A stretch of DNA of 64,000 bases from Microlunatus antarcticus (lineage in GTDB: Bacteria; Actinomycetota; Actinomycetes; Propionibacteriales; Propionibacteriaceae): the NCBI RefSeq assembly GCF_014193425.1, contig NZ_JACHZG010000001.1, forward strand, positions 2,294,001 to 2,358,000, in the 5' to 3' direction. A program made the position numbers and the translations under genes. How positions within the stretch are numbered: the first letter of the stretch is position 1; each line of letters opens with the position of its first letter. This document shows positions 1-64,000 of this stretch, one piece after another. The notes under the pieces were generated by a model. It ran no database searches. It was not told the origin of the DNA and was given only the letters and a program-made list of their open reading frames with translations.

Positions 1-381
1 CTCGACGAGGCCACCACGCGGGCAGCGGGTCGACCGACCACGGTGGTCGAGGCGCTGCGGGCCGACGACGCGTCGGTGCGGTCGGCGCTCGAGCCCGCGC
101 TCGCCGCTCTCGACGTGGCGCTCGTCAACGCCTGCTGCCTGCTCGACCCCGACGTCGTCGTGGTCGCGGGCGGTCTGATGAACGCGGCCGACGCGCTCCT
201 GCCCCGGCTCCGGCGTGCGGTCGAGCGCGGCGCCCCCGTCGCCCCGACCGTCGTTGCCGCGCGGCACACCTTCGACGCCCCGCTCGTCGGGGCCCTCCAC
301 CTGGCGGCCGACGCGCTCCAGGACCACCAGACCCGTACGCCCCCGCCGCAGCACCGCCTCCCCACCCAGGAGCTCGCATGA
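1..381 (+). CDS. ROK family protein, C-terminal part (5' end outside window)
   Basis: The reading frame is open from the first base and ends at TGA 379-381. The visible part carries the C-terminal ROK signature: a hydrophobic strand before a glycine pair (LDPDVVVVAGGL) followed by helices ending in GALHLAADAL. ROK proteins are cytoplasmic sugar kinases (glucose, N-acetylglucosamine) or repressors; the kinase motifs lie upstream of the window, so the two cannot be told apart. The stop overlaps the next start as ATGA (378-381), so it is translationally coupled to the secreted glucosaminidase. A role in amino-sugar phosphorylation or sensing is inferred from that context. Confidence 0.8.
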   Translation, partial: LDEATTRAAGRPTTVVEALRADDASVRSALEPALAALDVALVNACCLLDPDVVVVAGGLMNAADALLPRLRRAVERGAPVAPTVVAARHTFDAPLVGALHLAADALQDHQTRTPPPQHRLPTQELA

Positions 382-3299
382 TCACGTCCCGCCGGCTCGC
401 CGTCGTGAGCGCCGCCTCGGCGCTGGTCCTCGCCACGACGTGGCTGGGCGGCGGCGCGGCGAGCGCCGACACGCCCACGCCCGCCCCCGCGGCGGCTCCG
501 TCGGCATCGCCGACGACGCCCAGCGCTCCCGCCTCAGCCCCAGCCCTGGCGCAGGGCGACCTGAGCCGGCTCCTGCGCACCGACGCGCCCGCCGACCTCG
601 GGACGACGACGCTGGGCCGACAGGGCTGGCGCGTCGTCAGCACGGCTACCGAGCACGGCTCCGGGAACGCGGTCTCGCAGACCGGTCACTCGACCAAGCG
701 GTGGCTGCCGGTGAAGCCGGACGACGGCGGCGCCCCGGGCACCGAGATCAACGCGCTGCTGCAGAACGGTGCCTGCCCGAAGGTCTTCTACTCCGACAAC
801 CTCAAGAAGTGCTTCGGCACCCAGGAGACCGGGCCGGAGACGGTGAAGCGGTTCGCGGTGCCGTGGTGGTACCGCACGACCTTCGCCACCCCGAAGCACG
901 GCGACCACGCCGAGCTGATCACCAACGGCGTGGTCGGCGAGGCCGACGTCTGGGTCAACGGGACCCGCGTCGCCACGCGCAGCACGATCACCGGGGCGTA
1001 CACCCAGCACCGGCTGGACGTCAGCCGGCTGCTGCGGGCGAAGGGCGCCAACACGGTGGCGATCAAGGTCTACCCGAACGACCCGCTCAAGTACTTCACC
1101 GTCTCCAACATCGACTGGACCCAGATCCCGCCGGACCAGAACACCGGAATCCAGTTCCCGGTCCAGCTGCAGAGCTCGGCGGGCGTCGAGCTGAGCGACA
1201 GCCACGTCGTCCAGGACACGTCGGCCGACCTGTCGAGCACGCGCCTCACCGTCTCCGCGAAGGTCACGAACGTGACCGGCCGGATGCAGCACGCCAGCGT
1301 CGCGGCGCTCGTCGTCGCCCCCGACGACGCGGTGGCCCCCGTCTACGTGACCAAGCAGGTCGACGTCGGGGCCGGGACCACGCAGGTGTCGATCACGCCC
1401 GCGGACGACCCCGCCCTGACGATCCGGCACCCGCAGGTCTGGTGGCCGTACCGGATGGGCGCCCAGCCGCTCTACACGCTGGTCACCGCCCTGGCGACGC
1501 AGGGCTCGCTGGTCAACAGCACGACCAGCCACTTCGGCGTCCGGACGACCAGCAGCGCCCTCGTCGGCGCCGGACCCCTGGCCCCGGGCGGGGTGCGGCA
1601 GTACACGATCAACGGGCAACCGCTGGTCCTGCGCGGCGGCGGCTTCGACCCCGACCTCTTCCTGCGCTACTCCGCCGCCGACACGGCCCAGCAGATCCGG
1701 CTCCTGAAGAGCGCCGGGCTGAACACGGTCCGCGTCGAAGGCCACTTCATGCCGCAGGACTTCTACGACCAGATGGACGACGCTGGCATCCTCGTCGCCT
1801 CGGGCTACTCGTGCTGCGACGCCTGGGAGCTGCCGACCGACACCCCCACCAGCAGCCACGACCTCGGGGTGCTGACGGCGTCGGCGTACGGGGTGGCCCG
1901 CAGCCTGCGCGACCACCCGTCGGTCTTCACGTTCCAGTGGAGCGACAACAACCCGACCGCGCCGCAGGAGGCGGTCACGCTGAAGGCCTTCGCGGCCGAG
2001 GACTTCGACGTCCCGACGCTCGCGTCGGCGGAGTACAAGTCGTCGCCGCAGCTCGGGCTCGCCGGGGAGAAGGAGGGCCCGTACGACTGGGTCCCGCCGT
2101 CCTACTGGTACGACCGCGAGCACTCGTCCTACGCCGACGACTCGAGCCTGACCAACGCCGGTGGCGCCTGGGCGCTGGACAGCGAGGAGAGCGCCGGGCA
2201 CACGGTCCCGACCCGCGACTCGATGAACCGCTTCCTCTCCCCGGCCGACCAGCGCAAGCTCTGGCAGGACCCGAAGGCGAACCAGTACCACGCCAACGCC
2301 GAGACGGGCACGACCGGCTACGCCTTCGGCACGCTGGACAACTTCGACACCGCGCTCACGAAGCGCTACGGCTCCTGGTCCGACCTGGACGGCTACGTGC
2401 GTGAGGCGCAGCTGGCCAACTACGAGAACGTCCGGGCCCAGTTCGAGGCGTTCATCCTCCACTCGGCCGACCCGAGGACGCCCTCCACGGGGACGATCTA
2501 CTGGATGGCCAACAAGGGCTGGCCGACCCTGCTGTGGGCGCTCTACAACGCCGACTACGACCAGGCCGGCAGCTTCTTCGGCGCGCAGGAGGCGAACCGT
2601 CCCCTGCACGCGCTGTTCGACCCGAGCACGAAGACCGTCTCGGTCGACAACCTCACGGGGCAGGCGGCGTCGGACCTCACCGTCGACGCGAAGGTCGTGG
2701 GCACCGACGGCACCGTCCTCGACGCCCGGCGCAGCGGCGCTCTCGGCCTGGCCGGCCAGCAGGTCCGCAACGGGGTCCTGCCGCTGAGCGTGCCGGCCAC
2801 CACCACGACGCCGGCGAAGGCGTCGACCTACCTCGTCGAGCTCGTCCTGCGCCGCGGGTCCACGGTCGTCGACCGCAACACGTACTGGTACTCCACGCAG
2901 GCCGACGTCGTCGACTGGGGCAAGACGCTCGGCAACCCGCAGGCGACGATGACGCAGTACGGCGACCTCACCGGGCTGCACGGGCTGGCCCGGGCCACGG
3001 TCTCCGTCACGACCCGGACGACCCGGCACGGCGGCACCGCCACGACGGCGGTCACGGTCACCAACACGTCCTCCGCCACCGCGTTCTTCCTCCGGGCCGA
3101 CGTCCGGCGCGGCACGGCGAGCGGCCACCGGCGCGGGGGCGACGACCAGGTGCGCACCGCGACCTGGAGCGCGAACGACACCAGCCTGGCGCCGGGCGAG
3201 AGCCAGACGATCACCGCAACGTACGCCCGCCGGCAGCTGCACGGCGACCACCCCGTGGTCACCGTCGGCGGCTGGAACGTCCCCACCGCCACCCACTGA
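378..3299 (+). CDS. Secreted GH2 exo-beta-D-glucosaminidase-like hydrolase
   Basis: This 973-residue protein resembles the exo-chitosanase subfamily of glycoside hydrolase family 2 (CsxA type), which releases glucosamine from chito-oligosaccharides. It has an N-terminal Sec signal (about residues 1-31, ending ASA-D), a jelly-roll sugar-binding domain, an Ig-like domain, a TIM barrel beginning near RGGGFDPDLFLR, and C-terminal Ig-like domains. By family comparison D523 (in QWSDNNPTAP) is the likely acid/base and E603 (in LDSEESAG) the nucleophile; the family uses this unusual Asp/Glu pair. The start overlaps the ROK stop by 4 nt and the GH20 gene follows after 11 nt, giving one amino-sugar operon. 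The substrate is inferred; a related exo-mannosidase-like activity cannot be excluded. Confidence 0.85.
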   Translation: MITSRRLAVVSAASALVLATTWLGGGAASADTPTPAPAAAPSASPTTPSAPASAPALAQGDLSRLLRTDAPADLGTTTLGRQGWRVVSTATEHGSGNAVSQTGHSTKRWLPVKPDDGGAPGTEINALLQNGACPKVFYSDNLKKCFGTQETGPETVKRFAVPWWYRTTFATPKHGDHAELITNGVVGEADVWVNGTRVATRSTITGAYTQHRLDVSRLLRAKGANTVAIKVYPNDPLKYFTVSNIDWTQIPPDQNTGIQFPVQLQSSAGVELSDSHVVQDTSADLSSTRLTVSAKVTNVTGRMQHASVAALVVAPDDAVAPVYVTKQVDVGAGTTQVSITPADDPALTIRHPQVWWPYRMGAQPLYTLVTALATQGSLVNSTTSHFGVRTTSSALVGAGPLAPGGVRQYTINGQPLVLRGGGFDPDLFLRYSAADTAQQIRLLKSAGLNTVRVEGHFMPQDFYDQMDDAGILVASGYSCCDAWELPTDTPTSSHDLGVLTASAYGVARSLRDHPSVFTFQWSDNNPTAPQEAVTLKAFAAEDFDVPTLASAEYKSSPQLGLAGEKEGPYDWVPPSYWYDREHSSYADDSSLTNAGGAWALDSEESAGHTVPTRDSMNRFLSPADQRKLWQDPKANQYHANAETGTTGYAFGTLDNFDTALTKRYGSWSDLDGYVREAQLANYENVRAQFEAFILHSADPRTPSTGTIYWMANKGWPTLLWALYNADYDQAGSFFGAQEANRPLHALFDPSTKTVSVDNLTGQAASDLTVDAKVVGTDGTVLDARRSGALGLAGQQVRNGVLPLSVPATTTTPAKASTYLVELVLRRGSTVVDRNTYWYSTQADVVDWGKTLGNPQATMTQYGDLTGLHGLARATVSVTTRTTRHGGTATTAVTVTNTSSATAFFLRADVRRGTASGHRRGGDDQVRTATWSANDTSLAPGESQTITATYARRQLHGDHPVVTVGGWNVPTATH

Positions 3300-3310
3300 A
3301 GGGCCCACCG

Positions 3311-4978
3311 ATGCGCACCCGACTCCGTACGACGCTCGTCGCCTCCGCCGTCCTGGCCGGCAGCCTCGCGCTGACCGCCCCGGTGGCCTACGCCACCGGA
3401 AACCCGACCACGGCCGCCGCGCCACCGTCCTTCACGCCACGCGCCGAGGACCCGGGCCGCGACGGGAACGCGATCGCCACACCGGAGCAGCGCATCCTGC
3501 CGACGCCGAGCTCGCTCGTCACCCGGAGCGGCACGCTCACCTTCGACGCCACGAGCGTCATCGACGTCGGGAAGCACCCGCGTCCGAGCACCGAGACCGT
3601 GGCGGCCGGGCTGGCGACATTCCTCCGGACGCCGACCGGCTACGACTGGAAGGTCGTCCACGGCTCGACGGCGGCCCACCGGGTCGTGCTGCGGGTCGGC
3701 GGCCCGAAGCGGCTCGGTAAGGAGGGCTACACCCTCGACGTCGACGGGACCGCCGCGACGATCACCGCGCGCACCGACACCGGCCTGTTCCACGGCGTGC
3801 AGACCCTGCGCCAGCTGATGCCCTCGGCCGTCGAGCGGCACGACAAGATCACCGGCACGGCCTGGTCGGTGGCCCAGGTGAAGATCACCGACCACCCCCG
3901 CTACGCGGTCCGCGGGGCGATGCTCGACGTGGCCCGGCACTTCATGAGCGTCGCCGAGGTCGAGCACTACCTCGACGCGATGGTCCCGCTCAAGCTCAAC
4001 ACCTTCGTGCTGCACCTGTCCGACGACCAGGGCTGGCGGCTGCAGATCCGGTCCTGGCCGCGCCTCGCCTCGTACGGCGGCGCGCTCGAGACCGGCGGCA
4101 CGCCGGGCGGCTCGTACACGCAGGCCGACTACAGGACGATCGTCGCGTACGCCACCGCGCGCCACATCACGCTCGTTCCGCAGATCGACGTCCCCGGGCA
4201 CACGAACGCCGCGCTCGCCAGCTACGCCGAGCTCAACTGCGACGGCAAGGCACCTGATCGCTACACCGGCACCGACGTCGGCTTCAGCTCGCTCTGCGCG
4301 AGCAAGGCCGTCACCTACCGCTTCCTCGACGACGTGATCGGCGAGATCGCGGACCTGACCCCCGGTCGCTGGATCAGCATCGGCGGCGACGAGGCGGCCA
4401 GCACGACGCCCGCCGACTACACGAAGATCGTCGACGCGGCGCAGAAGGACGTCCGGAGCCACGGCAAGACGATGTGGGGCTGGCACCAGACCGCCGCCGC
4501 CGACCCGAAGAAGGGCAGCGTCGCCGCCTACTGGGGCACCGCCGGCTCCGAGGCCGACATCGAGCTCGCGCAGGAGGCCGTCCGCGAGGGCGAGAAGCTC
4601 GTGATGGCGCCCGCGGACCACGCCTACCTCGACATGAAGTACGCGCCCACGACCCCGCTCGGCCAGGACTGGGCCGGGATCGTCCCCGTGCCCGCCTCGT
4701 ACGACTGGGACCCGGCGACCCTCGTGCCGGGCGTCCCGGCGTCCGCGGTGGCCGGCGTGCTCGCGCCGGTCTGGACCGAGACGATCACGAACGTCTCGGC
4801 TGCGCAGTACATGGCGTTCCCCCGGCTCGCCGGCATCGCGCAGCTCGGCTGGTCGCCGGAACGCACCCACGCGCTGGAGCCGTACCTCGTCCAGCTCGCC
4901 GCCCAGGCTCCCCGCTGGCGGGCGGCCGGGACGACGTTCTACGCCGCGCCCGAGGTCGCCTGGCGCCGGTTCGCCTGA
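3311..4978 (+). CDS. Secreted GH20 beta-N-acetylhexosaminidase
   Basis: This 555-residue exported protein starts at ATG 3311 with a Sec signal (cleavage near AYA-TG). A GH20b-type N-terminal domain (about 55-180) is followed by the GH20 catalytic barrel (about 195-530). The catalytic pair is visible as D360-E361 in ISIGGDEA: the Glu is the acid and the Asp orients the substrate acetamido group in substrate-assisted catalysis. It removes terminal N-acetylglucosamine or N-acetylgalactosamine outside the cell. With the upstream glucosaminidase and ROK protein it forms a chitin/chitosan oligosaccharide scavenging unit. An earlier in-frame start exists inside the GH2 gene but would discard the signal peptide. 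Confidence 0.92.
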   Translation: MRTRLRTTLVASAVLAGSLALTAPVAYATGNPTTAAAPPSFTPRAEDPGRDGNAIATPEQRILPTPSSLVTRSGTLTFDATSVIDVGKHPRPSTETVAAGLATFLRTPTGYDWKVVHGSTAAHRVVLRVGGPKRLGKEGYTLDVDGTAATITARTDTGLFHGVQTLRQLMPSAVERHDKITGTAWSVAQVKITDHPRYAVRGAMLDVARHFMSVAEVEHYLDAMVPLKLNTFVLHLSDDQGWRLQIRSWPRLASYGGALETGGTPGGSYTQADYRTIVAYATARHITLVPQIDVPGHTNAALASYAELNCDGKAPDRYTGTDVGFSSLCASKAVTYRFLDDVIGEIADLTPGRWISIGGDEAASTTPADYTKIVDAAQKDVRSHGKTMWGWHQTAAADPKKGSVAAYWGTAGSEADIELAQEAVREGEKLVMAPADHAYLDMKYAPTTPLGQDWAGIVPVPASYDWDPATLVPGVPASAVAGVLAPVWTETITNVSAAQYMAFPRLAGIAQLGWSPERTHALEPYLVQLAAQAPRWRAAGTTFYAAPEVAWRRFA

Positions 4979-4989
4979 GCCTCGCGCCG

Positions 4990-5022
4990 CCGCAGCCGCC
5001 GTCAGCCGACGTGCGGCTGCGG
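4990..5022. terminator. Hairpin between convergent GH20 and TetR genes
   Basis: CCGCAGCCGC at 4990-4999 pairs perfectly with GCGGCTGCGG at 5013-5022 across a 13-nt loop. It lies between the GH20 stop and the end of the TetR gene on the other strand, whose last codons it overlaps. It could serve as a bidirectional terminator, although no U-tract is present. Confidence 0.5.
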
Positions 5023-5658
5023 GGGCGTGAGGAGCTGCTCGAGCAGCACCATGCTCGGGCGGATGTCGAGCCCGGGGTCGAGGAGCCACTGCGTGGAGAG
5101 TCCGTCGAGCGTCGCGATGACGAGGGTGGCCGCCGCCTCGAGGGGGAGGTCGTCGCGCACGACGCCCGCGGCACGCGCCAGGGTCAGGGTGCTCAGCACC
5201 TCGCCGCGCAGCGCGGCGTAACGCTCCAGGAAGAAGGCGCGCGAGTGCTCGTTGCCCGCCTCGAGGGCGCGCGCGACCATGCTGTGCCGCAGGGCCATCA
5301 GCCCCGGCACCTGCGAGGCGTAGGCGTCGAGGCTCCGAGCCAGGCCGAGGACGTCGCTGCCGTCGTCGTGGTCGTCGTGGTCGCGGCCCCGCGCCTCGGC
5401 CATCGCCTGCCGGTCCTTCTCCCGCAGCACCTCGAGGAAGAGCTCCTCGCGGGTGTCGAAGTAGCGCCGCAGCGCCGCGTGGCTCACACCGATCGCCTCG
5501 CCGACGGCCCGCAGGCTCGCGCCCTCGAACCCGACGTCGGCGAAGACCTCGATCGTCCGGTCGAGGATCTCCTGACGGCGCCGTACGCCCTTGGGGTACG
5601 GCCCCCGCGACCCGGGTCCGGTGGCCCGGTCGGTGGGCGCGTCGCTCTCGCTCGGCAT
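5002..5658 (-). CDS. TetR family transcriptional regulator
   Basis: This is a 218-residue TetR regulator if translation starts at ATG 5658; a longer GTG form at 5706 would run into the palindromic operator. The N-terminal helix-turn-helix is clear: RRQEILDRTIEVFADVGFE, then SLRAVGEAIGVSHAALRRYF. The C-terminal ligand domain contains an acidic, His-rich stretch (about 105-115, DHDDHDDG) that could be a metal or linker segment. It faces the membrane protein gene at 5790 across an 18-bp perfect palindrome, so it probably represses that gene and itself. The ligand is unknown. Confidence 0.9.
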   Translation of the reverse strand: MPSESDAPTDRATGPGSRGPYPKGVRRRQEILDRTIEVFADVGFEGASLRAVGEAIGVSHAALRRYFDTREELFLEVLREKDRQAMAEARGRDHDDHDDGSDVLGLARSLDAYASQVPGLMALRHSMVARALEAGNEHSRAFFLERYAALRGEVLSTLTLARAAGVVRDDLPLEAAATLVIATLDGLSTQWLLDPGLDIRPSMVLLEQLLTPPQPHVG

Positions 5659-5707
5659 GGACGCATCATGATCGCTCCGCCGGCGGCCCTCAACTCGGGC
5701 CACCAAA

Positions 5708-5725
5708 AAGTTCCACGTGGAACTT
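5708..5725. promoter_or_regulatory. 18-bp perfect palindrome, presumed TetR operator
   Basis: AAGTTCCACGTGGAACTT is identical to its reverse complement over all 18 bases and lies midway between the divergent TetR (5658) and membrane protein (5790) starts. TetR dimers bind such palindromes; assignment to this regulator rests on position. Confidence 0.72.
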
Positions 5726-5789
5726 CTGATGCTAGTCTCGATCTCGTACGCGGGGCCACCACGGCCCTGCTCATCGGGACGGACCCCTC

Positions 5790-6353
5790 ATGACCACGCT
5801 CGACGCCCGCACCACCTCCACACCCCGCTCCCTGACCCTGCGGCGGCTCTACCTCGCCCGGTTCGGCTTCGCGATCGTGTGGGCGCTGCTCGTGGTCCTG
5901 CTCGCCACCACGCTGACCCCGGTCGCCGTCGCCCTGCTGCTGCTCTACCCGCTGGTCGACCTGGCGGCGGCCGTCGTCGACCACCGGGCCTCTCGCGCCA
6001 CGCGGCCCGCACCCGCCCTGCTCGTGAACATGGCGCTGAGCCTCCTCACGGTGATCGGCCTCGGCTTCGCCGTCACCTCCGGCCTCCCGGCGGTCCTCGC
6101 CGTCTGGGGCGTGTGGGCGATCACCGCCGGGATCGTGCAGCTGGTCGTCGCGGTCGGGCGCCGGGCCCTCGGTGGGCAGTGGCCGATGATCATCAGCGGC
6201 GGCATCTCCGTGCTCGCGGGCACCGGCTTCGTCCTGCAGTCGACGTCGTCGACCGCGTCGCTCACCAGCCTCGCCGGTTACGCCACGCTGCGCGGCCTCT
6301 TCTTCCTCGTCTCGGGCCTCCGCCTGCAGCGCTCGGCGCGGGCCGGACGATGA
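5790..6353 (+). CDS. Multi-pass membrane protein, HdeD/DUF308-like
   Basis: This 187-residue protein has about six hydrophobic segments (for example FAIVWALLVVLLATTL, VAVALLLLYPLVDLA, and ISVLAGTGFVLQ). The pattern of short paired helices and the phrase QWPMIISGGISVLAG are typical of the DUF308/HdeD membrane family. The function is unknown; members are often acid or stress induced. It is divergent from the TetR gene, with the 18-bp palindrome about 65 nt upstream, so it is the likely regulated target. No catalytic motif is visible. Confidence 0.8.
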   Translation: MTTLDARTTSTPRSLTLRRLYLARFGFAIVWALLVVLLATTLTPVAVALLLLYPLVDLAAAVVDHRASRATRPAPALLVNMALSLLTVIGLGFAVTSGLPAVLAVWGVWAITAGIVQLVVAVGRRALGGQWPMIISGGISVLAGTGFVLQSTSSTASLTSLAGYATLRGLFFLVSGLRLQRSARAGR

Positions 6354-6414
6354 TGGCTACCGGGGGCGCGGTCTCGTGCTCCCGGCGGCGACGGACGAAC
6401 CCGAAGGACGCGAC

Positions 6415-6720
6415 ATGACCACCAAGATCACGCTCATCATCGACAACCCCACCGACCCGGCGGCCTTCGAGCAGGCGTACGAGGGGATCGTCGCGGCGGC
6501 CCGGACGCTGCCCAAGCTCCAGCGCCTCGAGTCGGCCAAGGTGTGGCCGAAGGAGGACGGCACGCCGACGCCGGCCCACCGCACGCTGGACCTCTACTTC
6601 GAGAGCTACGACGACGCGTCCGCGGCGGTCACGACACCCGCGGCCGGCGAGGTCTTCGGCCAGCTCGGGGCCACGCAGACGACGTTCACGGGGCTCTTCT
6701 CCGACGTCGAGGCCCAGTAG
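6415..6720 (+). CDS. EthD-domain small protein
   Basis: This 101-residue protein starts at ATG 6415 behind a GAAGGA ribosome site; a longer frame from 6376 lacks one. It begins TTKITLIIDNPTDPAAFEQAYEG, the opening strand-helix of a dimeric alpha-beta barrel of the EthD type, with TPAHRTLDLYFESYDDASAA in the second half. EthD-like proteins are small cytoplasmic proteins found with oxidative catabolic genes, and their reaction is usually unknown. It follows the membrane protein after 61 nt and may be in the same TetR-controlled unit. It is convergent with the FGGY kinase, with a 30-nt gap. Confidence 0.8.
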   Translation: MTTKITLIIDNPTDPAAFEQAYEGIVAAARTLPKLQRLESAKVWPKEDGTPTPAHRTLDLYFESYDDASAAVTTPAAGEVFGQLGATQTTFTGLFSDVEAQ

Positions 6721-6750
6721 TCCCGACGCCTCCGAGTCCTGGCCGACCGC

Positions 6751-8238
6751 TCAGAGCCGGTCGAACCAGGGCTCGAGCCGGGCGTACGCGTCCATGAAGG
6801 TCGCGTACTCCCGGCCGTAGCGCGTGTGCCGGTCGGGGTCGGGGGTCTGCGAGGACAGCTCGGCGGAGAACCGGCTCGCCACGTCGAAGTCGTCGAAGAT
6901 GCCCACACCGACCCCGCCGACGATGGCCGCGCCGACCGCGGTGGCCTCGTCGACCAGGTTGCGCCGCGTGACCGGCACGCCCCAGACGTCGGCGAAGATC
7001 TGCAGCAGCAGGGGTGAGTTCGCCGCGCCGCCGATCGCGTCCACCGCGTCGATCGGGGTGCCGTTCTCCACGAACGCGAGCAGCCCCGTGTACAGGTTGA
7101 ACGCGACCCCCTCGAGCACCGCCCGCGTGAGGTGGGCCGGTCCGTGGTGGCGCCCGAGCCCCGCGAACACGGCCCGTGCGGCCGGGTTCCAGTAGGGGGA
7201 ACGTTCCCCGAGCAGGTGGGGCAGGAAGAACAGCCCGTCCTCGCTGCCCTGGACGTCCGCCGCCTCGCCGAGCAGCCGGACGTAGCGGTCGTCCTGCCCC
7301 GGCGCGAGCACGTCGACGACCCACTCCAGCGACGCACCGCCGGCCTGCATCGTGGCCGTGGGGACGTAGCGCCCGGGCACGACGTGGTTGAAGGTCATGC
7401 TCCGCATCAGCGGGTCGTGCAGGGGCGCGTCGGCCGCGACCGAGACCCACGAGGACGAGCCGAGGTACGCGTACGCCCCGGACTCGGGCGCGATGACGCC
7501 GGCGCCGAGAGCCCCCATCGGTCCGTCGCCGCCGCCCATGACCACCGGAGTCCCGGCCAGCAGCCCGGTGGCGCGGGCGGCCTCGGACGTGACCGTCCCG
7601 ATCACGGCGGTGGACGCGACGATGTCGGGGAAGAGCGAGCGCGGCAGGTCGGCGGCCTCGATCAGCGGCGCCGACCACTCCTCCGCGGCCTGGTCGTACG
7701 CGTTCGTGCTCGACGCGTCGGAGGGGTCGGTGGCCAGCACCCCGGTGAGCCGGTAGGCGACGAAGTCCTTGGCCAGCACCACGTCCGTCGCGCGACCGAA
7801 CACCTCCGGCTCCTGGTCGCGGACCCACATGATCTTGGACAGCGAGTACGTGGGGTTGAGCCGGTGCCCGGTGATCTTGTAGCCCTCGGCCATGCCGACG
7901 CGCTCGACCAGCTGGGCGGTCTGGGCGACCGACCGGGTGTCGGCCCAGATGATCGCCGGGCGGACCGGCGCCCCGGACCGGTCGATCAGCACCGCGCCCA
8001 TCATCTGACCCGAGAAGGACACCACCTCGACGTCCTCGGGGCGGACGTCCGCCCGACGAAGTAGCTCCTGCGTGGCCCCGCACAGCGCGACCCACCAGTC
8101 CTCCGCGTCCTGCTCCGCCTTGCCGCGCGGGCCGAAGTCGGTGCCGTAGGTGGAGGTGACCGCGGCCAGCACCTCGCCGTCGTCGCTGACCAGGGTGGCC
8201 TTGTCGCCGGTCGTCCCCAGGTCGTGCGAGATGATCAT
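6751..8238 (-). CDS. FGGY-family carbohydrate kinase (xylulokinase-like)
   Basis: This 495-residue cytoplasmic sugar kinase has the two-domain FGGY fold. The N-terminal phosphate loop is DLGTTGDKATLVSDDGEV, and the C-terminal half has GGAANSPLLLQIFADVWGVPV, the characteristic second FGGY signature. Length and motifs resemble xylulokinases, but the substrate (ketose, polyol or sugar acid) is not fixed by sequence. It is the last gene of a six-gene operon and its ATG overlaps the upstream stop (8235-8238). Its product probably feeds the isomerase and aldolase encoded upstream. Confidence 0.88.
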   Translation of the reverse strand: MIISHDLGTTGDKATLVSDDGEVLAAVTSTYGTDFGPRGKAEQDAEDWWVALCGATQELLRRADVRPEDVEVVSFSGQMMGAVLIDRSGAPVRPAIIWADTRSVAQTAQLVERVGMAEGYKITGHRLNPTYSLSKIMWVRDQEPEVFGRATDVVLAKDFVAYRLTGVLATDPSDASSTNAYDQAAEEWSAPLIEAADLPRSLFPDIVASTAVIGTVTSEAARATGLLAGTPVVMGGGDGPMGALGAGVIAPESGAYAYLGSSSWVSVAADAPLHDPLMRSMTFNHVVPGRYVPTATMQAGGASLEWVVDVLAPGQDDRYVRLLGEAADVQGSEDGLFFLPHLLGERSPYWNPAARAVFAGLGRHHGPAHLTRAVLEGVAFNLYTGLLAFVENGTPIDAVDAIGGAANSPLLLQIFADVWGVPVTRRNLVDEATAVGAAIVGGVGVGIFDDFDVASRFSAELSSQTPDPDRHTRYGREYATFMDAYARLEPWFDRL

Positions 8239-8873
8239 GCGCGCTCGGCGAGCTCGTAGCCGCGGTGGTCGGGGTTCGGCTGGACGGACCAGCCGTCCCC
8301 GTCGACCACGACGAGCGACTTCATCCCGCCCGCCCGCTCGATGATCCCGTAGTCCTGCCCGGCGTCGCCGGCGTAGCAGAAGAGGGTCGAGAGGCGCTCC
8401 GTCCCGGTGTTGACGCTGCGGTGCACCCAGTGCCCGGGGACGTAGACGGCCTGCCCCGGCCCGATCTCCACGACGCGGCTGTCGCCCTCGACAGCGTCCA
8501 AGATCATCACGCCGTGCCCGGACAGGCCGACGTAGAGCTCGGACCGGTCGGAGATCGCGTGCAGGTGGCCGCGGGTCATGGCATACTCGGTGCCGACGAC
8601 GCCGGGCTCCAGCACGCTGATCCCGGTGATCAAGCCGCCCGGCCCGTCCTCTGTCTGGCTGCTCTCGACCCAGTAGACGGGGCGCCCGTCGTCTCCGGCG
8701 AGCTGCTCGCGGTACGCGTCCGCGTCGCGGTAGAGCCCCTCGAGGTCGGTGAGGAACTTCTCGTAGCGGGCGTTGCTGCCGCCCAGCTCGCCGATCTCGG
8801 GCCTGAGGGCCAGCAGCACCGGTGGCACCGGTCCCGCGGTCGGCACTCCTGCGCTCGTCGGGCCTGTGCTCAT
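8235..8873 (-). CDS. Cupin phosphosugar isomerase (archaeal-type glucose-6-phosphate isomerase family)
   Basis: This 212-residue protein matches the cupin-type phosphoglucose isomerase family (PF06560): GVVGTEYAMTRGHLHAISDRSELYVGLSGHG gives the metal-binding H-x-H, the downstream Glu, and a later His in VYVPGHWVHRSVN. The family interconverts aldose and ketose phosphates using a metal. Having one in a GntR-controlled sugar-acid operon suggests a specialised phosphosugar, not central glycolysis (inference). The start at ATG 8873 overlaps the preceding stop by 4 nt; its stop overlaps the kinase start by 4 nt. Confidence 0.82.
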   Translation of the reverse strand: MSTGPTSAGVPTAGPVPPVLLALRPEIGELGGSNARYEKFLTDLEGLYRDADAYREQLAGDDGRPVYWVESSQTEDGPGGLITGISVLEPGVVGTEYAMTRGHLHAISDRSELYVGLSGHGVMILDAVEGDSRVVEIGPGQAVYVPGHWVHRSVNTGTERLSTLFCYAGDAGQDYGIIERAGGMKSLVVVDGDGWSVQPNPDHRGYELAERA

Positions 8874-9838
8874 CGGGCGTCTCCTTCGTCGTCGTGCCCG
8901 CTCAGCCAGCGGGCGGGGTTGGTGACCAGCACGGAACGGACCAGGGCGGGGTCGGCCGTCCGCTCCCAGCGCGGCAGCACCCGCTCCCCCAGGTAGGCCA
9001 GGCCCGGCATCCCGCCGTACGCGCGGTAGCGGGTCCGGCGAGCGACGTCGCCGCCGAGCAGGACGCGATCGCCTGCTCCGCGCGCGGCCGCCTGCTCGAG
9101 GCAGTCGAGCAGCACGGAGTCGGGCCAGCGCTGCGTCCGGGCGAAGCCGTCGTAGCCGAGGTACGCCCCCGCGGCCGCGAGCTCGGCGTGGAGCCCGGGG
9201 TCGGGGTTGCGGTCGACGTGCGCGAGGGCCACTGCCGACGCTGGCACGCCGTGGGCGCCCAGCTCCTCCAGCACCTCGAACGCCGCGCTGCCGTGCTCGA
9301 GGTGGACCATCACGGCCGCGCCCGTCGCCCGCCAGGTCGCGGCGACAGCCTCCAGCACCCGGTGCTCGGACGCCGTGACGCTCCAGTAGCCGATCCCGGC
9401 CTTGACGACGCCCGCCCGGACGGGCTCGCCGTCGGGGCCGACCGCGGGCGCCGTACGAATCGGCCGGTCGTCGACCGGCAGGCCGTCGCGCACGTCGCGG
9501 ACGAAGAGGTCCGTCAGCTCCTTTGCGGACCGCTCGAGCAGCCAGTGCCCGGCGCCGTAGTGCGGCTCGCGGTGCGCGCCGGTCGTCACGACGACGTGCA
9601 GGCCGGTCGCGGCGCTGATCCGTGCGACCGCCTCGGGTTGCCGGCCGAGCCCGATCGGGGTGGCGTCCACCATCGACGCGAAGCCCGAGTCCCGCAGGGA
9701 GGCCGCCTCGGTCCCGCTCAGGGCCTCGTCGTCCAGCTCGTCGCCGACCAGCAGCGGGCTGACCTGGAAGAGGTGCTCGTGGTAGTTCGCCCGCCCGAGC
9801 CCGCCGGCCGCGACGGGGCCGAGCGCCGTCGTCACCAT
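8870..9838 (-). CDS. Phosphotriesterase-like metal-dependent lactonase
   Basis: This 322-residue amidohydrolase of the phosphotriesterase family opens with the metal-binding H-x-H (NYHEHLF). Downstream are candidate ligands in VHLEHG and ALAHVDRNPD, and a final Asp near LLGGDVARR. Enterobacterial and actinobacterial homologues in sugar clusters often hydrolyse sugar lactones, so a lactonase role is the best inference here. The bridging Lys position of the family is not obvious from inspection. The start overlaps the AroE-like stop by a single base (9838), so translation is coupled. Confidence 0.8.
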   Translation of the reverse strand: MVTTALGPVAAGGLGRANYHEHLFQVSPLLVGDELDDEALSGTEAASLRDSGFASMVDATPIGLGRQPEAVARISAATGLHVVVTTGAHREPHYGAGHWLLERSAKELTDLFVRDVRDGLPVDDRPIRTAPAVGPDGEPVRAGVVKAGIGYWSVTASEHRVLEAVAATWRATGAAVMVHLEHGSAAFEVLEELGAHGVPASAVALAHVDRNPDPGLHAELAAAGAYLGYDGFARTQRWPDSVLLDCLEQAAARGAGDRVLLGGDVARRTRYRAYGGMPGLAYLGERVLPRWERTADPALVRSVLVTNPARWLSGHDDEGDAR

Positions 9839-10764
9839 CAGCGGAACCGCGTGGCGATCCGGCCGAGCTCGTCGACGGCCCCGGCCGGCATGGCCACGTC
9901 GAAGACCTCGGCCACGGCCTGCGTCCAGCCGTGCACGAAGTAGCGCCAGCCGTCCTCGACGTGCAGCTGCCGTTCCGCCTGCTGGGCCAGCGCCTGGTGG
10001 TAGAGGTCGAGCGTCCCGCGGTAGTTGAACTCCCAGACGACACCGCGTTCGGGGAAGCGGACGTCGGCCGAGACCGGGGAGCCGGGCCGGTCCTTGCCCA
10101 TCCCCGTGGCGTTCACCACGAGGCTGCCCGGGGGCAGCGCCCCGACGAGCGCGTCGACGTCGGCGGCGCCGGCAGTCCGGACGTAGCGGACCAGACCCTC
10201 CGGCGGCCCGGCCCGCTCGTGGATGCCGCGGGCATGGTCGAGCGGCCCCTGGTCGAGCGCCGTGCAGATGATCTCCGTCGGCCGGTCGCCGCGTACACCG
10301 AGCTGATGGCTGAGCGCTGTACCCGCGCCGCCCGACCCCAGGACCAGGGCGGCTCCCCCTGTACGGCCGAAGTGGTCGGGCTCGACGATCTCCTCGAGCG
10401 CGAGGCGCGCGGTCACCGGGTCCTTGGCGCTGCCGACGAGACGGTCGCCGCGCTTGGCGATGCAGGAGATCTCGCCGAACGTCTCCGCCAGCTCGTCGCA
10501 GTCGTCGAAGAGGTCACGAGCGGCGGCGTGCACGGCCATCTTGTGGGTGGTGACGAGGGCCCCCCAGTGCTGGGGGTCGTCACGGATGGCCTCGACCACC
10601 GCGCGGTAGGTCTCCGGCGGGGAGTCGAGCGGGACGTCGTGGCCGACGAGGGTGCGGGTGGGCAGGCCCAAGGCGTCCGCCCACGCCGGGAACACCTGCC
10701 GGATCGACGAACCGCCGGTGCTGACCCCGACGAACCCCATGTACGAGGTCGCGCCGCGGCTCAC
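9838..10764 (-). CDS. AroE-like (shikimate dehydrogenase family) oxidoreductase
   Basis: This 308-residue protein starts at GTG 10764, chosen because it gives the 4-nt overlap typical of this operon. It keeps the AroE layout: an N-terminal substrate domain with the likely catalytic Lys in VTTHKMA (K75), and a Rossmann domain with VLGSGGAGTALSHQL. The usual AroE substrate motif N-T-D is replaced by SAKDP, so the substrate is probably not shikimate. In context it should oxidise or reduce an intermediate of the sugar-acid pathway. A housekeeping aroE role is unlikely given the divergence and the GntR-controlled setting. Confidence 0.78.
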   Translation of the reverse strand: MSRGATSYMGFVGVSTGGSSIRQVFPAWADALGLPTRTLVGHDVPLDSPPETYRAVVEAIRDDPQHWGALVTTHKMAVHAAARDLFDDCDELAETFGEISCIAKRGDRLVGSAKDPVTARLALEEIVEPDHFGRTGGAALVLGSGGAGTALSHQLGVRGDRPTEIICTALDQGPLDHARGIHERAGPPEGLVRYVRTAGAADVDALVGALPPGSLVVNATGMGKDRPGSPVSADVRFPERGVVWEFNYRGTLDLYHQALAQQAERQLHVEDGWRYFVHGWTQAVAEVFDVAMPAGAVDELGRIATRFR

Positions 10765-11426
10765 GCCGTGGCCTGCCGCGCCCGCTGCGCCGCCCGGGAG
10801 AACGTCCCCGCTGTGGCCGTGATCGCCGCCCAGTCCCCGGCGGCCATCGCCTTGGCCGAGCACAGCTCGCCACCGGCCCCGACCGCCACGGCACCGGCGG
10901 TCAGCCATTCGCCGAGGTTGTCGGCGTTGACCCCGCCCGTGGGCACGAAGTCGACGTGCGGGAACGGTCCGCGCAGCGCCCGCAGGAACGCCGGCCCGCC
11001 GAGCGAGGCGGGGAAGAGCTTGACGACGTGGACGCCGAGGGCCAGCGTCGCCATCACCTCGCTGGGGCTGAGGGCGCCGGACAGGACGGTCACGCCGGTG
11101 TCGAGCATGGCGGCGGCCAGAGTCGCCTCCGTGCCGGGGCTGACCAGGAACTCGGCCCCCGCGTCGACCGCCGCCCGCGCCTGCGCCGGCTCCAGCACAG
11201 TCCCCGCGCCCAGGTAGACGTCGTCGCCGTACCGGTCGCGGACCTCGCGGATCACCGCGACCGCGTCCGGGGTGCTGTAGGTGACCTCGATGCCGGTGAC
11301 CCCACCGGCCACGAGGGCGTCGACGGCGTGGATCGCCGTCGTGGCGTCCGGGGCGCGCAGCACGGCGACGACCGTCGCCCGCCGGAGCGCGCCGAGCGGG
11401 TCGGCCGCGTCGATCGGGGTCGTCAT
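10761..11426 (-). CDS. eda: KDPG/KHG-type aldolase
   Basis: This 221-residue class I aldolase of the Eda family has E47 in GIEVTYSTP and Schiff-base K136 in VVKLFPASLGG, the equivalents of the catalytic Glu and Lys of the E. coli enzyme. The phosphate-binding region appears as FVPTGGVNADNLGEWL. It cleaves 2-keto-3-deoxy (phospho)sugar acids to pyruvate and an aldehyde. It is second in the operon, with 4-nt overlaps on both sides (11423-11426 and 10761-10764). It supports catabolism of a sugar acid ending at pyruvate. The exact substrate is not determined. Confidence 0.9.
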   Translation of the reverse strand: MTTPIDAADPLGALRRATVVAVLRAPDATTAIHAVDALVAGGVTGIEVTYSTPDAVAVIREVRDRYGDDVYLGAGTVLEPAQARAAVDAGAEFLVSPGTEATLAAAMLDTGVTVLSGALSPSEVMATLALGVHVVKLFPASLGGPAFLRALRGPFPHVDFVPTGGVNADNLGEWLTAGAVAVGAGGELCSAKAMAAGDWAAITATAGTFSRAAQRARQATA

Positions 11427-12421
11427 GCGTCTCCTTCAGGTGCCGCCGGCGGGCGGACGAGGTTCGGGGGCTGCTCGCCGCGCAGGCAGGCGAGGACGGC
11501 GTCGACCGCCCCGCGCCCCATCTGGTCCACGGCCTCGACGGTCTGCGCCCCCGCGTGCGGGGTGAACAGGGTCTGGTCGGCCAGGTCCTCGGCCAGCAGC
11601 GGGCTCGCGTGGTCGCCGGCCTCGCTGGCCAGGACGTCGCTCGCGTACGCCCCCAGCCGTCCGGCGCGCAGGGCGTCGGCCACCGCGGCCTCGTCGACCA
11701 GGGCGGCCCGGGCGGTGTTGACGAGGACCAGCCCGGGCCGGGTGATCTCGAGGAACGCGGCGTCGACGAGCACGGCGTCGCCGGGGGCGTGGAGGGAGAC
11801 GACGTCGCTGCGCCGGGCGAGGTCGTCGAGGTCGACGCCCTCGATCCCGAGCCGCTCCAGCTCGGCCGGCGGGACCCACGGGTCGCACCCGAGCAGCGGG
11901 CTGCCGAACCCGGCCAGCCGAGCGGCGACGCCGCGGCCGATCCGGCCCAGGCCGACGATGCCGACGGTGAGCCCGCCCAGCTCACGCGCACGGCGGACGT
12001 CCCAGCGCCCGGCGCGGACGCCACGGTCTCCCGGGACGACGTCGCGCAGCGCGGCGAGCACGAGCGCCACGGCGAGGTCGGCGACGGCGCCGCTGTTGGC
12101 CCCGGGGGTGTTGGTGACGAGGACACCGCGTTCCGCGGCGGCCGCCAGGTCGACCGCCTCGGTGCCGACGCCGTAGCGGGCCACGACCCGCAGGTCCGGC
12201 GCCGCGTCCAGGTGGGCCGCCGTGACCGGGCCCGTGCCGGCGATCCAGGCCGTCGCGGTGGCGAGCAGCGGGCGGAGCGTCTCGAGGTCGTGGTCGGACG
12301 GGCCCGTGACGATGGTCGCGCCTGCGGCGGTCACCTCGCCGGCGAGGTCGAGGTCGCCGCTCGAGAAGGAACGGCTGGTGACCAGCACGACGGCCGGGCC
12401 GGTCGTCGTGGCGGGCGGCAT
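11423..12421 (-). CDS. D-2-hydroxyacid dehydrogenase, NAD-dependent (SerA-like)
   Basis: This is a 332-residue protein from ATG 12421. The NAD-binding motif is GIVGLGRIGRGVAARL; catalytic candidates are the Arg in LVNTARAALVDE, the Glu in SDVLASEAG and the His in FTPHAGAQT. It is the first gene of the operon and probably oxidises or reduces a 2-hydroxy sugar acid. A longer frame from 12457 would place coding sequence over the promoter and operator, so the shorter form is preferred. The ATG lies 7 nt after the proposed -10 box, so the mRNA is probably leaderless. Confidence 0.88.
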   Translation of the reverse strand: MPPATTTGPAVVLVTSRSFSSGDLDLAGEVTAAGATIVTGPSDHDLETLRPLLATATAWIAGTGPVTAAHLDAAPDLRVVARYGVGTEAVDLAAAAERGVLVTNTPGANSGAVADLAVALVLAALRDVVPGDRGVRAGRWDVRRARELGGLTVGIVGLGRIGRGVAARLAGFGSPLLGCDPWVPPAELERLGIEGVDLDDLARRSDVVSLHAPGDAVLVDAAFLEITRPGLVLVNTARAALVDEAAVADALRAGRLGAYASDVLASEAGDHASPLLAEDLADQTLFTPHAGAQTVEAVDQMGRGAVDAVLACLRGEQPPNLVRPPAAPEGDA

Positions 12422-12428
12422 GGACGAG

Positions 12429-12457
12429 AAGGTAGTCCTGTACGTACAAGAGGTCAA
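12429..12457 (-). promoter_or_regulatory. Promoter of the sugar-acid operon, leaderless arrangement
   Basis: On the minus strand TTGACC (12457-12452) is followed after exactly 17 nt by TACCTT (12434-12429). The ATG begins 8 nt after the hexamer ends, which leaves no room for a 5' leader. The spacer holds the TGTACGTACA palindrome. Confidence 0.65.
12439..12448. promoter_or_regulatory. Presumed GntR operator TGTACGTACA
   Basis: This perfect 10-bp palindrome lies in the promoter spacer between the operon and the divergent GntR gene. On the plus strand a weak -10 (TAGCCT, 12462-12467) lies 6 nt before the GntR GTG, so the same operator could also control the regulator's own leaderless transcript. 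Confidence 0.62.
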
Positions 12458-12473
12458 CCGCTAGCCTGACGCC

Positions 12474-13265
12474 GTGGCCCGAGGCATCGACAGGAGCTCA
12501 CCGCTGCCGTTCTACTACCAGCTCAAGCAGCTGGTGCTGACGGATCTGCGTGACCGCCAGCTCGCTGCCGGCGACCGGCTGCCGGGCGACCACGAGCTCT
12601 GCGCGACCTACGACGTGTCGCGGACGGTGGTCCGCCAGGCCCTCGCCGAGCTCGAGACCGAGGGGGTCATCCAGCGGGTCAAGGGGCGCGGCACGTTTGT
12701 CGCCCCGGAACGCACGAGCGAGCACCTCGTCCAGTCGCTGACCGGCCTCTACGAGGACGTGGCGGCGCGCGGCGACCAGCTGCGCAGCGTCGTCCGCCGC
12801 CTCGAGGTCGCGCCCGCGGACGAGCAGATCGCCGGCCTGCTCGAGCTCCCCGTCGGGGCGCGGACCATCGTGCTCGAACGGCTCCGGCTCGTCGACGACG
12901 AGCCCTGGGTCCTGGCCACGACGTACCTCCCGTACGACGTCGCGCCCGGCCTCCTCGACGACGACCTCACGCAGCACTCGCTCTACGCCCTGCTCGAGCA
13001 GAAGTACGGCGTCGAGCTGACGCACGGTCGCCGCCGGGTCGAGGCGGAGGTCGCGAGCGACACCCTGGCCGGCCTGCTCGGCATCAGTCCGGGCGCTGCC
13101 GTCCTCGTGCTGCGCAGCACCTCGTACGCGGGCGAGCGACCGGTGGAGGTCTTCGTCGCCTACCACCGAGGCGACCGCAGCCGCTTCGAGGTCACGCTCA
13201 AGCGCACCCCGCCGGCGGAGTCACGCCCGCCGCTGATGCACGTGACCGGTCAGGCGAGCGTGTAG
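12474..13265 (+). CDS. GntR family regulator, HutC/UTRA type
   Basis: This 263-residue regulator has an N-terminal winged helix (YYQLKQLVLTDLRDRQLAAG, then CATYDVSRTVVRQALAELE, then IQRVKGRGTFV) and a C-terminal UTRA ligand domain (about 80-245). UTRA domains usually sense phosphorylated sugars or similar small molecules. It is divergent from the sugar-acid operon and convergent with the SDR gene, whose end it overlaps by 16 nt. Related palindromes in both promoters make it the likely local repressor. The GTG start is the first codon of the frame after the operator and has no leader room. Confidence 0.9.
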   Translation: MARGIDRSSPLPFYYQLKQLVLTDLRDRQLAAGDRLPGDHELCATYDVSRTVVRQALAELETEGVIQRVKGRGTFVAPERTSEHLVQSLTGLYEDVAARGDQLRSVVRRLEVAPADEQIAGLLELPVGARTIVLERLRLVDDEPWVLATTYLPYDVAPGLLDDDLTQHSLYALLEQKYGVELTHGRRRVEAEVASDTLAGLLGISPGAAVLVLRSTSYAGERPVEVFVAYHRGDRSRFEVTLKRTPPAESRPPLMHVTGQASV

Positions 13266-13975
13266 CCGCCGTCCATCAGCAGCTCGGTCCCGCAGCAGAA
13301 CGCGGCCTCGTCGCTCAGCAGCCAGGCGGCCGCGGCGGCGACCTCGTCCGGCGTGGCGAAGCGGTGCAGCGGCGTCGCGGCCTTCCATACGTCGTGGAGC
13401 GCACCCTTGCTCCCCAGCAGCGGCGTGTCGACGTAGCCCGGCGAGAGCGCGTTGACGCGGACGCCGCGCGACGCCCACTCGTACGCGAGCGACTTGGTCA
13501 TCGCCACCAGCCCACCCTTGGACGCGTTGTACGCGACCTGCTGCTGCGGGACGTTGACGACGTGAGCGCCCGACATCGAGGCGATCGTGACGATGCGCCC
13601 GGCCTGCTGCTCGAGCATCACGCGGCCGACTCGCTGGCAGGTGAGGAACGCCCCGGTCAGGTTGACGCCGATCGTCCGCTGCCAGACCGCGAGCTCCATG
13701 TCCTCGGCCGGCGTCGGTTCCTCCGACAGCCCGGCGGCTGCCACGAGCCCGTCGATCCGCCCAGCACTCTCGGTCACCTGCGCTACGGCCGCCTCGATCG
13801 ACGCCTCGGAGAGCACGTCGACCTCGACGAACGTTCCGACGACGTCGTCCGGTCGACGCCGGTCGAGGGAGAACACCCGGGCTCCCCGCTCCGCCTGCCA
13901 GGCGGCAACCGCCCGTCCGACACCACCGGCCGCACCGGTCACCACGACGACACCGTCTTCTCCCCAGGCAGCCAC
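13250..13975 (-). CDS. Short-chain dehydrogenase/reductase (classical SDR)
   Basis: This is a 241-residue SDR from GTG 13975. The cofactor motif is VVVTGAAGGVGRAVA, an acidic residue after strand 2 (FSLDRRR) favours NAD, and the active site has S in IASMSGAH and YNASK. The C-terminal substrate loop follows SPGYVDTPLL. Likely an alcohol or sugar dehydrogenase making the lactone used by the neighbouring lactonase (inference from locus). The start lies 6 nt after a strong -10 hexamer, so the transcript is probably leaderless. A frame running back to 14170 is rejected because it would cross this promoter. Confidence 0.87.
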   Translation of the reverse strand: MAAWGEDGVVVVTGAAGGVGRAVAAWQAERGARVFSLDRRRPDDVVGTFVEVDVLSEASIEAAVAQVTESAGRIDGLVAAAGLSEEPTPAEDMELAVWQRTIGVNLTGAFLTCQRVGRVMLEQQAGRIVTIASMSGAHVVNVPQQQVAYNASKGGLVAMTKSLAYEWASRGVRVNALSPGYVDTPLLGSKGALHDVWKAATPLHRFATPDEVAAAAAWLLSDEAAFCCGTELLMDGGYTLA

Positions 13976-13981
13976 GCGGGA

Positions 13982-14010
13982 AATGTAGTTCTGTCCGGAC
14001 AGGCGGTCAA
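13982..14010 (-). promoter_or_regulatory. Promoter and operator of the SDR gene
   Basis: On the minus strand TTGACC (14010-14005), a 17-nt spacer and TACATT (13987-13982) form a near-consensus promoter. The spacer contains the perfect 12-bp palindrome CTGTCCGGACAG (13991-14002). Layout and the CGGTTGACC start match the operon promoter at 12429-12457. Confidence 0.7.
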
Positions 14011-14276
14011 CCGGCGCCGTGATCGACGTCCAGCGCTTGACGGATGACCTCTGAGCGTGAGGTGCCCTCGCGGGCAGCTCGAGCATCGAGGGCAGTGAGC
14101 TCCGCCGCCGTGAGCCGAATCGCGACGACCTGAGACGGCTCGGCCCCTCGGCCAGGTCTGCCCTCGCCACGCATCTTCAGCTCTTGAGCGTCGTAGCCGG
14201 CCTCGGCCTCGTCAGACCAGGAAGTGAGCTGCTCCTCCGTGACAGGTACGCCGCCGATCGACTCTTCCGTCCGCAT
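14007..14276 (-). CDS. Ribbon-helix-helix (CopG-type) small protein
   Basis: This 89-residue protein starts at ATG 14276 (a GTG two codons earlier is possible). The C-terminal half reads VVAIRLTAAELTALDARAAREG followed by TSRSEVIRQALDV, a clear ribbon-helix-helix DNA-binding domain. The N-terminal part (EESIGGVPVTEEQLTSWSDEAEAGYD) is typical of actinobacterial antitoxin-like RHH proteins. No toxin gene of the BrnT, ParE or PIN kind is adjacent, so it is an orphan antitoxin-like regulator. Its last codons overlap the -35 box of the SDR promoter. It appears intact. Confidence 0.75.
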   Translation of the reverse strand: MRTEESIGGVPVTEEQLTSWSDEAEAGYDAQELKMRGEGRPGRGAEPSQVVAIRLTAAELTALDARAAREGTSRSEVIRQALDVDHGAG

Positions 14277-14356
14277 GGTCACATCGTCCTACGGAAGTCT
14301 GCGGACGGCCCACGGCGCGCGCGTCCACCACAACGGTCGACGAGTAGCGTGCGGAC

Positions 14357-14776
14357 ATGTCCGACCTGCCGATGCCTCCTCGGGTTCTCGACCTCCTGCG
14401 TCAGCCGAACCCAGCCGTGATGGCCACGCTCGCGGCGGACGGGCGTCCCGTCACCGTCGCCACCTGGTACCTGCTCGAGGAGGACGGTCGCGTCCTGCTC
14501 GGCCTGGACGCCACCCGCGCCCGGTTGAAGCACCTGCGCCGCGACCCCCGCGTCTCCCTGACCGTGCTGGCCGCGGACGACTGGTACACCCACGTCAGCC
14601 TGCAGGGCCAGGTCGGGGCGATCACCGACGACGTCGGGCTGCAGCAGATCGACAAGCTGCCCACCCACTACACCGGCTCTCCGTATCCCGATCGAGAGCA
14701 CCCACGGGTCGCCGTCCACCTGCAGGTCGAGCGCTGGCACGCCTGGGGCTCGCTGCGGGAGGAGCAAGAGGGCTGA
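14357..14776 (+). CDS. PPOX-fold (split barrel) oxidoreductase, F420/FMN type
   Basis: This 139-residue split-barrel protein has the family opening LLRQPNPAVMATLAADGRPV followed by TWYLLEEDGRVLLGLDATRAR and LRRDPRVSLTVLA. This pattern resembles the PPOX class of F420- or FMN-binding reductases in actinobacteria. The substrate is unknown. The gene starts at ATG 14357, stands alone, and is convergent with the secreted protein gene at 14834. The 80-nt gap upstream holds no obvious operator. Confidence 0.85.
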   Translation: MSDLPMPPRVLDLLRQPNPAVMATLAADGRPVTVATWYLLEEDGRVLLGLDATRARLKHLRRDPRVSLTVLAADDWYTHVSLQGQVGAITDDVGLQQIDKLPTHYTGSPYPDREHPRVAVHLQVERWHAWGSLREEQEG

Positions 14777-14833
14777 GCCCCGGCTTCGTGGAACGGCAGG
14801 ACGTCATGAAGCAGGCCTCACGCCGTGACCGGC

Positions 14834-16408
14834 CTACGTCGTGACCCGCAGTGTGGTCGGGCGGCTCACGTTGCCGGTCTTGTCCACCGAGAACGCGGCC
14901 ACGGTGTAGGTCTGGCCGGGCTGGAGCCGCGGAAGCGCGGCCGACTGACGTCGGCCGTCGCTCACGGCGATCCCGCGCGTCGGGTCGAACCGTTCGCCGA
15001 GGTCGGCGCGGACGATCGTCGTGGCGAGGTCCTTGTTGGAGGAGCGCTTCCAGCGCAGCTGTCCGCCCTCGAGACGGAGCTTGCTCGGCCGGCGGGGGGC
15101 GCTGGTGTCCTTCCGGTCCTGGTAGCGCAGCCGGCCGTGGATCGTGCCCTTCTGGAGCTCGACGGGTTCGATGTGCGCTCTCGTGCACGTCTGGGCGAAG
15201 TCGACGTCGATCCAGGTCGGCTGGCCCTCGGCGTCCACGACGAAGTGACGGACCTTGAGCGTCCCGCCGAGGCTGTCGCAGTACTGGGTGTTGCGGTGGT
15301 AGTCCAGCCCGTACTCACGCGCGAACAGCTCAGTCTTGTGGGTGCCGCGCTTGATCGTGCCGTGCTTCTTCGTGAGCTGGAGCGTGAAGTCGGAGCGGGG
15401 TGAGGCCTTGATCTGGGGGCTGAGCTCGTCAGGGACGAAGGTGTACCCGCGGTCGGGGTCCTCGTGGTGGCCGTAGGAGCCATGGCTGTAGACCACGATC
15501 GGGGAGAACGACCACTTCTTGCCGTAGTCGACGTACTCCAGACCCTGGGTGCTGAGGCTGGAGCGTCCGAGCATCGCCGAGCTCGACAGGTGCACGGCGA
15601 GGGCGTCGGTCGGCGTGGGGACCTCCAGCGTGGCCAGGCGGGGGCCGCCTCTGGTCGGGCGGTAGGCGACGGTGATCGAGCACGATCCGCCCGCCGGCAG
15701 GACGTGCCCGCTGCAGGAGTCGTCGCGCAGCCTGTAGTCACGCAAGGCACCGACGACCTTGGCGGGTCCGAGCGGAAGTGGTGCGCCGGAGGTGTTCCGG
15801 AAGGAATCAGTCGCCAGGACCGGGTCGTCCTCGAGCCCGACCTTCGGCCAGACGAGGTGCTGAGCGGTCGGCGACAGGGTCGCCAGCTGTTCCGGCTCGT
15901 TCATCCGGATCTCGCCGAACACGGCCCCGACCGCTCGCTGCTCGGTGTAGGAGAAGACGAGGTCGAAGCGGGTGAGGTTGCCCTGCTCGTCCGCAGCGAG
16001 GTCGACGAAGTCAGCCCTGCCGTCGAAGCTGGCGTAGCTCGTGTCGTCGAGCTGCGCGTACCCGCCGAGCTCGGTGTCGGGGTTGTCCTGGCCGAGCTGC
16101 GGCGCCGCCGACAGGCCGGGGTGCACCGGAGACGCCGTGTTCGACCCGACGCTCACCTGGAACCGGCCACCCGCCCAGGTGGCAGCGACGCCCCGCACGG
16201 TAGGGGTCCCGTTGGCTGACGCGTCCCAGGTCTGGGGGCGGGGGTCGGCATGCGCCTCGAACGCGGGTGTCACCGCATTCATGCCGACGATCAGGCGGGG
16301 CGGGGTCGGCGGAGCCGCAGCGGCGGGCGGTGACTCGACGGCGGAGAGCAAGGGCACACCCATGGCGAGCGCGAGGGCCAGCACAGCAATGGCTCGGATC
16401 CTGCTCAT
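14834..16408 (-). CDS. Secreted protein with ASH-like and fibronectin-like domains, function unknown
   Basis: This is a 524-residue exported protein with a Sec signal (MSRIRAIAVLALALAMGVPL, cleavage near AAA-PP). About 190-270 resembles an ASPM-SPD2-Hydin-like Ig repeat (DPVLATDSFRNTSGAPLPLGPAKV, then CSITVAYRPTRGG). About 440-524 resembles fibronectin type III (LQPGQTYTVAAFSVDKTGNV). The middle (about 280-420) is rich in Tyr, His and charged residues with two Cys, and I do not recognise it. No catalytic motif is visible. It is probably a cell-surface or matrix protein; adhesion or substrate binding is a guess. Confidence 0.75.
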   Translation of the reverse strand: MSRIRAIAVLALALAMGVPLLSAVESPPAAAAPPTPPRLIVGMNAVTPAFEAHADPRPQTWDASANGTPTVRGVAATWAGGRFQVSVGSNTASPVHPGLSAAPQLGQDNPDTELGGYAQLDDTSYASFDGRADFVDLAADEQGNLTRFDLVFSYTEQRAVGAVFGEIRMNEPEQLATLSPTAQHLVWPKVGLEDDPVLATDSFRNTSGAPLPLGPAKVVGALRDYRLRDDSCSGHVLPAGGSCSITVAYRPTRGGPRLATLEVPTPTDALAVHLSSSAMLGRSSLSTQGLEYVDYGKKWSFSPIVVYSHGSYGHHEDPDRGYTFVPDELSPQIKASPRSDFTLQLTKKHGTIKRGTHKTELFAREYGLDYHRNTQYCDSLGGTLKVRHFVVDAEGQPTWIDVDFAQTCTRAHIEPVELQKGTIHGRLRYQDRKDTSAPRRPSKLRLEGGQLRWKRSSNKDLATTIVRADLGERFDPTRGIAVSDGRRQSAALPRLQPGQTYTVAAFSVDKTGNVSRPTTLRVTT

Positions 16409-16578
16409 GGCGTCCCCTCGTGGCCACTCGAACCACCGCGGGCTCGACGACCGAACCGTATCGTCGCCCTTGGTGCTCCGCTGCCCGAAGCACGCAACAC
16501 CTCACCAGCGGGAGTGCGCAGCCGGACTGGCAGGACCCTCGGTCGGCGGACCGCTGATTCAGCGTCGTGCCCAGAAGG

Positions 16579-16926
16579 TCAGGCGCAGGCTCTCTTCGGC
16601 GGGACCTGCGCGTCCGGCAGGAACGTCACCTCGATGCCGGAGTCGTCGCGGTAGAGCAGCCGGGTGGAGCTGATCTCGGTGACGGTGCCGCGACCCCGCC
16701 ACTCGTACGGCTTGTTCGTGTTGTCGAACAGCGTCGCCGGGCCCGCTTCCCACGTCTGGTCGCGATAGCTGATCGGGTTCAGCCCGCAGTGGTGGAGGGT
16801 CACCGACATCGGCACCGCCTGCACGGTCGGTGGGACGGGCGGTGGGAGAGGAACGTCTGGTTCCGCACATCCCGTCAGCACGAGGACGAGGGCGACGGCG
16901 CCGCCGCAGGCCAAGAGCTTCAGCAC
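16579..16926 (-). CDS. Small lipoprotein, function unknown
   Basis: This 115-residue protein starts at GTG 16926. The signal peptide ends in the lipobox LTGC (Cys19) and a proline-rich linker follows (EPDVPLPPPVPP). The rest is a small beta-rich domain with two Cys (LHHCGLNPISYRDQTWE and the C-terminal RACA) that could form a disulphide. It includes phrases such as LLYRDDSGIEVTFLPD. It is likely anchored outside the membrane. It reads in the same direction as the secreted protein at 14834 but is 170 nt upstream. Other start codons further upstream would destroy the signal peptide. Confidence 0.7.
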   Translation of the reverse strand: MLKLLACGGAVALVLVLTGCAEPDVPLPPPVPPTVQAVPMSVTLHHCGLNPISYRDQTWEAGPATLFDNTNKPYEWRGRGTVTEISSTRLLYRDDSGIEVTFLPDAQVPPKRACA

Positions 16927-17154
16927 CTCGTGTCCCTTCGGGCGTGTCGGGATCGGACAGGCATCGCGTGCGTCATCGCTGAGCAGGAGACGGTCACGCA
17001 CTGCTGACCCGCGTCCCAGTCTGCGTCCGGCGAACTGGTGCAGCAACCGGCAGCGACCGCTCCTCAGGCGAGCCCCCTCGCGCGCCCCTCGAGCGTCGGG
17101 GCGGGAGCTGTGATTCGATGCTCCTCCCGAACGACGAGGTGAGGGAGCACGTAC

Positions 17155-18093
17155 GTGGCGAGCACGGTGGTCCAGCGACCGCGGCAGGGTTGGCGCGCCC
17201 GGCTGCGCCGAGACCGGGTGCTGCTGGCGATGACGATCCCCGGCCTCGTCGCTCTCGTCGGCTTCCACTACCTGCCGCTGCTCGGCAACGTGATCGCGTT
17301 CGAGGACTACCAGCCGTTCCTGGGGATCATCAACAGCCAGTGGGTCGGCTTCGAGAAGTTCGCCATCCTCTTCAACGGAGATCCCGCGTTCGTCAACGCG
17401 GTCAAGAACACGCTGATCCTGACGTTGGTCCAGGTGATCTTCGTCTTCCCCGCCCCGATCGTGCTGGCGCTGATGATCAACAGCCTGCTCTCGGACCGCA
17501 TGCGGCGGATCGTCCAGAACGTCCTCTACCTGCCGCACTTCCTCTCCTGGGTCGTCGTCGTGGCGATCTTCCAGCAGCTGCTCGGTGGGAGCGGGCTGCT
17601 CAACACGTTCCTGCGCAGCCACGGCGCGGCGACACTCGACATCGTCGGCAACCCGGACCTCTTCATCTCGCTGCTCACCAGCCAGGTGGTGTGGAAGGAC
17701 TCGGGCTGGGCCACGATCCTCTTCCTCGCCGCGCTGTCGCAGGTCGACCAGTCGCTCTACGAGGCCTCGGCCATCGACGGCGCCAGCCGCGCGCAGCAGC
17801 TGGTGAACGTGACCCTGCCGGCCCTGCGCGGCGTGATCATCCTGCTGCTGATCCTGCGCCTCGGTGACTCGCTGAACGTCGGCTTCGAGCAGATCATCCT
17901 GCAGCAGAAGGCGGTCGGCTCCGAGGCCAGCGAGGTGATCGACACCTACGTGTTCAACTACGGCATCCTCGGCAGCGACTGGGGCACGTCCGCCGCCGTC
18001 GGCCTGGTCAAGGGCGTGATCGCCACGGTCCTCGTGGTCGGGGCCAACAAGCTCGCCCACGTCTTCGGCGAGGACGGGGTCTACCGCGCATGA
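17155..18093 (+). CDS. Carbohydrate ABC transporter permease (LplB-like)
   Basis: This 312-residue inner-membrane permease has about six transmembrane segments and the binding-protein-dependent transport EAA loop (EASAIDGASRAQQLVNVTLPAL, near 203-224), which contacts the ATPase. It belongs to the LplB/YtcP pairing used for complex glycans and oligosaccharides. It starts at GTG 17155 behind GGGAG about 8 nt upstream. Its stop overlaps the second permease start (18090-18093). No ATP-binding subunit is encoded nearby, so a shared MsiK-like ATPase is expected. Confidence 0.92.
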   Translation: MASTVVQRPRQGWRARLRRDRVLLAMTIPGLVALVGFHYLPLLGNVIAFEDYQPFLGIINSQWVGFEKFAILFNGDPAFVNAVKNTLILTLVQVIFVFPAPIVLALMINSLLSDRMRRIVQNVLYLPHFLSWVVVVAIFQQLLGGSGLLNTFLRSHGAATLDIVGNPDLFISLLTSQVVWKDSGWATILFLAALSQVDQSLYEASAIDGASRAQQLVNVTLPALRGVIILLLILRLGDSLNVGFEQIILQQKAVGSEASEVIDTYVFNYGILGSDWGTSAAVGLVKGVIATVLVVGANKLAHVFGEDGVYRA

Positions 18094-19049
18094 CCGTCAC
18101 CGAACCTGCCCGCGTCGAGGCCGCCGTCGTCTCGGAGCCGCCGGCCCAGCGCGACCGGCGGCGGCGCAACCCCACGCTGAGCCGTCCCGGGGTCCCGGAG
18201 TCGGTGCTCAAGGTCGTCGTGCTCGGCTTCGCCGTCCTCGCGGTCGTCGTGCCCTTCCTGGGGATCCTCTCGACGAGCCTCTCGAGCAAGGAGCACCTGG
18301 ACGCCAAGGGCGGCTTCGTCCTGTGGCCCGACGCGGTGAGCCTCGACGCCTACCGCACGGTGCTGAGCGGAGGGGTGGTGAGCAAGGCGCTGCTGGTGAG
18401 CGTCGGCGTGACCCTGATCGGGACGGTGCTGAGCCTGCTGGTCACGGCGATGCTGGCGTACGGGCTGAGCCGACCCGGCAGCTTCGGCTCCCGGCCGGCC
18501 CTGCTGATCGTCCTCTTCAGCCTGCTCTTCAGCCCCGGCCTGCTCCCCGTCTACCTGACGGTGCGCGGCTTCGGGCTGATCGACACGTACGCCGCCCTGA
18601 TCCTCCCGGGCCTGGTCGGCGGCTTCAACGTCATCGTCCTGCGCTCGTTCTTCGTCAGCATCCCGGCCGAGCTGCTGGAGAGCGCCCGCATCGACGGCGC
18701 GGGCGAGTGGCAGATCTTCACCCGCATCGTCACACCGCTGTCCAAGGCGGTGCTCGCGGTGATCGGGCTCTTTTACGGCGTCGGCTACTGGAACGCGTTC
18801 TTCAACGCACTCATCTACCTGAACGACCAGGGCCGCTGGCCGCTGCCGCTGGTCCTGCGGACGTACGTCATCAACAACACCCAGATCTCCGCGGGCGACC
18901 TGGCCGCCTCGGGCGCCGGGGCCCTGCCGGCGCAGCCGGCGCTGCAGATGGCGATGCTCCTCATCGCCGTCGTGCCGATCCTGATCGTCTACCCCTTCCT
19001 GCAGCGGCACTTCACCAAGGGCGTCATCACCGGCGCCGTGAAGGGGTGA
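18090..19049 (+). CDS. Carbohydrate ABC transporter permease (YtcP-like)
   Basis: This 319-residue permease partners the one before it. A cytoplasmic Arg-rich N-terminus (about 1-35) precedes about six transmembrane helices. The EAA loop is ESARIDGAGEWQIFTRIVTPLSKAV, near 190-213. It ends with the family phrase PFLQRHFTKGVITGAVKG, which is typical of YtcP-type importers. It overlaps the first permease by 4 nt and is followed after 4 nt by the binding lipoprotein, forming a three-gene import operon. Confidence 0.93.
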   Translation: MTVTEPARVEAAVVSEPPAQRDRRRRNPTLSRPGVPESVLKVVVLGFAVLAVVVPFLGILSTSLSSKEHLDAKGGFVLWPDAVSLDAYRTVLSGGVVSKALLVSVGVTLIGTVLSLLVTAMLAYGLSRPGSFGSRPALLIVLFSLLFSPGLLPVYLTVRGFGLIDTYAALILPGLVGGFNVIVLRSFFVSIPAELLESARIDGAGEWQIFTRIVTPLSKAVLAVIGLFYGVGYWNAFFNALIYLNDQGRWPLPLVLRTYVINNTQISAGDLAASGAGALPAQPALQMAMLLIAVVPILIVYPFLQRHFTKGVITGAVKG

Positions 19050-19053
19050 CGTC

Positions 19054-20685
19054 GTGAGCGCCCGGCTGGACCGCCGCCGGTTCCTCGGTCTGACCGGGGC
19101 CGCCGGTCTCACCCTCGGGCTGTCCCAGCTCGCCGGCTGCGGCCAACCCCCGGGGGCGCAGGACCTCGGTCCGCGAGCCGCCGACCCCACCTACCGTCCG
19201 CTGCCCGGCCTGCCGAAGCCCGACATCGCCGGCACGGCCGACGGGGTCATCCCCAGCTCCTACTTCAGCTATCCGGCCGACCCGGTCCGCTCCGTGCGCG
19301 AGGTCCCTGGAGACGGCCGCCCGGTCACCGTCCTGACCGAGACCTACTCCGCCATCGCGCCGTCGGTCGACCGCAACTCGGTCTGGTCCAACCTCAACAC
19401 CCAGCTCGGCAGTCCGCTGCAGATCCAGCTCGTGCCGCAGGCCGACTTCGGGGTCAAGTACGCGACCACGATCGCTGGCGACGCCCTGCCGGACATGTTC
19501 TTCGCCAGCCCCACCCCGGACTTCCCGCGTACGCCCGAGCTGATGGCGGCGAAGGCGCTCGACCTGTCGGACCACCTGGCCGGCGACGCGATCCTGGACT
19601 ACCCCAACCTCGCGAACATCCCGACCGCCTGCTGGGACGTCGGCCGCTTCAACGGGCGCCTCTACGGCCTGCCCTCGCCACGCGGCGCGGTGTCGTCGGG
19701 CATCATCTACCGCCGCGACGACCTGCTGAAGGCCAAGGGCATCACCGGCGACCCCCAGAGCTTCGCCGACTTCCGCGCGCTGTGCGCCGAGGTCAACGAC
19801 CCGCGCAACGGGACGTGGGCTCTGACGTCACCCGCGCTGCAGTACCTCCGCAACATGCTCGACGTCCCCAACTTCTGGCGCTACGACGGCCGGACGATGC
19901 AGAGCTGGTGGACCGACCCTGGGCAGGAGCAGGCGCTGGAGGCCGCCCGCAGCCTCTTCGCCGCCGGCCTGGTGAACCCGGACGCGTTCACCGCGTCGGC
20001 CAGTCCCAAGGCCTGGTTCGGCACGGGCAAGGCGTACTTCACCGCCGACGCGTTCACGGCCTGGCCGTCGTACTACGCCAGCGCGAGCGGGGTGGAGGGC
20101 TTCGCCGTCGACGGCTTGGCCATACCCGCCTTCGACGGCGGCGGGCAGGGCTCGATGTGGCTGAGCTTTCCCTCGTTCGGCTTCTCCGCCATCTCCAAGG
20201 ACGCCGCCGACCGGGTGACGACGCTGCTCAAGGTGGCCGACTACCTCGCGGCCCCGTTCGGCAGCGCGGAGTACCTGACGTCGAAGTACGGCGTCGAGGG
20301 GCCGGACTACGCGATCAAGGACGGCAACATCGTTCCGACCAAGAGCGGCAGCGCGGCCAGCCAGCTCGGGCTGAAGTACCTGGTCGACGCACCCCAGGTG
20401 AACTTCATCCCCGGCAACGCCGACGCGGCCCGGACCTGCGACGAGCTGCTGCGGGCCCTCGTCCCGAACGCGCTGAGCAACGACGCGGTCTACCTCTACT
20501 CGCGTACGGCGGCGGACCGCTTCGCCCAGTCCCAGACCCGCTTCACCGCGCTGGAGATCGACATCATGCAGGGCCGCAAGCCCGTCAGCGCCTGGGGCGT
20601 CGAGGCCGACGCGTGGTGGACGCGCTACGGGCAGCAGATGAGCGAGGAGCTCGCCCAGGCGTACGTGGACGCCGGCCGGGGCTGA
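19054..20685 (+). CDS. Extracellular solute-binding lipoprotein of the sugar ABC importer
   Basis: This is a 543-residue high-affinity binding protein. The N-terminus has a Tat-type signal (DRRRFLGLTGAAGL) ending in the lipobox LAGC, so it is probably exported folded and lipid-anchored. Length and domain pattern (MFFASPTPDFPRTPELMAAKALDLSD, then many aromatics) fit the LipO/YtcQ family (about 530 residues) that serves LplB/YtcP permeases. It starts at GTG 19054, 4 nt after the second permease. The ligand is not predictable; related systems take up plant or host polysaccharide fragments. Confidence 0.9.
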   Translation: MSARLDRRRFLGLTGAAGLTLGLSQLAGCGQPPGAQDLGPRAADPTYRPLPGLPKPDIAGTADGVIPSSYFSYPADPVRSVREVPGDGRPVTVLTETYSAIAPSVDRNSVWSNLNTQLGSPLQIQLVPQADFGVKYATTIAGDALPDMFFASPTPDFPRTPELMAAKALDLSDHLAGDAILDYPNLANIPTACWDVGRFNGRLYGLPSPRGAVSSGIIYRRDDLLKAKGITGDPQSFADFRALCAEVNDPRNGTWALTSPALQYLRNMLDVPNFWRYDGRTMQSWWTDPGQEQALEAARSLFAAGLVNPDAFTASASPKAWFGTGKAYFTADAFTAWPSYYASASGVEGFAVDGLAIPAFDGGGQGSMWLSFPSFGFSAISKDAADRVTTLLKVADYLAAPFGSAEYLTSKYGVEGPDYAIKDGNIVPTKSGSAASQLGLKYLVDAPQVNFIPGNADAARTCDELLRALVPNALSNDAVYLYSRTAADRFAQSQTRFTALEIDIMQGRKPVSAWGVEADAWWTRYGQQMSEELAQAYVDAGRG

Positions 20686-20826
20686 GCCGGAGCACGCTTC
20701 CCTCGACAAGCGGAGACGCAGCAACGAGGCAGCGGGCGGTCCTCGAGCCCGCCTTCCGCCCGCGAGCGGTACCTCATCCCGCTCCAGGGGAGCCTGCGAC
20801 CGGGAAGGCGTACCGCTCGAGAGCAG

Positions 20827-20902
20827 GTGTGACCGCTGGCGCCAGAAGTCTCGCGCCAAGCCCCCGAGTGTGACCCCGGGTGCCAGAAGTCGCGGGATTC
20901 CG
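20827..20902 (+). repeat. Degenerate direct repeat, about 41-nt unit
   Basis: GTGTGACC starts at 20827 and again at 20868. Each is followed by a G/C stretch, then GCCAGAAGTC or the variant TGCCAGAAGTC, then CGCG. A partial third unit starts as GTGTG at 20906. Confidence 0.55.
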
Positions 20903-20959
20903 CGAGTGTGCGCTCATGCACCTCGCCGCGCCGCCCGTAGGTGCGGGAGCGCACACTCG
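20903..20959. terminator. Long inverted repeat, possible bidirectional terminator
   Basis: CGAGTGTGCGCTC (20903-20915) pairs perfectly with GAGCGCACACTCG (20947-20959). After a 2-by-2 internal bulge, GCACCT (20918-20923) pairs with AGGTGC (20939-20944). The 19-bp stem sits between convergent genes and has no U-tract. Confidence 0.6.
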
Positions 20960-21025
20960 ACGAGCATTCCCTCCCCGTGTTGCTGCGCCCTTGGCCTGAA
21001 ACCTCACCCCGGCCGAGGTCGGCGG

Positions 21026-21880
21026 TTACGGGGCGTCGGCTGAAGAACCCTTCGTGACCGCTCGCTCCGGCGCGCCGCGCTTGCGGGCGGTGAGGTAGAG
21101 GCGGTGCGCGGTGATGACGAGCGCGAGCCAGGCGGCGCCGAGGAGCCAGGCGGCGACGACGTCGGTGAGCCAGTGCGCGGCGAGGACGACCCGGGTCAGG
21201 CCGACGACGACGGCGATCACCACGGGCACGACGACGCAGAGCACCTTGGCGGCGAGCGTGCGCCGGTGCAGCCAGATCAGGTAGCCGACCACGCCGGCGA
21301 TCACGGTGGCGTTCAGCGCGTGACCGCTGGGGAAGGACGGCGAGTACTCGAACGGCGGGATGGCGTCGGACAGCGGCGGACGGGACCGGCCGATGATGTC
21401 CTTGCCGGCGACGGTCATCAGCAGCGAGCCGATCCCGGCGCCCGCGACCAGGATCAGCTCCGTACGGGAGCGGCGACGCAGGGCGAGGACGAGGATGGCC
21501 GCGACGGCGATGCACGGCATCCCGACGGGACCGAAGACGTACGCGACGCCGGCCGAGAAGTCGTCGAGAAACGGCGTCCGCAGCCGCATGGCCGCGTCGA
21601 GCACCGGCACGTCCAGGCTGGCGATCCCGTCGTCCTCGGTCACGGCGTCGTACACCCGCGCGACGAGGAACGCCATGACGAAGGCCACGGCGATCCCCAC
21701 CCCGAGGACGGCCACGAGGGCCGGCTCGGCACCGATCCGATGACCCACCGCGGTCGCGACGGCCGCGGCCCGACGGCCGAGCGGGGAGTACCAGTGGGTC
21801 AGCTCCGGGGGCGCGGCCAGGTCGTCCCGCTCGAGCGGGCCACGGGGGCCCGCCGCCGACGTGTCCTCGGGTCGACTCAT
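21026..21880 (-). CDS. PAP2-family membrane phosphatase
   Basis: This 284-residue membrane protein carries all three phosphatidic acid phosphatase motifs: K-x6-R-P in KDIIGRSRPP, PSGH in SPSFPSGHALNA, and R-x5-H-x3-D in TRVVLAAHWLTD. About six transmembrane segments are visible. It hydrolyses lipid or isoprenoid phosphates at the outer membrane face; the substrate is not determined. The start at ATG 21880 is chosen because upstream sequence in frame is unlike a membrane protein. It follows the small gene at 21970 after 89 nt and is at the edge of the stress regulon. Confidence 0.9.
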   Translation of the reverse strand: MSRPEDTSAAGPRGPLERDDLAAPPELTHWYSPLGRRAAAVATAVGHRIGAEPALVAVLGVGIAVAFVMAFLVARVYDAVTEDDGIASLDVPVLDAAMRLRTPFLDDFSAGVAYVFGPVGMPCIAVAAILVLALRRRSRTELILVAGAGIGSLLMTVAGKDIIGRSRPPLSDAIPPFEYSPSFPSGHALNATVIAGVVGYLIWLHRRTLAAKVLCVVVPVVIAVVVGLTRVVLAAHWLTDVVAAWLLGAAWLALVITAHRLYLTARKRGAPERAVTKGSSADAP

Positions 21881-21969
21881 CTCCTGCTCTCGTCTACGCC
21901 CCGCGAACCTGCGCGCGGGAACGCGCCAGCCTACGACGGTCTGCGCCGCCGAGCCGGCGGTCCGCGTCG

Positions 21970-22329
21970 TCAGGGCGCGACGTGGTTCTTCGGCGGGGGC
22001 TCGACCCCCCACCGCTGACGGACGCCGAGTCGCCGCGCGAGCAGCTCGAGGGCGGCGGTGTGCAGCAGGGCCTGGAGCTGCCCGCGCGGGGCGTGCCCGA
22101 AGTGGCCGTAGACGTCGGGGAACTCGGGCGACCCCCGCCACGACACGTGGACGAGGACGGCGTCAGCGGCCAGACCGACGGACCGGGCTCCGCGCAGCGG
22201 CGCCTCCGTCATGCCGAGGTCGGCGGCCGTGACCGGCGCCGAGGCGTGGTCGGCGAGACGCCCGTCGAGCTCGGCGACCTGCGCCATCTCGAGCGTGTGC
22301 GTGGTGGGCGGCAGCGAGGAGTGGCTCAT
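21970..22329 (-). CDS. Hypothetical protein, possibly DevR-regulated
   Basis: This 119-residue protein from ATG 22329 is not one I recognise. It has a hydrophilic N-terminus, a central strand (SVGLAADAVLVHVSWRG), an aromatic patch (PEFPDVYGHFGHAPRG) and a C-terminal amphipathic helix (LQALLHTAALELLARRLGV). It contains no Cys and no membrane segment. It is divergent from a universal stress protein with a DosR-like box in between, so it may belong to the same regulon. The opposite strand also has an open frame, but with unlikely composition. Confidence 0.55.
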   Translation of the reverse strand: MSHSSLPPTTHTLEMAQVAELDGRLADHASAPVTAADLGMTEAPLRGARSVGLAADAVLVHVSWRGSPEFPDVYGHFGHAPRGQLQALLHTAALELLARRLGVRQRWGVEPPPKNHVAP

Positions 22330-22354
22330 GACCGGCTTTCGTGGAGGGGTGTCC

Positions 22355-22368
22355 GGGTCTTTCGTCCC
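22355..22368. promoter_or_regulatory. DosR-box-like site GGGTC-TTTC-GTCCC
   Basis: It matches the core GGGAC-N4-GTCCC of the mycobacterial DosR box at 9 of 10 positions and lies between the divergent genes at 22329 and 22425. Confidence 0.55.
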
Positions 22369-22424
22369 GCGACCGACGCCTTTCGCCTCTGGGGCACTCG
22401 CCGCCTCAGACCGAGGCTGGTGCT

Positions 22425-23159
22425 GTGCTCCCCGACCGTCGTCCCCGCGCGCGGACGGCGGAGGTGGTCGTCGGCATCGCGGGTCACGGGCTCGACGGCT
22501 GCCGGAGCGCCGTACGGCTCGGGGCGGAGGAGGCCAGGCTGCGCCGGCTGGGCCTCCGGCTCGTGCACGGCAGCCGACCCGCCGGGCAGGAGGACCACCT
22601 CGCCCCGAGCGGCATGGAGTGGCGCCAGCAGCGCGGCCGCCGCCTCGTCGGCGGCGCGGCCCGCGACCTCGCGGTGACCGCGCTCGGGCGTGACCTCGCG
22701 ATCTGGACCGAGAGCTCGCCGCGCACGGCGGTCGACCTCCTCACCACCCACGCCCGTACGGCGGTGCTGCTCGTGCTGCAGCGCCCGGACGGTCCGGACG
22801 ACCCGGTCGGTCTCACCATCGACGCGGTCTCCGCGAGCGCCTGGTGCCCGACGCTGGTGGTGCGATCGCGCGACCGTGCCGGAGCGGGCGTCGGCGTCCT
22901 GGTCGTCCTCGACCCCGGGCACGACGCCGGGCCGGCGCTGGTCTTGGGCGCCACGGAGGCCCGGCTGCGGGGCACAGCCGTCACGGTGCTCGACGGGCGC
23001 GAGTGCAGCGTCGCCGACCTCGAGGCCGCGTCCGACGGCGCGGCCCTGATGGTGGTGGTGCGCCCGGGGCGCGGTGCCCACGGGCCCGTGGTGGACGCGA
23101 TCGACGTGGCCCGCTGCCCGGTCCTGACGGTCGCCCCCGACGACGACCCCGGGACCTGA
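22425..23159 (+). CDS. Universal stress protein (tandem domain, divergent)
   Basis: This is a 244-residue protein from GTG 22425. The first domain opens with the USP strand VVVGIAGHGLDGCRSAVRLG where the usual VDGS is IAGHG, so the phosphate loop is changed. The second domain has VLVVLDPGHDAGPALVLGA and ends CPVLTVAPDD. Binding of ATP may be lost. USP proteins are cytoplasmic and induced in stasis or hypoxia; in mycobacteria many are DosR targets. It is preceded by a DosR-like box and is convergent with the next USP gene. An upstream extension to 22341 would overlap that box. Confidence 0.72.
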   Translation: MLPDRRPRARTAEVVVGIAGHGLDGCRSAVRLGAEEARLRRLGLRLVHGSRPAGQEDHLAPSGMEWRQQRGRRLVGGAARDLAVTALGRDLAIWTESSPRTAVDLLTTHARTAVLLVLQRPDGPDDPVGLTIDAVSASAWCPTLVVRSRDRAGAGVGVLVVLDPGHDAGPALVLGATEARLRGTAVTVLDGRECSVADLEAASDGAALMVVVRPGRGAHGPVVDAIDVARCPVLTVAPDDDPGT

Positions 23160-23202
23160 GCGCCGCCTCAGCGCACCGGGTCGGCGAGACGCGGCCCGGC
23201 GC

Positions 23203-24087
23203 TCACGACACCCTCAGGAGCTCGGGCAGCGCGGAGGCGGGCGGGACGTGGTGGTGACGACGTCGCGGCACGACGACCAGGGGGCAGCCGACCCCGCCCA
23301 TCACGCGTCGCGCGACCGAGCGGGTCCAGGCGGCCAGGCCGTCGGTGTGCGGTGGACCGAGCACGAGCACCGCGGCGCTCTCGGCGGCGGTCAGCAGCAC
23401 CCGCTGCGTGACGCCCCGGACCGTGACGACGCGCGCCGGCGTGCTCGGGTGACGGACCTGTGCGCGGGCGAGCAGCTCGACGACGTTCCGCGCGGCCGAC
23501 TCGGTCTGGCCGTGCGTGCCGCCCGGGACGCTGTGCAGGGCGACGACCTCCGTGCCGAGGAACGTGGCCTCGTCGAGCGCGAAGTCCAGGGTGGCCAGCG
23601 AGACCGCCTCCCCGTCGAGCGCCACCACCACCGGGCGCCGTTCGTGCTCGACCTGGCGCCACGCCGGGGGCACCACGACGACCGGGCAGCCGGAGTGGTG
23701 GGCCACCGGTGACGCCACGCTCCCCCGCCCGAGCCGGTCGAACCAGGCGGTGGCGTGCTGCCCGACCACCACCAGCGGGGCGGAGCGGCTCAGCTCCTGC
23801 ATGAGGAGCGCCGGCAGCGTCTCGGCGAACCGGGTGCGCAGGGCGACCGCCGGCGGGACGTCCAGGGCGTCGACCGCACCGGTGAGGAGGTCCCGCCCCG
23901 CCTGCTCGAAGTCGTCGACGAAGGACCCGCTCAGCGGGACGTCGACCAGCGGCATCGGATAGCTGTAGACCAGCTCCACGTCGAGGCCGCGCAGGGCCGC
24001 CGTACGGAGGGCGTAGCGGGCGGCGACCAGGGAGTCGGGCGACCCGTCCACCCCCACGACGACGGTCCGCTCGTAGGTCGGTTCCAT
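23203..24087 (-). CDS. Universal stress protein, two USP domains
   Basis: This is a 294-residue protein of two USP domains. Domain 1 begins TVVVGVDGSPDSLVAARYAL and ends VASPVAHHSGCPVVVVPPAW. Domain 2 begins PVVVALDGEAVSLATLDFAL and ends GGVGCPLVVVPRRR. A G-2x-G-9x-G-like nucleotide loop is visible only partly (VVVGQHATAWFDRLGRGSVASPV). It follows the next USP gene (24132) after 44 nt, so both should be driven from the DosR-like box at 25159. The function in dormancy is inferred from the family and the regulon. Confidence 0.88.
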   Translation of the reverse strand: MEPTYERTVVVGVDGSPDSLVAARYALRTAALRGLDVELVYSYPMPLVDVPLSGSFVDDFEQAGRDLLTGAVDALDVPPAVALRTRFAETLPALLMQELSRSAPLVVVGQHATAWFDRLGRGSVASPVAHHSGCPVVVVPPAWRQVEHERRPVVVALDGEAVSLATLDFALDEATFLGTEVVALHSVPGGTHGQTESAARNVVELLARAQVRHPSTPARVVTVRGVTQRVLLTAAESAAVLVLGPPHTDGLAAWTRSVARRVMGGVGCPLVVVPRRRHHHVPPASALPELLRVS

Positions 24088-24131
24088 GGGTCACTCCTCC
24101 GCTGGTGGGTCACTGGGGTTGGGCAGACGCG

Positions 24132-25043
24132 TCAGGGGACGAGGACGGGCGCACCGGTCGCCGAGCGCCCGTCGGAGCGGGTGGGCTCCGGACCGGGCGG
24201 CACGATGACCAGCGGGCAGCGGGACTGGTGGAGCATCGCGCGGGCGACGGAGTGGCGCCAGGGCCGCCGACCGTGGTGGACCGGGGGTCGACCGAGGACC
24301 AGCAGACTCGCCCGCGCCGACACGTCGACCAGGGCGGGCACGGTCTGGACGGCGACGAAGCGGTAGTCGACGGCGACGTCGGGGTGGTCCTGGCTCTGCC
24401 CCGCCACGAGCTCGGCCGCCGTCCGCCGGGTCGCCGCCCGGCGCAGGGTGCGCGCCTCCACGGGGGTGGACGCGTGCAGAACGAGCACGCTCGCGCGCCG
24501 CAGCTCGGCCTCGTCGAAGGCGAGCTGCAGGACGGAGGTCGCCGACGTCGTCTCGCTCATCCCTACGACGACCGGGCGCAGGCCCAGGTGGGCGCTGCGG
24601 GTGACGGTGCTCTTCCACCCCGCCGGCACCACGACCACCGTGCAGCGGGCACCGGCCGCGACCTCGGAGGCCACCGAGCCCGCCAGGTCGCCGTCGGCCA
24701 CGTCGAAGTGGTGCCGGCCGAGGACCAGCAGGGTCGCCTCGGCCGCCAGCGCCGTCAGCAGCCCCGTGGTCGACGTGCCCTCGACCACCGTGTGCACGAC
24801 CGTGGTGGGGGCGACGGCGACGTGGGAGAGCACCTCGTCGACGAGCGCCTGGCCGGTCGATCGACGCTCGTGGGCGTCCTGGCCGTCCGGGCTCGCTCCG
24901 GGTCGGTACGCGTGCCCGACCATCAGCTCCAGGCCGCGCAGCGCGGCCTCGTGCGCGGCGTAGCGGGTGGCCTCCACGCTCTCCGGCGACCCGTCGACAC
25001 CGACGACCACGTGCCGGGGACCCGCTCGTCCGACCATCCGCAT
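24132..25043 (-). CDS. Universal stress protein, two USP domains
   Basis: This 303-residue tandem USP starts at ATG 25043, behind a GAGGAG ribosome site 5-6 nt upstream. Domain 1 is HVVVGVDGSPESVEATRYAA to GARCTVVVVPAGW. Domain 2 is PVVVGMSETTSATSVLQLAF to SRCPLVIVPPGPE. The loop LVLGRHHFDVADGDLAGSVASEV resembles the ATP-binding loop of the class. It is the first gene of a two-USP minus-strand unit, divergent from the PPOX-devR operon and sharing its DosR-like box. The two proteins are diverged paralogues. Confidence 0.88.
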   Translation of the reverse strand: MRMVGRAGPRHVVVGVDGSPESVEATRYAAHEAALRGLELMVGHAYRPGASPDGQDAHERRSTGQALVDEVLSHVAVAPTTVVHTVVEGTSTTGLLTALAAEATLLVLGRHHFDVADGDLAGSVASEVAAGARCTVVVVPAGWKSTVTRSAHLGLRPVVVGMSETTSATSVLQLAFDEAELRRASVLVLHASTPVEARTLRRAATRRTAAELVAGQSQDHPDVAVDYRFVAVQTVPALVDVSARASLLVLGRPPVHHGRRPWRHSVARAMLHQSRCPLVIVPPGPEPTRSDGRSATGAPVLVP

Positions 25044-25158
25044 CCGTGTCTCCTCGTCGTGGCCCCCGCTCGCGGCCGGCCGAGCCCGGTCGACCGCGCG
25101 CTCCCTCCAGGCTGGGTCGTCGGCGGCCCGGTGGGCAGAGCCGAACGGCACCGGTACC

Positions 25159-25172
25159 GGGACCTACGTCAC
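25159..25172. promoter_or_regulatory. DosR-box-like site GGGAC-CTAC-GTCAC
   Basis: 9 of 10 core positions match. It lies between the USP unit (25043, minus) and the PPOX-devR operon (25265, plus), so it would also allow autoregulation of devR. Confidence 0.6.
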
Positions 25173-25264
25173 CCCCGTGGGGGTCCTCGGCCTCTGCGGG
25201 GCGGGGTCGGGCCCGCCCACACTGGCCGTGACCCAGCCGAAGCACGCACGAAGAGGTGGACCCG

Positions 25265-25699
25265 ATGAGCGCGCTCGCTCCCGCAGAGATCGACGCCGAC
25301 GTACGCGAGCTCTCGGCCGAGCGGTGCCGCGAGCTCCTGGAGCTGGCGACCGTCGGACGGCTCGGCTACGTCTCCAGCGGCGGCGTGCAGATCGTCCCGC
25401 TGAGCTACCGCGCCGCGGGCGGTGTGCTCTACCTCCGCACCCGGCCCGGCAGCCTCGTGGACCAGCTGGCCGAGGGGGGACGCGAGGTGGCCTTCCAGGT
25501 CGACAGCTTCACCCCCGGCGCGGGTCTCGCCTGGAGCGTTCTGATGCAGGGGCGGGTGCAGACGCTGGACGCCGCGGACCTGGCCCTGGTCCACGACCTC
25601 CAGCGGGCGGCCATGCCTTGGACCGGCGGCCACCTGCGTGATCTACGGTTCGTTCCGAGCAGCTTCAGCGGACGGACGATCACGCACGTCGACGCCTGA
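25265..25699 (+). CDS. PPOX-fold flavin/F420-binding protein
   Basis: This 144-residue split-barrel protein has the phrase LSAERCRELLELATVGRLGYVSSGG, then VQIVPLSYRAAGGVLYLRTRPG and VAFQVDSFTPGAGLAWSVLMQG. This is the pyridoxamine-phosphate-oxidase-like family common in the mycobacterial DosR regulon (Rv2004c/Rv3129-like neighbourhoods). The ligand is FMN, F420 or none. The start at ATG 25265 is behind a purine-rich GAAGAGG. It is cotranscribed with devR, which starts 28 nt downstream. It is a paralogue of the protein at 31598. Confidence 0.87.
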   Translation: MSALAPAEIDADVRELSAERCRELLELATVGRLGYVSSGGVQIVPLSYRAAGGVLYLRTRPGSLVDQLAEGGREVAFQVDSFTPGAGLAWSVLMQGRVQTLDAADLALVHDLQRAAMPWTGGHLRDLRFVPSSFSGRTITHVDA

Positions 25700-25727
25700 G
25701 GCCGCCACCCGAGGACGGGAGGACGGC

Positions 25728-26408
25728 ATGACGACCGTCGACGGGCCGCCCCGTGCCGCCACCACCCGCGTGTTCATCCTGGACGACCACGAGCTCGTCC
25801 GCCGCGGGCTGGTCGACCTCCTCGGCTCCGCCCCGGACCTTGAGGTCGTGGGCGAGGCCGCCACCGCCGGCCAGGCGCTGCGCCGGATCCCCGCCGTGCT
25901 CCCCGACGTGGCCGTGCTCGACGCGCGGCTGCCCGACGGCAGCGGCATCGAGGTCTGCCGCACGATCCGGTCCGACCACCCGGGCGTGCGCTGCCTGATC
26001 CTGACGTCGTACGACGACGACGAGGCCCTGTACGCCGCCGTCCTGGCTGGTGCGTCCGGCTACCTGCTGAAGGACATCGTCGGGTCGAGCCTGGTCGAGG
26101 ACATCCGCCACGTCGCCCGAGGCCGGTCGCTGCTCGACCCCGCCCTGACGAGCAAGCTCATGGAACGTCTACTGCAGCCGCCGCAGGACGACCCGATGGT
26201 CGCCGGCCTCACCCCGCGCGAGCAGGACGTGCTCGCCCTGATCGCCGAGGGCCAGACGAACCGGCAGATCGGCGAGCAGCTCGGCCTCGCCGAGAAGACC
26301 GTCAAGAACTACGTCACGGGGATCCTGATGAAGCTCGGCATGCAGCGCCGTACGCAGGCCGCCGTCTTCGGCTCGAAGGTCCGCCGTTCCGCGAAGCCCC
26401 CGGTCTGA
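25728..26408 (+). CDS. devR: DevR/DosR-like NarL-family response regulator
   Basis: This is a 226-residue two-component regulator. The receiver has phosphoacceptor D65 (VAVLDARLPDG), T93 and K115 (YLLKD). The LuxR-type output domain has LAEKTVKNYV with K190, K193 and N194. Compared with mycobacterial DosR (D54, T82, K104, K179, K182, N183) every key residue is present at a constant offset of 11, supporting orthology. In mycobacteria DosR drives the hypoxia/NO dormancy regulon. The start at ATG 25728 follows GGGAGG. It lies among its likely targets; the DevS-like kinase is at 29206. Confidence 0.9.
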   Translation: MTTVDGPPRAATTRVFILDDHELVRRGLVDLLGSAPDLEVVGEAATAGQALRRIPAVLPDVAVLDARLPDGSGIEVCRTIRSDHPGVRCLILTSYDDDEALYAAVLAGASGYLLKDIVGSSLVEDIRHVARGRSLLDPALTSKLMERLLQPPQDDPMVAGLTPREQDVLALIAEGQTNRQIGEQLGLAEKTVKNYVTGILMKLGMQRRTQAAVFGSKVRRSAKPPV

Positions 26409-26420
26409 CCGACCGTTCGC

Positions 26421-27248
26421 CGTGCCGCCGCCGGCCGCGCTGGAACCCCTCGGGCGTCTGCTCGGGCACGAGGGTGTCGGCACGGTCGCCGAGGTCGGCT
26501 CCGCCGTCTCGACCGTGGCGGTCGGCGACCGGGTGATCATCTCGTGCATCAGCGCCTGCGGGTCGTGCTCCTACTGCCACCAGGGCCTGTACGCGTACGG
26601 CCTGGCCGAGGAGGGGGCGAGCGGGATCGGCTCGATCCTCGGCCACCTGATCGACGGGACGTAGGCCGAGCTCGTCCGGTGCCCTTCGCCGACGACTCGC
26701 TGGACAAGGTCCCCGACGGCGTGAGCGACGAGGGGGCGGTGATGCTCTCCGACATCCTGCCCACCGGGTTCGAGATCGGGGTCCGCTACGGCCGGGTCGA
26801 GCCCGGTGACGTGGACGCCGTCGTCGACCTCGACGCCAACCGGCTCGAGCAGGCCGCGTCGTTCGGCGCGACGGACACGGTGACCAGCGGGGACGAGGAC
26901 TGGGTCGAGCAGGTGCTCGCTCTCACCGACGGGCTCGGCGTGGACGTCGCCATCGAGGCGGTCGGCGTGCCGGCCACCTTCGCCGCGTGCCTCGCGATCG
27001 TCCGCCCGGGCGGATCGGTCGCCAACGACGGTGTGCACGGCACCTCCGTGCCGCGGCCCCTGCAGGACCTCTGGATCATGGACCTCTCGATCACCACGGG
27101 GCTGGTCAGCACCTCCACCACCGCGATGCTGCTGAAGCTCGTGGCCCAGTCGAGGCTCGCGGTGACCGTCGGCCGTGACCTTGGTCCCGACCTCCGCTTC
27201 CTTCGCCTCTTCCGGTCCGGGCCGCGGGCGGTCACCATCGAGGTATGA
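26421..27248 (+). pseudogene. Degraded zinc-dependent alcohol dehydrogenase
   Basis: Fragments of one zinc alcohol dehydrogenase are readable in two frames. The first (to TAG 26662-26664) has LGHEGVGTVAEVGSAVSTVAVGDRVI and SCISACGSCSYCHQG. The second frame resumes near 26680 with PFADDSLDKVPDGVSDEGAVML and ends GVHGTSVPRPLQDLWIMDLSITTGLV. Damage includes a missing N-terminus with the first zinc Cys, an internal stop, a one-base frameshift near 26680-26690 and loss of the Rossmann glycine motif (GDV joins DAVVDLDANRLEQA). It sits between devR and a PPOX gene, as if a former regulon member. Confidence 0.82.
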
Positions 27249-27694
27249 CGCAGGACGTGGAGCAGACGACCACCCCGCCCGCCCGTCCCGCCGTCGAGAC
27301 GCGCGCGCTGAGCGTGCAGGAGTGCTGGTCGCACCTGCGTCAGCAGACCAGAGGCCGGCTGACCTACCTGTCCGGTCGCGGACCGCGGCACGTGGTCCTC
27401 TCCTACGTCGTCCGGGACGACGAGCTGGTCGTGGAGGTGCCGCCGTACAACGAGGCGGCGCAGTACGCGCGCGGGCGCCGGGTCACCTTCGACGTGATCA
27501 CCCGGACCGGGGAGCGGAGCGCCCGACGGGTCGACGTCGCCGGTCTCGCCCGGGTGCTCGGTCCCGGTGCCGTCTGGGACACCGGGCCCGCCGGCCACCG
27601 ACCCCCGGACCGTCCCGGCCGGCTGGTCGGCCTGGCGGTGGACGAGGTCTGCGGGAGGCTCGAGCAGGTCGGCGTCGCGGACCGTCCGCGGTGA
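27245..27694 (+). CDS. PPOX-fold protein
   Basis: This 149-residue protein has a split-barrel pattern: LSVQECWSHLRQQTRGRLTYLSGRG, then HVVLSYVVRDDELVVEVPPYNEAAQYARG and VTFDVITRTG. It is more diverged than the PPOX proteins at 25265 and 31598, and the cofactor is unclear. Its ATG overlaps the last codon of the alcohol dehydrogenase pseudogene as ATGA (27245-27248), suggesting it was once translationally coupled to an intact dehydrogenase. It is convergent with the USP at 27765. How it is now transcribed is unclear, presumably by read-through from the devR promoter. Confidence 0.78.
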   Translation: MTQDVEQTTTPPARPAVETRALSVQECWSHLRQQTRGRLTYLSGRGPRHVVLSYVVRDDELVVEVPPYNEAAQYARGRRVTFDVITRTGERSARRVDVAGLARVLGPGAVWDTGPAGHRPPDRPGRLVGLAVDEVCGRLEQVGVADRPR

Positions 27695-27764
27695 CGGGGT
27701 CCCTCTCGCTCGGTGCTCGTGGCGCAGCAGCGTCAGCGGATGGGCCTCGACCGGCCCGTCCGGC

Positions 27765-28199
27765 TCAGCGGACGACCAGGACCGGGCACGGCGCGTGAGC
27801 CGCGACGTACTGGCTCACCGACCCGAGGAGCAGGCCGACGAAGCCGCCGTGCCCGCGGCTCCCGACCACGACCAGGTCGGCGCCGTGAGCCGCCGCCACC
27901 AGCTCCCGCGCGGCGTGGCCCTCGACGACCTGCTGGTCGAGCCGCGGCGTCGGCTCGTCACCCAGCACCGAGGTCAGCGCGTCGGCCTGCTGCTGCTTGG
28001 CGACGGCGCTGAGGTCGGCCTCGCTGACCAGCCCGTACGCGACGTAGCCCGGGGCCCCCGCCACCACCTGCTCGGTCCAGCTGGTCACGACGGTGAGGGT
28101 CGCGTCGTGCTCGCGCGCCTGCTCGAGCGCCGCCCGCAGCGCGAGCCGGCTCCCCTCCGACCCGTCCACCCCGACCACGACCCGTTCCCACTTGTCCAT
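27765..28199 (-). CDS. Universal stress protein, single domain
   Basis: This 144-residue USP begins RVVVGVDGSEGSRLALRAAL and carries the intact nucleotide loop LVVVGSRGHGGFVGLLLGSVSQYVAAHAPCPVLVVR, the G-x2-G-x9-G-S pattern of ATP-binding members. It is cytoplasmic and probably dimeric. It is divergent from the USP at 28351, with a DosR-like box between them. It is closely related to the proteins at 28351 and 31164, so the locus contains recent paralogues as well as the older tandem-domain proteins. Confidence 0.92.
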   Translation of the reverse strand: MDKWERVVVGVDGSEGSRLALRAALEQAREHDATLTVVTSWTEQVVAGAPGYVAYGLVSEADLSAVAKQQQADALTSVLGDEPTPRLDQQVVEGHAARELVAAAHGADLVVVGSRGHGGFVGLLLGSVSQYVAAHAPCPVLVVR

Positions 28200-28261
28200 G
28201 GGCCCACCGTCGCCCGACAGTGCGCCCCGGGCCAGAGCCGAACGTCCCGGGTCGCGCCGGG

Positions 28262-28275
28262 AGGACGAAGGTCAC
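28262..28275. promoter_or_regulatory. DosR-box-like site AGGAC-GAAG-GTCAC
   Basis: 8 of 10 core positions match. It lies between two divergent USP genes (28199 minus, 28351 plus). This is the weakest of the four sites. Confidence 0.45.
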
Positions 28276-28350
28276 TGGCCGCGCCCCGGCCGACAGGCCA
28301 CCGTGGGACCACGACGACCGCACGGTCGTCGAACCCGTGGAGGAGCAGCC

Positions 28351-28779
28351 ATGACCGACACCCGAGGTCGCATCGTCGTCGGCGTGGACGGGTCGGACGC
28401 CTCGACCGGCGCCGTCCGCTGGGCGGTCGGCCAGGCCACGCTCACCGGCGCCGACCTGGAGGTGCTGACCAGCTGGCACTTCCCCAGCCAGTACGCCGAA
28501 TGGGTCGCCGACGACATCGACTGGGACGCGCGGGCCCGCGCCCTCCTCGAGGACACCCTCGCCGCGGTGCACGTGGAGAAGACGATGACCGTCACGCGGA
28601 CGGCTCGACCGGGTCACCCCGCCGCCGTCCTCACCGACGCCTCGGCCGGCGCCGACCTGCTCGTGGTGGGCTCGCGCGGCCACGACGGCTTCGCCGGGCT
28701 GCTCCTGGGCTCGGTCAGCGCCCACGTCGCCGCGCACGCGCACTGCCCGGTCGTGGTCGTGCGCCATCGCGTCGACTGA
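28351..28779 (+). CDS. Universal stress protein, single domain
   Basis: This 142-residue USP starts at ATG 28351, behind GGAGGAG. It opens RIVVGVDGSDASTGAVRWAV and ends with the ATP-type loop LVVGSRGHDGFAGLLLGSVSAHVAAHAHCPVVVVR. A Trp-rich stretch (TSWHFPSQYAEWVADDIDWD) lies after strand 2. It is likely cotranscribed with the small membrane protein gene at 28826. It faces the USP at 27765 across a DosR-like box. Confidence 0.92.
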   Translation: MTDTRGRIVVGVDGSDASTGAVRWAVGQATLTGADLEVLTSWHFPSQYAEWVADDIDWDARARALLEDTLAAVHVEKTMTVTRTARPGHPAAVLTDASAGADLLVVGSRGHDGFAGLLLGSVSAHVAAHAHCPVVVVRHRVD

Positions 28780-28825
28780 TCCCTCCCGCGCCGACCGGGT
28801 CCGCACGGCGGCCCGACGCACGCTG

Positions 28826-29209
28826 GTGGTCGCCTCCGTCTTCAACGCGGTCTCGGCCGTGGGTGGCGGGATCGGCATGGTGGTCGCGCACGGCTTGTCG
28901 ATGCCGCTGTCGCTGCTGACGGACAGCCCGTTCTCGACGTTCCTGCTGCCCGGTCTGATCCTCGCCCTCGTGGTCGGCGGCACCCAGACCGCCGCGGCGG
29001 TCCTGCTGCTGCGACGCCGTACGTCGGCCCTCGTGTGGTCGGCGGTGGCCGGCTTCGGGATGGTGATCTGGATCGTCGCCGAGGTCGGCTACCTCCACGT
29101 CCTCGGTTGGGCCCAGATGATCTACCTGGTGACGGGCCTCGGGCAGCTGGTGCTCGTCTTCTCGCTCCTCGGCATCGTCGCCTGGCTCCCGCGGAAGACC
29201 ACCGGCTAG
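28826..29209 (+). CDS. Small four-helix membrane protein
   Basis: This 127-residue protein from GTG 28826 has four predicted transmembrane helices (VASVFNAVSAVGGGIGMVV, TFLLPGLILALVVGGTQTAA, ALVWSAVAGFGMVIWIVAEV, LVTGLGQLVLVFSLLGIVAWL). I recognise no named function. It follows the USP at 28351 by 46 nt and is probably in the same stress-induced transcript. Its stop overlaps the stop of the convergent sensor kinase in a shared CTAG. The exact start is uncertain because in-frame sequence continues upstream. Confidence 0.75.
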   Translation: MVASVFNAVSAVGGGIGMVVAHGLSMPLSLLTDSPFSTFLLPGLILALVVGGTQTAAAVLLLRRRTSALVWSAVAGFGMVIWIVAEVGYLHVLGWAQMIYLVTGLGQLVLVFSLLGIVAWLPRKTTG

Positions 29210-30870
29210 GACCGTCGGTCCCCGACCGCCAGCGGAGCCTCCCACTCCAGCCGCAGCCCACCCCCGTCGCGCGGCGTGAGCCCGAGGCTGCCGCCCGCCT
29301 CGAGCGCGCGCCGGTGGAGGTTCCCCAACCCACGTCCCCAGGGCTGGTCGCCGAGGCCGGCACCGTCGTCGCTCACCACGACCCGGACCCGGTCGCCGAC
29401 CACCTGCACGTCCACCTCGACCAGCTCGGCGTCGGCGTGGCGGACGACGTTCGTCAGGGCCTCGCTGACGACGGCGGTCAGGTCGGCGAGCAGGACGTCG
29501 TCGACCAGGGTGTCGACCGGCCCGAGGAACAGGACGCGCGGGCTCGTCCGCAGCCCGGCCCCGGCCCGCCGCACCACGTCGAGGACGGCGGTCCGCGGGC
29601 CGGGGCGGTCCGGGTCGGAGTCGGTGAGGGCGAAGATCGACGTCCGGATCTGGCGGATGGTGTCGCCGAGGTCGGTCACCGTCCGCGCGAGGACGCCCCG
29701 CACCGGCTCGGCCTGCGGCGTCGCGAGCGCGCCCTGCAGGCTGAGGCCGCTCGCGTACAGACGCTGGATGACGTGGTCGTGCAGGTCGCGGGCGATGCGG
29801 TTGCGGTCCTCGAGGACGGTCAGCCGCTGCTGGTCGGCGCGCGCGTCCGCCAGCTCGAGCGCCAGCGCGGCCTGTGCCGCGAAGCCGCCGGCCAGGTCGA
29901 GCTCGGCCTCGGTGAAGCGGGGACGTTCCTCGATGCGGCCGACCACGATCACGCCGCGCGCCCCCCACTCGCCGATCAGCGGCAGGGCCATCACCGGGCC
30001 GACGGACATCGCCTCGGTCAGGTGGACGTGCAGGTTCTGCTCGGACACGGAGTCCAGCAGCACGCCCACGCCCTCCTCCATGGCCATCCAGTCGAGGGTG
30101 CCCGTGCGCGGGTAGCGCAGGGCCAGCAGACCCTCGGCGTCGCGCCCGGCGACGACGGCGATCTCCAGGCTCTCGGGGTCGTCGTCGGTGGGCAGCACGA
30201 CGGCGGCGACGTCGGCCTCGGCGAGCCGCGCCACCGTGTCCGCGATGCGCTGGAGCACCAGCGTCGCGTCGCTGCTCGGGTTGAGCAGGCCGCGGGTGAT
30301 CTCCGCGGCCGCCGCGAGCCAGTCCTGCCGGCGGCGCGTGTCGGAGTAGAGCCGGGCGTTCTCGATCGCGATCCCGGCGGTGGCCGCCAGCGCCAGCACG
30401 AGCTCCTCGTCCTCCGCGGAGAACGGCCGCCCGTCCGTCCGGTCGGTGAGGTAGAGGTTGCCGAACACCACGTCCCGCGACCGCACCGGCACCCCCAGGA
30501 ACGTCGTCATCGGGGGGTGGCCGGCGGGGAACCCCACCGAGAGGCGGTCGCTCTCGATGCGCGTACGGCGGGCCGCCACCGGCGTCTCGATCAGGGCGCC
30601 CAGGATGCCCAGGCCCTGCGGCAGCTCGCCGATCTGCGCGACGGTCTCCGGGCTCATGCCCGTGTGGACGAACTCCTCGAGCCGCCCGTCCGGGCCGATC
30701 ACGCCGAGCGCGGCGTACCGGGCCCCCGCCACGACCTGGGCGGCTGCGACCACACGCCGCAGCACGGCTGGGAGCGCCAGCTCCTCGACGATGGACCGGT
30801 TGGCGGCCAGCAGCGCGCGGAGCCCGTCCTGGGTGGGTCCGCGTCCCGCTCGCTCGTCGGGTTCTGCCAT
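29206..30870 (-). CDS. devS: DevS/DosT-like GAF sensor histidine kinase
   Basis: This is a 554-residue cytoplasmic kinase. GAF-A (about 30-175) contains SVGFPAGHPPMTTFLGVPV, where H118 aligns by motif with the haem-binding His of mycobacterial DosS/DosT. GAF-B spans about 190-345. The phosphoacceptor is H364 in RIARDLHDHVIQRLY (HisKA_3 type), followed by an ATPase domain with EALTNVVRHADA and DDGAGLG. In mycobacteria these kinases sense O2, NO and CO or redox through haem and phosphorylate DosR. It is the presumed partner of the regulator at 25728. The start at ATG 30870 excludes an unlikely N-terminal extension. It is divergent from the DUF1918 operon across a DosR-like box. Confidence 0.9.
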   Translation of the reverse strand: MAEPDERAGRGPTQDGLRALLAANRSIVEELALPAVLRRVVAAAQVVAGARYAALGVIGPDGRLEEFVHTGMSPETVAQIGELPQGLGILGALIETPVAARRTRIESDRLSVGFPAGHPPMTTFLGVPVRSRDVVFGNLYLTDRTDGRPFSAEDEELVLALAATAGIAIENARLYSDTRRRQDWLAAAAEITRGLLNPSSDATLVLQRIADTVARLAEADVAAVVLPTDDDPESLEIAVVAGRDAEGLLALRYPRTGTLDWMAMEEGVGVLLDSVSEQNLHVHLTEAMSVGPVMALPLIGEWGARGVIVVGRIEERPRFTEAELDLAGGFAAQAALALELADARADQQRLTVLEDRNRIARDLHDHVIQRLYASGLSLQGALATPQAEPVRGVLARTVTDLGDTIRQIRTSIFALTDSDPDRPGPRTAVLDVVRRAGAGLRTSPRVLFLGPVDTLVDDVLLADLTAVVSEALTNVVRHADAELVEVDVQVVGDRVRVVVSDDGAGLGDQPWGRGLGNLHRRALEAGGSLGLTPRDGGGLRLEWEAPLAVGDRRS

Positions 30871-30897
30871 CGCCGACCACAGTAGGGCGCGCCCGCC

Positions 30898-30911
30898 GGG
30901 ACCTTGGTCTC
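30898..30911. promoter_or_regulatory. DosR-box-like site GGGAC-CTTG-GTCTC
   Basis: 9 of 10 core positions match. It lies between the kinase (30870, minus) and the five-gene operon starting at 30947 (plus). Confidence 0.58.
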
Positions 30912-30946
30912 TGGCTCCGGCGCGTGCGTCCGGCGACGCTGGAGCC

Positions 30947-31153
30947 ATGCAGGCCGTTCCGGGTGACGAGCTCGTCGCGGCGAGCGACGACACCAGCCGT
31001 ACGCGCAACGCCGAGATCCTCGAGGTCCGCGGGGCCGACGGCCAGCCGCCCTACCGCGTGCGGTGGCGCGACACGGGACTGATGGCGCTCGTCACCCCGG
31101 TGGCGGGTTCCGTCGTGCTCGCGTCGGGCCACGACGGCGAGAACCAGCTCTGA
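30947..31153 (+). CDS. DUF1918 protein
   Basis: This 68-residue protein reads MQAVPGDELVAASDDTSRT, then AEILEVRGADGQPPYRVRW and VTPVAGSVVL. That is the SH3-like DUF1918 pattern found beside stress genes in actinobacteria. The function is unknown. It is the first gene of a five-gene run (30947-33985) with gaps of 10 and 2 nt followed by overlaps of 11 and 4 nt. The first gene lies 36 nt after a DosR-like box. Confidence 0.85.
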   Translation: MQAVPGDELVAASDDTSRTRNAEILEVRGADGQPPYRVRWRDTGLMALVTPVAGSVVLASGHDGENQL

Positions 31154-31163
31154 GGAGAGACCG

Positions 31164-31595
31164 ATGACGTGGACACGAGTGGTGGTCGGGATCGACAGGT
31201 CGCCCGGGAGCAGCCGGGCCCTGCGCTGGGCGGCCGACGAGGCCCTCGACCACAGCGCCGAGCTGTACGTCGTGATGGCCTACAGCGTCCCGGCGCCGCC
31301 GGTGTCGATCGGCTACGGCCAGCCGCCGTGGCGGGCGGAGGACGAGTGGCGCAAGGACGCCGAGGGAGCACTGCGCGAGGCCCTCCGGACGACGCTCGGC
31401 GACGCCCCGGAGGTCTTCATCCGCTCCGACGTCGTCGAGGGCTCGCCCGCCAAGGCCCTGATCGACGCCTCGCAGGAGGCCGACCTGCTGGTGGTCGGCA
31501 CCCGGGGGCACGGAGGGTTCGCGGGCCTGCTGCTGGGCTCGGTCAGCCAGCACGTCACCGCGCACGCGGGCTGCACGGTCGCCGTCGTCCGCTGA
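31164..31595 (+). CDS. Universal stress protein, single domain
   Basis: This 143-residue USP starts RVVVGIDRSPGSSRALRWAA and keeps the ATP-type loop LVVGTRGHGGFAGLLLGSVSQHVTAHAGCTVAVVR. A Pro/Tyr-rich region follows strand 2 (YSVPAPPVSIGYGQPPW). It is second in the operon behind the DosR-like box at 30898, starting after GAGGAGAG 10 nt past the DUF1918 stop. It resembles the paralogues at 27765 and 28351. Confidence 0.92.
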   Translation: MTWTRVVVGIDRSPGSSRALRWAADEALDHSAELYVVMAYSVPAPPVSIGYGQPPWRAEDEWRKDAEGALREALRTTLGDAPEVFIRSDVVEGSPAKALIDASQEADLLVVGTRGHGGFAGLLLGSVSQHVTAHAGCTVAVVR

Positions 31596-31597
31596 GC

Positions 31598-32032
31598 ATG
31601 ACGCTCTCCGACGAACGGACCTCCGGTCACTTACACGTCCTCGACGAGGAACGGTGCCGCGCACTGCTGGCCTCCCACCACCAGGGCCGGATCGCCTGGA
31701 ACGCCGGCGACGGGCCCCAGCTCCTGCCGGTCAGCTACGCCCTGCACCTGGGCGAGGTCGCGTTCCGCACGTCGCCGTACGGCGCGCTGGCCCAGCTCCG
31801 GCGCCCCACGATGGTGGCCTTCGAGATCGACGAGATCGACCCCGTCGCCGGTGCCGGGTGGAGCGTGCTGGTCCGCGGCCGGGCCGAGCCCGTCACCCGG
31901 GCGGACGATCTCGCCACCCTCTGGGGCCAGGAGGGGATGGTCCCGTGGGCGACCGGCACGCGCAACCTCGTCCTCCGCATCGCCGAGCACAGCATCAGCG
32001 GTCGCGCCGTGAGGGCCCCGTATGCCGACTAG
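31598..32032 (+). CDS. PPOX-fold flavin/F420-binding protein
   Basis: This 144-residue paralogue of the protein at 25265 has LHVLDEERCRALLASHHQGRIAW, then LLPVSYALHLGEVAFRTSPYGALAQ and VAFEIDEIDPVAGAGWSVLVRG. It is a split-barrel fold of the pyridoxamine-phosphate-oxidase-like family with unknown substrate. ATG 31598 begins 2 nt after the USP stop. Its end overlaps the next gene by 11 nt, supporting one polycistronic message. Confidence 0.85.
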   Translation: MTLSDERTSGHLHVLDEERCRALLASHHQGRIAWNAGDGPQLLPVSYALHLGEVAFRTSPYGALAQLRRPTMVAFEIDEIDPVAGAGWSVLVRGRAEPVTRADDLATLWGQEGMVPWATGTRNLVLRIAEHSISGRAVRAPYAD

Positions 32033-32804
32033 CGCCCTGCTCGCGGAGCGTCCGGTCCCCCGGGCCGCCCGTCGCGTGCGGGAGGACTGGGTCCGACTCT
32101 CCGAGCCGACCCTCGACCCCCCGCCGTTCGACGCCGGGATGGTCGCCCACCTGCCGGAGCCGGCGCGGCGCTACCTGACCCACGCGATCGCCCCCGGGAC
32201 GCCGCTGTGGCAGTCGGTGCAGGTCTCGATGGTGGGCCGGATCGGGCTGGGCTCGTGGCGTCGCTTCAGCGCCGACCAGGTCGTGGCGCCCGGTCGCGGC
32301 TACATCTGGGCGGCGGTGGCACGGGTCCTGGGCGTGCCCGTGGTCGGCTACGACCGGCTCAGCGGCGGCAGCGGCGAGATGCGCTGGCGGTTGCTGGACC
32401 TGGTGCCCGTCGCCGACGCGTCCGGCGCCGACGTCACGCGCAGCGCGGCCGGCCGGCTGGCGTCGGAGATCGTCCTCGTCCCCACCGCCTTCGCGAGCGT
32501 CACCTGGACGGCCGGAGGTGCTGACACCGCGGTCGCGACCTCGGGCCGCGGGGCGGAGCAGCAGCGGGTCGAGCTGCACCTCGGGGCCGACGGCCACCTG
32601 GTCGACCTGGTCATGCAGCGGTGGGGCAACCCCGACGGAAAGCCGTTCGCGCTCCATCCCTTCGGCGTCAGCGTGGACGCCGACCGCGCCGCCGACGGTG
32701 TCACCACACCGTCGGCGGTGCGGGCGGGATGGTGGCACGGCACGGACCGGCAGGACGCGGGCGAGTTCTTCCGGGCCGAGATCACGCGCGTGGAGCCCCG
32801 GTGA
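32022..32804 (+). CDS. DUF6544-like protein
   Basis: This 260-residue soluble protein contains HLPEPARRYLTHAIAPGTPL, MVGRIGLGSWRRFSADQVVAPGRGYIW, and later VTWTAGGADTAVATSG. This resembles a family of lipocalin-like actinobacterial proteins of unknown function (DUF6544, recognised by pattern only). No catalytic motif or signal peptide is seen. It overlaps the preceding PPOX gene by 11 nt and the nitroreductase by 4 nt, so it probably shares the DosR-like promoter. Confidence 0.68.
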   Translation: MPTSALLAERPVPRAARRVREDWVRLSEPTLDPPPFDAGMVAHLPEPARRYLTHAIAPGTPLWQSVQVSMVGRIGLGSWRRFSADQVVAPGRGYIWAAVARVLGVPVVGYDRLSGGSGEMRWRLLDLVPVADASGADVTRSAAGRLASEIVLVPTAFASVTWTAGGADTAVATSGRGAEQQRVELHLGADGHLVDLVMQRWGNPDGKPFALHPFGVSVDADRAADGVTTPSAVRAGWWHGTDRQDAGEFFRAEITRVEPR

Positions 32805-33985
32805 GCGTGCCGGTCCACCCGACGGTCTCCCGCCGCCGGGTGCTGCGCGGCTTCGGTGCCGCGGGCGCGACGGTCCTCGTGGTCGGCGCCGGCGCCGGGG
32901 GCTACCGCGTGGTCGACACGGCGGCGCTCCGCCCGGGGCACGGGCAGGCGTACGACCCCTGGCGCCACTGGGACTCCACGCCGGGCCCGCTGGGTGCGGT
33001 CGCCGCCGCGGTGCTGGCCGCGAACCCCCACAACACCCAGCCCTGGCTCTTCGAGGTCGGCGCGACCACGATCGACGTCGGGGTCGACCCCGGACGGCAC
33101 CTCGGCAGCGTCGACCCCTACCGGCGCGAGCAGCACGTCGGCCTGGGGTGCGCGCTCGAGAACCTCGTCCTCGGCTGCCGGGCGCGTGGGCTCGAGCCCC
33201 GGCTGACGCTGCTGCCGGACGGGCCGGACGCCGCGCGGGTCGCCCGCGTCGACCTCGTCCCCGCTCCGGCGCAGCACGATCCCCGGCACGACGCCGTGGG
33301 CACCCGTCACACGAACCGCGGCCCGTACACGGACGAGCCCCTCGACGCCGCCGCCCTCGCCGGTCTCGTCGACCCGACCGGGCTGCCCGGGGTCGAGGTG
33401 GTGTGGGTCGTCGAGGAGGGGGCGAGGGCGAGCCTCGGCGGGCTCATGGTCGACGCGGCCCAGGCGGTCGTCGACGACGAGACCCAGTCCCGCGACGGGT
33501 TCGCGTGGTTCCGCGGCGACGACGACGCGGTCCAGGAGCACCGGGACGGGCTGACGCTCGACGCGCAGGGCCTCGGGCCGCTGGTCCTCGGCGTCGTCAA
33601 GCTGCTGCCCGCGTCCTCGCGGAGCGGGGGCGACGCGTTCTGGGTGAAGCAGACCCGCGACGTGCACACGGCGACCGCGACCGCGTACGGCGTCGTCGTC
33701 TCGGCCGAGCCCGACGACCGCGCCACGCAGCTCCGGGCCGGTCGGCTGCTCCAGCGGACCCACCTCACCGCGACCACGCGGGGGATCGGGCTGCAGCACA
33801 TGAACCAGGTCACCGAGCGCATCGACGCCGAGCGCGTGGCCGGGCGGGCTCCCACCTTCGGTCCCCGCCTCGCCGCGCTGCTCCCGCCGGGCGCGCGGCC
33901 GCTGGTCGCGTTCCGGGTGGGGTGGCCCGAGCGCGCGGCCCGACCCAGCCCCCGCCGACCCGTCGGGGCCGTCGCCCGGACCTGA
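32801..33985 (+). CDS. Acg-family nitroreductase-like protein
   Basis: This 394-residue protein from GTG 32801 has an N-terminal twin-Arg-like segment (SRRRVLRGFGAAGATVLVVG) that may act as a signal or anchor. The body has the Acg pattern: AANPHNTQPWLFEVGATTID, GLGCALENLVLGCRARGL, TRHTNRGPYTDEPLD and THLTATTRGIGLQHMNQ. The mycobacterial homologues (Acg/Rv2032, Rv3127, Rv3131) are DosR-induced, degenerate nitroreductases thought to sequester FMN. It is the last gene in the five-gene operon. Confidence 0.86.
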   Translation: MSVPVHPTVSRRRVLRGFGAAGATVLVVGAGAGGYRVVDTAALRPGHGQAYDPWRHWDSTPGPLGAVAAAVLAANPHNTQPWLFEVGATTIDVGVDPGRHLGSVDPYRREQHVGLGCALENLVLGCRARGLEPRLTLLPDGPDAARVARVDLVPAPAQHDPRHDAVGTRHTNRGPYTDEPLDAAALAGLVDPTGLPGVEVVWVVEEGARASLGGLMVDAAQAVVDDETQSRDGFAWFRGDDDAVQEHRDGLTLDAQGLGPLVLGVVKLLPASSRSGGDAFWVKQTRDVHTATATAYGVVVSAEPDDRATQLRAGRLLQRTHLTATTRGIGLQHMNQVTERIDAERVAGRAPTFGPRLAALLPPGARPLVAFRVGWPERAARPSPRRPVGAVART

Positions 33986-33988
33986 CGC

Positions 33989-34392
33989 TCAGCCGCGGAG
34001 CTGGACGACCAGGTTCGTGAGCCAGGGGATGAAGGCCTTGCCCTGGTCGACGGCGGCCTGGGCCGTGGCCAGCAGCGGGTAGAGCGCGGTGAGGAGGGCG
34101 ACGACCGTGATGACGGCGGTCAGCACCCAGGCGACGGTCGGCCGGGTGGTGACGAGCAGGCCGACGGCCAGGGCGACGACGACCAGCACGCCGAGGACCA
34201 TGACGACCGCGATCCGCCCCACCGGGACGTCGAGCGCGCCGGCCGTCGAGGCGTCGGCGCTGCCGATGAGCCCCCACACGGGGAGCACCACCGCGGCGAG
34301 GACCAGCACGACCACGGCGGCGGCCACCACGAGGGCGACGCGGACGCTGCGCGGCTTGCCCGAGCTCACCCGCCCGTGCGAGACCTGGACCC

Positions 34393-34396
<4 letters not shown>
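33989..34396 (-). CDS. Membrane protein of the Asp23 cluster
   Basis: This 135-residue protein has a basic N-terminus and three hydrophobic segments (VALVVAAAVVVLVLAAVVLPVW, IAVVMVLGVLVVVALAVGLLV, WVLTAVITVVALLTALYPLL). The function is not recognised. Its start overlaps the Asp23-like gene by 4 nt (34393-34396), so it is the last gene of the envelope-stress cluster. It could anchor that Asp23 protein. It is convergent with the Acg gene, with only 3 nt between stops. Confidence 0.75.
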
Positions 34397-35127
<731 letters not shown>

Positions 35128-35159
35128 GGCAGGTTCTCCTCAGGAGGGGTACGGAAGGG

Positions 35160-35200
35160 CCGCCCCCACCCGCGGCGTGGGGCGCGGCGGGCGGGGGCGG
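35160..35200. terminator. GC-rich hairpin between LEA-like and Asp23-tail genes
   Basis: CCGCCCCC (35160-35167) pairs with GGGGGCGG (35193-35200) in the 84-nt gap. It may attenuate transcription between the two minus-strand genes. No U-tract is seen. Confidence 0.35.
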
Positions 35201-35211
35201 GGTCGTGCGGG

Positions 35212-35724
35212 CTAGCGCTTCTCTTCGAGCTTCAGCGCCACGCCGAGCGCCATGAAGGTCGGGGCCCAGTGACCGATGAAGATGCCCCAGCGGTCGGACT
35301 GGCCCTTGTCGTCACCGGTCTTGTTCCGGCTGATGAACCAGGTCGTCAGCGACAGCCCGATCGAGGCGAAGGCCCCGACGTAGGCGTACTCGCTGCGGAA
35401 GCCGAGGCGGTGCAGGCGGTTGACCACGCCGTGGCCCTCCTGCACCTCGTCGACGGCGCCCTGGACGCGGTCGGAGACGTGACCGGCCGCCTCCTTGGCC
35501 TTGTCGGTGGCGTCGTCGGCCACGCGCGACGCGGAACGTCGCGCCTGGTCGGCCGTGTCGCCGACCTTGTCGGCGACGTCCTTGGCCTTGTCGGACGCGT
35601 CGTCGGCCAGGTCCTTGACCTTGTCCGAGGCGTCGTCCGCGACGTCCTTCGCCTTGTCCGCGGCGTCGTCCGCCACGTCCTTGGTCTGGCGCGCGGCGTC
35701 GTCCGCCGTGTCGTCGATGCTCAT
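35212..35724 (-). CDS. LEA-like 11-mer repeat protein with C-terminal membrane segments
   Basis: This is a 170-residue protein. Residues 8-51 are four back-to-back 11-residue repeats (consensus DDASDKAKDVA, starting at 8, 19, 30 and 41), with one more copy at 70-80 (DDATDKAKEAA). The period, Ala/Lys/Asp content and lack of Cys or Trp in this part match group 3 LEA proteins, which form amphipathic helices that stabilise membranes or proteins on drying. Two hydrophobic segments follow (about 113-131 and 147-164), so the repeat may be tethered to the membrane. It lies inside the Asp23 cluster. Confidence 0.82.
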   Translation of the reverse strand: MSIDDTADDAARQTKDVADDAADKAKDVADDASDKVKDLADDASDKAKDVADKVGDTADQARRSASRVADDATDKAKEAAGHVSDRVQGAVDEVQEGHGVVNRLHRLGFRSEYAYVGAFASIGLSLTTWFISRNKTGDDKGQSDRWGIFIGHWAPTFMALGVALKLEEKR

Positions 35725-35777
35725 GTGGTGCTCCTTCTGCTGAGGGTGTTCGAGCTCTGAGTCTGACGGACGACCGG

Positions 35778-36395
35778 TCAGAGCGTGATGCGGTCGCGGC
35801 GCTTGCGCGACGCGTCCACCTCGACCTGGACCCCGAGCCGTCGCACCTGCGTGTCGAGCGCGTCCCCGAGGTCACGCACGGGGCCGGCCTCGATGTCGTG
35901 GAGCAGCCGGCCGATGTCGCTGCGGTCCCCCGCCGTCACCTTGACGGTGAGGTCGGGCCGGGCCGCGTCGCCGCGGAGCACGGCGGAGACCGACTCCACA
36001 CCGGGCAGGTCGGCGATCTGGGCCTCCACGGCGTCGGTGACCACGTCCGGGGCGCAGCGGGTCAGGCCGTGCTCCGCGTTGTCCTCGAGGCGCAGCGGAC
36101 GGGCGGCGTTGGTCCGCGGGACCTGGGCGGCCAGCCACAGGAGACCGAGCAGGGCCAGGACGACGCCCAGGACGGCGACGACGAGCACGACCCACGTGAG
36201 GCCGAAGGCGGAGGTGGCCGCGGAACCGGCGACCCGGGAGTCCGGCGTGGGCCGGCTCAGGTCGAGCCCGGCGGCGCGCCCGAGCGGGGCGAGCTGGCCG
36301 AGACCGATGACGAAGCCGGCGGCGCCGGCCAGGACCAGGAGGATCCCGATGACGCTGAGCCAGGTGCGGTTGAGGCCCGAGGCGTGCTGACGCAT
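35778..36395 (-). CDS. AmaP-like alkaline-shock membrane anchor
   Basis: This 205-residue protein has two N-terminal transmembrane hairpin helices (WLSVIGILLVLAGAAGFVIG and LTWVVLVVAVLGVVLALLGLLWL). A cytoplasmic domain follows (DVVTDAVEAQIADLPGVESVSAVLRGD, then LTVKVTAGDRSDIGRLLHDIE) and ends in a basic tail. This topology matches AmaP, the membrane anchor of Asp23. ATG 36395 is chosen because GGAG is 5 nt upstream; a GTG at 36398 is too close to it. It overlaps the previous stop by one base. Confidence 0.78.
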   Translation of the reverse strand: MRQHASGLNRTWLSVIGILLVLAGAAGFVIGLGQLAPLGRAAGLDLSRPTPDSRVAGSAATSAFGLTWVVLVVAVLGVVLALLGLLWLAAQVPRTNAARPLRLEDNAEHGLTRCAPDVVTDAVEAQIADLPGVESVSAVLRGDAARPDLTVKVTAGDRSDIGRLLHDIEAGPVRDLGDALDTQVRRLGVQVEVDASRKRRDRITL

Positions 36396-36970
36396 CACAG
36401 CTCCTTGGTGCGGACGGTGGCGGTGACACGCGGCTGCGGGGAGACGCTGGCGGCCGAGACGGCCTCCGTCACCAGGGCGACGACCTTCGAGCGGACGCGG
36501 TCGCGCTGCTCGGAGGCGGTGACGACGTCGAGGTGGATCCGGCTCCCGGAGACCGAGGCGGACACCTTCTCGACCCCGTCGACGAGGTCCGCGCGGCCCG
36601 CGGCCAGGCGGGCGAGGGCGCGGTTCGAGATGACGAAGTCACGCTCGGCCACGACACCGGCTCCCCGGCTCGTGTCGAGGCGGGTCGAGGTGTAGGCACC
36701 GGGCTTGATCCCGGCGACCAGGAGCACCAGACCGAGCACGACCGCGACGCCGGAGGCGACGAGGACGGCGGCCGAGCCCCAGGTCAGGCCGGCGACCGCG
36801 GAGGCGGGTCCGCTGACCTGGCCGGCCCACCGGCCGGAGGAGAGCCGGGACACCGCGGCGACGACCGCGAGGACGCCGACGGCGAGGAGCACGACGGCGA
36901 CGATGCTGGCGGGGACCGTACGGCTGTGGCGGCGGCGCAGGCCGGCCGACCGGGAGTCGCTGCGGCTCAT
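36395..36970 (-). CDS. DUF6286-like membrane protein of the Asp23 cluster
   Basis: This 191-residue protein has a basic N-terminus and two transmembrane helices (IVAVVLLAVGVLAVVAAVSRL and AAVLVASGVAVVLGLVLLVAG). The C-terminal domain (RDFVISNRALARLAAGRADLVDGVEKVSASVSGSRIHL) matches the fold seen in the adjacent AmaP-like protein. Recognised as a DUF6286-type component only by pattern and neighbourhood. It lies between the second Asp23 gene (4-nt overlap) and the AmaP-like gene (1-nt overlap). Confidence 0.75.
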   Translation of the reverse strand: MSRSDSRSAGLRRRHSRTVPASIVAVVLLAVGVLAVVAAVSRLSSGRWAGQVSGPASAVAGLTWGSAAVLVASGVAVVLGLVLLVAGIKPGAYTSTRLDTSRGAGVVAERDFVISNRALARLAAGRADLVDGVEKVSASVSGSRIHLDVVTASEQRDRVRSKVVALVTEAVSAASVSPQPRVTATVRTKEL

Positions 36971-37404
36971 CGGAGCTGGTCCTTCCGGGTGGCGGTGTCG
37001 GCGCCGGCGACGCTCAGGAACGTGACCTCGACGTCGAGGCGGTGGACCTCGACCCCGGTCAGCTCACGCACGCGACGGGTCACGTGCTCGCGCAGCTGGC
37101 TGGTGGTCTTGCGGATGGAGCCGGGGTAGGCGACGCCGACCTTGACGGACACGTCGGCGAAGCTGCCGCGCACGTCGACGTCGACGTCCGGGCGGGCGGA
37201 ACGGTCGTCGTGGGCCCCGAGACCGAGGACACCGCCCGTACGGCCGTGGACGGTGCCGATCTCGGCAGCGGCCTGGCCGGCGATCTTCTCGACCACCGAG
37301 TCGGCGATCACCAGCCGGCCGCGGCGGGCCGGCTGCTCACGGTGCGTCGCGCTGCGACGCGGGGTGACGGCAGAGCTCGGGGCCGGGGCGAGCCCGGTGC
37401 TCAT
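36967..37404 (-). CDS. Asp23/Gls24-family protein
   Basis: This 145-residue protein shows the core Asp23 motifs: IADSVVEKIAGQAAAEIGTVHG, then VDVRGSFADVSVKVGVAYPGSIRKTTSQLREHVTRRVRELTGVEV and a final strand VTFLSVAG. It is cytoplasmic, expected to polymerise beneath the membrane through an AmaP-like partner. It overlaps the DUF2273-like gene and the DUF6286-like gene by 4 nt each. Confidence 0.88.
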   Translation of the reverse strand: MSTGLAPAPSSAVTPRRSATHREQPARRGRLVIADSVVEKIAGQAAAEIGTVHGRTGGVLGLGAHDDRSARPDVDVDVRGSFADVSVKVGVAYPGSIRKTTSQLREHVTRRVRELTGVEVHRLDVEVTFLSVAGADTATRKDQLR

Positions 37405-37583
37405 CGCTTCTCGGTGGTGCGGCCGAGCAGGCCGGCGAGGTCCAGACGGCCGTCGAGGACGAGGCCGATGACGAGGCCGAGGGCCCCGAAGACCAGGACG
37501 ATCACGAACGAGCCGAACGTCCCGAAGGCGGCGGTCAGACCGAGGATCAGGCCCACGAACAGGGCGATGGTGGTGCGTGACAT
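37401..37583 (-). CDS. Small DUF2273-like membrane protein
   Basis: This 60-residue protein consists of one long or two short hydrophobic stretches (TIALFVGLILGLTAAFG, then FVIVLVFGALGLVIGLVLDG) and a charged tail. Small DUF2273 proteins of this kind accompany Asp23 genes in many Gram-positives. The function is unknown, presumably membrane anchoring. It is the first gene after the internal terminator and is coupled to the second Asp23 gene. Confidence 0.8.
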   Translation of the reverse strand: MSRTTIALFVGLILGLTAAFGTFGSFVIVLVFGALGLVIGLVLDGRLDLAGLLGRTTEKR

Positions 37584-37623
37584 CAGGAGGTTCCTCTGGT
37601 GGGAGTGAGCGATGACCGGGTGA

Positions 37624-37653
37624 CCCGGGCCGACCCGCGTGGGTCGGCCCGGG
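37624..37653. terminator. Strong hairpin downstream of first Asp23 gene
   Basis: CCCGGGCCGACCC (37624-37636) and GGGTCGGCCCGGG (37641-37653) form a perfect 13-bp stem with a GCGT loop, beginning 14 nt after the stop at 37667. It probably makes the first Asp23 gene more abundant than the rest of the cluster. Confidence 0.7.
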
Positions 37654-37666
37654 CTCCGGTCGGGGG

Positions 37667-38173
37667 TCAGCGGAGCGAGTCGCTCGAGGTGCCGGAGGTC
37701 GTGTCGTCGTCCTCGTCGGGCAGGTGGACGTCGGTGACGCTGACGTCGACCGAGACGACGTCGAGGCCGGTGCCGTACTCGACGGCGGCGATGACGTTCT
37801 CGCGGATCTGGTCGCTCACCGTGACGATCGAGACGCCGTAGTCGACGACGACGGTGATCTCGATGGCGGTCTCGCGCTCGCCCTTCTCGACGGACACGCC
37901 GCCCGAGACGCTGGGCTGGGTGCTGCCGGGGAGGCGCTGGGCCAGGTTGCCGATGGCGCGGCGCGCGGCGTTGCCCATCGCGTACACGCCGGACACCTCG
38001 CGCGCGGCGATGCCGGCGATCTTGGCGACCACGCCGTCGGCGATCGTGGTGTCGCCGTGCTCGGTGTGGAGGGCGTCGAGCTCCTTGGGCTCGTGACGCT
38101 CGGCGTTCTTGGCCGCCTGGGCCTCGGCCTGGCGACGCTCTTCGCCGGTGCTGGGAACGACGGACTGCGACAT
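37667..38173 (-). CDS. Asp23/Gls24-family protein (major)
   Basis: This is a 168-residue protein from ATG 38173, with GAAGGAG 6 nt upstream. It carries TTIADGVVAKIAGIAAREVSGVYAMG, then VSVEKGERETAIEITVVVDYGVSIVTVSDQIRENV and GTGLDVVSVDVSVTDVHLPDED. An acidic and Ser-rich tail follows. It is the first gene of the cluster, with its own leader (38174-38281) and a strong terminator behind it, suggesting high expression as for staphylococcal Asp23. It may be controlled by a stress sigma factor, but no confident alternative promoter was found. Confidence 0.9.
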   Translation of the reverse strand: MSQSVVPSTGEERRQAEAQAAKNAERHEPKELDALHTEHGDTTIADGVVAKIAGIAAREVSGVYAMGNAARRAIGNLAQRLPGSTQPSVSGGVSVEKGERETAIEITVVVDYGVSIVTVSDQIRENVIAAVEYGTGLDVVSVDVSVTDVHLPDEDDDTTSGTSSDSLR

Positions 38174-38281
38174 GCGAACTCCTTCAAGAGTTTGTGTGGA
38201 CTTACATGAAGGAGGACGCCGCCGCCCGGCCAACCGTCACGCCGGATGTCGAAAAACTTTCAACCGTTCATGCACGAGGCA

Positions 38282-38309
38282 TCGGTCGGGCGGGCTTCCG
38301 CCCGACCGA
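38282..38309. terminator. Intrinsic-terminator-like hairpin downstream of der
   Basis: TCGGTCGGGCGG (38282-38293) and CCGCCCGACCGA (38298-38309) form a perfect 12-bp stem with a 4-nt loop, 18 nt after the der stop on the minus strand. A short T-rich run is found further on (GTTTTTCG). Confidence 0.72.
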
Positions 38310-38326
38310 CACCGCGTACGGGTGGG

Positions 38327-39685
38327 TCAGCGCTTGCCGCGCTTCTCCCGCGCGCGGACCTCGACGTGCACCGGGGTGCCGACGAAGCCGAACTCCTCCC
38401 GGAGCCGACGCTCGACGAAGCGGAGGTAGCCGGGCTCGAGCTGGCCCGAGGTGAAGAGCACGAACGTCGGCGGGCTGGTCTGGGCCTGCGTCCCGAAGAG
38501 GATCCGCGGCTGCTTGCCGCTGCGGACCGGGTGCGGGTGCGCCGCGACGATCCGACCGAGGAACGCGTTGAGCTTGCCGGTGGAGATCCGGGTCTCCCAG
38601 CTGGCCAGCGCCTCCTGCAGCGCCGGGCCGAGCCGGTCGACGTGCCGACCGGTCATGGCCGAGATGTTCACGTGCGAGGCCCAGGCGAAGGGTGCGACCT
38701 CCTGCTCGACCTCGCGGCTCAGGTACTTGCGGCGCTCCTCGTCGGTCAGGTCCCACTTGTTGTAGGCGATGACCAGCGCTCGGCCGGTCTCCTCGACCGA
38801 CGTCATGATGCGGACGTCCTGCTCGGTCAGCGGCTGGCTGGCGTCGAGGACCGCGACGCACACCTCGGCGCGCTCGATGGCGCCCTGCGTGCGCAGGCTG
38901 GCGTAGTACTCGTGGCCCGACGCCTCCTTGACCCGGCGGCGGATGCCGGCCGTGTCGATGAAGGTGTACGTCTGGCCGTCGACCTCGACGAGCTCGTCCA
39001 CCGGGTCCACGGTGGTGCCGGCGACGTTGTCCACGACGACGCGCTGCTGCTTGGCGAGCTTGTTCAGCAGGCTGGACTTGCCGACGTTGGGCTTGCCGAC
39101 GATGGCGATGCGGCGGGGGCCGCGCTCGGCCTCGTAGTCGATCGGGGGTGCGGGCGGCAGCGTGTCGAGGATGGCGTCGAGCAGGTCGCCGCTCCCCCGG
39201 CCGTGCAGCGCGGACACCGGGTACGGCTCGCCGAGCCCCAGGTTCCACATGCTCGACGCCTCGGCCTCGGTGCGCTGGTCGTCGACCTTGTTGACGGCGA
39301 GGACGACCGGCTTCTTGCTCTTGCGCAACACCCGCACGACGGCCTGGTCGCTGTCGAGGGTGCCGACGGTGCCGTCGACCACGAGCAGGACGGCGTCGGC
39401 CATGGCGATGGCCATCTCGGCCTGCTCGGCGATCTGCTGCGCGAGGCCCTTGGCGTCGGGGGCCCAGCCGCCGGTGTCGACGAGGACGAACGAGCGGCCG
39501 TTCCAGTCGGCGTCGTACGAGACCCGGTCGCGCGTGACGCCGGGGACGTCCTGGACGACGGCCTCGCGCCGGCCGAGGATGCGGTTGACCAGCGTGGACT
39601 TGCCGACGTTCGGGCGGCCGACCACCGCGACGACGGGAAGGGTGCGGGTGGGGGTGGGGACGGCGGGAACCGCGGTCTCGGTCAT
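38327..39685 (-). CDS. der: Ribosome biogenesis GTPase Der (EngA)
   Basis: This 452-residue protein has two tandem GTPase domains. G1 of domain 1 is [12 protein letters not shown] with DTGGW (G3) and NKVD (G4). G1 of domain 2 is [12 protein letters not shown] with DTAGI and NKWD. A C-terminal KH-like domain follows ([37 protein letters not shown]). Der acts in late 50S ribosome assembly. The start is ATG 39685. It follows cmk as in other actinobacteria; a 100-nt gap separates them. Confidence 0.97.
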
Positions 39686-39785
39686 GGGTGCTCCGGTGGG
39701 GCTGAGGTGTTTCGCCACCCCTTACCGGGGCGACGCACGATCCTCCAGGGTAGTCGGAGCGGGCGACGTCGCCCGATCTCGCGCT

Positions 39786-40517
39786 CTAGCGGGCGACGGC
39801 GGGGTCGTACGCGGCCGGCACGAGCGCGCAGATGGCGTCGACGACCTGCTCGAGCGTGAGCTCGGTCGAGTCCAGGACGGTGACGCCGGGGGCCGCGTCG
39901 TGGAACGCGGCCACGGTCGAGTCGTCGCGGTCGCGGCGGACCACCTGGTCGTGCACCGCCTCGGCGTCGACGTGCTCGCCGAGCTCGGCGTGGCGGCGGG
40001 CCACGCGGGCCGACGCGTCGGCCACGAGCAGGACGCGGACGGGTGCCTCGGGCGCCACCACGGTGGTGATGTCGCGGCCCTCGGCCACGATCCCGCCGGT
40101 GGCCTCGGCGATGACCTGCTTCTGCCGGGCGACGAGGTCGGCCCGGACGGCCAGGTTCGTGGCGACCGCGCTGACGGCGGCCGAGACGTCGGGGTCGCGG
40201 ATCGCCGTGGTGACGTCGTGACCGTCGATCGTGACGCTGTGGTGCTCGGGGGCGAGCTCGAGCACGAGCTGCGCCCGGGCGACGAGGTCGGCGACCGCGT
40301 CGACGTCGGCGAGGTCGACACCCTCGTGCACGGCGAGCCAGGTGGCCGCCCGGTACATGGCGCCCGTGTCGAGGTAGGCGAGCCCGAGCCGGGCTGCCAC
40401 CCCGCGCGAGGTGCTGGACTTGCCGGACCCGCTGGGCCCGTCGATCGCGACCACCAGAGGGGTGCTGCTGAGGACGGGGTGGCCGGGGGTCCCGGACGGG
40501 CTCGGGGAGTCGGACAT
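39786..40517 (-). CDS. cmk: Cytidylate kinase
   Basis: This 243-residue kinase phosphorylates CMP and dCMP with ATP. The P-loop is AIDGPSGSGKSSTSRG, followed by YLDTGAMYRAATW and the NMP-binding/lid phrase GGIVAEGRDITTVV. The Arg-rich lid contains RRDRDDS. Length fits the bacterial enzyme. It lies 47 nt downstream of tyrA and upstream of der in a conserved actinobacterial order. Confidence 0.96.
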   Translation of the reverse strand: MSDSPSPSGTPGHPVLSSTPLVVAIDGPSGSGKSSTSRGVAARLGLAYLDTGAMYRAATWLAVHEGVDLADVDAVADLVARAQLVLELAPEHHSVTIDGHDVTTAIRDPDVSAAVSAVATNLAVRADLVARQKQVIAEATGGIVAEGRDITTVVAPEAPVRVLLVADASARVARRHAELGEHVDAEAVHDQVVRRDRDDSTVAAFHDAAPGVTVLDSTELTLEQVVDAICALVPAAYDPAVAR

Positions 40518-40564
40518 CTCGTCACCTTATCCAGCGGAAGCGGACCGACCCGGCGTCGTCCGGG

Positions 40565-41638
40565 TCAGACGACCGTCCAGCCGCCGTCGCGCATGGCGAC
40601 GGCGAGGCCCTCGGCCCGTTCGGGCCGGACCGACAGCGTGAGGTAACCGACCTGCCGACTCGCGTCGTGCTCGATCGCGACGTCCTCGACGTTGACGCCC
40701 GCAGCCTCCACGTCGCCGAACAACCGCGCCAGCGCGCCGGGCTCGTCGGGGATGGCGACGACGACCTGCTCGTACGGCACCGGTGCGGCCCCGTGCTTGC
40801 CCGGGATGCGGTGCGTCCCCTCGACGCCGCGCTCGAGCTCGAGGCCCAGCGCGGTGTCGGCCGGGGTCTCCACCGCGGTGATGAGGCGGTCGAGCGAGAC
40901 CGCGACCTGACGCAGCTCGCGGAGCACGGCGGTGGAGTTGGCCCGCACGATCTGCTGCCACAAGCCCGGGTCGCCGCCGGCGATGCGGGTCACGTCGCGC
41001 AGGCCCTGCCCGGCGAGGACGAGGTCCTCGTCGGGGACGTTGGTCAGATGGCCCGCCATCAGCACGGACACGAGGTGCGGCAGGTGCGAGACGCGGGCGA
41101 CGGCGGCGTCGTGGTCGTCGACGTCGAGGGTGACGAGCCGGGCGCGGCAGGCGCGGACGAGCTCGACCACACGGGCCGTGGCGGCGTCGGAGCTCTTGCG
41201 GTGCGGCGTGACCACCCAGGTCCGGTCGACGAAGAGCTCGCCGTCGGCGGTCACCGGCCCGGAATGGTGCGAGCCGGCCATGGGGTGCGACCCGACGTAG
41301 CGGGTCAGGTCGACGGGACGGTCCCAGAGGGCGTCGAGCACCCCGGCCTTGACCGACCCGACGTCGGTCACCGTCGCGCCCGGGTAGGTCTGGAGGCTCT
41401 CCCCCACCACGTCGGCGATCGCGCGCGGCGGCACGGCCACGACGACGAGGCCCACCTCGGCCGGGTCGGCCGGTTCGGCCGTGCCCGCGCCGAGCCCGGC
41501 GGCCACCGCGGCGTGGCTGGGCACCGCGTCGACCAGGTGCACCCGCCACCCCACGCCGCTCAGGGCGTGCCCGATGGAGGCACCCACCAGGCCGGCCCCG
41601 ACGATCACGGTGACCGGCGGGCCGGCCGGCGTGCTCAT
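40565..41638 (-). CDS. tyrA: Prephenate dehydrogenase with C-terminal ACT domain
   Basis: This is a 357-residue tyrosine biosynthesis enzyme. The NAD motif is [16 protein letters not shown]. The central phrase [32 protein letters not shown] contains the conserved catalytic His region, followed by the dehydrogenase helical domain. A C-terminal ACT domain (about 280-357, [31 protein letters not shown]) suggests feedback control by tyrosine. It overlaps prcA by 4 nt (41635-41638), so a metabolic gene is translationally coupled to the proteasome. Confidence 0.95.
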
Positions 41639-42453
41639 GCCCCGGAGGTCGGCGGCTCGGGCAGCGCCACCTCGGGGGCGGCGGGCGAGGTGGTCGAGGC
41701 GGTGGCCTGACCCGTGGCCGCGCCCGCGTCGGCCGCGGCGGGTGCGGGCCGGCCACCCAGCACGGCTGCGAGCCGGGGACCGGCCACGCGGCGGAACTTG
41801 CGCGGCAGGGCCCGGGTGCGGTCGAGCACGGCGACCTCGAGGGCCTCGACGCCCAGCGGACGGACCGGCGCGCCGGGCCCGCCGTCGGAGCCGAGCGCCC
41901 GGACGGCGAGCTGGACGGCCGCCGCGAGGTCGAGCGCGTCGGCGTACCCGGAGCGGACGACCTCGGCGATCGCCTCGGCCGAGCCGCCCATGACGGCGTA
42001 GTGCTCCTCGTCGCCGATCGACCCGTCGTAGGTCAGCCGGTAGATCTGGTCGTCGGGCGCCGTCGCCCCGAGCTCGGCCACGATGATCTCCACCTCGTAC
42101 GGCTTCTCCCCGCCGGAGGAGAAGATGCCGCCGAGCAGCTGCGCGTACGCGTTGGCCAGACCGCGGGCGGTGACGTCGGTGCGGTCGTAGCTGTAGCCGC
42201 GCAGGTCGGCGTAGCGGATGCCCGCCTGCCGCAGCGTGTCGAACTCGTTGTAGCGCCCGACCGCGGCAAAGCCGATCCGGTCGTAGATCTCGCCGACCTT
42301 GTGCAGCGCCTGCGAGCGGTTCTCGGCGACGAAGACGATGCCGTCGGCGTAGTGCAGGACCACGACCGCGCGGCCGCGGCCGATGCCCTTGCGCGCGAAG
42401 TCGGCCCGGTCCTTCATCTGCTGCTCGGGGGCGACGTAGAACGGGCTAGACAC
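41635..42453 (-). CDS. prcA: 20S proteasome subunit alpha
   Basis: This is a 272-residue alpha subunit from GTG 42453. The N-terminal gate region [27 protein letters not shown] is typical of actinobacterial PrcA, followed by [22 protein letters not shown] and [22 protein letters not shown]. The C-terminus is an Ala/Pro-rich tail. Alpha rings cap the beta rings and gate entry of pupylated substrates. It begins 29 nt after prcB. Translation starting further upstream is unlikely because it would overlap prcB coding sequence. Confidence 0.97.
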
Positions 42454-42482
42454 GCGGTGCCTCCCAGCTGGACGGGTCGAGG

Positions 42483-43346
42483 TCAGACAACGTGGGCCCC
42501 CGGTCCGTCGGGTCGGATCCGGCGCGCGGCGACCAGCCGGTCGACCATCGCGCCGATCTGGTCGTCGCCGACGCGCTGCACGCCGTCGGGCCCAGCGATC
42601 ATGACGACGGGGAAGATGCGGCGGGCCAGGTCGGGACCGCCGGTCGCCGAGTCGTCGTCCGCCGCGTCGTACAGCGCCTGGAGCACGGCCATCGTCGTGT
42701 CCGCGACGGCCAGGTCGGGCGAGTAGAGCTTCTTCAGCGACCCGCGGGCGAAGACCGAGCCGGAGCCGACCGAGAAGAAGGAGTGCTCCTCGTAGCGGCC
42801 GCCGGTCGCGTCGTAGGAGAAGATGCGGCCCATCGCCGCGGCCTCGTCCCACCCGGCGAAGAGCGGCACGACGGCGAGGCCCTGCATGGCGAGCGGGAGG
42901 TTGCCGCGGATCATCGTCGCGAGGCGGTTGGCCTTGCCGACGAGGGACAGCGGGGCGCCCTCGATCTTCTCGTAGTGCTCGAGCTCGACCTGGAACAGCC
43001 CGACCATCTCGACGGCCAGGCCGGCCGCGCCGGCGATGCCGACCAGCGAGTACTCGTCGGCCGGGAAGACCTTCTCGATGTCGCGCTGGGCGATCATGTT
43101 GCCCATCGTGGCGCGCCGGTCACCGGCCATGACCACACCGCCCGGGAAGGTCGCCGCGACGATGGTGGTGCCGTGCGGCGCCAGGTCACCGAGCGGGACG
43201 GCCGTGACGCCCGGCCCGCCCGAGCGGGACGTCGGCAGGACCTCCGGCGCGACGGCCGTCGCCAGCTCGACGAAGGACGAGGTGCCGGCCCGCAGGTAGG
43301 CGGCCGGCAGGCCTCCGCGGCCGTGGACGGTGGAGCTGTCGCTCAC
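42483..43346 (-). CDS. prcB: 20S proteasome subunit beta
   Basis: This 287-residue catalytic subunit has a 59-residue propeptide that ends at HG; the mature N-terminal nucleophile is T60 in [21 protein letters not shown]. Other hallmarks are [28 protein letters not shown] and [21 protein letters not shown]. It assembles with PrcA as the core particle and degrades proteins delivered by Mpa. It overlaps pup by 4 nt (43343-43346). Confidence 0.97.
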
Positions 43347-43543
43347 TGGCCGCCCTTCTGCACGAACGAGCGGACGAACTCCTCGGCGTTGACCTCGAGG
43401 ACGTCGTCGATCGCGTCGAGGAGCGAGTCGACGTCGGAGTCGAGCTCGGCCTTGTGCGCGGTGTCGACGGCGGGCAGCTCCTCGACCGTCTCCTCGTCGT
43501 CGGACTTCCGCGTACGGCGGTGAGTCTGCTCGGACTCGGGCAT
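43343..43543 (-). CDS. pup: Prokaryotic ubiquitin-like protein Pup
   Basis: This is a 66-residue tag protein from ATG 43543, with AGAGGAG upstream; a GTG two codons earlier is a less suitable start. It is Glu/Asp-rich and disordered, with the Mpa-binding helix region in the second half ([27 protein letters not shown]). It ends in GGQ: the C-terminal Gln must be deamidated to Glu by Dop before PafA can ligate it to lysines. It is translationally coupled to prcB. Confidence 0.97.
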
Positions 43544-43648
43544 GAGCACTCCTCTGATGGGCTGCGGCCAGCCTAGTCAGCGGGGCAGACAGTTCCTGGC
43601 TGTCCCGCGCGGGGCCCGTCGGCCGGTCCTGAGCCGTGGTCGGCTCTG

Positions 43649-43730
43649 CACGAGAAACTGCTGCTGACCACGGCAGATCTGGTGTGGTCGGCTGAAGTTT
43701 TTCACGTGAACGTGAAAAACGAGGGACTCG
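43649..43730 (-). repeat. Structured repeat copy A, downstream of dop
   Basis: This is an about 80-nt element, 64 of 80 positions identical (ungapped) to 52499-52580. It contains a perfect inverted repeat GTTTTTCACGT-GA-ACGTGAAAAAC (43697-43720) and a second imperfect stem of about 17 bp (43655-43700). It lies about 40 nt after the dop stop, reading with dop, and before pup. It could be a terminator or processing element. Confidence 0.72.
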
Positions 43731-43760
43731 TGCGACCCGTGGTACGAGCGCCGTACGGGG

Positions 43761-45314
43761 TCAGCGACCCAGGGCCGCGAACAGGTCGCTCACGTCGGTG
43801 CAGGCGTCGAGCATGTCGCCCACCTGCTCGGCGGTGCCGCGCAGCGGGTCGAGCAGGGGGACGCGCTGCAGGGCCGGCCGGTCGGGGACGTCGAAGATCA
43901 CCGAGTCCCACGACGCCGCGACGACGGAGGGGCCGAACATCTCCATCACCCGTCCGCGGAAGTACGCGCGGGTGTCCCGCGGCGGGTGGGTCCGGGCGTG
44001 CTCGATCTCGTCGTCGGTGACCAGACGCCGGATCCGGCCCTTGGCCGCGAGAGCGGCGTAGAGGCTGCGGGCCGGGTCGACGTCGGCGTACTGCAGGTCG
44101 ATCGCCGCGAGCTTGGGCGCGCCCCAGCCCAGGCCGTCGCGCGCCCGGTAGGACTCCATCAGCGCCAGCTTGGCCACCCAGTCGAGCCGGTCGGCGAGCA
44201 GCGTCACGTCGGTCGCGAGCTGGTCCAGGGTCTCCTGCCAGGCCGCGAAGAGCGCCTCGGCCTCGGTGCGCGCCACGGCGGGCAGCTCGTCCGCCGCCGC
44301 GGAGGCCAGCAGCGCCCGGCAGCGGTCCAGGTAGACGCGCTGGATCTCGACCGCCGTCATCCGGCGCCCGTCGGCCAGCTCGAGCGGGGCCCGGCAGGTC
44401 AGGTCGTGGCTGACCGCCCGCATCGCGCTCACCGGGGCGGCGAGGCGCAGGTCCGTGCCGAGCGTCCCGGACTCGACCACGCGCAGCACCCACGCGGCGG
44501 TGCCGACCTTGAGCCAGGTCGACGTCTCCGACAGGTTCGCGTCGCCGGTGATCACGTGCAGCCGACGGTGCTTGGCCGCGTCGGCGTGCGGCTCGTCGCG
44601 CGTGTTGATGATCGGCCGGTTGAGCGTGGTCTCCAGCCCGACCTCGGCCTCGAAGAAGTCGGCGCGCTGACTGATCTGGAAACCCGACGTCTGGCTCGCC
44701 TGCCCGATGCCGACCCGGCCCGCACCGGTGAACACCTGGCGCGTGACCAGGAACGCGGTGAACTGCGTGACGACCCGGTCGAAGGGCGTGCTCCGCTGGA
44801 GCAGGAAGTTCTCGTGGGTCCCGTACGACGCGCCCTTGCCGTCGGTGTTGTTCTTGTAGAGGCGGATCTGGCGGCCCGCGTAGAGCGAGGCGCGCTGGGC
44901 GGCGATCGCCATCACCTTGTCGCCGGCCTTGTCGTAGCGGACGACGTCGAGCGCCGTCGTCACCTCGGGGCTGGAGTACTCGGGGTGCGCGTGGTCGACG
45001 TAGAGCCGCGCCCCGTTGGTGAGGATGACGTTGGCCATGCCGAGGTCGCTGTCGGTCAGCTGGTCGGGGTGCGCGCTGGAACGCGCCACCTCGTAGCCGC
45101 GGATGTCGCGCAGCGGGGTCTCGGTCTCGTAGTCCCAGCCCGCCGGGCGGCCGTCGGTCGCCGCGCCGCCACCACCGGCGCCGTACGCCTTGACGACGTG
45201 GTTGGACAGCTGCATCGGGTGCAGCTCCTCCTCGCCGGCCCGCGTGGGCGACGAGCTGATCCCGTACTCGGTCTCGATACCCATGACGACCTGTCGACGT
45301 ACGGGCTCGGGCAT
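43761..45314 (-). CDS. dop: Pup deamidase/depupylase
   Basis: This is a 517-residue carboxylate-amine-ligase-fold enzyme. It opens VVMGIETEYGISSSP, with the nucleotide/metal site residues, and keeps the Dop-specific flexible loop (AYGAGGGGAATDGRPAGWDYE), which is absent from the ligase PafA. Further motifs are ARLYVDHAHPEYSSPE and LQRSTPFDRVVTQFTAFLVTRQ. It deamidates Pup-Gln to Pup-Glu and removes Pup from substrates. It lies upstream of pup but is separated from it by a 217-nt gap holding a structured repeat. pafA is not in the window. Confidence 0.95.
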   Translation of the reverse strand: MPEPVRRQVVMGIETEYGISSSPTRAGEEELHPMQLSNHVVKAYGAGGGGAATDGRPAGWDYETETPLRDIRGYEVARSSAHPDQLTDSDLGMANVILTNGARLYVDHAHPEYSSPEVTTALDVVRYDKAGDKVMAIAAQRASLYAGRQIRLYKNNTDGKGASYGTHENFLLQRSTPFDRVVTQFTAFLVTRQVFTGAGRVGIGQASQTSGFQISQRADFFEAEVGLETTLNRPIINTRDEPHADAAKHRRLHVITGDANLSETSTWLKVGTAAWVLRVVESGTLGTDLRLAAPVSAMRAVSHDLTCRAPLELADGRRMTAVEIQRVYLDRCRALLASAAADELPAVARTEAEALFAAWQETLDQLATDVTLLADRLDWVAKLALMESYRARDGLGWGAPKLAAIDLQYADVDPARSLYAALAAKGRIRRLVTDDEIEHARTHPPRDTRAYFRGRVMEMFGPSVVAASWDSVIFDVPDRPALQRVPLLDPLRGTAEQVGDMLDACTDVSDLFAALGR

Positions 45315-45356
45315 GGCGCCAGCGTAATCTCGACGCATGAAGGCCCAGCTCACGAA

Positions 45357-45383
45357 GACCCGGTCATGAGGACCCGGTCATGA
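45357..45383 (+). repeat. 14-nt tandem duplication over the DUF3054 start
   Basis: GACCCGGTCATGA occurs at 45357-45369 and 45371-45383. The first copy's ATG opens a five-codon frame (MRTRS) whose TGA overlaps the ATG of the real gene at 45380. Confidence 0.75.
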
Positions 45384-45784
45384 AGAACAGCCGCGTCGCG
45401 CCCGCCGCCTGGGTCGCCCTCGTCGACCTCGTCCTCGTGGTCGTCTTCGCCGCCGTCGGACGCGTGAGCCACGGCGAGGACCTCGGCGCCGGTCTGGCCC
45501 GGACCGCCGGCCCGTTCATGGTCGGCTGGCTCGTCGGCTGGGTGCTCGTCGCCCTCGTCCCCGCGACCCGGCTCCGGCCGCGCAGCCTGCTGGCCGGGGT
45601 CCTGGTGTGGGTGCCGACGGTCGTCGTCGGGATGCTCGTGCGGAGCGCGCTCGGTGACGGCGTGCAGACCTCGTTCGTCGTGACCACCACGATCGTGCTG
45701 GCCGTGTTCCTGCTGGGCTGGCGCGGGGTGGCGGCGCTGCTGACCCGGTCGAGGCGTGAGAACCGGACGCACGTCGGGGTGTGA
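45380..45784 (+). CDS. DUF3054 membrane protein
   Basis: This 134-residue protein has four transmembrane helices (WVALVDLVLVVVFAAVGRVSH, GPFMVGWLVGWVLVALV, LLAGVLVWVPTVVVGMLVRS, TTTIVLAVFLLGWRGVAAL) and the family phrase ALVDLVLVVVFAAVGRVSHGE. The function is unknown. It is divergent from dop. ATG 45380 overlaps the stop of a five-codon leader frame created by a short duplication, which may tune its translation. Confidence 0.86.
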   Translation: MKNSRVAPAAWVALVDLVLVVVFAAVGRVSHGEDLGAGLARTAGPFMVGWLVGWVLVALVPATRLRPRSLLAGVLVWVPTVVVGMLVRSALGDGVQTSFVVTTTIVLAVFLLGWRGVAALLTRSRRENRTHVGV

Positions 45785-45871
45785 TTCCCCGGCCCGCTTC
45801 GCTACATTGACCGGACAAACCCGTCCGGCTGAGCGGTCCCGACCCCGAAGCCCCGAACCGGAGGTCAGCCC

Positions 45872-46273
45872 GTGACCGTCGCCGTCGCCCACCAGGTCTC
45901 GTCGACCAGCCGCATCGCGCTCGCGGAGGCGGCGCGCGAGGCCTCGATGCGCCAGACCGACCTCGCGGTCCTGCACGTCGTCGAGTCGCTCGACCTCGAC
46001 ATCGCCGCCGCCAACCGTTCCGGGATCTCCGACGAGGTGGAACGCGCCCTGGCCGAGGCCGGGCTCGACGTCACCTGGGAGCTGCACCTGGCGACCGGCG
46101 AGGAGAACGTCGCCAGCGCCATCCTCAGCCTCGTCGACGACGTCGACGCCGACATCCTGGTCATCGGCGCCCGGCGCCGGTCGCCCGTGGGCAAGTTCTT
46201 CCTCGGCAGCGTCACCCAGACCCTCATCCTGCAGGCCGACATCCCCGTGTTCGTGGTCAAGGACAAGGCCTGA
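45872..46273 (+). CDS. Universal stress protein, single domain (distinct subtype)
   Basis: This 133-residue USP starts TVAVAHQVSSTSRIALAEAAREA, lacking the V-D-G-S opening, and has the loop ILVIGARRRSPVGKFFLGSVTQTLILQADIPVFVVK. The G-x2 and G-S positions of the nucleotide loop are retained. It is shorter and more diverged than the six stress-regulon proteins at 22-32 kb. An inverted repeat CCGGAC-N6-GTCCGG (45811-45828) lies upstream. The gene ends before a hairpin shared with the convergent PucR gene. Confidence 0.85.
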   Translation: MTVAVAHQVSSTSRIALAEAAREASMRQTDLAVLHVVESLDLDIAAANRSGISDEVERALAEAGLDVTWELHLATGEENVASAILSLVDDVDADILVIGARRRSPVGKFFLGSVTQTLILQADIPVFVVKDKA

Positions 46274-46349
46274 CGCTCGCACTTCCGGTGTGACGCACGT
46301 CGCACCGGGGGACCGGTAACGATCGCCGGAGCAGGGGCGATGTAGCCGT

Positions 46350-46399
46350 CGAGAGCCAAGGTCCACCTGAACCCCCGAGCAGGCGAGCCTTGGCTCTCG
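46350..46399. terminator. Hairpin between convergent USP and PucR genes
   Basis: CGAGAGCCAAGG (46350-46361) pairs perfectly with CCTTGGCTCTCG (46388-46399). The loop contains CCTG/CAGG that could form a small inner stem closed over a run of five C. Probably a bidirectional terminator; a structured RNA cannot be ruled out. Confidence 0.6.
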
Positions 46400-46427
46400 T
46401 CATGCCCGGACGTCCCCGGCGCGCCTC

Positions 46428-48161
46428 TCAGCCGTCGTCCCAGCCCTGCGCGGCCCGGTGGAGCCGCAGGACGACCTGCAGCTCCAGGGCGCGGTCGCGC
46501 CAGCCGGGTCCGAGCAGCCGGTCGAGGGTCGCGAGGCGCTGGTAGACGGTGTTCACGTGCACCCGCAGCGCGCCCGCGGTGGCCGTCGGGCGCCGGCCCT
46601 GCTCGAGGAACGTCTCCAGCGTCACCAGCAGCGGAACCCCGCGCACCTCCTCCTCCCGCAGCACGGCGCCGAGCTCGCGGCGCACCTGGTCGGCCAGCTC
46701 GCGCCGGCCCGTCCGGCTGAGCAGCACGGCGAAGACGCCCAGCTCGTCCGCGGCGCCGAGCGCACCCTGCCGTCCGAGCGCCACGAGGGCCCGCGCCGTC
46801 CGGCTCGCCGAGGCGTACGCCGCGCGCAGGTCCCCCGGCTCGTGGACCGGCCCCGCCAGCCCCGCGGTCGGCGCGTCGGGCCCGACCCAGCGGGACCGCA
46901 GCTCGACGTCGGCCGGCACGACGAGCACGACCTGGTCCCGGTGTACCGCGCTCGCGGTCCGCTGGTCGAGGCCGAGCCCGGCCACGAACCGCCGCGAATG
47001 GGCCGGGTCGCCCTCGGCGACGACGACCAGGTGCTCGCGGCGGGGGTCGAGGCCGGCCCCGCGCCACCGGCGGCGGTCGGCGGCCGGGTCGGGCTCGACC
47101 CGGCTGAGCAGGTCGATGGTCGCGATGTCGCGCCCCAGCTGCGCGGCCCGCGCCGTCGCCCGGGCCCCGACGAGGGTGAGGGCGATGAGCGGCGCGGCGC
47201 GTTCGGCGAGCAGACGCGCGGCGTCCGGCACCGTGCCGGACCCCGCTCCGGTGGGGTCCAGGACGAGCGCGCCGAGGACCTCCCCGCCGGCGACGACGGG
47301 CTGCACGAGGCGCCCGGCACCCGCGAGCCCGGCCTCGGTCTCGACGTCGTCCGGGCTGTCCGTCCACCGCAGCGGGACCTCGCTCATCGCCTGCACCCGC
47401 TCGACGAGCGTCGCGGGGTCGCCCCCGGCGAGCACCACCCGGGTGAGCTCGCCGTCCAGGCGCAGCGTCGACTCGAGAGCGTCGCGTGCGTCGCGCAGCT
47501 CGCCCGCGGACCGGGCGTTGTCGAGCGCGACGGCCGCGTGCGCCGCGAGACCCTCGAGCAGGCTGACCTCCTCGCGGGCGAACCGCCGCTCCTCCCGCTT
47601 GGCCGCCAGCAGCACGCCGAGGACGCGACCGCGGACGGCCAGCGGCACGCCCAGCAGCCCACGGATCGCCTCGGCCTCGGCGGCACGGTCGGCGCTGGAC
47701 TCGTGGACGAGCGTGGTGTCGGAGCGGTAGTCCGGCGTCCAGCGTGGCTCGCGCGAGGTGACGACCGTCCCCACCAGACCGGCCCACGCGCGCAGCCGGG
47801 TGCCGACCAGGTGGGGCGAGCGGGCCCCGCTGGCCACCTCGATCTCCAGGTCGCCGTCGTCCAGCAGCGCCAGGTAGGTGAGGTCGACGCCGAGGAGCCG
47901 CCGAGCCTGGTCGACCACCTCGACGAGCAGGTCGGCCGGGTCGGGAACCGCGGCCAGCCGGCTGGCGATGTCGTTGAGGGCGGCCAGCTCCACGACCCGC
48001 TGCTGCCGCTGGCGGAGCAGGTCGCTGACCTCGACCGCGGCCCGCGCCTCCGCGTCCACCCGTTCCCGGGCGGCGCCGGCGGCAAGCAGGTCGCGCCGGT
48101 GCGCCTCGAGCTCGGCCAGACCGGCCTGCGCCGCGAGCAGCTTCACCCATCTGGTGGTCAT
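46428..48161 (-). CDS. GAF-PucR family transcriptional regulator
   Basis: This 577-residue regulator has an N-terminal helix, a GAF domain (about 60-210, VVELAALNDIASRLAAVPDPADLLVEVVDQARRLLG to FAREEVSLLEGLAAHAAVALDNA) and a central CdaR-like region. The C-terminal PucR helix-turn-helix is LLVTLETFLEQGRRPTATAGALRVHVNTVYQRLATLDRLLG. Such proteins usually activate catabolic genes in response to their substrate. It is divergent from the MFS-oxidase-hydrolase operon, which is therefore the likely target. The start is ATG 48161. Confidence 0.9.
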   Translation of the reverse strand: MTTRWVKLLAAQAGLAELEAHRRDLLAAGAARERVDAEARAAVEVSDLLRQRQQRVVELAALNDIASRLAAVPDPADLLVEVVDQARRLLGVDLTYLALLDDGDLEIEVASGARSPHLVGTRLRAWAGLVGTVVTSREPRWTPDYRSDTTLVHESSADRAAEAEAIRGLLGVPLAVRGRVLGVLLAAKREERRFAREEVSLLEGLAAHAAVALDNARSAGELRDARDALESTLRLDGELTRVVLAGGDPATLVERVQAMSEVPLRWTDSPDDVETEAGLAGAGRLVQPVVAGGEVLGALVLDPTGAGSGTVPDAARLLAERAAPLIALTLVGARATARAAQLGRDIATIDLLSRVEPDPAADRRRWRGAGLDPRREHLVVVAEGDPAHSRRFVAGLGLDQRTASAVHRDQVVLVVPADVELRSRWVGPDAPTAGLAGPVHEPGDLRAAYASASRTARALVALGRQGALGAADELGVFAVLLSRTGRRELADQVRRELGAVLREEEVRGVPLLVTLETFLEQGRRPTATAGALRVHVNTVYQRLATLDRLLGPGWRDRALELQVVLRLHRAAQGWDDG

Positions 48162-48283
48162 GGGCGATCCCTCCATCGGTCGGGCTCAGCGTAGGACGGT
48201 TCCGCCATTGCCCTCCGGACGGTCGTCGGTCGACGATGGGACGTCCCCGCCGGCAGCGACGCCATCAGCCCAGGAGCACCTCA

Positions 48284-49618
48284 GTGAGCGACGTCCACAC
48301 CCCCACGTACGACACGGGCGCCGTCCCGCCGCCCCCCGCGTCGACCGGTCCCGCCGCGGTCGTCGAGGTCGTCCCGGCCGCCGGCGGCCCGCTTAAGCTC
48401 CGCCGGCTCTCGATCGGGCTCGCCCTGGTCTACGTGGCGATCCTCGCCATCAACTCGGGCGGGCTGGGCATCCTCATCCCCAACCTCGTCTCCGAGATCG
48501 ACCCGGACCGCAAGGTCGCCAACCTGGCGATCGTGACGACGGTGGCGTTCCTCGCGAACGTCTTCGCCCAGCCCGTCGCCGGTGCGCTCTCCGACGCGAC
48601 CCGCTCACGCTTCGGCCGCCGTACGCCGTGGATGGTCGCCGGGGCGCTCCTTGCCAGCGGGTTCATGGTCGGGCTGCCGCTGGCCGGCTCGGTCGTCACC
48701 ATCGCGATCGTCTGGCTCGTCGTCCAGCTCGGCGTCAACGCCCTGCAGGCCGCGGCGACCGCGCTCGTGCCGGACCGCTACCCGGCGCAGCAGCGCGGTG
48801 GCGTCTCCGGGCTCATCGGCGTCGGCATCACCGTGGGCAACGCCGTCGGCACCGTGGTCGCCGGGTCGCTCGCGGGCCGCGGGATGCTGCCGTACGTCCT
48901 CCTCGGCAGCCTCGTCCTCGTCGTGGTCGCGGGCTTCGTCGTGCTCAACCGCGACCGTTCGAGCCGCGACGACGTGGTCGCCGCCCGGGTCGGGATCGGT
49001 GCGTTCCTGCGCGGCTTCTGGGTCGACCCGCGCCAGCACCCGGACTTCGGCTGGGCCTTCGCGGCGCGGTTCCTCATGGTCATCGGCTTCTACGGCGCCC
49101 AGACCTACAGCCTCTACATCCTCCGGGACTACATCGGGCTCAGCGACGAGGCGTCCAACGCGTTCGCGGCCAAGATCGGCGTCGTGCTGCTGGGCGGCGT
49201 GCTGCTCTCGGCCCTCACCAGCGGCGTGCTGTCGGACCGGATCGGTCGGCGCAAGCCCTTCATCGTCTGGGCCTCGGTCGTCATGGCCCTCGGCCTGGCC
49301 GTGCCGCTCGCGTTCCCGACCACCACCGGGATCCTCGTCTACAGCTTCCTGCTCGGGCTCGGCTTCGGCGCCTACATCTCGATCGACCTCGCGCTGATGA
49401 CCGAGGTGCTGCCCTCGTCGATGACCTCGTCGGCCAGCTCGGCGGGCCGCGACCTCGCGATCCTCGGCCTCGCCACGACGCTGCCGCAGGCCCTCAGCCC
49501 GTCCATCGCGGCCGGGCTGGTCTCGCTCACGGGCGGCTACCCGGTGGTGTTCGTGGCCGGGATCGTCTTCGTCCTGCTCGGCGCCCTCGCGGTGATCCCC
49601 ATCAAGGCGGTCCGTTGA
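48284..49618 (+). CDS. MFS transporter
   Basis: This 444-residue carrier from GTG 48284 (CAGGAG upstream) has a 45-residue hydrophilic Pro/Ala-rich N-terminus and 12 predicted transmembrane helices. The MFS loop 2-3 motif appears as GALSDATRSRFGRRTPWMV and its repeat as LSDRIGRRKPFIV. It resembles the sugar/cation symporter-like branch. The substrate is not predictable; the following GlcD-like oxidase suggests a hydroxy acid or related carbon source. It is the first gene of a plus-strand operon opposite the PucR regulator. Confidence 0.9.
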   Translation: MSDVHTPTYDTGAVPPPPASTGPAAVVEVVPAAGGPLKLRRLSIGLALVYVAILAINSGGLGILIPNLVSEIDPDRKVANLAIVTTVAFLANVFAQPVAGALSDATRSRFGRRTPWMVAGALLASGFMVGLPLAGSVVTIAIVWLVVQLGVNALQAAATALVPDRYPAQQRGGVSGLIGVGITVGNAVGTVVAGSLAGRGMLPYVLLGSLVLVVVAGFVVLNRDRSSRDDVVAARVGIGAFLRGFWVDPRQHPDFGWAFAARFLMVIGFYGAQTYSLYILRDYIGLSDEASNAFAAKIGVVLLGGVLLSALTSGVLSDRIGRRKPFIVWASVVMALGLAVPLAFPTTTGILVYSFLLGLGFGAYISIDLALMTEVLPSSMTSSASSAGRDLAILGLATTLPQALSPSIAAGLVSLTGGYPVVFVAGIVFVLLGALAVIPIKAVR

Positions 49619-49659
49619 CCCTCGGCGGCGACCGGTCGTCGGCGGTGCACGATGGGTCG

Positions 49660-51111
49660 GTGATCACCCTGCCGGGCGAAGACCGGGACCTCCGTGCCGC
49701 CGACGAGCACCCCGACCGCGCCGACCGCGTCCGCCGGGCTCTTGCCGCCGTCCTGCCCGAGGGTGCGCTGGTGACCACGCCGGCGTCGGTCGAGCGCTAC
49801 AGCCACGACGAGGCGGAGTGGGCCCCGTACGCCCCCGCGCTCGCCGTCGTGCGGCCCCGCACCGCCGAGCAGGTGCAGGCCGTGGTGCGGGTCTGCCTCG
49901 AGCACGGCGTCCCGCTCGTCCCGCGTGGTGCCGGCACCGGTCTCTCGGGCGGCGCGAACGCGACGGCCGCGTCGGTGGTCGTGAGCCTCGAGGCCATGGA
50001 CGCCGTGCTCGAGATCAACACGGTCGAGCGGTACGCGGTCGTCCAGCCCGGCGTGATCAACGACGACCTCCGCGCCGCCGTCGCCGAGCAGGGCCTCTGG
50101 TATCCCCCGGACCCAGCCAGCTCGCCGTGGTCCACCCTCGGCGGGAACGTCGCCACGAACGCCGGCGGCGTGTGCTGCGTCAAGTACGGCGTGACCGGGG
50201 ACTACGTGCTCGGGCTGCAGGTCGTGACCGGGACCGGCGAGCTGGTCCGCGTAGGACGGAAGACGGCCAAGGGCGTGGCCGGCTACGACCTCACCGCGCT
50301 GCTGGTCGGCTCGGAGGGCACGCTCGGCGTCGTCACCGAGATCACCGTGCGGCTGCGACCCGCCCGGCCACCGGAGCAGACCGTCGTCGGCCACTTCGCC
50401 TCGCTCGTGAGCGCCGGCGAGGCGGTGGCCGCCGTCACCCGCAGCGGCGTCGTCCCGTCCGCGCTCGAGCTGCTCGACCGGCACTGCCTGCGCGCGGTGG
50501 ACGACTGGAAGCACCTGGGCCTCGAGGCCGACGCCGCGGCGATCCTGCTCGCCCGGGTCGACTCCCCCGGCGTGGCCGGTGACGCGGAGGCCGAGACCAT
50601 CCGTGCCGCCTTCGACGAGGGCGGCGCCGTCTGGTCGGCCCGCTCGGAGGACCCGCAGGAGGCCGAGGCGCTCTTCGCCGCCCGCCGACTCGCCTACCCG
50701 GCGCTCGAACGTCTCGGACCCGTGCTGACCGAGGACGTCTGCGTCCCCCTCGGCGCCGTGCCGGCGATGCTGGCCAGCATCGAGGACGTGGCCGCCCGGT
50801 ACGACGTCCACATCGCCAACCTCGCCCACGCCGGCGACGGCAACCTGCACCCGCTGCTCATCACCCCGCCCGGCGACGAGGCCGCACGCGCCCGGGCGCA
50901 GGCCGCGTTCGAGGAGATCCACGCGACCGCCCTCGCCCTCGGCGGCACGGTCACCGGCGAGCACGGGGTCGGGCTGCTCAAGCGGGGCGGGCTCGTGGCC
51001 GAGGTGGCCCCGGCCGTGATCGCGATGCACCACGCGATCCGTGTCGCGCTCGACCCGGCCGGCATCCTCAACCCGGGCAAGGTCGTCGCCGAGCCCGAGC
51101 AGGAGGTCTGA
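49660..51111 (+). CDS. FAD-linked oxidase, GlcD/D-lactate dehydrogenase type
   Basis: This is a 483-residue flavoprotein. The PCMH-type FAD domain has VVRPRTAEQVQAVVRVCLEHGVPLVPRGAGTGLSGGA, followed by SSPWSTLGGNVATNAGGVCCVKYG and GSEGTLGVVTEITVRLRP. The C-terminal cap has the family phrases NLAHAGDGNLHPL and GTVTGEHGVGLLKR. It oxidises a 2-hydroxy acid such as glycolate or D-lactate. GTG 49660 is a working start; GTG 49645 and a TTG overlapping the MFS stop are alternatives. Its stop is followed by the hydrolase GTG after one base. Confidence 0.92.
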   Translation: MITLPGEDRDLRAADEHPDRADRVRRALAAVLPEGALVTTPASVERYSHDEAEWAPYAPALAVVRPRTAEQVQAVVRVCLEHGVPLVPRGAGTGLSGGANATAASVVVSLEAMDAVLEINTVERYAVVQPGVINDDLRAAVAEQGLWYPPDPASSPWSTLGGNVATNAGGVCCVKYGVTGDYVLGLQVVTGTGELVRVGRKTAKGVAGYDLTALLVGSEGTLGVVTEITVRLRPARPPEQTVVGHFASLVSAGEAVAAVTRSGVVPSALELLDRHCLRAVDDWKHLGLEADAAAILLARVDSPGVAGDAEAETIRAAFDEGGAVWSARSEDPQEAEALFAARRLAYPALERLGPVLTEDVCVPLGAVPAMLASIEDVAARYDVHIANLAHAGDGNLHPLLITPPGDEAARARAQAAFEEIHATALALGGTVTGEHGVGLLKRGGLVAEVAPAVIAMHHAIRVALDPAGILNPGKVVAEPEQEV

Positions 51112-51112
51112 C

Positions 51113-51928
51113 GTGGCCCGCTTCCAGACGTCGGACGGAGTCGGCCTGCACTACACGGACGCGGGCAGCGGTCGCCCGGTCGTCCTGGTGCACGGCTACA
51201 CCGCACCCGCCACCGCGTGGGCGCTCACCGAGGACGCCCTGCTCGAGGCCCGCCACCGCGTCGTCGCGTTCGACCGGCGGTCGCACGGCGAGTCCGACAC
51301 CCCGGCCTTCGGGCAGCGGATGGCCCGGCACGGCCGCGACCTGGCCGAGCTGCTGGAGCACCTCGACCTCACCGGCGCCGTGCTCGTCGGCGCCTCGATG
51401 GGCGGGAACGTGATCTGGGCGTACGCCGACCAGCAGGGCACGGCGTCCCTGGGCGGGATCGTCGTCGTCGACCAGACGCCAAAGATGATCAACGACGCCG
51501 GCTGGCCGTACGGCTTCTACGGGCTCGTGCCCGAGAACGCTGGCACCCTCTTCGCGGACGGCGTCCCGCAGACCGGGCGCGGGCGGGCCCTCGACGCGTC
51601 GGCGACGGAGATGGGCCGGCTCGTGGGCCGGCTGGGCGGCCCGCCCGCGTTCCGCGACGGCACCGCGCCCCAGACGCTGGCGCTGCTGCAGGACCACGCG
51701 ATGCAGGACTACCGCGACGTCGTGGCCCGGGCGACGTGCCCGGTCCTCATGGTCGCCGGCCGCCAGAGCCAGGTGCGGCCGTGCGAGCACGCGGCCGCGG
51801 CCGTCGTCGACCAGCCGCTGGGGCGCGCGGTCGTGATCGAGGACGCGGGCCACACCGTGAGCTTCGACCAGCCGGACGCGTTCAACGCCGCCCTGCTCGA
51901 GTTCGTCGACGGGTTGGCCCGGGAATAG
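51113..51928 (+). CDS. Alpha/beta hydrolase
   Basis: This 271-residue hydrolase from GTG 51113 has the oxyanion region VVLVHGYTAPATAW, the nucleophile elbow VGASMGGN (Ser), an acid in VLMVAGRQSQ or nearby, and the final His in IEDAGHTVSFDQP. The lid between contains many aromatics (DAGWPYGFYGLVPEN). It could be an esterase, lactonase or C-C hydrolase. It is coupled to the FAD oxidase and may release the hydroxy acid that the oxidase consumes, for example from an ester (inference). Confidence 0.9.
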   Translation: MARFQTSDGVGLHYTDAGSGRPVVLVHGYTAPATAWALTEDALLEARHRVVAFDRRSHGESDTPAFGQRMARHGRDLAELLEHLDLTGAVLVGASMGGNVIWAYADQQGTASLGGIVVVDQTPKMINDAGWPYGFYGLVPENAGTLFADGVPQTGRGRALDASATEMGRLVGRLGGPPAFRDGTAPQTLALLQDHAMQDYRDVVARATCPVLMVAGRQSQVRPCEHAAAAVVDQPLGRAVVIEDAGHTVSFDQPDAFNAALLEFVDGLARE

Positions 51929-51956
51929 GCGTCGCACGGGCCCGGTTCGGGCTCAG

Positions 51957-52457
51957 GTGACGACGCGCGAGCTGTTCAGCTTCCCGAACCCGGTCGACGA
52001 GCACGCCGCCCGTACGGTCGCGGCGGGCGTGGCCGTGCTGGCGGGGCTCGCGCTGGCCACCGGCTGGACCTGGTTGGTCGTGCTGCTGGCCGTCGGCTTC
52101 GCGGCGCGGACGGCGGCCGGGCCGCGGTTCAGCCTGCTGGGTCGTCTCGCCACCCAGGTCGTCGCCCCGCGGCTGGGGATGCCGAAGTTCGTGCCGGGCC
52201 CGCCCAAGCGCTTCGCCCAGAGCATCGGCCTCGTGCTCACGACGGTGGCGGCCGTGGCGGCGTACCGGTTCGGCGCGCTCCTGCTGCCCACGCTCCTGGT
52301 CGCCGTGCTGCTGCTCTTCGCCCTGCTCGAGTCGGTGCTCGGCTTCTGCGCCGGCTGCTGGCTCTTCGGCCACCTGATGCGCCTCGGCGTGATCCCCGCC
52401 GACACGTGCGAGGCCTGCGCGAACGTCCAGCAACGGTACGCAAGCAGCCAGGCCTGA
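51957..52457 (+). CDS. DUF4395 membrane protein
   Basis: This 166-residue protein from GTG 51957 has the DUF4395 layout: FSFPNPVDEHAARTVAAGVAVLAG, a second pair of hydrophobic helices, and the Cys motif GFCAGCWLFGHL near the end, plus a further C-x2-C (CEACANV). The cysteine motif suggests a thiol redox role; homologues often accompany thioredoxin-like genes, but none is here. It is 28 nt after the hydrolase and convergent with mpa, separated by structured repeat copy B. Confidence 0.88.
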   Translation: MTTRELFSFPNPVDEHAARTVAAGVAVLAGLALATGWTWLVVLLAVGFAARTAAGPRFSLLGRLATQVVAPRLGMPKFVPGPPKRFAQSIGLVLTTVAAVAAYRFGALLLPTLLVAVLLLFALLESVLGFCAGCWLFGHLMRLGVIPADTCEACANVQQRYASSQA

Positions 52458-52498
52458 GGCGGCTGCGGCCTGCGCCGCCACCAGCCGACGAAGGTGAC

Positions 52499-52580
52499 CA
52501 CGAGAAACTGGCGCTCACCACGGCAGATCCGCCGCGGTCAGCGCCAGTTTTTCACGTGAACGTGAAAGTCCTGTGACTCG
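52499..52580 (-). repeat. Structured repeat copy B, downstream of mpa
   Basis: Sister of 43649-43730 (64 of 80 identical). It has a perfect 11-bp stem AAACTGGCGCT (52505-52515) / AGCGCCAGTTT (52540-52550), extended with two mismatches to 17 bp, and a second stem TTTCACGT-GA-ACGTGAAA (52550-52567). The latter starts about 43 nt after the mpa stop. It lies between convergent genes. Confidence 0.74.
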
Positions 52581-52609
52581 TGGGGCCAGACCTACGACCC
52601 CGGGTTGGG

Positions 52610-54373
52610 CTAGAGGTACTGCCCGGTGTTGGAGACGGTGTCGATGGAACGGCCGGGCTGGGTGCCCTTCTTCGAGCTGATCAGGGTGCGGATGAAGACG
52701 ATGCGCTCGCCCTTCTTGCCGCTGATCTTGGCCCAGTCGTCGGGGTTCGTCGTGTTGGGCAGGTCCTCGTTCTCGGCGAACTCGTCGACGCAGGCCTGCA
52801 GCAGGTGGCCGATCCGGATGCCCTTCACGCCCGTGTCGAGCAGGTCCTTGATCGCCATCTTCTTCGCCCGGTCGACGATGTTCTGCACCATCGCGCCGGA
52901 GTTGAAGTCCCGGAAGTAGAGGATCTCCTTGTCGCCGCCCGCGTACGTGACCTCGAGGAACTGGTTTTCCTCGGTGTCCTCGTACATCCGCTCGACGGTG
53001 CGCTCGATCATGCCCTTGACCGTGGCCGCACGGTCGCCAGCGAACTCGGCGAGGTCCTCGCTGTGCAGCGGGAGCCCCTGGGTCAGGTACTTGCTGAAGA
53101 TGTCGCGCGCCGCCTCGGCGTCGGGCCGCTCGATCTTGATCTTGACGTCCAGGCGGCCGGGCCGCAGGATCGCCGGGTCGATCATGTCCTCGCGGTTCGA
53201 GGCGCCGATGATGATCACGTTCTCGAGGCCCTCGACGCCGTCGATCTCGCTGAGCAGCTGCGGGACGATCGTGTTCTCAACGTCGGAGGACACGCCCGAC
53301 CCGCGGGTGCGGAACAGGGAGTCCATCTCGTCGAAGAAGACGATCACCGGCATGCCGTCGGAGGCCTTCTCGCGCGCCCGCTGGAACACGAGCCGGATGT
53401 GGCGCTCGGTCTCGCCGACGTACTTGTTCAGCAGCTCGGGGCCCTTGATGTTGAGGAAGAAGCTGCGCCCCTCGACGCCGGTCTTCTCCGTCACGCGCTT
53501 GGCCAGCGAGTTCGCGACCGCCTTGGCGATCAACGTCTTGCCGCAGCCGGGCGGACCGTAGAGCAGGATCCCCTTCGGCGCCTTGAGCTCGTGCTCCAGG
53601 AACAGGTCCTTGTGCAGGAACGGCAGCTCCACGGCGTCACGGATCGCCTCGATCTGGGAGCCGAGACCGCCGATCACCGAGTAGTCGATGTCGGGAACCT
53701 CTTCGAGGACCAGCTCCTCGACCTCGAGCTTGGGGACGCGCTCGTACGCGAAGTGCACGCGACGGTCGATCAGCAGCGAGTCGCCGGCGCGCAGCGGACC
53801 CTCCTGCAGCGCGGTGGTGAGGCGGACGACGCTCTCCTCGTCCCCGTGCCCGACGATGAGCGCGCGGGTGCCGTCCTCGAGCCGCTCCTTGAGCGTGGCG
53901 ACCTCGCCGACCTCGTCGAACTCCAGGGCCTTCACGACGTTCATGGCCTCGTTGACCATGACCTCGCGGCCCGGGGTCAGTCCCTCGAGGTCGACGTCCG
54001 GGCTGACGCTCACGCGCATCTTGCGCCCGGACGTGAAGATGTCGGCGGTGCGCTCCTCGGCCGCGGCGATGAAGACGCCGAAGCTCGCCGGGGGCTGCGC
54101 CAGCCGGTCGACCTCGCCCTTGAGCGTGACGATCTGGTCCCGCGCCTCGCGCAACGTCGCCGCCAGGCGCTCGTTGTTCGCGGTCGTGGTGCGCGCCTCC
54201 GCCCGGGCGTCGGTCAGCCGACGCTCCAGGACCGCGAGGTCGTGCGGGTGGGCCGACACGCGCTCGCGCAACCGGGAGAGCTCCTCGCGGAGCGCCCCGA
54301 TCTGGACGAGCAGGTACTCGCGCTCCTCGTTCGGAGCGCTGTCTGAGCTGGAGTTGAAGCTGGGACCGGTCAT
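52610..54373 (-). CDS. mpa: Proteasome-associated ATPase Mpa/ARC
   Basis: This 587-residue AAA+ unfoldase recognises Pup and threads pupylated proteins into the proteasome. An N-terminal coiled coil (about 10-85) binds Pup, followed by OB domains. The AAA module has Walker A GPPGCGKT (K279), Walker [12 protein letters not shown] and [17 protein letters not shown]. The C-terminus is GQYL, the docking motif inserted between alpha subunits. The start at ATG 54373 excludes an Arg-rich extension. It lies downstream of trmI, as in other actinobacteria. Confidence 0.97.
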
Positions 54374-54395
54374 CGCGCACCTCCTTGCAGAGAAC

Positions 54396-55337
54396 CTACC
54401 CGCGCGTCTCGCCCGCCTCTGGGGTCGCGGCACGCGGGCCGGTGTAATCCTCGCCATAGGCCCCGGGGGCCGGGCGGCGCTTGCGGGCCGGGGCCGTGAA
54501 GCCCGGCGCCATCCGCCGGGCGCTGACCAGGAAGCCCGTGTGGCCGACCATGTCGTGGCGGGGGCGTACGGCGAGGCCCTCGGCGTGCCAGGCGCGCAGC
54601 AGCGTCTCGCTCGCCTCCGGCTCGGTGAAGCCGCCGTGCACCCGCAGCGTCTCGACCGTCCGGGCGAGCTGGGTCGTCGTGGCCACGTAGGCGAGCAGCA
54701 CGCCGCCGGGCACCAGACGTTCCGCGAGGGCCTCGACGCACTCCCAGGGGGCGAGCATGTCCAGCACCACGCGGTCGATCGGCTCGTCGTCGAGGCTCTC
54801 GACGAGGTCTCCCACGGTCAGGTCCCAGGTGGCCGGGGCGGTGCCGAAGAAGTTCTCGACGTTCTTCCGCGCCTGCGCGGCGAACTCGTCGCGCCGCTCG
54901 TACGAGCGCACCCGCCCGGTCGGCCCGACGGCGCGCAGCAGGCTGCAGGTCAGGGCGCCGGAACCGGCCCCCGCCTCCACGACCCGGGCTCCGGGGAAGA
55001 CGTCGCAGGCCATCAGGATCTGCGCCGCGTCCTTGGGGTAGATCACGGCGGCCTGGCGCGGCATCGTGACGGTGTACTCGTTCAGCAGCGGCCGCAGCGC
55101 GAGGTAGGCCGTCCCGCCGACCGAGGACACGACGACGCCCTCCGGGCCGCCGATCAGCTCGTCGTGGCTGACCCCGCCCTTGGTCGTGTGGAACGTGCCG
55201 CCCACGGCCAGGAGCACCGAGTGGCGCCGGTTCTTGTTGTCGGTCAGGGTCACCCGCTCCCCGGCCTGCAGCGGGCCGATGCGCACGCCCGACGGGACCG
55301 ACGGAACGGCCTCGACCGGACGCTCGTCGGCGGTCAT
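54396..55337 (-). CDS. trmI: tRNA (adenine-58-N1)-methyltransferase TrmI
   Basis: This 313-residue SAM-dependent enzyme methylates A58 in the tRNA T-loop. The N-terminal beta domain contains [13 protein letters not shown] and [49 protein letters not shown], with the SAM motif VVEAGAGSG. The catalytic region has [10 protein letters not shown]. The start at ATG 55337 overlaps the stop of the binding-protein gene (55334-55337). The C-terminal Lys/Arg-rich tail is typical. It is immediately upstream of mpa, a conserved actinobacterial neighbour pair. Confidence 0.95.
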
Positions 55338-56857
55338 GCCGTCATCCCGAACAGGCCGAGCTGCCAGCCGGGGCCGTACGAGCCGTCGGCGACGTCCGCG
55401 CCGGCCCGCACCCAGACGGTCTCGTCGGACTGGGTGATGGGCAGCAGCACCGCGTCGCTGACCGCCTGGCGCTGGATCGTCGACAGCAGCCGCAGCGAGC
55501 TCGCGTCGTCGGTGCTGGCGCGGAAGGCCGTCGTGGTGGCGTCGACGGTCGGCGTCGACGCCGGCAGCGGGTCGTCCACGTACGGCTGCAGCCACGACAG
55601 CGCGGTCGAGGTCCAGGCCTTGCGGTCGACCAGGACGAGGTCGGCGTCGGCCGAGCCCGGGGCCAGCCGCACGCTGAGGCCGCCGGTGTCCTCGAGCCGG
55701 TTGCGCACCTGGTCGGCGAGGTCGCCGGAGTTGGGGGCGGTCTCGTCGTACGCCAGCGTGAGGTTGATGCGGTTCTTCCAGGTGACCTTGGGCCTCGTCT
55801 TCCCGCCCTGCGGGAAGGAGGCGACGTGGCCGACGACCCCGTTCGGGACGACGGAGTCGAGCGTGCGGTCGCCCTGCAGCGCGAGCGTGATGGCCGTGCG
55901 CAGACCCTTGTTCGCCCGCGCCGGGGAGCTGGGTGACCACACGAGCTGCTCCACCCGGGCACCGGCGAGGGTCTTCTGGCTGAAGCCGCTCGCGGTGACC
56001 CGGTCGGGACTCCCGCCGACCTGCTGGCTGAGCCGGGTGACGGCCGCGGAGTTCAGGCCGCGGGACACCACGTCGACCTCGCCCTTCTCCATCGCGTCCT
56101 CGATCGTCGCGGAGTCCGCCACCGTCTTGTACGTGAGCGTGTCCATCTGGGCCGGGCTGAAGCCCTTGTAGGCGGGAAACCGGTTGAACACGATGCTCTT
56201 GCTCGAGCCGCTCTCGTCGTCGGCGGTGACGACGAACGGGCCCGAGCCGACGGCCGGGTCCTTGGGGCTGCGGACCTTGTCGGCGTCGTACACCTGCTCG
56301 TCGACGATCGAGGCCGCCGGGGAGGCGAGCGCCCAGCCGAACTGGGTGTCCTCGCGGCTCAGCACGAAGCGGACGGTCAGGTCGTCCGGGGTCTCGATGC
56401 GGCGCAGCGTGGACAGCAGAGAGGTGGAGCTGCCGGCCACGTCGAGCCGCAGCGCGCGCTCGATGCTGAACTTCACGTCGGAGGACGTCAGCGGGTCACC
56501 GCCGGCGAAGGTCAGGTCCTTCTGCAGCGTGCAGGTGTACGTCGTGGTCGCGGTGAAGATGCAGTCGCGCGCGGCGTCGGGCTTGAGCACGTCGTCGCCG
56601 GGGGCGGAGGTCATGAGGCGCTGGAAGACGTTCAGCGTGAACATGCTCGACGCCTGGTCGGTGACGGCGGCCGGGTCGGTGACCGTGACCTCGTCGGTCG
56701 ACATCACGGTGAACGGCCGCGGCGGCGCCCCCGGCGTGCTCGGGTCGGGCGGCGGAGCGGCGGGGTTGTGGCAGCCGGCGAGCGCCAGCACGGCGGCGCC
56801 CAGGGTCGCGGCGAGCAGGCGCCGGCCGCGGGCCGGCCGGGACTCAGACGTGCGCAT
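55334..56857 (-). CDS. Solute-binding lipoprotein, peptide/nickel (SBP_bac_5) type
   Basis: This 507-residue lipoprotein has a signal MRTSESRPARGRRLLAATLG ending in lipobox LALAGC. The SBP_bac_5 layout follows: LNVFQRLMTSAPGDDVLKPDAARD, LQKDLTFAGGDPLTSSDVKFSIERAL, and DPAVGSGPFVV. Permease and ATPase genes are not adjacent, so it is an orphan or works with a distant transporter. It lies between the HAD phosphatase (14-nt overlap) and trmI (4-nt overlap), an order seen in other actinobacteria. Confidence 0.9.
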   Translation of the reverse strand: MRTSESRPARGRRLLAATLGAAVLALAGCHNPAAPPPDPSTPGAPPRPFTVMSTDEVTVTDPAAVTDQASSMFTLNVFQRLMTSAPGDDVLKPDAARDCIFTATTTYTCTLQKDLTFAGGDPLTSSDVKFSIERALRLDVAGSSTSLLSTLRRIETPDDLTVRFVLSREDTQFGWALASPAASIVDEQVYDADKVRSPKDPAVGSGPFVVTADDESGSSKSIVFNRFPAYKGFSPAQMDTLTYKTVADSATIEDAMEKGEVDVVSRGLNSAAVTRLSQQVGGSPDRVTASGFSQKTLAGARVEQLVWSPSSPARANKGLRTAITLALQGDRTLDSVVPNGVVGHVASFPQGGKTRPKVTWKNRINLTLAYDETAPNSGDLADQVRNRLEDTGGLSVRLAPGSADADLVLVDRKAWTSTALSWLQPYVDDPLPASTPTVDATTTAFRASTDDASSLRLLSTIQRQAVSDAVLLPITQSDETVWVRAGADVADGSYGPGWQLGLFGMTA

Positions 56858-57542
56858 CGGCCTCGTCCAGCAGCCGGGCGAGCCCGTCGAGGTCCACGTC
56901 GGCGAGCGAGGCGACCTGGACGCGCCGGGGTGCGTCGGGGATCGGCACCCGGTTGGGGATGGCCACGACCAGGGCACCGGCGGCGTTCCCGGACCGGGCA
57001 CCCGTCTCGCTGTCCTCGAAGACGATGCAGTCGCGGGCGTCGACGCCCAGCTCGGCGCAGGCGCGCTCGTACGGCTCCGGGTGCGGCTTGCCGCGCTCGA
57101 CCTCGTCGCCGGCCACCGAGGTGGTGAAGGACCCGGCGGGCAGCGCGCCGATGGCCGCGTCGAGCTGCACCCGGTAGGACGCGGACACGAGGGCGCAGGG
57201 GATCCCCGCCTGCCGGCTGGCCTCGAGCAGGTCGAGGGCGCCCGGGCGCCAGGGGATGTCCCCCGTCCGCAGGTCCTCGATGACCCGGGAGACGAGCTGG
57301 TCGACGACCCACTCCGCCGTCAGGTCGTGGCGGCCGATCGCGTTGAGGATGTAGCTGCCCGAGTCGATCAGCGAGTTGCCGACGAGCTGGTGGGCGTGCT
57401 CGTCGGACCACTCCCCGCCGAGGCGGCCGATGAGGTCGTACTCGGCGGCGATCCACAGCGGCTCGGTGTCGGCGAGCGTCCCGTCGAAGTCCCACAGGAG
57501 GGCGGCCGGCCGGGCGGGGACGTGCGGGGGCGTGGGTGTCAT
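56844..57542 (-). CDS. HAD-superfamily hydrolase, phosphoglucomutase/phosphatase-like
   Basis: This 232-residue enzyme has motif I LWDFDGTLADTEPLW (nucleophile Asp and general acid Asp), motif II in CALVSASYRVQ, motif III Lys in GKPHPEPYERA and motif IV CIVFEDSETGARSG. A helical cap (about 25-90) identifies subclass I. It dephosphorylates or isomerises a small phosphosugar-like compound; the exact substrate is unknown. Its end overlaps the start of the lipoprotein gene by 14 nt. Confidence 0.92.
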   Translation of the reverse strand: MTPTPPHVPARPAALLWDFDGTLADTEPLWIAAEYDLIGRLGGEWSDEHAHQLVGNSLIDSGSYILNAIGRHDLTAEWVVDQLVSRVIEDLRTGDIPWRPGALDLLEASRQAGIPCALVSASYRVQLDAAIGALPAGSFTTSVAGDEVERGKPHPEPYERACAELGVDARDCIVFEDSETGARSGNAAGALVVAIPNRVPIPDAPRRVQVASLADVDLDGLARLLDEADAHV

Positions 57543-57642
57543 GGCGCTTCCATCATTCCTGGGCCCTGGCTATGACACCAATCCGGCGCGCGGCGCGGCA
57601 CGGTCCGGCGGCGCGGCTGGGAGGAGAGGAGACACTGGGCAC

Positions 57643-59226
57643 GTGCCGCTGCCAACCGAGGTCGATGCCGTCGTCGTAGGAGCCGGCCCGAACGGCCTCG
57701 TCGGCGCGAACCGGCTGGCCGACGCCGGGTGGGACGTGCTGCTCCTGGAGGCCCAGCCGGACGTGGGCGGGGCGGTGCGGAGCGACCGGGAGGTCGACCC
57801 GGAGTTCGTCAGCGACACGTTCAGCGCGTTCTACCCGATGGCGGCGGTCTCCCCCGCGATCACCTCGCTCGGGCTGGAGCGGTTCGGCCTTGAGTGGTCG
57901 CACGCGCCCGCGGTGCTCGGGCACCCCCGGCGCGACGGTTCCTGGGCGCTGCTGCACCGCGACGAGGACGTGACCGCCGGTCTCTTCGAGGCCGCGCACC
58001 CCGGGGACGGCGACGCCTGGCACGAGCTGGTGGCGTCCTGGCGGACCGTCGAGCGCGGGCTCATGGAGACCCTGCTGACGCCGATCCCGCCGGTGCGCGG
58101 CGGGCTCCGGCTGCTCTCGCAGCTGCCGAAGGTGGGCGGCCTCGGCTACCTCCGCGAGCTGCTCGTCCCCGCGTCGCACCTGGTCGAACGTCGCTTCGGC
58201 GGCGACGGCCCGTCGCTCCTGGTCGCGGGCAACGCCTGCCACGCCGACATCCCGGTCGACGCCGCGGGCTCGGGCTTCATCGGGCTGCTGCTGACCATGC
58301 TCGGCCAGACGGTCGGGTTCCCGGCGCCGACCGGCGGGGCGGGGGCGCTCGCGCAGGCGATGAAGGACCGGTTCGTCGCCGCCGGCGGGACGGTCGCCAC
58401 CTCGACGCCGGTGACCGGCATCCGGGTCGCGGGCGGTCGCGCGGTCGCGGTGCAGACCGCGGACGGCGAGGTGCGCGTACGCCGCTCGGTGCTGGCCGAC
58501 GTCGGCGCCGAGCAGCTCTACGGCGGCCTCGTCGCGGCCGACGACCTGCCGGCGAAGACGTTGCGCAAGATGGACGGGTTCCGGCGCGACCCCGCGACGT
58601 TCAAGGTCGACTACGCCCTCGACGGGCCGGTTCCGTGGTCCGGGACCCCCGCGTACGCCCCCGGGACCGTGCACCTCGCCGACTCCGTGGGCGCGATGGC
58701 GACCTACACCTCGCAGCTCGACTCGGGCTACGTGCCGGCGGACCCGTACCTGCTGGTCGGGCAGATGACCACGACCGACCCGTCGCGCTCCCCCGCCGGC
58801 ACCGAGGCGCTGTGGGCGTACACGCACGTCCCCCAGGAGGTGCTCGGCGACGCGGGCGAGGACGGGCTCACGGGGAGCTGGGACCCGAGCGAGGCGGAAC
58901 GCTTCGCCGACCGGCTGCAGGCCCGGCTCGAGGTGTTCGCGCCCGGCTTCGGCTCCCGGGTGCGGTCGCGGCGCATCCTCACCCCCGGCGACCTCGAGCA
59001 CCGCGACGCCAACCTGGTCGGCGGCTCGCTCAACGGCGGCAGCTCCGCGGTCGACCAGCAGCTCGTGTTCCGCCCGTTCGCGGGCACGGGGCGGAGCGAG
59101 ACCCCCGTCAAGGGGCTCTACCTCGCCTCCGCCTCGGCGCACCCGGGCGGCAGCGTCCACGGCGCCTGCGGCGCGAACGCCGCCCGCGCGGCCCTCTGGT
59201 GGGACCGCCTGCGCCTCTCCCGCTGA
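57643..59226 (+). CDS. Phytoene dehydrogenase-like FAD/NAD(P) oxidoreductase
   Basis: This 527-residue flavoprotein from GTG 57643 has AVVVGAGPNGLVGANRLADAGWDVLLLEAQPDVGGAVRS (FAD dinucleotide motif) and the C-terminal motif GLYLASASAHPGGSVHGACGANAARAAL. This is the CrtI-related family of amine oxidase-type proteins. Whether it acts on a carotenoid is not shown; no crt gene is nearby. GAGGAGAGGAG lies upstream. It ends 5 nt before the first copy of a 40-nt hairpin repeat. Confidence 0.92.
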   Translation: MPLPTEVDAVVVGAGPNGLVGANRLADAGWDVLLLEAQPDVGGAVRSDREVDPEFVSDTFSAFYPMAAVSPAITSLGLERFGLEWSHAPAVLGHPRRDGSWALLHRDEDVTAGLFEAAHPGDGDAWHELVASWRTVERGLMETLLTPIPPVRGGLRLLSQLPKVGGLGYLRELLVPASHLVERRFGGDGPSLLVAGNACHADIPVDAAGSGFIGLLLTMLGQTVGFPAPTGGAGALAQAMKDRFVAAGGTVATSTPVTGIRVAGGRAVAVQTADGEVRVRRSVLADVGAEQLYGGLVAADDLPAKTLRKMDGFRRDPATFKVDYALDGPVPWSGTPAYAPGTVHLADSVGAMATYTSQLDSGYVPADPYLLVGQMTTTDPSRSPAGTEALWAYTHVPQEVLGDAGEDGLTGSWDPSEAERFADRLQARLEVFAPGFGSRVRSRRILTPGDLEHRDANLVGGSLNGGSSAVDQQLVFRPFAGTGRSETPVKGLYLASASAHPGGSVHGACGANAARAALWWDRLRLSR

Positions 59227-59230
59227 CACT

Positions 59231-59270
59231 GGGGAAGTTCCGACCGCGACTACGCGGTCAAGACTTTCCC
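59231..59270 (+). repeat. 40-nt hairpin repeat, copy 1
   Basis: GGGGAAGTTC opens the element; the left arm can pair imperfectly with CGCGGTCAAGACTTTCCC. It is 29 of 40 positions identical (ungapped) to the same-orientation copy at 60301-60340. It follows the phytoene dehydrogenase-like stop by 4 nt and may terminate its transcript. Confidence 0.68.
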
Positions 59271-59375
59271 GTTGTCGACGTCGGGCGAACTGGCCTGTGG
59301 AGAACCGGTTCTGCGAGGTCGAACCACCTCCAGCATGGGCTGGTGCAGGAGCGAGGAGAGCCCGGTCGGGCCCTG

Positions 59376-60299
59376 ATGCGGCTCGCCGCCGCCCAGGAGG
59401 ACGTGGTGACCCGCGAGCAGGCCCTGGGTCTGGACCTCTCGCGGCACACCCTGGCCCGGCTGGTGACGCAGGGACGGTGGCAGCGCCTGGCTCCCGGGCT
59501 CTACGTCACCCACAACGCAACCGTCTCCTGGCCGAGCCTGGCGTGGGCAGGTGTGCTGCTGGGCGGCGAGGACGCCCGCCTCGGCGGGAGCGCTGCGGCC
59601 TACGCCCAGAAGCTGGTCGACGAGGCTCCCGACCCGGTCCACGTCTTCGTGCCGCACGACGTGATCCTGCGACGCCGGCCGCACTGGGTCTTCGTCAGAG
59701 AACGTCCGGGAGCACGGAGCGCCCGGACCACTGGGTCCCCGCCGAGGACCCTGCTGGCGGACACCGTCCTCGACCTCTGCGAGTCGGCGTCGGCTCGCAC
59801 GATCGAGGACCTGGTCACCCGAGCCGCCCAACGGCGGCTCGTCACACCGCAGCAGGTGCTGCGGGCCTTGTCCGGACGAGGCCGACACACCCGCCGGGTG
59901 CTGCTCACCGAGCTTCTCGCGGACGTCGACGTCGGTGCCGAGTCACCGCTGGAGCTGCGCTACCTCCGCGACGTGGAGCGGCCGCACGGTCTGCCACCAG
60001 GAGCTCGGCAACGACCGAGTGCCGACCGCCCCGCCCTGAGGGACGTGCTGTACGAGGCCTACGCGTTCATCGTCGAGCTCGACGGGCGCAAGGGCCACGA
60101 GGGCGAGGGGAAGTTCCGTGACATGCGGCGGGACAACGCCGCGCTCCTCGCTCGGCTCTCGACCGTGCGCTACGGCTTCGGCGACGTGGCCGGCAGCCCG
60201 TGCGACGTGGCCTGGGAGGTCGCTCAGCTGCTCGGTCAGCGGGGCTGGCCCGGACCGTTCGTCCCGTGTCGACGCTGTCCGAGCAGCAGCTGGCGGTAG
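59376..60299 (+). CDS. AbiEi-like HTH / DUF559 putative nuclease
   Basis: This 307-residue protein from ATG 59376 (GTG 59343 is an alternative) has an N-terminal AbiEi_4-type helix-turn-helix (QEDVVTREQALGLDLSRHTLARLVTQGRWQRLAPGLYV). The C-terminal DUF559/Vsr-like region includes FIVELDGRKGHEGEGKFRDMRRDNAALLARLSTVRYGFGDV, with the E-x-D-G and later acidic/basic residues of a PDDEXK-like core. Such fusions are common single genes in actinobacteria and are suspected in defence or toxin-antitoxin roles. No AbiEii toxin is adjacent. It lies between two direct copies of a 40-nt hairpin. Confidence 0.8.
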   Translation: MRLAAAQEDVVTREQALGLDLSRHTLARLVTQGRWQRLAPGLYVTHNATVSWPSLAWAGVLLGGEDARLGGSAAAYAQKLVDEAPDPVHVFVPHDVILRRRPHWVFVRERPGARSARTTGSPPRTLLADTVLDLCESASARTIEDLVTRAAQRRLVTPQQVLRALSGRGRHTRRVLLTELLADVDVGAESPLELRYLRDVERPHGLPPGARQRPSADRPALRDVLYEAYAFIVELDGRKGHEGEGKFRDMRRDNAALLARLSTVRYGFGDVAGSPCDVAWEVAQLLGQRGWPGPFVPCRRCPSSSWR

Positions 60300-60300
60300 C

Positions 60301-60340
60301 GGGGAAGTTCTGACCGGTCAGTCGCGGTCAGAAGTTCCCC
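60301..60340 (+). repeat. 40-nt hairpin repeat, copy 2
   Basis: GGGGAAGTTCTGACC (60301-60315) pairs with GGTCAGAAGTTCCCC (60326-60340) with one mismatch. It is a direct copy of 59231-59270. It starts after the nuclease stop and overlaps the last codons of oleD on the other strand. Confidence 0.72.
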
Positions 60341-61313
60341 GGTAGTGGGCGGCGAGGCGCTCGAGGCCTTCCGCGATGCTGACGGCCGGGGTCCAGGCGA
60401 GGGCCTCGCGCGTGCGGCGCTGGTCGAACCAGTGGGCGGTCGACAGCTGCTCGGCCAGGAACCGCGTCATCGGCGGCTGGGCGCTGCCGTCCGGGTGGCG
60501 GAGGCCCCAGACCCGCTCGACGACCCCGCCGGCGGCGACGGCGAGGCGGGCGGGGACGTGGCGCGAGGGGCGCGGGACGCCGGCCGCGGCGCAGAAGTCG
60601 CCGAAGATCTCCCCGACCGGACGCGGCTCGCCGTTGCTGACCACGAAGGCCTCGCCGTGCACCTCCGGGGCGCGGTCCAGCGCGGCGACGAGCGCGGCGG
60701 CGGCGTTGTCGACGTACGTGGTGTCGATCAGCGCGGCGCCGGTGCCGAGCAGCGGGAGCCGGCCGGCGCGGCCGCGTTCGACGATGCGTTCCACGAGCTG
60801 GGTGTCGCCGGGTCCCCAGACGATGTGCGGGCGTACGGCGACCACGGCCAGCGGAACCTCCCCGGTCTGGTCCGCGGCCAGCGCCTCGACCTCCGACTGC
60901 GCCTTGGTCCGAGCGTACGGGCCGCGCGCGTGCTGCGGGTCGGCCGGCCCGGCGGGCGCCCCGACCAGCGAGGAACCGGTGTGGCTGACCGACGGCGAGG
61001 AGACCTGGACCAGGCGCTGGACGCCGAGCGCGGTGCAGGCGGCGAGGACGTTCCGGGTGCCGACGACGTTGGCCCGGACGTAGTCGGCCTCGGGACCGGT
61101 GATGTCGACCTTGGCCGCGAGGTGGACGACCCCGTCCTGGCCGGCGACCGCCGCCCGGACGGCGTCGGCGTCGGCGACGTCGCCCAGCGCCTCGCGCAGC
61201 CCGAGCGTCGACGGACGCCGCTGCATCACGGTGACGTCGTCCCCGCGCGCCACGAGGGCCCGCGCGACCGCGCCGCCGAGCATGCCGCTGGCCCCGGTGA
61301 CGAGGACCTTCAC
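60318..61313 (-). CDS. oleD: 2-alkyl-3-ketoalkanoate reductase OleD
   Basis: This 331-residue NAD(P)-dependent extended SDR starts at GTG 61313. It has VKVLVTGASGMLGGAVARAL, the Ser of VQVSSPSVSHTG and the active-site YARTK. It resembles 3-beta-hydroxysteroid dehydrogenase-like proteins; next to oleBC and oleA it is assigned as OleD, which reduces the 2-alkyl-3-ketoacid made by OleA. It overlaps oleBC by 4 nt. Its last codons lie in the hairpin at 60301-60340. Confidence 0.9.
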   Translation of the reverse strand: MKVLVTGASGMLGGAVARALVARGDDVTVMQRRPSTLGLREALGDVADADAVRAAVAGQDGVVHLAAKVDITGPEADYVRANVVGTRNVLAACTALGVQRLVQVSSPSVSHTGSSLVGAPAGPADPQHARGPYARTKAQSEVEALAADQTGEVPLAVVAVRPHIVWGPGDTQLVERIVERGRAGRLPLLGTGAALIDTTYVDNAAAALVAALDRAPEVHGEAFVVSNGEPRPVGEIFGDFCAAAGVPRPSRHVPARLAVAAGGVVERVWGLRHPDGSAQPPMTRFLAEQLSTAHWFDQRRTREALAWTPAVSIAEGLERLAAHYRGTSDRD

Positions 61314-63904
61314 GCGAGCTTCCCCGGGCGTACGCCGGTCAGCACCCGCGAAGCCCAGGCGGAGACCGCGGCCCGGTCGATCTTGGAGTTGTGCCGGATG
61401 TCGGTCGGCAGCTTCGGGACCGCCAGCACGGCGGCCACGTCGACGCCGGCGACCTGCCTCACGACGGAGGTCAGGTCGGCGTCGGCGAGCGGGCGTTTCC
61501 GCGACGCCCCCGCGACCGGAACGACCACGACGACGACCTGCTGGGTGCCGGCCGGGCCGACCCCGACCACGGCGGCGGCGACGACGTCGGGCAGGGTCTC
61601 GACCCGCTGCTCGACCCCGACCGGGGTGAGCGGGCCCTGCGCGGTCGACAGCACGTGCACGAGCCGACCCTCGACCCACAGCCGACCCTTGGCGTCGAGG
61701 TGGCCGACGTCGCCGGTGCGGTGGTGGCCCGGGTCGCGGCTGCTCGCGCGCTCGGTCGCCCAGAGGCGGTCGTAGCGCTGCTTGCGGTGGTCCGCGGCCA
61801 CGAGGATCTCGCCGGTCACGCCGACCGCGTCGGTCAGCGCGCCGGTCGCCCGGCCCTCCGCGTCGAGCGGCGCGAGGGCGATCTGGACGCCCTCGACGGG
61901 CCGACCGACGCAGACGCCGTCGCCCGGGCCGGCGGCCTCGATCCCGGCCAGCGTGATGTCGGCGACGGGCAGGACCTCGGTCATCCCGTACGGGGTGTGC
62001 AGCTCGGCGGCGGGCACCAGCTCCTGCACGCGCCGCAGCAGCCCGACCGGCACGGGCGCGCCAGCCGACATGAGCACCCGGACCCGGCCGAGGGCCGTGC
62101 GGTGCCGCTCGGTCAGCCCGTCGGCGGTCGCGACCACGTTCCGCAGGGCGGCCGGCGAGGCGAAGACGATGCGTGCGTCGACGGCGGCCGCGGCGTCGCC
62201 GAGCGCCGCGGCGGTCAGCGTGGCCGGGGCGGTGACGTCCATGTCGGGCACGGCGGCGGCGGTGCCGAGAGCCGGGCCGTAGAGGGCGAACGGCGCGAAC
62301 GCCGCCACCCACGCGTCACTCGGGTCGAGCCCGTAGATCCCGGCCAGCCGGTCGACCTGGCCGCGCAGCTGGGTGCCGCGGTAGACGACGCCCTTGGCCG
62401 GGCCGGTCGCGCCGGAGGTGAAGAGCACCGCCGCGTCGGCGTCGAGCTCGGGCAGCGGCGGCAGGGTCGTCCCGGCCGTACGCAGCTCCGCACCGCGCGC
62501 CGTCAGGGCGGCGATCGACGGCGGGTGGTGCAGCGCCCGGGCCACAGGCCCTGGGAGCGTCCCGCTGACGAACCGACGACCCGGCACGCGCAGCACGTCC
62601 AGGGCGACGAGGGCCTTGGGGATGCCGATGACGTGATCGGGCCGGGCACTGCGCAGGGCGTGGGCCAGGCCGCGCAGGCCGAGACCCGCGTCGGCGACGA
62701 CGATGACGGCGCCGACCCGCCAGCAGGCGAACACGGCGGTGGTCAGCGCGGCGCCCGGGGTCACGAGGACGGCGACCCGGTCACCGGCGCGGACCCCGGC
62801 GTCGGCGAGCCCGAGGGCGAGGTCGGCGATGCCCCGTTCCAGCTCGGCGAAGCTGGTCGAGCTGACCTTCCCGTCGTGCAGCTCGACGACGGCGGGCGCC
62901 GGGTCCTCGGAACGTGCCGTCAGCGGCGCCCAGAGGAAGCCCGGCTCGATCCGCTGCGGCGGTCGCGCGTCGTCGTCCACGTCGTCACCGGCGGGGTGGA
63001 TGTTCTCGGCGATCCACTCCCACGCGATGCCCGCGGTCTCCGGGACGTCCTCGGTGACGAGGTGCGACGCCCGGCCGAAGCGGTGCACGTCGGCGTGCGG
63101 GAAGCGGTCGCGCAGGTCGGCGAGGTGCAGGTCGGTGAACACGGGGTCGCGCGCCCCCCACAGGAGCAGCACGGGGACGTCGAGGCCGCGGGCGCCCTCG
63201 GCGATCCGCTCCATGTCCGCGCGGCTCGGGTGCTCGGTCTCGAGCGGGACGTCGGCCACGAAGTCCCCGATCGCCGCACGCTCGGAGGCGTCGGCGTACG
63301 GGCCGGCCAGCGCGCGGCGCACCCCGAGGTCGAGCGGCGGGCGGGACAGCGCGGCCGCGCCGCGGACGAAGGTCGGCGTGGTGACGCAGAGGAGCCGGTT
63401 GAGCGCGGGTGTCCGGGCGAGCCGGATGAGGGCGGAGAAGGGCTGGTCCAGCGGCTGGAACAGCGCGGTGTTGGTGAGCACCAGCCCGACGACGAGGTCG
63501 CGGTGCTCGAGGGCCCAACCCGTGGAGACGAGGCCGCCCCAGTCGTGCGCGGCGACGACGACGGGACCCCGTACGCCGAGGGCCTCGGTCACCCGGCCCA
63601 GGTCGTCGACGCGACCCGCCAGACGGCGGGTCGGCACCTGCCGGGTCGACCAGCCCATGCCCAGCTGGTCGACCGCGACCACGCGCCAGCCCGGCCGTGC
63701 CTCGGCCAGGAACCGGCGCCACAGGTAGGACCAGGTCGGGTTGCCGTGGACGCAGAGCAGCGTGCCCTCGGTCGGCTCGACGCCGTTGTCGAGGACGTGC
63801 CAGCGCCGCGGCTGCCCGGCGGCGTCCTCGACCGTGAGGAAGCGCGACCAGGCCGGGTCCAGGCCCGGCAGCCCGTCGAGCGAGTCGCTCTGGGGCGAGG
63901 TCAC
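61310..63904 (-). CDS. oleBC: Fused OleB-OleC: cis-olefin hydrolase and beta-lactone synthetase
   Basis: This is an 864-residue two-domain protein. Residues 1-305 form a haloalkane-dehalogenase-like alpha/beta hydrolase with nucleophile D121 (AAHDWGG), acid D253 (ARDPVF) and H281 (ASHLV), as in OleB, which decarboxylates the beta-lactone. Residues about 330-864 are an AMP-ligase fold with the ATP loop LFTSGATGPAKG (about 494-505) as in OleC, which makes the beta-lactone. Actinobacteria are known to fuse OleB and OleC. It starts at GTG 63904, overlapping the oleA stop by 4 nt. Confidence 0.93.
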   Translation of the reverse strand: MTSPQSDSLDGLPGLDPAWSRFLTVEDAAGQPRRWHVLDNGVEPTEGTLLCVHGNPTWSYLWRRFLAEARPGWRVVAVDQLGMGWSTRQVPTRRLAGRVDDLGRVTEALGVRGPVVVAAHDWGGLVSTGWALEHRDLVVGLVLTNTALFQPLDQPFSALIRLARTPALNRLLCVTTPTFVRGAAALSRPPLDLGVRRALAGPYADASERAAIGDFVADVPLETEHPSRADMERIAEGARGLDVPVLLLWGARDPVFTDLHLADLRDRFPHADVHRFGRASHLVTEDVPETAGIAWEWIAENIHPAGDDVDDDARPPQRIEPGFLWAPLTARSEDPAPAVVELHDGKVSSTSFAELERGIADLALGLADAGVRAGDRVAVLVTPGAALTTAVFACWRVGAVIVVADAGLGLRGLAHALRSARPDHVIGIPKALVALDVLRVPGRRFVSGTLPGPVARALHHPPSIAALTARGAELRTAGTTLPPLPELDADAAVLFTSGATGPAKGVVYRGTQLRGQVDRLAGIYGLDPSDAWVAAFAPFALYGPALGTAAAVPDMDVTAPATLTAAALGDAAAAVDARIVFASPAALRNVVATADGLTERHRTALGRVRVLMSAGAPVPVGLLRRVQELVPAAELHTPYGMTEVLPVADITLAGIEAAGPGDGVCVGRPVEGVQIALAPLDAEGRATGALTDAVGVTGEILVAADHRKQRYDRLWATERASSRDPGHHRTGDVGHLDAKGRLWVEGRLVHVLSTAQGPLTPVGVEQRVETLPDVVAAAVVGVGPAGTQQVVVVVVPVAGASRKRPLADADLTSVVRQVAGVDVAAVLAVPKLPTDIRHNSKIDRAAVSAWASRVLTGVRPGKLA

Positions 63905-64000
63905 CAGATGATCTCGGCGAAGGACGTGTTGAGGCCCGACCCGATGCCGAGCAGCACCACCTGCTGGCCCGGCTTGAGCAGCGGGACCTGCTTGGCGAGC
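63901..64000 (-). CDS. oleA: OleA, C-terminal end only (rest outside window)
   Basis: The frame open to the edge of the window ends LGIGSGLNTSFAEIIW before TGA (63901-63903). This is the C-terminus of the thiolase-like 3-oxoacyl-synthase III family, and GIGSGLN matches OleA. The order oleA, oleBC, oleD with 4-nt overlaps supports the assignment. OleA condenses two fatty acyl-CoAs head to head. Confidence 0.82.
   Translation of the reverse strand, partial: LAKQVPLLKPGQQVVLLGIGSGLNTSFAEIIW

Follow-up and report, generated by a model that had tools for sequence, protein, structure and literature searches.

Genes for universal stress proteins (USPs), PPOX proteins and Acg-type proteins form a DosR-regulated set in Mycobacterium tuberculosis. 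For this species, divergent promoters are reported to carry boxes, the proximal one lying over the -35 region (PMC3029386). In Streptomyces coelicolor, boxes are reported before usp, PPOX and nitroreductase genes for the regulator OsdR (SCO0204), several of them bound in electrophoretic mobility shift assays (EMSA) (PMC5069765). For PolR of Microlunatus phosphovorus, EMSA, footprinting and ChIP-qPCR are reported to show binding to GTTCACnnnnnGTTCaC, a direct repeat that precedes phosphate and polyphosphate genes (PMC6754071).

We analyzed 64,000 nt of Microlunatus antarcticus (GCF_014193425.1, NZ_JACHZG010000001.1, positions 2,294,001 to 2,358,000), here called the window, and within it an island at window positions 21970 to 33985 (Table 1). 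The gene content of DevR/DosR-OsdR systems (USP, PPOX, Acg-type nitroreductase and DUF1918) is present by Pfam and NF047509 matches, and the set listed in an initial annotation, namely, six USPs, three PPOX proteins, DUF1918, an Acg-type protein, DevR and DevS, was borne out by profile and structure matches. PPOX1 is likely the first gene of the devR operon. For the degenerate USP we propose a GTG start at 22425, checked to be in frame, where the gene caller chose 22464. The devS start codon is ambiguous, at 30870 or upstream, with a second gene-caller run placing it at 30948 and covering the fourth intergenic gap.

Table 1. Genes and DevR-type boxes of the island (window coordinates)
Feature	Position	Strand	Evidence or remark
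119-aa protein, family unassigned	21970..22329	-	no Pfam match at 0.001; one weak below cut-off at 0.5
DevR-type box 1, GGGTCTTTCGTCCC	22355..22368	+	matrix score 15.0, window rank 3
Degenerate USP	22425..23159	+	PF00582 E=0.0018, below Pfam cut-off
Tandem-domain universal stress protein	23203..24087	-	PF00582 4.4e-26
Tandem-domain universal stress protein	24132..25043	-	PF00582 1.1e-26 (scanned with longer start 25151)
DevR-type box 2, GGGACCTACGTCAC	25159..25172	+	between USP and PPOX1-devR; score 14.8, rank 4
PPOX1 (Pyridox_ox_2)	25265..25699	+	PF12900 1e-15
DevR1, DevR/DosR-type response regulator	25728..26408	+	M. tuberculosis DevR 3c3w E=1.6e-72
Zinc alcohol dehydrogenase (adh) remnant	26422..27248	+	PF08240 (ADH_N) and PF00107 (ADH_zinc_N), separate reading frames
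DevR-type box, GTGACCTTGGTCCC	27175..27188	+	inside adh remnant; score 19.2, rank 2
PPOX2, divergent Pyridox_ox_2	27245..27694	+	PF12900 2.5e-5, 24.7 bits, below cut-off 27
USP3, universal stress protein	27765..28199	-	PF00582 1.3e-32
Second gap-3 box, GAGCCGAACGTCCC (+ reading)	28235..28248	-	placed for USP3; score 12.1, rank 6
DevR-type box 3, AGGACGAAGGTCAC	28262..28275	+	placed for USP4; score 14.0, rank 5
USP4, universal stress protein	28351..28779	+	PF00582 5.6e-30
Small membrane-like protein	28826..29209	+	no family above cut-off
DevS-type kinase GAF-GAF-HisKA_3-HATPase	29206..30870	-	Pfam; GAF-A 2vzw 1.5e-46, 2w3d 4.2e-42
DevR-type box 4, GGGACCTTGGTCTC	30898..30911	+	score 19.5, rank 1
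DUF1918 protein	30947..31153	+	PF08940 1.7e-17
USP5, universal stress protein	31164..31595	+	PF00582 8.4e-30
PPOX3	31598..32032	+	PF12900 1e-23
DUF6544/DUF6920 protein	32076..32804	+	PF20181 9.8e-43 on 32022-32804; 32022 alternative start
Acg/Rv3131-family FMN oxidoreductase	32801..33985	+	NF047509 6.1e-66, 223 bits vs cut-off 199

The recognition helix AEKTVKNYV, whose residues contact DNA, is identical in the window's DevR1, a NarL-type regulator, and M. tuberculosis DevR (3c3w), and EKT[VI]KN is found in all 33 DevR sequences compared. The window's DevS (DevS1) keeps the heme-pocket His and Tyr at the sequence level, and its GAF-A domain matches DosT/DevS (2vzw and 2w3d). The His of the HPPM segment, which we take to be the heme ligand, is kept in 22 of 24 DevS sequences, the window's included, and is missing at locus L056 and in a second kinase of this genome, DevS2. 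On this sequence evidence DevS1 is predicted to sense a gas (O2, NO or CO).

The initial annotation had assigned one GGGAC-N4-GTCCC-like site to each of four divergent gaps. Gene calls give exactly four such gaps in the island (22330-22424, assuming the GTG start at 22425; 25044-25264; 28200-28350; and 30871-30946; 543 nt in total), and each holds its site, at 22355, 25159, 28262 and 30898, matching at 9/10, 9/10, 8/10 and 9/10 positions as reported. As a total, four was too few, as a matrix added 27175 and 28235 and brought the island to six boxes, all of them imperfect and none 10/10. The third gap holds two boxes, 28235 and 28262, one fitting each direction, the PPOX2 start codon follows the 27175 box by 57 nt, and box 4 separates devS from the DUF1918-USP-PPOX-DUF6544-Acg gene run. 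A weak partner of the 25159 box (matrix score 7.7) follows it by 22 nt, at 25181.

Such sites might be chance palindromes of high-GC DNA, found through being looked for, and consensus counting alone is indecisive here. The window holds 78 matches with at most two mismatches, whereas shuffled sequence gives a higher mean of 128, and the genome holds 408 sites with at most one mismatch, roughly double the 198 of a reversed-pattern control; such palindromes are therefore common. A palindromic matrix, built from 19 DevR loci of 15 same-genus or same-family genomes with the own genome excluded and seeded with 16 perfect GGGMC-N4-GKCCC sites, was scanned over the window and sampled stretches of the genome. 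Its six best sites in the 64-kb window are, in order, 30898, 27175, 22355, 25159, 28262 and 28235. Across 20 background stretches of the own genome, 3 of 389,620 positions reach 14.04, the score of the weakest of the four reported sites, and none of the 42,876 positions called intergenic does; this run began devS at 30948 and hence labelled 30898 as coding. Four sites in 543 nt give a Poisson P of ~1e-11 at the overall rate and 8e-8 at the upper bound on the intergenic rate. When 1000 decoy matrices were applied, 937 placed none of their top six sites in the gaps, 61 placed one and 2 placed two, versus five for the real matrix. An equal density of sites in unrelated intergenic DNA, which the initial annotation had named as evidence against its reading, was not seen in this sample of ~9% of the genome. 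Palindromic boxes before regulon genes exceed background by dyad count, matrix, decoys and Poisson estimate. The independent matrix ranking, the decoys, the background sample, the unseeded dyad count and the recurring -10 spacing all oppose chance, which as an origin of the whole box set we consider scarcely credible and judge refuted; a single site, 28262 or 28235, could be a chance occurrence.

Matrix sites and perfect boxes are also found in less expected places, which we record as counter-evidence. One of the top six sites, 27175, falls in a piece called as coding. The genome has 21 perfect boxes, and 10 of the 15 whose surroundings were read lie in coding DNA. Among the fetched loci, strong own-genome matrix sites occur without a known link, for example, at C1:21578 (21.3), 1990920 (19.2) and 694611 (18.5, coding). 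In favor of our reading, however, no matrix site above 11 lies upstream of the USP at 10 other USP loci of the genome.

DevR loci throughout the genus sampled also carry the box, as do those of other actinobacteria, where its arms vary. In an unseeded dyad count at 94 DevR loci of relatives, GGGCC-N4-GGCCC (48 intergenic, 8 coding) and GGGAC-N4-GTCCC (19 and 6) were the two most intergenic-enriched dyads among those with at least 15 sites, runs of N aside; gene-caller coverage was 0.22 to 0.65 at the twelve lowest loci, so the labels there are rough. At the DevR loci, GGGAC/GTCCC sites of Microlunatus are intergenic in 8 of 8 cases, and GGGCC/GGCCC sites of Streptomycetaceae in 38 of 40. Around the DevR genes of relatives, a box lies upstream of 23 of 70 USP genes and 13 of 52 PPOX genes, versus 70 of 822 other genes. 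Genus and family DevR loci, mostly training loci, have 31 sites scoring at least 14 in 387,116 positions, versus 3 in 389,620 for the sampled stretches of the own genome. Five loci were removed before counting dyads, -10 hexamers, partner spacings, families and arms, namely, L071 and L072, which repeat the contigs of L047 and L052, the short L144, L146 from Anaerolinea and the low-GC L148; the count of arms by lineage also excludes L074. As counter-evidence, a perfect box is upstream of only 1 of 10 Acg-like genes and 0 of 1 DUF1918-like genes in relatives, and 7 of 24 genus and family DevR loci lack a site of at least 14; four of these seven are short contigs, and the remaining three belong to a divergent DevR branch that has four loci in all. 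The ratio of A to C arms is 56/42 at 36 loci with tyrosine after EKTxKN, 14/56 at 14 loci with histidine and 6/36 at 8 loci with arginine. We do not claim this residue as the cause of GGGAC versus GGGCC arms, because L126 and L147, both among the 14 histidine loci, favor A and lineage is confounded.

Promoter geometry is a further regularity. Among 142 oriented box-gene pairs of relatives, 30 have a -10-like hexamer (NANNNT) at offset 24, counted in nt after the box, and 22 have one at offset 25, with a third peak at 46 (16 pairs) and offset 45 minor (7 pairs), for a mean of 3.8 per offset; without the gene filter, the counts at 24, 25 and 46 are 37, 27 and 20 of 218 (mean, 5.25). Of the 18 window hexamers, five occupy offset 24, 25 or 46 (P=4e-4, binomial), and for every one of the six window boxes a hexamer lies at 24 or 45-46 in the direction of one gene or more. 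The hexamer is at 24 for 28235 (GACGGT, toward USP3, with the start codon at 36), 28262 (CACCGT) and 30898 (GACGCT, with ATG at 36; the devS-facing hexamer is at 14). With predicted transcription starts, the spacing of these three would fit a box overlapping the -35 region, and the other three boxes lie about two turns further up. The -10 spacing fits 7 of 11 window box-gene pairs, for example, 22355 only toward its rightward gene. That box probably does not drive the 119-aa gene, whose start codon is 26 nt away with no -10-like hexamer between. Counted against the geometry, four of the 11 pairs have no hexamer at 24, 25, 45 or 46, and 22355 (GAGGCT, offset 45), 25159 (46 on the plus and 45 on the minus strand) and 27175 (CACCAT, 45) have none at 24-25. 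Leaderless transcripts are mentioned as a remark only: at four window boxes (30898, 28235, 27175 and, with the proposed GTG, 22355) a start codon lies 12 nt past the beginning of the hexamer, but in relatives this spacing is barely above the mean of 2.3 per distance (4 at 12 and 5 at 13).

On its computed gene content, recognition helix, heme-pocket residues, boxes, box specificity and recurring spacing, the island is very probably a DosR/OsdR-type regulon with DevR boxes as putative operators; the DosR-like reading of the initial annotation is supported by the helix, the heme-pocket residues, the density test and the recurrence of boxes at DevR loci. Binding, direction of regulation, signal, phosphotransfer and the acting DevR of the two in the genome are what we infer. 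DevS, whose GAF domain is predicted to sense O2, NO or CO through heme, would phosphorylate DevR, and DevR~P would bind palindromes resembling GGGACCWWGGTCCC, both in the gaps and ahead of PPOX2, recruiting RNA polymerase from either of two box positions. From near -42.5, 30898 would serve the DUF1918-USP-PPOX-Acg genes, 28262 USP4 and 28235 USP3. From near -63.5 to -64.5, some two helical turns further up, 25159 would serve PPOX1-devR, with devR autoregulation, and the USP pair, 22355 the degenerate USP and 27175 PPOX2.

The genome carries a second DevSR pair, which raises the possibility that the boxes are real and the island is controlled mainly by DevR2, or by DevR1 and DevR2 together, with DevS2 reading a signal other than heme-bound gas, a variant that overlaps with our main reading. 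DevR2 (C1:1952658-1953338) is 65% identical to DevR1 and keeps the helix AEKTVKNY, and DevS2 is 48% identical over residues 124 to 550 and, by sequence comparison, is without the heme pocket's HPPM loop. Two of the genome's 21 perfect boxes flank this pair (P=7e-5 for a span picked after seeing the boxes). Perfect boxes thus sit at the second pair and not in the island, which counts against our preferred reading. However, DevR1 sits within the island beside its boxes, boxes are a general feature of DevR loci, a perfect box of the second pair lies between convergent genes, and the box at 1950954 has no hexamer in the 44 offsets examined. A reach of DevR2 to the island gained no support in this analysis, and we regard control by DevR2, alone or shared, as somewhat unlikely.

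The published binding of GTTCACnnnnnGTTCaC by PolR (PMC6754071) suggests another alternative, in which the island's regulator binds this direct repeat and the palindromes are incidental. The repeat is absent from the island at up to two mismatches. The 14 places listed in the own genome with at most one mismatch include none in the window, and the window's two places with two mismatches, under the chance mean of 2.95, both lie outside the island. At the 94 DevR loci of relatives, matches with at most one mismatch number 0 in intergenic and 6 in coding DNA. The PolR paper itself describes a strong resemblance of its site to the PhoP box (PMC6754071), and GGGACTATCGTCCC, GGGACCAAGGTCAC and AGGACCAACGGCCC occur at the probable polR-polS locus. 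A PolR-like mode of binding is therefore very unlikely. We tentatively propose, as a conjecture rather less probable than its opposite, that in Microlunatus and its kin the true DevR/PolR operator is the palindrome GGGACCWWGGTCCC, acting from two fixed positions, -42.5 and about -64, and not the GTTCAC repeat, and that a further DevSR pair, whose kinase is heme-less, is layered in the genus on the same operator, one box set reading gas and another signal.

Returning to the probable DevR control of the island, our analysis offers a controlled, sequence-only definition of the DevR operator (GGGACCWWGGTCCC-like; perfect form, GGGACCTTGGTCCC) with its promoter geometry, in a genus that includes a polyphosphate-accumulating species, which meets alternating aerobic and anaerobic conditions. 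The one published operator found for this regulator, that of PolR, disagrees with the palindrome, and the published claim is thereby testable.

The island is very probably a further member of the kind known as DosR in mycobacteria and OsdR in Streptomyces. Two points stand out: the second DevSR pair of the genome, with a kinase lacking the heme loop and two perfect flanking boxes, and the absence of the published PolR box from the island. PolS-PolR is a DevSR-family pair too, from a genus-mate; G019 is probably that M. phosphovorus strain, and its DevR and the window's DevR1 fall in different branches of the DevR tree. The PolS-PolR system differs in its reported PHO-like direct-repeat operator and reported role in polyphosphate. 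With M. tuberculosis DevR/DosR the island shares the recognition helix, the heme GAF-A residues of DevS, the GGGAC-arm palindrome (the consensus of the initial annotation), the placing of boxes in divergent promoters and the USP/PPOX/Acg set. It differs in that devS stands apart from devR, oppositely transcribed and beside its own box, and Microlunatus differs in having two DevSR pairs in the genome and a genus spacer that is mostly CWWG, not TWWA. Like the island, OsdR of S. coelicolor represents a non-mycobacterial DevR-type island with boxes, but the arms are GGGCC/GGCCC in Streptomycetaceae and GGGAC/GTCCC in Microlunatus, a lineage difference that matters when actinobacterial genomes are scanned with a mycobacterial matrix.

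The island around the DevR1 and DevS genes in the window very probably constitutes a regulon of the DosR/OsdR type, predicted here for a Microlunatus-like actinobacterium with a genome of 4.37 Mb, in which the window covers C1:2294001-2358000. The initial annotation had proposed a DevR-type box in each of four divergent intergenic gaps; a consensus check in the window finds all four sites exactly as written, and gene calls agree on the gaps, which total 543 nt within our limits. Family searches likewise match the gene content it described; two of the proteins, the USP farthest to the left and PPOX2, fall under their Pfam cut-offs. The island holds six boxes, as opposed to the four first proposed.

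Counting matches to the plain consensus cannot separate these sites from chance, as sites with at most two mismatches are common (78 in the window). A matrix was therefore built from other genomes, with the window and all own-genome sequence kept out. It was seeded with 16 intergenic GGGMC-N4-GKCCC sites from 19 DevR loci in 15 same-genus or same-family genomes, and after iteration comprised 42 sites with the consensus GGGACCtaGGTCCC. The five best sites in the window include all four of those first proposed, and the gaps hold five of the top six; the seventh-best site scores 10.5. Among 1,000 decoys made by permuting matrix columns, 937 placed none of their top six sites in the gaps, 61 placed one and 2 placed two. 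Equal site density in unrelated intergenic DNA is not what we find, with a score of 14.04 reached at 3 of 389,620 positions in 20 stretches of the own genome, and at 0 of the 42,876 positions called intergenic there. Further, GGGACCWWGGTCCC at no more than one mismatch occurs at 11 places genome-wide, two of them within the 12-kb island (P = 4e-4).

Boxes, DevR-DevS loci and neighboring features (window coordinates unless marked C1, the own-genome contig, or L, a fetched locus; hexamer, NANNNT offset from box in nt)
Feature	Position	Matrix score	Hexamer	Remarks
Box, gap 1	22355	15.0	45-46, rightward	Initial annotation
Box	25159	14.8	45-46, both directions	Initial annotation
Box	27175	19.2	45-46	Strong; within end of adh remnant, placed to serve the next gene (PPOX2)
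Box, gap 3	28235	12.1	24, toward USP3	
Box, gap 3	28262	14.0	24, toward USP4	Initial annotation
Box	30898	19.5	24, toward DUF1918	Initial annotation
Zinc alcohol dehydrogenase (adh) remnant	26422-27248			Two pieces in different frames
Repeat protein	35212-35724			Marked repetition of aspartate/alanine/lysine segments; resembles YtxH and apolipoproteins in matches under cut-off
Box-like sequence GAGCCGAACGTCCC	37510-37523	10.3		14 letters identical to the 28235 box; called coding DNA
DevS2-DevR2	C1:1951099-1953338 (L044 8100-10339)			
Perfect boxes flanking DevS2-DevR2	C1:1950954, 1953550			The latter between convergent genes
Distant site	C1:21578 (L183 2579)	21.3		Intergenic
Distant site	C1:1990920 (L173 1921)	19.2		Intergenic
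Boxes, DevR locus of G019 (probably M. phosphovorus)	L185 9283, 13179, 15757			Before phosphoketolase, 147-aa membrane-like protein and PPOX genes

The same box emerges when no motif is supplied. When all 5-nt palindromic dyads with spacings of 0 to 8 were counted across 94 DevR loci of relatives, GGGCC-N4-GGCCC (48 intergenic, 8 coding) and GGGAC-N4-GTCCC (19 intergenic, 6 coding) were the top two for intergenic enrichment among dyads with at least 15 sites, N runs aside. Sites with GGGAC/GGGAC arms in the same genus were intergenic in 8 of 8 cases, those with GGGCC/GGGCC arms in Streptomycetaceae in 38 of 40, and those with mixed arms in Microbacteriaceae in 13 of 13. At loci L045-L150, GGGCC arms predominate in Streptomycetaceae, Microbacteriaceae have mixed arms and the window's genus has GGGAC, and the residue after EKTxKN in DevR (Y, H or R) tracks them, L126 and L147 being exceptions.

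At the relatives' DevR loci, a perfect box lies upstream of 23/70 USP and 13/52 PPOX genes, compared with 70/822 other genes; the figures are 10/67 for DevR-like, 10/68 for DevS-like and 4/19 for ADH-like genes, and only 1/10 for Acg-like and 0/1 for DUF1918-like genes. Elsewhere in the own genome, 10 further USP loci have no site scoring above 11 upstream of the USP gene; the box is thus a mark of the island rather than of USPs in general. Two observations count against the box: 10 of the 15 own-genome perfect boxes whose surroundings were inspected (out of 21) are in coding DNA, and 7 of 24 genus or family DevR loci have no site of at least 14, these being four short contigs and three of the four loci in one divergent DevR branch. 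The two distant sites in the table are among the strongest own-genome matrix sites seen; their neighbors have no known regulon link, and one site adjoins a protein that looks GAF-like by eye.

The best PDB match for DevR is M. tuberculosis DevR (1.6e-72), with an identical recognition helix. DevS has the domain order GAF-GAF-HisKA_3-HATPase, and its GAF-A aligns to the heme domains of DosT and DevS, retaining the HPPM histidine, which we take to be the ligand, and the LYLTD tyrosine, presumably a distal residue. Heme binding and gas sensing by DevS are predicted from these features. Of the 21 perfect boxes in the genome, two flank the second pair, DevS2-DevR2 (P = 7e-5, the span having been picked after the boxes were seen), and DevS2 is without the heme loop; another DevS of the genus, at L056, lacks the heme-loop histidine. 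In the DevR tree, DevR1 clusters with a protein from genome G008, and DevR2 clusters with proteins from genomes G017 and G003, so neither is a recent copy of the other.

PolS-PolR is a DevSR homologue of M. phosphovorus, for which a published study reports binding to GTTCACnnnnnGTTCaC before phosphate genes and remarks on the site's likeness to the PhoP box (PMC6754071); a search of its main text finds no word starting with "palindrom". The island has no copy of this direct repeat, and intergenic DNA of the relatives' 94 DevR loci has none at up to one mismatch. One genome of the genus, G019, is probably the M. phosphovorus strain of that study; it has one gene between devR and devS, consistent with what the published locus tags suggest, and its DevR locus, probably polR-polS, carries three boxes. 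We make no claim that the published footprint is in error. Among the matches listed in title searches (Microlunatus stress or two-component systems, Nocardioides DosR, DosR comparative genomics), which covered few subscription papers, none of the titles describes the island.

The boxes also stand at preferred distances from putative promoters. Of 142 oriented box-gene pairs from relatives, 30 have a -10-like hexamer (NANNNT) beginning 24 nt after the box and 22 have one at 25 nt, where the average offset holds 3.8; offset 46 forms another peak, with 16. With the gene filter dropped, offsets 24, 25 and 46 hold 37, 27 and 20 of 218. If the hexamer is taken as -12 to -7, the box center would lie at -42.5 and the second peak would correspond to about -64. 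Partner boxes with up to three mismatches peak at a distance of 22 nt from 111 perfect sites (32 versus a mean of 10.7 per distance). In the window, 7 of 11 box-gene pairs have a hexamer at 24 or 45-46, and 5 of 18 hexamers fall on the strict offsets 24, 25 or 46 (P = 4e-4), offset 45 not being counted. This spacing does not hold on the devS side, where the hexamer lies at 14, nor in gap 1 toward the leftward gene, where no -10-like hexamer follows the box. The boxes of M. tuberculosis target promoters are reported to be closely packed, the proximal box lying over the -35 (PMC3029386). The kind of regulon is already known as DosR/OsdR, and the support for its presence here is now stronger than the initial annotation could give.
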